Source: Clostridia bacterium
Lineage (GTDB): Bacteria > Bacillota_A > Clostridia > Oscillospirales > Acutalibacteraceae
DNA: 7,096 bases
Assembly (NCBI GenBank): GCA_017445685.1
Contig: JAFSTS010000087.1
Span: 1-7,096, forward strand
Reading direction: 5' to 3'
Positions 1 to 7,096 of the stretch are shown here, piece after piece. A program made the position numbers and the translations under genes. The notes under the pieces are model-generated. The model made no database searches. It was given only the letters and a program-made list of their open reading frames with translations, and was not told the origin of the DNA. Each line of letters opens with the position of its first letter. The first letter of the stretch is position 1.

Positions 1-69
1 CGAAGAGTGCTCGTCAACCGAAGCTTTAAGAGAGGCGGCGTTTGGTGAAAGCCGTTAGTTTTGGTGGCG

Positions 70-78
70 TGTTTGTAG
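70..78 (+). promoter_or_regulatory. Predicted specifier loop, codon GTA (Val) at 75-77
   Basis: The nine bases between the upper helix (63-69) and the lower helix strand CTTC (79-82) form the 3' side of the specifier loop. In well-studied T-boxes such as B. subtilis glyQS, the codon is followed by one base and then the lower helix, which leads into a TGAG kink-turn. The same spacing here puts GTA in the codon position, followed by G78. The T of the TGGT bulge (193-196) would pair with an A discriminator base, as in tRNA-Val, but also as in tRNA-Ile, -Leu and -Phe. The usual GAA before the codon is replaced by TTT, so the reading rests on position rather than on a full motif. Confidence 0.65.
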
Positions 79-188
79 CTTCTGAGCCGGGGAGAAGAAA
101 GCCTTATGGTCAGTAGAACTCCTCCGTGATTGCTGCGTTAATGCATAGGAATTGTTTGATTCCAAGAGTGGCGGATTTTTTCGCAATT

Positions 189-225
189 TGAGTGGTACCG
201 CGGGTAAAGATTTTTGCTCGTCTCA
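189..225 (+). promoter_or_regulatory. T-box antiterminator
   Basis: The canonical antiterminator can be drawn fully. Helix A1 is TGAG (189-192) with CTCA (222-225). The seven-base bulge TGGTACC (193-199) carries the four bases that pair with the tRNA acceptor end. Helix A2 is GCGGG (200-204) with CTCGT (217-221). The 3' strands of both helices are also the 5' strand of the terminator, so the two structures exclude each other. Confidence 0.93.
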
Positions 226-255
226 TTGTTTATCAACATTGGGACGAGTTTTTTT
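217..255 (+). terminator. Regulated intrinsic terminator of the T-box
   Basis: Bases 217-248 fold into a hairpin. Nine pairs, including one G-T wobble, form between CTCGTCTCA (217-225) and TGGGACGAG (240-248). A T-T mismatch and four or more further pairs close a small loop around TATC. Seven T residues follow (249-255). With a charged tRNA this hairpin should form and stop transcription before the first gene. Confidence 0.93.
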
Positions 256-263
256 CGTCCGAG

Positions 264-271
264 AAAGGAAG
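264..271 (+). promoter_or_regulatory. Ribosome binding site that fixes the start of the first gene
   Basis: AAAGGAAG ends seven bases before ATG 279. An in-frame GTG at 192 lies inside the T-box core and upstream of the terminator, so translation cannot sensibly begin there. ATG 279 is the real start. Confidence 0.85.
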
Positions 272-278
272 TTTTTGT

Positions 279-2567
279 ATGCAGCAGATTCCTGAAATCA
301 ATTTTAAAATTCAAGAGATCGCTTCCAGGATCCGTGAGCTTAGAGAAGTGGAAAACCTTACCGTTGAGCAGATGGCTGAAAAGACAGATGTCAGCGTTGA
401 GGAATATATCAGATGTGAAAACGGTGAAGGCGACTTTAACTTTGCATTCATTTACCGTTGCGCGCTTGCGCTTAATGTGAATGTAACGGATATTATTGAA
501 GGTCAGAGTCCAAAGCTTAATTCCTTTACCGTCACAAGAGCTCAGCAGGGCCAGCGTATAAGCGACGCTCACGGCATGACATATTATAACTTGGCTTATG
601 CCTTTAAAAACAGGATAGCCGAGCCGTTGTATGTCGTCAGCAGATTTGATGAAAAAGCTCAAAAAGGCGAGATAGAGCTCACTACTCATGCCGGCCAGGA
701 ATGTGATATTGTTCTTGAGGGTCATCTCACTGTTCAAATCGGACAAAAGCGCGAGACTCTCGGCCCCGGCGACAGCATTTACTTTGACAGTGATACTCCT
801 CACGGAATGATAGCCGCCGACGGAAAGGACTGCATTTTCTATGCGATCGTCCTCAATCCGACAGGTGAGCCGATCCCTGAGCTTTCCCAGTCAAACTCCA
901 TTGTCGAAAATGCAAAGGGAAATGTCGATGTCAAAGACAGAGTTTATAAAAAATATATTGATGTTCAAGAGGATGAAAACGGCACTCCTCTTTCAATAAA
1001 ATTTAAAAACATTGAAAAATTCAATTTCGCATTTGATATAATTGATGAGATTTCAAAGCGAGAGCCGGAGAAGCTTGCAATGCTCCATGTTTCTCTTGAT
1101 AAGACTGAACGACGCATTACTTTTACCGATTTAAGAAAAGCCTCGAATCAGTGCGCGAACTATTTTAAATCACTCGGAATCAAAAAAGGCGACAAGGTAA
1201 TGCTTGTTCTCAAGAGACATTATCAGTTCTGGTTTGCAATTTTGGGTCTTAATAAACTTGGCGCAATTGCAATCCCTGCGACAAATCAGCTTCTTGACCA
1301 CGATTTTGAGTACAGATTCCAAAAAGCAGGCATTACTACGATTATCTGCACTGCGGACGGAGATACTGCTCATCAGGTAGATATCGCCGCTGAAAAATGT
1401 CCTGAGCTTGTAAACAAGATCATTGTAAACGGCGAGAGAGAAGGCTGGCGGAATTTCGACGAGGAATACCAGCTTTACAGCACTCATTTCCGCCGCAGAG
1501 ACGACGCTCCGGGCGGAGACGACTATATGCTGATGTATTTTACATCGGGAACATCGGGTTATCCGAAAATCGCAGCGCATAACTATAAATATCCCCTCGG
1601 ACATTTCCATACTGCAAAATATTGGCATAATGTAAATCCTGACGGACTTCATTTTACGATCTCCGATACAGGCTGGGCAAAGGCAATGTGGGGCAAGCTT
1701 TACGGACAGTGGCTTTGCGAAGGACCTATTTTTGTTTATGATTTTGACAGGTTTGACGCGGCTGATATTTTGCCGATGTTTGCCAAATACAAAATCACGA
1801 CTTTCTGCGCTCCTCCGACAATGCTTCGTATGCTCATTAAGCAGGACATTTCAAAATATGATTTTTCATCGGTTGAACATATGACAACTGCCGGCGAAGC
1901 TCTTAACCCTGAGGTATACCGCCAGTTCGAAAAGGCTACCGGACTTCAGATCGTCGAGGGCTTCGGTCAAAGTGAAAGCACAATGATCATCGGCAACATG
2001 ATAGGCGCTCCTCACAAGATCGGATCTATGGGCAAACCTGCCCCGATATATAATGTAGATATTGTCGATACCGATGGCAACAGCGTTCCTGTCGGTGAAA
2101 CAGGGGAAATCGTCATTGACCTTCGTCAAGGACTTCCGTGCGGTCTTGCAGTCGAATATTATCGTGATCCCGAAAAGACTGCGCAGACATGGAAAGACGG
2201 CTTCTATCATACCGGCGATACTGCATGGCGCGACGAAGACGGCTATTACTGGTATGTCGGCAGAGTAGACGATGTTATCAAATCCTCAGGCTACAGAATC
2301 GGACCGTTTGAAATCGAAAGCGTTATCATGGAGCTGCCGTATGTTCTTGAGTGCGGTGTTTCTGCTGCTCCTGATCCTGTCAGAGGACAGGTTGTCAAGG
2401 CAAGCATTGTTCTCGTAAAAGGCACAGAGCCGACAGAAGAACTTAAAAAAGAAATCCAAAACTATGTCAAAAAGCATACTGCTCCGTATAAATATCCGAG
2501 GATCGTTGTTTTCAGAGACAGTCTGCCAAAGACTGTAAGCGGAAAAATAATGCGTAACGAGCTGTAA
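279..2567 (+). CDS. XRE helix-turn-helix/cupin/medium-chain acyl-CoA synthetase fusion
   Basis: The 762-residue protein has three modules. Residues about 14-75 are an XRE-type helix-turn-helix (LTVEQMAEKTDVSVEEYIRCENG, split here as LTVEQMAEKT and DVSVEEYIRCENG). Residues about 130-195 are a cupin_2 barrel with H137, E141 and H175 as possible metal ligands. The rest, from about 225, is an ANL-superfamily acyl-CoA synthetase. It has the P-loop YFTSGTSGYPK (420-430), a DTGW segment typical of the medium-chain (ACSM/MACS) family, GFGQSE (561-566), YHTGD (643-647), the hinge GRVDD (661-665) and the catalytic lysine in SGK (K756). It should convert a carboxylic acid, ATP and CoA into acyl-CoA, AMP and PPi in the cytosol. 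Context suggests a short branched-chain acid, but the substrate cannot be read from sequence; phenylacetate or other aryl acids are alternatives. The two N-terminal domains may sense a ligand, bind DNA, or both. Confidence 0.92.
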   Translation: MQQIPEINFKIQEIASRIRELREVENLTVEQMAEKTDVSVEEYIRCENGEGDFNFAFIYRCALALNVNVTDIIEGQSPKLNSFTVTRAQQGQRISDAHGMTYYNLAYAFKNRIAEPLYVVSRFDEKAQKGEIELTTHAGQECDIVLEGHLTVQIGQKRETLGPGDSIYFDSDTPHGMIAADGKDCIFYAIVLNPTGEPIPELSQSNSIVENAKGNVDVKDRVYKKYIDVQEDENGTPLSIKFKNIEKFNFAFDIIDEISKREPEKLAMLHVSLDKTERRITFTDLRKASNQCANYFKSLGIKKGDKVMLVLKRHYQFWFAILGLNKLGAIAIPATNQLLDHDFEYRFQKAGITTIICTADGDTAHQVDIAAEKCPELVNKIIVNGEREGWRNFDEEYQLYSTHFRRRDDAPGGDDYMLMYFTSGTSGYPKIAAHNYKYPLGHFHTAKYWHNVNPDGLHFTISDTGWAKAMWGKLYGQWLCEGPIFVYDFDRFDAADILPMFAKYKITTFCAPPTMLRMLIKQDISKYDFSSVEHMTTAGEALNPEVYRQFEKATGLQIVEGFGQSESTMIIGNMIGAPHKIGSMGKPAPIYNVDIVDTDGNSVPVGETGEIVIDLRQGLPCGLAVEYYRDPEKTAQTWKDGFYHTGDTAWRDEDGYYWYVGRVDDVIKSSGYRIGPFEIESVIMELPYVLECGVSAAPDPVRGQVVKASIVLVKGTEPTEELKKEIQNYVKKHTAPYKYPRIVVFRDSLPKTVSGKIMRNEL

Positions 2568-2580
2568 GAGGAGTCTTAAA

Positions 2581-3243
2581 ATGCAATACAAAAGAATAAC
2601 TCTTCTTTGCGGTCACTACGGAAGCGGCAAGACAAATATCGCTTTGAACATGGCTTTTGATTTGAAAAATCAAAAAGACAATGTAGCTATCGCCGATCTT
2701 GATATTGTCAATCCGTATTTCAGAACAAAAGACAGCGCTGACGAGCTGAAGGAAAAAGGCATACGGCTGATCGTTTCCGAGTTTGCAAATTCTAATGTCG
2801 ATATTCCTGCTCTGCCTCAGGATATGTACGCGATAACGGACGATAAAAATTTAAATACAGTAATTGATGTCGGCGGAGACGACAGGGGAGTGCTTGCTCT
2901 CGGAAGACTGAGCGACAAAATCATTGAAGAAAATAATTACAATATGTTTCTTGTTGTCAACTGCTACAGACCGCTGACAAGAAATGCGGACGAAACAATT
3001 GAAGTTCTTCGTGAAATGGAAATGTCGTGCAAGATTCGTTTTACCGGCATTGTAAACAATTCCAATTTAGGCGTTTTAACTACGCCGGAGGATGTTTTGA
3101 AATCGGTCGGATATGCTCAGGAAGTGTCTGAAAAAACTTCCCTTCCAGTAGTTGCAACGACAGTAGACGAAAATATATATTCATCCCTGACTGGAAAAAT
3201 AGATGATCTTTTCCCTCTCAGGCTTCAAAAGAAAATAATATAA
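2581..3243 (+). CDS. Small P-loop ATPase, MinD/CobQ-like, function unknown
   Basis: The 220-residue protein begins with a Walker A motif, GHYGSGKT (11-18). It then has DLDIVNPYFR (39-48), with an acidic pair at the place of the A' motif of SIMIBI ATPases, and DVGGDDRG (96-103) in the Walker B position. The first lysine of the deviant Walker A of true ParA/MinD proteins (KGGxGK) is missing. It is therefore a relative rather than a partition protein. There is no signal peptide or membrane segment. AGGAG (2569-2573) sits seven bases before the ATG, only 13 bases after the synthetase stop, so it belongs to the operon. A link to maturation or control of the iron-sulphur oxidoreductase next door is possible but is inference from position only. 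Confidence 0.82.
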   Translation: MQYKRITLLCGHYGSGKTNIALNMAFDLKNQKDNVAIADLDIVNPYFRTKDSADELKEKGIRLIVSEFANSNVDIPALPQDMYAITDDKNLNTVIDVGGDDRGVLALGRLSDKIIEENNYNMFLVVNCYRPLTRNADETIEVLREMEMSCKIRFTGIVNNSNLGVLTTPEDVLKSVGYAQEVSEKTSLPVVATTVDENIYSSLTGKIDDLFPLRLQKKII

Positions 3244-3256
3244 AGGAGATATCGGT

Positions 3257-3463
3257 ATGGCAAAGTTAACTTTCAAAACCGACAACTGCAAAGGCTGCGG
3301 ACTATGTGTGGATGTATGTCCAAAACAGGTTCTTGCTCTTGCAGAAGACAAAATCAACAAAAAGGGACATCATCCCGTTACCGCCGTCAATCCTGAGGCG
3401 TGTATAGGATGCGCGTTCTGCGCGACAATGTGTCCGGACTGCATAATCAAGGTTGAAAGGTGA
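3257..3463 (+). CDS. korD: 2-oxoacid:ferredoxin oxidoreductase delta subunit, 2x[4Fe-4S] ferredoxin
   Basis: This 68-residue protein has two classical 4Fe-4S ligand sets: C11-x2-C14-x2-C17-x3-C21-P and C49-x2-C52-x2-C55-x3-C59-P. It would pass electrons between the TPP-dependent catalytic core and free ferredoxin. A ninth cysteine (C62) follows the second cluster motif. AAGGAG (3243-3248) overlaps the stop of the ATPase gene and lies eight bases before the ATG. The alpha-subunit gene follows at once. The order delta, alpha, beta, gamma is common in four-subunit KOR/VOR enzymes. The kor symbol marks the subunit type and does not claim 2-oxoglutarate as substrate. Confidence 0.9.
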   Translation: MAKLTFKTDNCKGCGLCVDVCPKQVLALAEDKINKKGHHPVTAVNPEACIGCAFCATMCPDCIIKVER

Positions 3464-3464
3464 G
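3458..3464 (+). promoter_or_regulatory. Ribosome binding site that selects the alpha-subunit start
   Basis: AGGTGAG lies at the end of the delta gene and spans its stop codon. It ends eight bases before ATG 3473. A GTG three codons upstream, at 3464, overlaps this site and would have no usable binding site of its own, so ATG 3473 is preferred. Confidence 0.7.
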
Positions 3465-3472
3465 TGAAGAAT

Positions 3473-4543
3473 ATGTCAGATAAGGTATTGATGAAGGGCA
3501 ACGAGGCAATCGCCGAAGCTGCCATTATTGCCGGATGTCGTCATTATTTCGGCTATCCCATTACTCCGCAGACTGAGATCGCTGCATATATGGCAAAGAA
3601 AATGCCTAAGATCGGCGGATGTTTCCTCCAGGCTGAAAGCGAGATCGCAGCTATCAATATGGTATACGGCGTATCTTCAACAGGAAAGAGGGTAATGACC
3701 TCCTCTTCAAGCCCCGGAATTTCTCTTAAAGGTGAGGGACTTTCTTACCTTGCAGGCTCGGATCTTCCTGCTCTTGTTGTCAATGTGCAGCGCGGCGGCC
3801 CCGGACTTGGCGGTATTCAGCCCAGTCAGTCGGACTATTTCCAGTCTACAAGAGGCGGCGGACACGGCGACTACAGAATGATAGTTCTTGCGCCTGCATC
3901 AGTTCAGGAAATGGCTGAGCTTACCATCAAAGGCTTTGAGCTTGCAGATGAATACAGAATGACAGCTATGATCCTTGCCGACGGTACAATGGGTCAGATG
4001 ATGGAGCCGGTTGAGCTTGATCTTGAAGTTAAACCCATGCCCGAAAAACCTTGGACAACTACCGGCACAAAGATGCAGAGAGAACACAATATCGTAAATT
4101 CTCTTTCTCTTGTTCCCGAAGAGCTTGAACAGCTCAATATCGAAAGATATGAAAGATATAAGGTTATTGAAGAAAAAGAAACGAGATACGAAGAATACAT
4201 GGTCGATGATGCAGATATTTGCATCGTAGCATTCGGTATTGCCGCAAGAGTTTCCAAAAATGCTGTCAACGAAGCAAGAAAAATGGGAATCAAAGCCGGT
4301 ATGATTAGACCTGTCACACTCTGGCCTTTCCCGAAAGCGCCGTTTGAAAAAGCGGCTGAGCATGTTTCAAGATTCATCAGCGTCGAGCTTTCGATGGGAC
4401 AGATGATTGAAGATGTTAAGCTTGCAACCGGATGTAAAGTTCCCGTAGAGCTTTGCAACCGTGTCGGCGGAATGATCCCTTCGCCTGAACAGGTTCTTGA
4501 AGCAATCGTTAAAGCAAGCAAAGAAATCGGAGGTGCAAAATAA
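3473..4543 (+). CDS. vorB: 2-oxoacid:ferredoxin oxidoreductase alpha subunit, VorB type
   Basis: This 356-residue protein matches the alpha subunit of four-subunit 2-oxoacid:ferredoxin oxidoreductases in length and motifs. The start MSDKVLMKGNEAIAEAAI leads into GYPITPQTE (27-35), the pyrimidine-domain signature. GGPGLGG (108-114) and a glycine-rich stretch near SQSDYFQSTRGGG follow. The second half is a transketolase-C-like domain. With the beta subunit it forms the active site that interconverts a 2-oxoacid plus CoA with acyl-CoA, CO2 and reduced ferredoxin. Proteins of this form in clostridia are usually named ketoisovalerate (3-methyl-2-oxobutanoate) oxidoreductase VorB, although KorA of 2-oxoglutarate oxidoreductase is close. 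The neighbouring branched-chain aminotransferase and the likely Val T-box favour branched 2-oxoacids. It ends in TAATG, sharing one base with the beta gene. Confidence 0.9.
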   Translation: MSDKVLMKGNEAIAEAAIIAGCRHYFGYPITPQTEIAAYMAKKMPKIGGCFLQAESEIAAINMVYGVSSTGKRVMTSSSSPGISLKGEGLSYLAGSDLPALVVNVQRGGPGLGGIQPSQSDYFQSTRGGGHGDYRMIVLAPASVQEMAELTIKGFELADEYRMTAMILADGTMGQMMEPVELDLEVKPMPEKPWTTTGTKMQREHNIVNSLSLVPEELEQLNIERYERYKVIEEKETRYEEYMVDDADICIVAFGIAARVSKNAVNEARKMGIKAGMIRPVTLWPFPKAPFEKAAEHVSRFISVELSMGQMIEDVKLATGCKVPVELCNRVGGMIPSPEQVLEAIVKASKEIGGAK

Positions 4544-5301
4544 TGGTTGTATTTGATAAACCCCATGCGCTTACAGATGTGCCTATGCACTATTGCCCCG
4601 GCTGTACGCACGGTATAGTTCACCGTCTTGTTGCCGAAGCAATTGACGAGCTTGGTATCGAGGGCAAAACGATAGGTATTGCACCTGTCGGCTGTTCCGT
4701 AATGGCATATAATTATTTTAACTGCGACATGATCGAAGCTGCTCACGGCAGAGCTCCTGCCGTTGCCACAGGCGTAAAAAGAGCGGATCCTGATAATCAT
4801 ATCGTCTTCACATATCAGGGTGACGGCGACCTTGCCTCGATCGGCATGGCTGAAACAGTTCATTCTGCCGCAAGAAACGAAAATATCACTGTTATTTTCA
4901 TCAACAACGCAATTTACGGAATGACAGGCGGACAGATGGCTCCGACTTCGCTTCCCGGACAGGTGACTCAGACTTCACCTTACGGCAGAGATGTAAATCA
5001 CTGCGGTTATCCGATCAGAGTTTGCGAAATGCTTTCTGAGCTTGAAGGTCCTGAATATCTCGAAAGAGTAACGGTAAACAATGTTAAGAATATTAAAAAT
5101 GCCAAGAAGGCTATAAAAAAAGCTTTCCAGAATCAGATAGATAAAAAAGGCTTTTCGCTTGTTGAAGTCGTATCTTCTTGCCCGACAAACTGGGGAATGA
5201 CTCCGCAGCAGGCTCTTAAATGGATCGACGACAATATGCTTCCGTACTATCCTCTTGGAGTTTATAAGGACAGATCAGCACAAAAGGAGGAAGCAAAATG
5301 A
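4543..5301 (+). CDS. korB: 2-oxoacid:ferredoxin oxidoreductase beta subunit, TPP-binding
   Basis: The 252-residue protein carries the thiamine pyrophosphate-binding half of the enzyme. It has HYCPGC (16-21), whose cysteines often help bind a [4Fe-4S] cluster in this family, then APVGCSVMAYNYF. The TPP/Mg motif runs from GDGD (93-96) to the Asn pair at 121-122, followed by AIYGMTGGQMAPTS. GGAGGTG (4529-4535) lies seven bases before the ATG. The start shares one base with the alpha stop and the end overlaps the gamma gene by four bases (ATGA), so translation of the three core subunits is probably coupled. Four-subunit KOR and VOR enzymes cannot be told apart on this subunit alone. Confidence 0.92.
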   Translation: MVVFDKPHALTDVPMHYCPGCTHGIVHRLVAEAIDELGIEGKTIGIAPVGCSVMAYNYFNCDMIEAAHGRAPAVATGVKRADPDNHIVFTYQGDGDLASIGMAETVHSAARNENITVIFINNAIYGMTGGQMAPTSLPGQVTQTSPYGRDVNHCGYPIRVCEMLSELEGPEYLERVTVNNVKNIKNAKKAIKKAFQNQIDKKGFSLVEVVSSCPTNWGMTPQQALKWIDDNMLPYYPLGVYKDRSAQKEEAK

Positions 5302-5831
5302 GCACAGTAAACTATTTGTTTTCAGGTTTCGGCGGACAGGGTATTCTTTTTGCCGGTAAATTTATTGCATATAAAGGTCTTATCGAAGACAAGCAGGTCA
5401 GCTGGCTCCCGTCTTACGGCCCTGAAATGAGAGGCGGCACAGCAAGCTGCAGCGTTATCGTAAGCGATGAAAATGTCGGCTCTCCAATTGTTTCAAACCC
5501 CGATATTCTTGTTGCGATGAATCTTCCGTCACTTGACAGATATGAAAAGAGCGTAAAACCCGGCGGCAAGATTTTCCTTGATTCGTCACTTATTGAAAGA
5601 AAAGTTGAGCGCGACGATGTTGAAGTTTATTATATTCCAGCAACTCAGATGGCGTCGGATAATAAGACTCCGACTCTTGCTAATATGATAATCGTCGGCA
5701 AAATCCTTTCCGTCCTCGGCGAATGTGATGACGAAGGACTTAAGAAAGCGCTTGGAAAGGTTATTTCCGCAAAACACGCCGATATGCTTGATGTCAACCT
5801 AAAGACGATCAAACTCGGCGCAGAAATATAA
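5298..5831 (+). CDS. korC: 2-oxoacid:ferredoxin oxidoreductase gamma subunit
   Basis: The 177-residue protein is of normal length for the gamma subunit (POR family, catalytic domain III). It has FSGFGGQGILFAGK near the N-terminus and SYGPEMRGGTASC (39-51), both hallmarks of the family. In known structures this domain contacts the CoA substrate and closes the complex. AAAGGAGG (5283-5290) lies inside the end of the beta gene and the start overlaps its stop as ATGA. The next gene starts 12 bases after the TAA. Nothing is truncated, so all four subunits of the enzyme are present and intact. Confidence 0.92.
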   Translation: MSTVNYLFSGFGGQGILFAGKFIAYKGLIEDKQVSWLPSYGPEMRGGTASCSVIVSDENVGSPIVSNPDILVAMNLPSLDRYEKSVKPGGKIFLDSSLIERKVERDDVEVYYIPATQMASDNKTPTLANMIIVGKILSVLGECDDEGLKKALGKVISAKHADMLDVNLKTIKLGAEI

Positions 5832-5843
5832 GGAGAGATATTT

Positions 5844-6905
5844 ATGCAGATCAAGATCACTAAAACTTCCACACCAAAGGAAAAACCCTTTGGAAAAGAG
5901 CTTGGCTTCGGCAAAATATTTACCGACCATATGTTCCATATGAAATACAGCAGAGAAAAAGGCTGGTACGATGCGGAGATCATTCCGTTTGGTTACCTTT
6001 CTATTCATCCTGCTTCAACAGTGCTGCATTACGGCTCTGAGATTTTCGAAGGACTTAAAGCGTATCGCACAAAGAGCGGCGATGTTCAGCTTTTCAGACC
6101 TATTGAAAACATTAGAAGAATGAACAATTCCGCCGATAGACTTTGCCTTCCTCAGATTCCGGAAGAAGATGCGCTTGAGATATATAAGACGTTTGTTGCT
6201 TTCGAAAAAGACTGGACTCCTTATGATGAAGGAACATCCCTTTATCTTCGTCCTTTCATGTTCGGAAACGATGAATCTCTTGGCGTTCATGCCGTACACA
6301 ATGCTGACTTTTACATCATCGCTTCTCCCGTAGGCAGCTACTATAAAGAGGGTATCAACCCTGTTAAAATCATGATTGAAGACGAAGATGTAAGAGCAGT
6401 CAGAGGCGGCACGGGCTATGCAAAATGCGGCGGAAACTACGCAGCGTCAAACAGAGCAGGCGAGAGAGCCGAGCAGAAGGGATATTCCCAGGTTCTTTGG
6501 CTTGACGGTGTAGAGAGAAAGTACATTGAAGAAGTCGGCGCAATGAATGTTATGTTCAAAATTAACGGAGAGATCGTAACACCTGCGCTCACAGGTTCGA
6601 TCCTTCCCGGCATTACGAGAAAATCCTGCCTTGAGCTTCTGAAAAACGAAGGCTATAAAGTCAGCGAAAGACTTCTCAGCGTTGAAGAGCTTACAAACGC
6701 TATGAAAGAGGGAACACTTGAAGAAGCATGGGGATGCGGAACTGCCGCAGTTGTTTCTCCGATCGGCGAGCTTTGCTATAAAGACATGAAGTATACTGTC
6801 AACGGCGGTAAAATCGGCGAAGTTACACAGAAACTCTACGATACTCTTACAGGTATTCAGTGGGGAAAAATCGAAGATAAATACGGCTGGACAGTAAAAC
6901 TTTAA
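5844..6905 (+). CDS. ilvE: Branched-chain amino acid aminotransferase
   Basis: The 353-residue protein is a fold-type IV PLP aminotransferase of the longer BCAT form found in many Firmicutes and in eukaryotes. Visible family motifs are LHYGSEIFEGLKAYR (61-75), the PLP Schiff-base lysine K194 in GYAKCGGNYAASNRA, EVGAMN (230-235), and GTAAVVSPIG (299-308) near the phosphate-binding end. It moves the amino group between glutamate and 2-oxoisovalerate, 2-oxoisocaproate or 3-methyl-2-oxovalerate, giving Val, Leu or Ile. Ribosome binding site AAGGAGA (5830-5836) overlaps the gamma stop and is seven bases before the ATG. As the last gene of the operon it completes an acid to acyl-CoA to 2-oxoacid to amino acid route, and it could also run in the catabolic direction. 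Confidence 0.95.
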   Translation: MQIKITKTSTPKEKPFGKELGFGKIFTDHMFHMKYSREKGWYDAEIIPFGYLSIHPASTVLHYGSEIFEGLKAYRTKSGDVQLFRPIENIRRMNNSADRLCLPQIPEEDALEIYKTFVAFEKDWTPYDEGTSLYLRPFMFGNDESLGVHAVHNADFYIIASPVGSYYKEGINPVKIMIEDEDVRAVRGGTGYAKCGGNYAASNRAGERAEQKGYSQVLWLDGVERKYIEEVGAMNVMFKINGEIVTPALTGSILPGITRKSCLELLKNEGYKVSERLLSVEELTNAMKEGTLEEAWGCGTAAVVSPIGELCYKDMKYTVNGGKIGEVTQKLYDTLTGIQWGKIEDKYGWTVKL

Positions 6906-6914
6906 TTTAAACGG

Positions 6915-6955
6915 GCAGAGAGTGTTGACTGAATATTCTCTGCTTGTTTGTTTTT
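6915..6955 (+). terminator. Intrinsic terminator at the operon end
   Basis: GCAGAGAGTGTT (6915-6926) pairs with AATATTCTCTGC (6932-6943), giving 12 pairs with two G-T wobbles around the loop GACTG. A T-rich tail, TTGTTTGTTTTT, follows (6944-6955). It begins ten bases after the ilvE stop and closes the transcript that starts at the T-box. Confidence 0.9.
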
Positions 6956-7096
6956 CGTCAATTCCCAAAGTAAATTCCACAGTAGGACGAGGGGCGGAAA
7001 ACAGTGTGGGAAAAGCGGAAATTAGACCGGGAAACGGGTGAAAAGGCAAATAAAAATGGGAAAACAGAGGTTCAAAACGAAAAGAAAGCAAAGGGA
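6956..7096. other. Purine-rich intergenic sequence, no gene seen
   Basis: The 141 bases after the terminator are strongly purine-rich on the + strand and repeat short GGGAAA-like words (near 7008, 7029 and 7058). I see no start with a ribosome binding site and no convincing hairpin. It may be spacer leading to the next gene outside the window. Confidence 0.5.

Follow-up and report, generated by a model that had tools for sequence, protein, structure and literature searches.

What does an operon do that places an acyl-CoA ligase, a ferredoxin-dependent 2-oxoacid oxidoreductase and an aminotransferase behind a T-box leader: does it make branched-chain amino acids or break them down, and which of them does it serve? 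The question is raised by the window analysed here, a stretch of 7,096 nt from a Clostridia bacterium of the family Acutalibacteraceae. We conclude that this is very probably an operon for valine synthesis by reductive carboxylation, whose oxidoreductase is probably shared with isoleucine and leucine arms that have separate ligases in relatives.

Gene content of the operon

The window is organized as a single transcription unit, in which the leader is followed by genes for the ligase, a P-loop ATPase, the four-subunit oxidoreductase and the aminotransferase (Table 1); no intergenic gap exceeds 13 nt, and two gene pairs overlap. The genes for activation, carboxylation and amination thus share one operon and one leader, and hence common control. 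A first-pass annotation had already placed a T-box leader ahead of the ligase, oxidoreductase and aminotransferase, and Rfam, Pfam and NCBIfam matches bear it out, although its gene list missed the ATPase at 2581-3243 and the HTH and cupin domains that are fused to the N-terminus of the ligase. Terminator-like sites number nine in the window against 6.5 expected, and the hairpin that follows ilvE is weak evidence of an operon end by itself.

Table 1. Coordinates of features in the window
Feature	Position	Strand	Evidence or remark
T-box leader (Stem I cut at window start, Stem III, antiterminator)	1..228	+	RF00230; conserved in relatives
Specifier GUA (valine)	75..77	+	RF00230 specifier columns
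Intrinsic terminator of leader with U run	216..255	+	Fold energy against shuffles
AMP-forming acyl-CoA ligase ACS2, 762 aa	279..2567	+	Pfam HTH_19/HTH_3, Cupin_2, AMP-binding, AMP-binding_C
P-loop ATPase, CobQ/MinD/ParA type	2581..3243	+	PF01656 28.1 bits, cut-off 25.4
Oxidoreductase delta subunit, two 4Fe-4S motifs	3257..3463	+	Fer4 families (Pfam)
Oxidoreductase alpha subunit, VorB subfamily	3464..4543	+	NF005507 540.2 bits, cut-off 399
Oxidoreductase beta subunit, TPP-binding	4543..5301	+	PF02775 80.7 bits
Oxidoreductase gamma subunit	5298..5831	+	PF01558 126.8 bits
Branched-chain amino acid aminotransferase (ilvE)	5844..6905	+	NF009897 479.7 bits (cut-off 307), TIGR01123 393.8 (cut-off 250)
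Terminator-like hairpin and T run, operon end after ilvE	6908..6950	+	19-pair stem, longest of 9 sites

The closest PDB relative of the ligase is MacsMa of Methanosarcina acetivorans (3etc), which aligns with residues 241-761 at 624 bits and prefers 2-methylbutyrate according to the available text of PMC10455477; the HTH-cupin head of the window ligase, some 240 residues long, is not covered by this alignment. Its best NCBIfam match is MbcS (NF047394), albeit well below the cut-off (428.6 against 850 bits). We propose that ACS2 is an isobutyryl-CoA synthetase. As an AMP-forming ligase spends ATP, it is suited to activation of the acid rather than to its energy-yielding release. Of 29 related loci in which the oxidoreductase is complete and 7 kb of sequence is available, 25 have the P-loop ATPase gene a short distance 3' of the ligase.

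All four oxidoreductase subunits, alpha, beta, gamma and delta, are encoded by adjacent genes (3257-5831). The alpha subunit, which possibly starts at the ATG at 3473, passes the VorB model and falls short of those for the 2-oxoglutarate synthase alpha subunit (NF007206, 234.4 against 579 bits) and for indolepyruvate (73 against 651 bits). No NCBIfam equivalog cut-off is reached by the beta, gamma or delta subunits, and the best NCBIfam matches of delta and beta are 2-oxoglutarate models, below cut-off. The predicted substrates of the enzyme are 2-oxoisovalerate and isobutyryl-CoA.

The T-box leader and its specifier

The conserved features of a T-box are all present in the leader: Stem I with its specifier loop, the T-box bulge (UGGU at 193-196, with GUGGUACCGCG at 192-202) and a competing terminator. 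An Rfam e-value search aligns RF00230 with positions 1-228 at 77.4 bits (E 2.3e-17), the match being truncated at its 5' end by the contig start. This score is below the gathering score of 93 bits, and a threshold search therefore lists no T-box; six full-length leaders from relatives, covering both ligase types, likewise stay under this threshold, at 66.6 to 92.8 bits. The terminator hairpin (34 nt, 216-249) overlaps the T-box 3' arm, has a predicted energy of -18.2 kcal/mol (z -8.13; 0 of 200 shuffles equally stable) and is followed by a U run.

The specifier had been left undecoded in the first-pass annotation and can now be read as GUA, a valine codon. In the predicted fold it lies in an unpaired loop (73-78) above a helix formed by 2-5 and 79-82, and occupies positions 2-4 counted from the loop end, which is the priority frame in the available text on TBDB (PMC7778990). 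Relatives have GUA, GUC or GUG in the matching place, and the specifier columns of RF00230 are correct for all ten HMM-named genes in the relatives' genomes (valS, ileS, tyrS, three pheS, asnS, two thrS and cysE). The accessible parts of the literature on specifier preferences give 3'-A or 3'-C for valine, AUC for isoleucine and CUC for leucine (PMC2494555; PMC7778990). A cysteine codon, UGU, begins one base 5' of GUA and was rejected: the changes among A, C and G at base 3 keep GUN synonymous, the Rfam columns give GUN, and the usage of UGU is 0.00 in the TBDB text available (PMC7778990). The leader would thus be predicted to respond to uncharged tRNA-Val.

Related loci and the acetolactate route in relatives

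A survey of 80 related loci, many of them from rumen or hindgut MAGs, places the window ligase within a larger arrangement. A paralogous ligase, ACS1, lies upstream in 41 of the 42 loci that have the oxidoreductase and sufficient room, usually after a T-box of its own. Leaders of the window type have a valine specifier in 69 of 70 decoded cases, while those of the tandem paralog have an isoleucine specifier in 43 of 43; the sole non-valine leader of the window type specifies isoleucine, and its ligase falls in the isoleucine clade. In a ligase tree of 129 rows, one branch with support of 100 parts 70 valine ligases, including that of the window, from 44 isoleucine ligases, although the events counted in the tree and in the co-occurrence data are non-independent. 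The specifier count excludes fragments of fewer than 500 aligned residues and the upstream ligases of L032 and L054, both of which are truncated where their contigs begin; the leaders of L047, L048 and L060 were not decoded by the pattern rule. Since that rule gives several candidates per leader and the choice was made by eye, decoding was repeated with Rfam's alignment, which agrees in seven of seven leaders of ligase or LeuA-like genes (valine, isoleucine or leucine). No oxidoreductase follows the ligase in 16 of the 45 loci for which 7 kb of sequence is available, and no T-box motif was found before the ligase in 7 of 80.

In at least 25 of 40 carrier genomes, a leucine T-box precedes a third operon with a ligase; the proteins of this leucine arm are a LeuA-like enzyme, a fusion of TIM barrel and ligase, and an amidohydrolase. 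The first-pass annotation had named 'Val, Leu or Ile' as products; the switch of the window is specific to valine, and in relatives separate ligases follow isoleucine and leucine T-boxes. At least two relatives also have IorAB beside arylacetate (PaaK-like) ligases and tyrosine or phenylalanine T-boxes. Loss of the standard leucine route can be stated only softly, because leuB and leuC had matches in 14 of 14 control genomes but passed their cut-offs in only 9 of 14.

The first-pass annotation had suggested a search for ilvB, ilvC and ilvD, which we ran in 40 carrier genomes of relatives, MAGs of unstated completeness; these genes exceed their cut-offs in one, two and two genomes respectively, compared with 37 for ileS and 38 for VorB. 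Neither ilvC nor ilvD is over cut-off in 38 of the 40, and the two exceptions, G017 and G035, keep both, which shows that the operon can coexist with the old route. In three further carriers, dehydratases score 495-514 bits and so miss the ilvD cut-off, and acetolactate-synthase-family proteins of 119-330 bits occur in G032, G036 and G037. Within one GTDB family, ilvC is found in 13 of the 115 genomes that have at least two ligase copies against 122 of 180 others, and in 19 of 39 genomes with a single close copy. By analogy with these relatives, in most of which the loss was seen, the genome of the window has presumably also lost ilvBCD.

Direction of the pathway and its significance

The direction of flux and the substrates are our reading of the sequence, and would be as follows. 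When valine is short, uncharged valine tRNA would pair with the GUA specifier and prevent termination at 216-255. The ligase would convert isobutyrate, ATP and CoA to isobutyryl-CoA, the oxidoreductase would combine this with CO2 and two reduced ferredoxins to give 2-oxoisovalerate, and the aminotransferase would yield valine; for isoleucine and leucine, activation of the acids would fall to other ligases, controlled by isoleucine and leucine T-boxes. As VorB passes its cut-off once per genome in the tested relatives, this single enzyme probably serves isoleucine and leucine as well. That the oxidoreductase acts as a synthase for amino acid supply had been argued in the first-pass annotation, and is supported by the valine codon, by carriers mostly lacking the acetolactate route and by the preference of the nearest PDB relative of the ligase.

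The same enzymes could be read as a valine-breakdown pathway, with aminotransferase and oxidoreductase running oxidatively to branched fatty acids and reduced ferredoxin; the reactions are reversible, VOR is known mainly for its catabolic role and the NCBIfam family is named 3-methyl-2-oxobutanoate dehydrogenase. Yet a valine T-box activates its genes when valyl-tRNA is short, the opposite of what breakdown needs, the ligase is AMP-forming, and in most tested carriers, which lack ilvBCD, uptake would be the only source of valine, all of which makes breakdown improbable. We see only a slight chance that the ligase serves membrane lipids, supplying branched acyl-CoA as primers of branched-chain fatty acid synthesis, with the oxidoreductase and aminotransferase supplying the same pool. 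This would resemble MbcS of Staphylococcus aureus, likewise AMP-forming, which activates isobutyrate and 2-methylbutyrate for lipid synthesis (PMC10026030, text available in part), although the window ligase is below the cut-off for that family. Control by tRNA charging, one amino acid for each leader, and co-transcription with ilvE point rather to amino acid supply, as does the scarcity of other routes in most tested carriers; the acyl-CoA may nonetheless be used for both lipid and valine. It is very unlikely that the oxidoreductase makes 2-oxoglutarate or an aryl pyruvate for use by the aminotransferase: the sub-threshold matches of delta and beta would favour the former, but the alpha scores, the valine T-box and the branched-chain aminotransferase of the same operon argue against both, and the separate IorAB systems of at least two relatives against the latter.

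Valine synthesis by reductive carboxylation has precedent. Allison, Robinson and co-workers reportedly described the formation of branched-chain amino acids by this means in rumen bacteria between 1962 and 1971. The first-pass annotation rightly referred to such bacteria, for which the available text of PMC7356843 gives the same reactions as proposed here, with isobutyrate the precursor of valine, 2-methylbutyrate of isoleucine and isovalerate of leucine. In contrast to that work, the present analysis links the route to a gene set, a tRNA-specific switch for each amino acid and the absence of ilvBCD. With known T-box amino acid operons (Wels 2008, PMC2494555; TBDB, PMC7778990), as far as their available text goes, the window shares leader architecture and specifier position; the main text of the former contains none of the words 'ferredoxin', 'acyl-CoA', 'aminotransferase' and 'oxidoreductase', and that of the latter does not contain 'oxidoreductase'. 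The accessible part of PMC11304471 treats only succinate carboxylation of this route, and our literature search, which covered neither subscription papers nor preprints, found no paper joining reductive carboxylation to T-boxes.

A gut or rumen bacterium appears, when valine is short, to turn on genes that make it from CO2 and a scavenged branched fatty acid. A broader reading, which we hold to be evenly poised, is that a tRNA-sensing carboxylation regulon has taken the place of the acetolactate pathway in these gut Clostridia, with a T-box and an acid-activating ligase for each branched-chain amino acid: ACS1 for isoleucine; ACS2 with the shared oxidoreductase and aminotransferase for valine; the LeuA-like enzyme, fusion and amidohydrolase for leucine; and, in at least two genomes, tyrosine or phenylalanine versions with IorAB and PaaK-like ligases. 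If so, T-box specifiers would reveal the substrates of otherwise unassignable ligases, these ligases would bear their own DNA-binding heads, and the leucine arm would include enzymes without a step in the known route.

The use of branched volatile fatty acids as amino acid skeletons by rumen bacteria has been known for about 60 years, while the genes involved and the way they are controlled have stayed vague. A valine-, isoleucine- or leucine-specific T-box at each ligase offers a sequence-only marker for organisms that may depend on the route, helps to assign ligase substrates and to test in which direction the oxidoreductase, for which a catabolic annotation is usual, operates, and is relevant to branched-acid feeding of ruminants and to cross-feeding in the gut.

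Gene order and leader of the operon

The first-pass annotation proposed an operon for reductive carboxylation in which a T-box leader precedes an acyl-CoA ligase, a four-subunit oxidoreductase and a branched-chain aminotransferase. Gene, domain and leader searches bore out this order and, since the window holds seven genes in that order behind a T-box leader, the observation was right; the P-loop ATPase and the HTH-cupin head fused to the ligase are additions to it. Intergenic gaps are 13 nt or shorter, and all seven genes lie on the same strand (Table).

Table. Features of the window
Feature	Position	Strand	Remarks
Terminator in leader	216-255		Strong
Acyl-CoA ligase with N-terminal HTH and cupin domains	279-2567	+	Pfam/NCBIfam domains
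P-loop ATPase, MinD/ParA kind	2581-3243	+	Between ligase and oxidoreductase
Ferredoxin subunit, 2x4Fe-4S	3257-3463	+	
2-Oxoacid:ferredoxin oxidoreductase alpha	3464-4543	+	
2-Oxoacid:ferredoxin oxidoreductase beta	4543-5301	+	
2-Oxoacid:ferredoxin oxidoreductase gamma	5298-5831	+	
Branched-chain aminotransferase	5844-6905	+	
Terminator-like hairpin	6908-6950		3' of aminotransferase

The alpha subunit scores above the NCBIfam cut-off for the VorB subfamily (540 versus 399) and below that for 2-oxoglutarate synthase (234 versus 579), and the aminotransferase scores above two cut-offs for BCAT; the beta, gamma and ferredoxin subunits pass no NCBIfam equivalog cut-off. The closest PDB relative of the ligase is 3ETC (624 bits, with the runner-up at 348), an enzyme for which excerpts of PMC10455477 give 2-methylbutyrate as the favoured substrate; by its NCBIfam cut-off the ligase is not MbcS. 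Among the matches listed, precomputed Pfam assignments place the cupin in 120/120 ligases, including that of the window, and the HTH in 116/120. This head (279-1000) looks like a transcription regulator fused to an enzyme. The ATPase is kept in 25 of the 29 related loci that have a full oxidoreductase and sufficient room.

The leader matches RF00230 at 77.4 bits (E 2.3e-17), its 5' end being cut by the window. GUA occupies the specifier columns of the Rfam alignment and, in a fold of positions 1-92, a loop at 73-78 (UUGUAG) tops the helix 2-5/79-82; the TBDB priority frame, nucleotides 2-4 counted from the specifier-loop end (excerpts of PMC7778990), yields GUA from this loop too. The predicted specifier is thus GUA, for valine. 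When the same columns were read in ten T-boxes of genomes that carry the ligase, each followed by a gene that NCBIfam names, the right amino acid was obtained in 10/10 (valS GUC, ileS AUC, tyrS UAC, pheS UUC three times, asnS AAC, thrS ACC twice and cysE UGC). For bulk decoding a simpler pattern rule served (codon, one base, five bases, GAG); it gives the same result as the Rfam columns on all ten, and on 7/7 leaders of ligase or LeuA-like genes: one Val and one Ile each in genomes G034, G017 and G011, and one Leu in G017.

Paired ligases and their specifiers in relatives

At least 80 ligase loci were found by scanning one genome per species; nearly all of the 80 listed are MAGs by title, many from rumen or hindgut. 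A T-box motif lies upstream of the ligase in 73/80. Locus L052, which has none, offers just ~180 bases of upstream sequence, and L031 and L039 have the motif only ahead of an upstream paralog (ACS1) and none ahead of the window-type ligase (ACS2). L011, L033, L053 and L067 have none ahead of either ligase and may be under another control; in these four, ACS1 and ACS2 stand back to back, with a third, distant ligase ~4 kb upstream. Among the 45 loci with at least 7 kb beyond the ligase, all four oxidoreductase subunits follow in 29, with ilvE as well in 26 of these, and no subunits follow in 16; ilvE sits between ligase and ATPase in some loci. The 40 genomes searched for biosynthetic genes (below) include five with no oxidoreductase behind the ligase (G036-G040); four of them carry VorB over cut-off elsewhere, and G039 has a partial match.

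ACS1 is 59-67% identical to the window-type ligase where at least 500 residues align. Where there is 2.7 kb of room, it is found upstream in 48/69 loci and, if an alpha subunit is also in reach, in 41/42; 43 loci have a T-box of its own before it. In L024 a sigma-70-like promoter was noted by eye in the stretch from ACS1 to the second leader; each unit can therefore be transcribed on its own. The window starts inside the second leader, and any ACS1 therefore falls outside its view.

ACS1 leaders specify AUC (Ile) in 43/43, and window-type leaders GUA, GUC or GUG (Val) in 69/73; since these third-base changes are synonymous, they support the frame. L080 is an exception with AUC, and L047, L048 and L060 were left undecoded by the pattern rule. 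The leaders of L047 and L060 (an Erysipelotrichaceae and a Solobacterium MAG), which by eye have a different Stem I and a GAA-GUC-G loop, are probably Val. A 129-ligase tree places the 70 Val rows, including the window, on one side of a single branch (support 100) and the 44 Ile rows, including L080, on the other; the L080 ligase groups within the ACS1 clade. The 114 labelled rows are not independent events; the plain reading is of a single duplication, with the two copies retaining different specifiers. A further GUC T-box, seen by eye at L089 (contig G013:C43), precedes a helicase-like protein; ~2.8 kb further on lies a valS-like gene that the ileS model matches in part.

Leucine and aromatic arms

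Downstream of the operon a third T-box is present in 13/80 listed loci; in other genomes it lies elsewhere. In L024 it heads (L024:16900-21825) genes for a LeuA-like protein with HMGL and LeuA_dimer domains, for an 841-aa protein in which a xylose-isomerase-like TIM barrel is fused to an AMP-forming ligase, and for an Amidohydro_2 protein. Of 40 genomes carrying the ligase locus, 38 have the LeuA-like gene. Of 30 such loci examined (L125-L154), a T-box motif is within reach in 26, and the 25 of these leaders that could be decoded are all Leu (CUC in 24, CUG in one). The LeuA-like gene is followed by the front portion of the fused ligase in 30/30, weakly in L154. The three arms, Val, Ile and Leu, correspond to the rumen's three branched acids.

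Two genomes carry related aromatic loci. In G013 (L163, contig G013:C41) a Tyr (UAC) T-box precedes a ligase, IorA, IorB and a PaaK-like ligase, and in G021 (L164, contig G021:C2) a Phe (UUC) T-box has ligase-IorA-IorB on one side and the PaaK-like ligase on the other. In these leaders one base more than the pattern rule expects separates the specifier from GAG, and codons were taken from the Rfam columns. IorA exceeds its cut-off in each genome; PaaK models matched at 521 and 548 bits, under the cut-off of 646. These loci are arylacetate versions of the same scheme.

Acetolactate route and proposed mechanism

The acetolactate route was sought, with curated cut-offs, in the genomes of 40 of the 80 listed loci. 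Both ilvC and ilvD exceed cut-off in 2/40 (G017 and G035), and ilvB in 1/40 (G017), G035 carrying a 213-bit fragment; ileS exceeds it in 37/40 and VorB in 38/40, the other two being partial matches. Below cut-off are dehydratases of 495-514 bits (G007, G026, G027) and acetolactate-synthase-family proteins of 119-330 bits (G032, G036, G037). The cut-offs for leuB, exceeded in 2/40 (G017, G038), and leuC, exceeded in 0/40, are weak because 5/14 control genomes were missed too; a 245-bit leuB-like protein occurs in G040, and, below cut-off, leuC-like proteins (420 and 440 aa) adjoin leuB in G017 and G038.

A second sample came from the GTDB family to which G003 belongs and comprised 295 genomes, five shared with the 40. 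Here ilvC was over cut-off in 130/295 and present at E below 1e-20 in 135/295. Scored at the latter threshold, with ligase copies counted up to E 1e-150, ilvC occurs in 13/115 genomes with at least two ligase matches versus 122/180 others (Fisher p 5e-23, uncorrected for kinship). With a single close copy the picture is mixed (ilvC in 19/39; one distant copy, 19/23; none, 84/118), and thus it is paired ligases, rather than a single ligase, that mark ilvC loss.

The reactions have long been known from rumen work (excerpts of PMC7356843). Among the matches listed in the open-licence PMC literature no paper joins a T-box to this route; as the search covered papers rather than the TBDB tables, an unremarked database entry for these leaders is likely. 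The sequences show the genes and their order, the switch, the specifier code, the paralogs and, in relatives, which genes are missing; flux, substrates and the status of the window organism's own genome are what we infer. The mechanism is probably as follows: when valyl-tRNA drops, uncharged tRNA-Val would hold the antiterminator and the operon would be read; ATP would then drive the activation of isobutyrate released by other microbes, reduced ferredoxin its carboxylation, and transamination would follow. With valine as the product, the T-box is easiest to explain.
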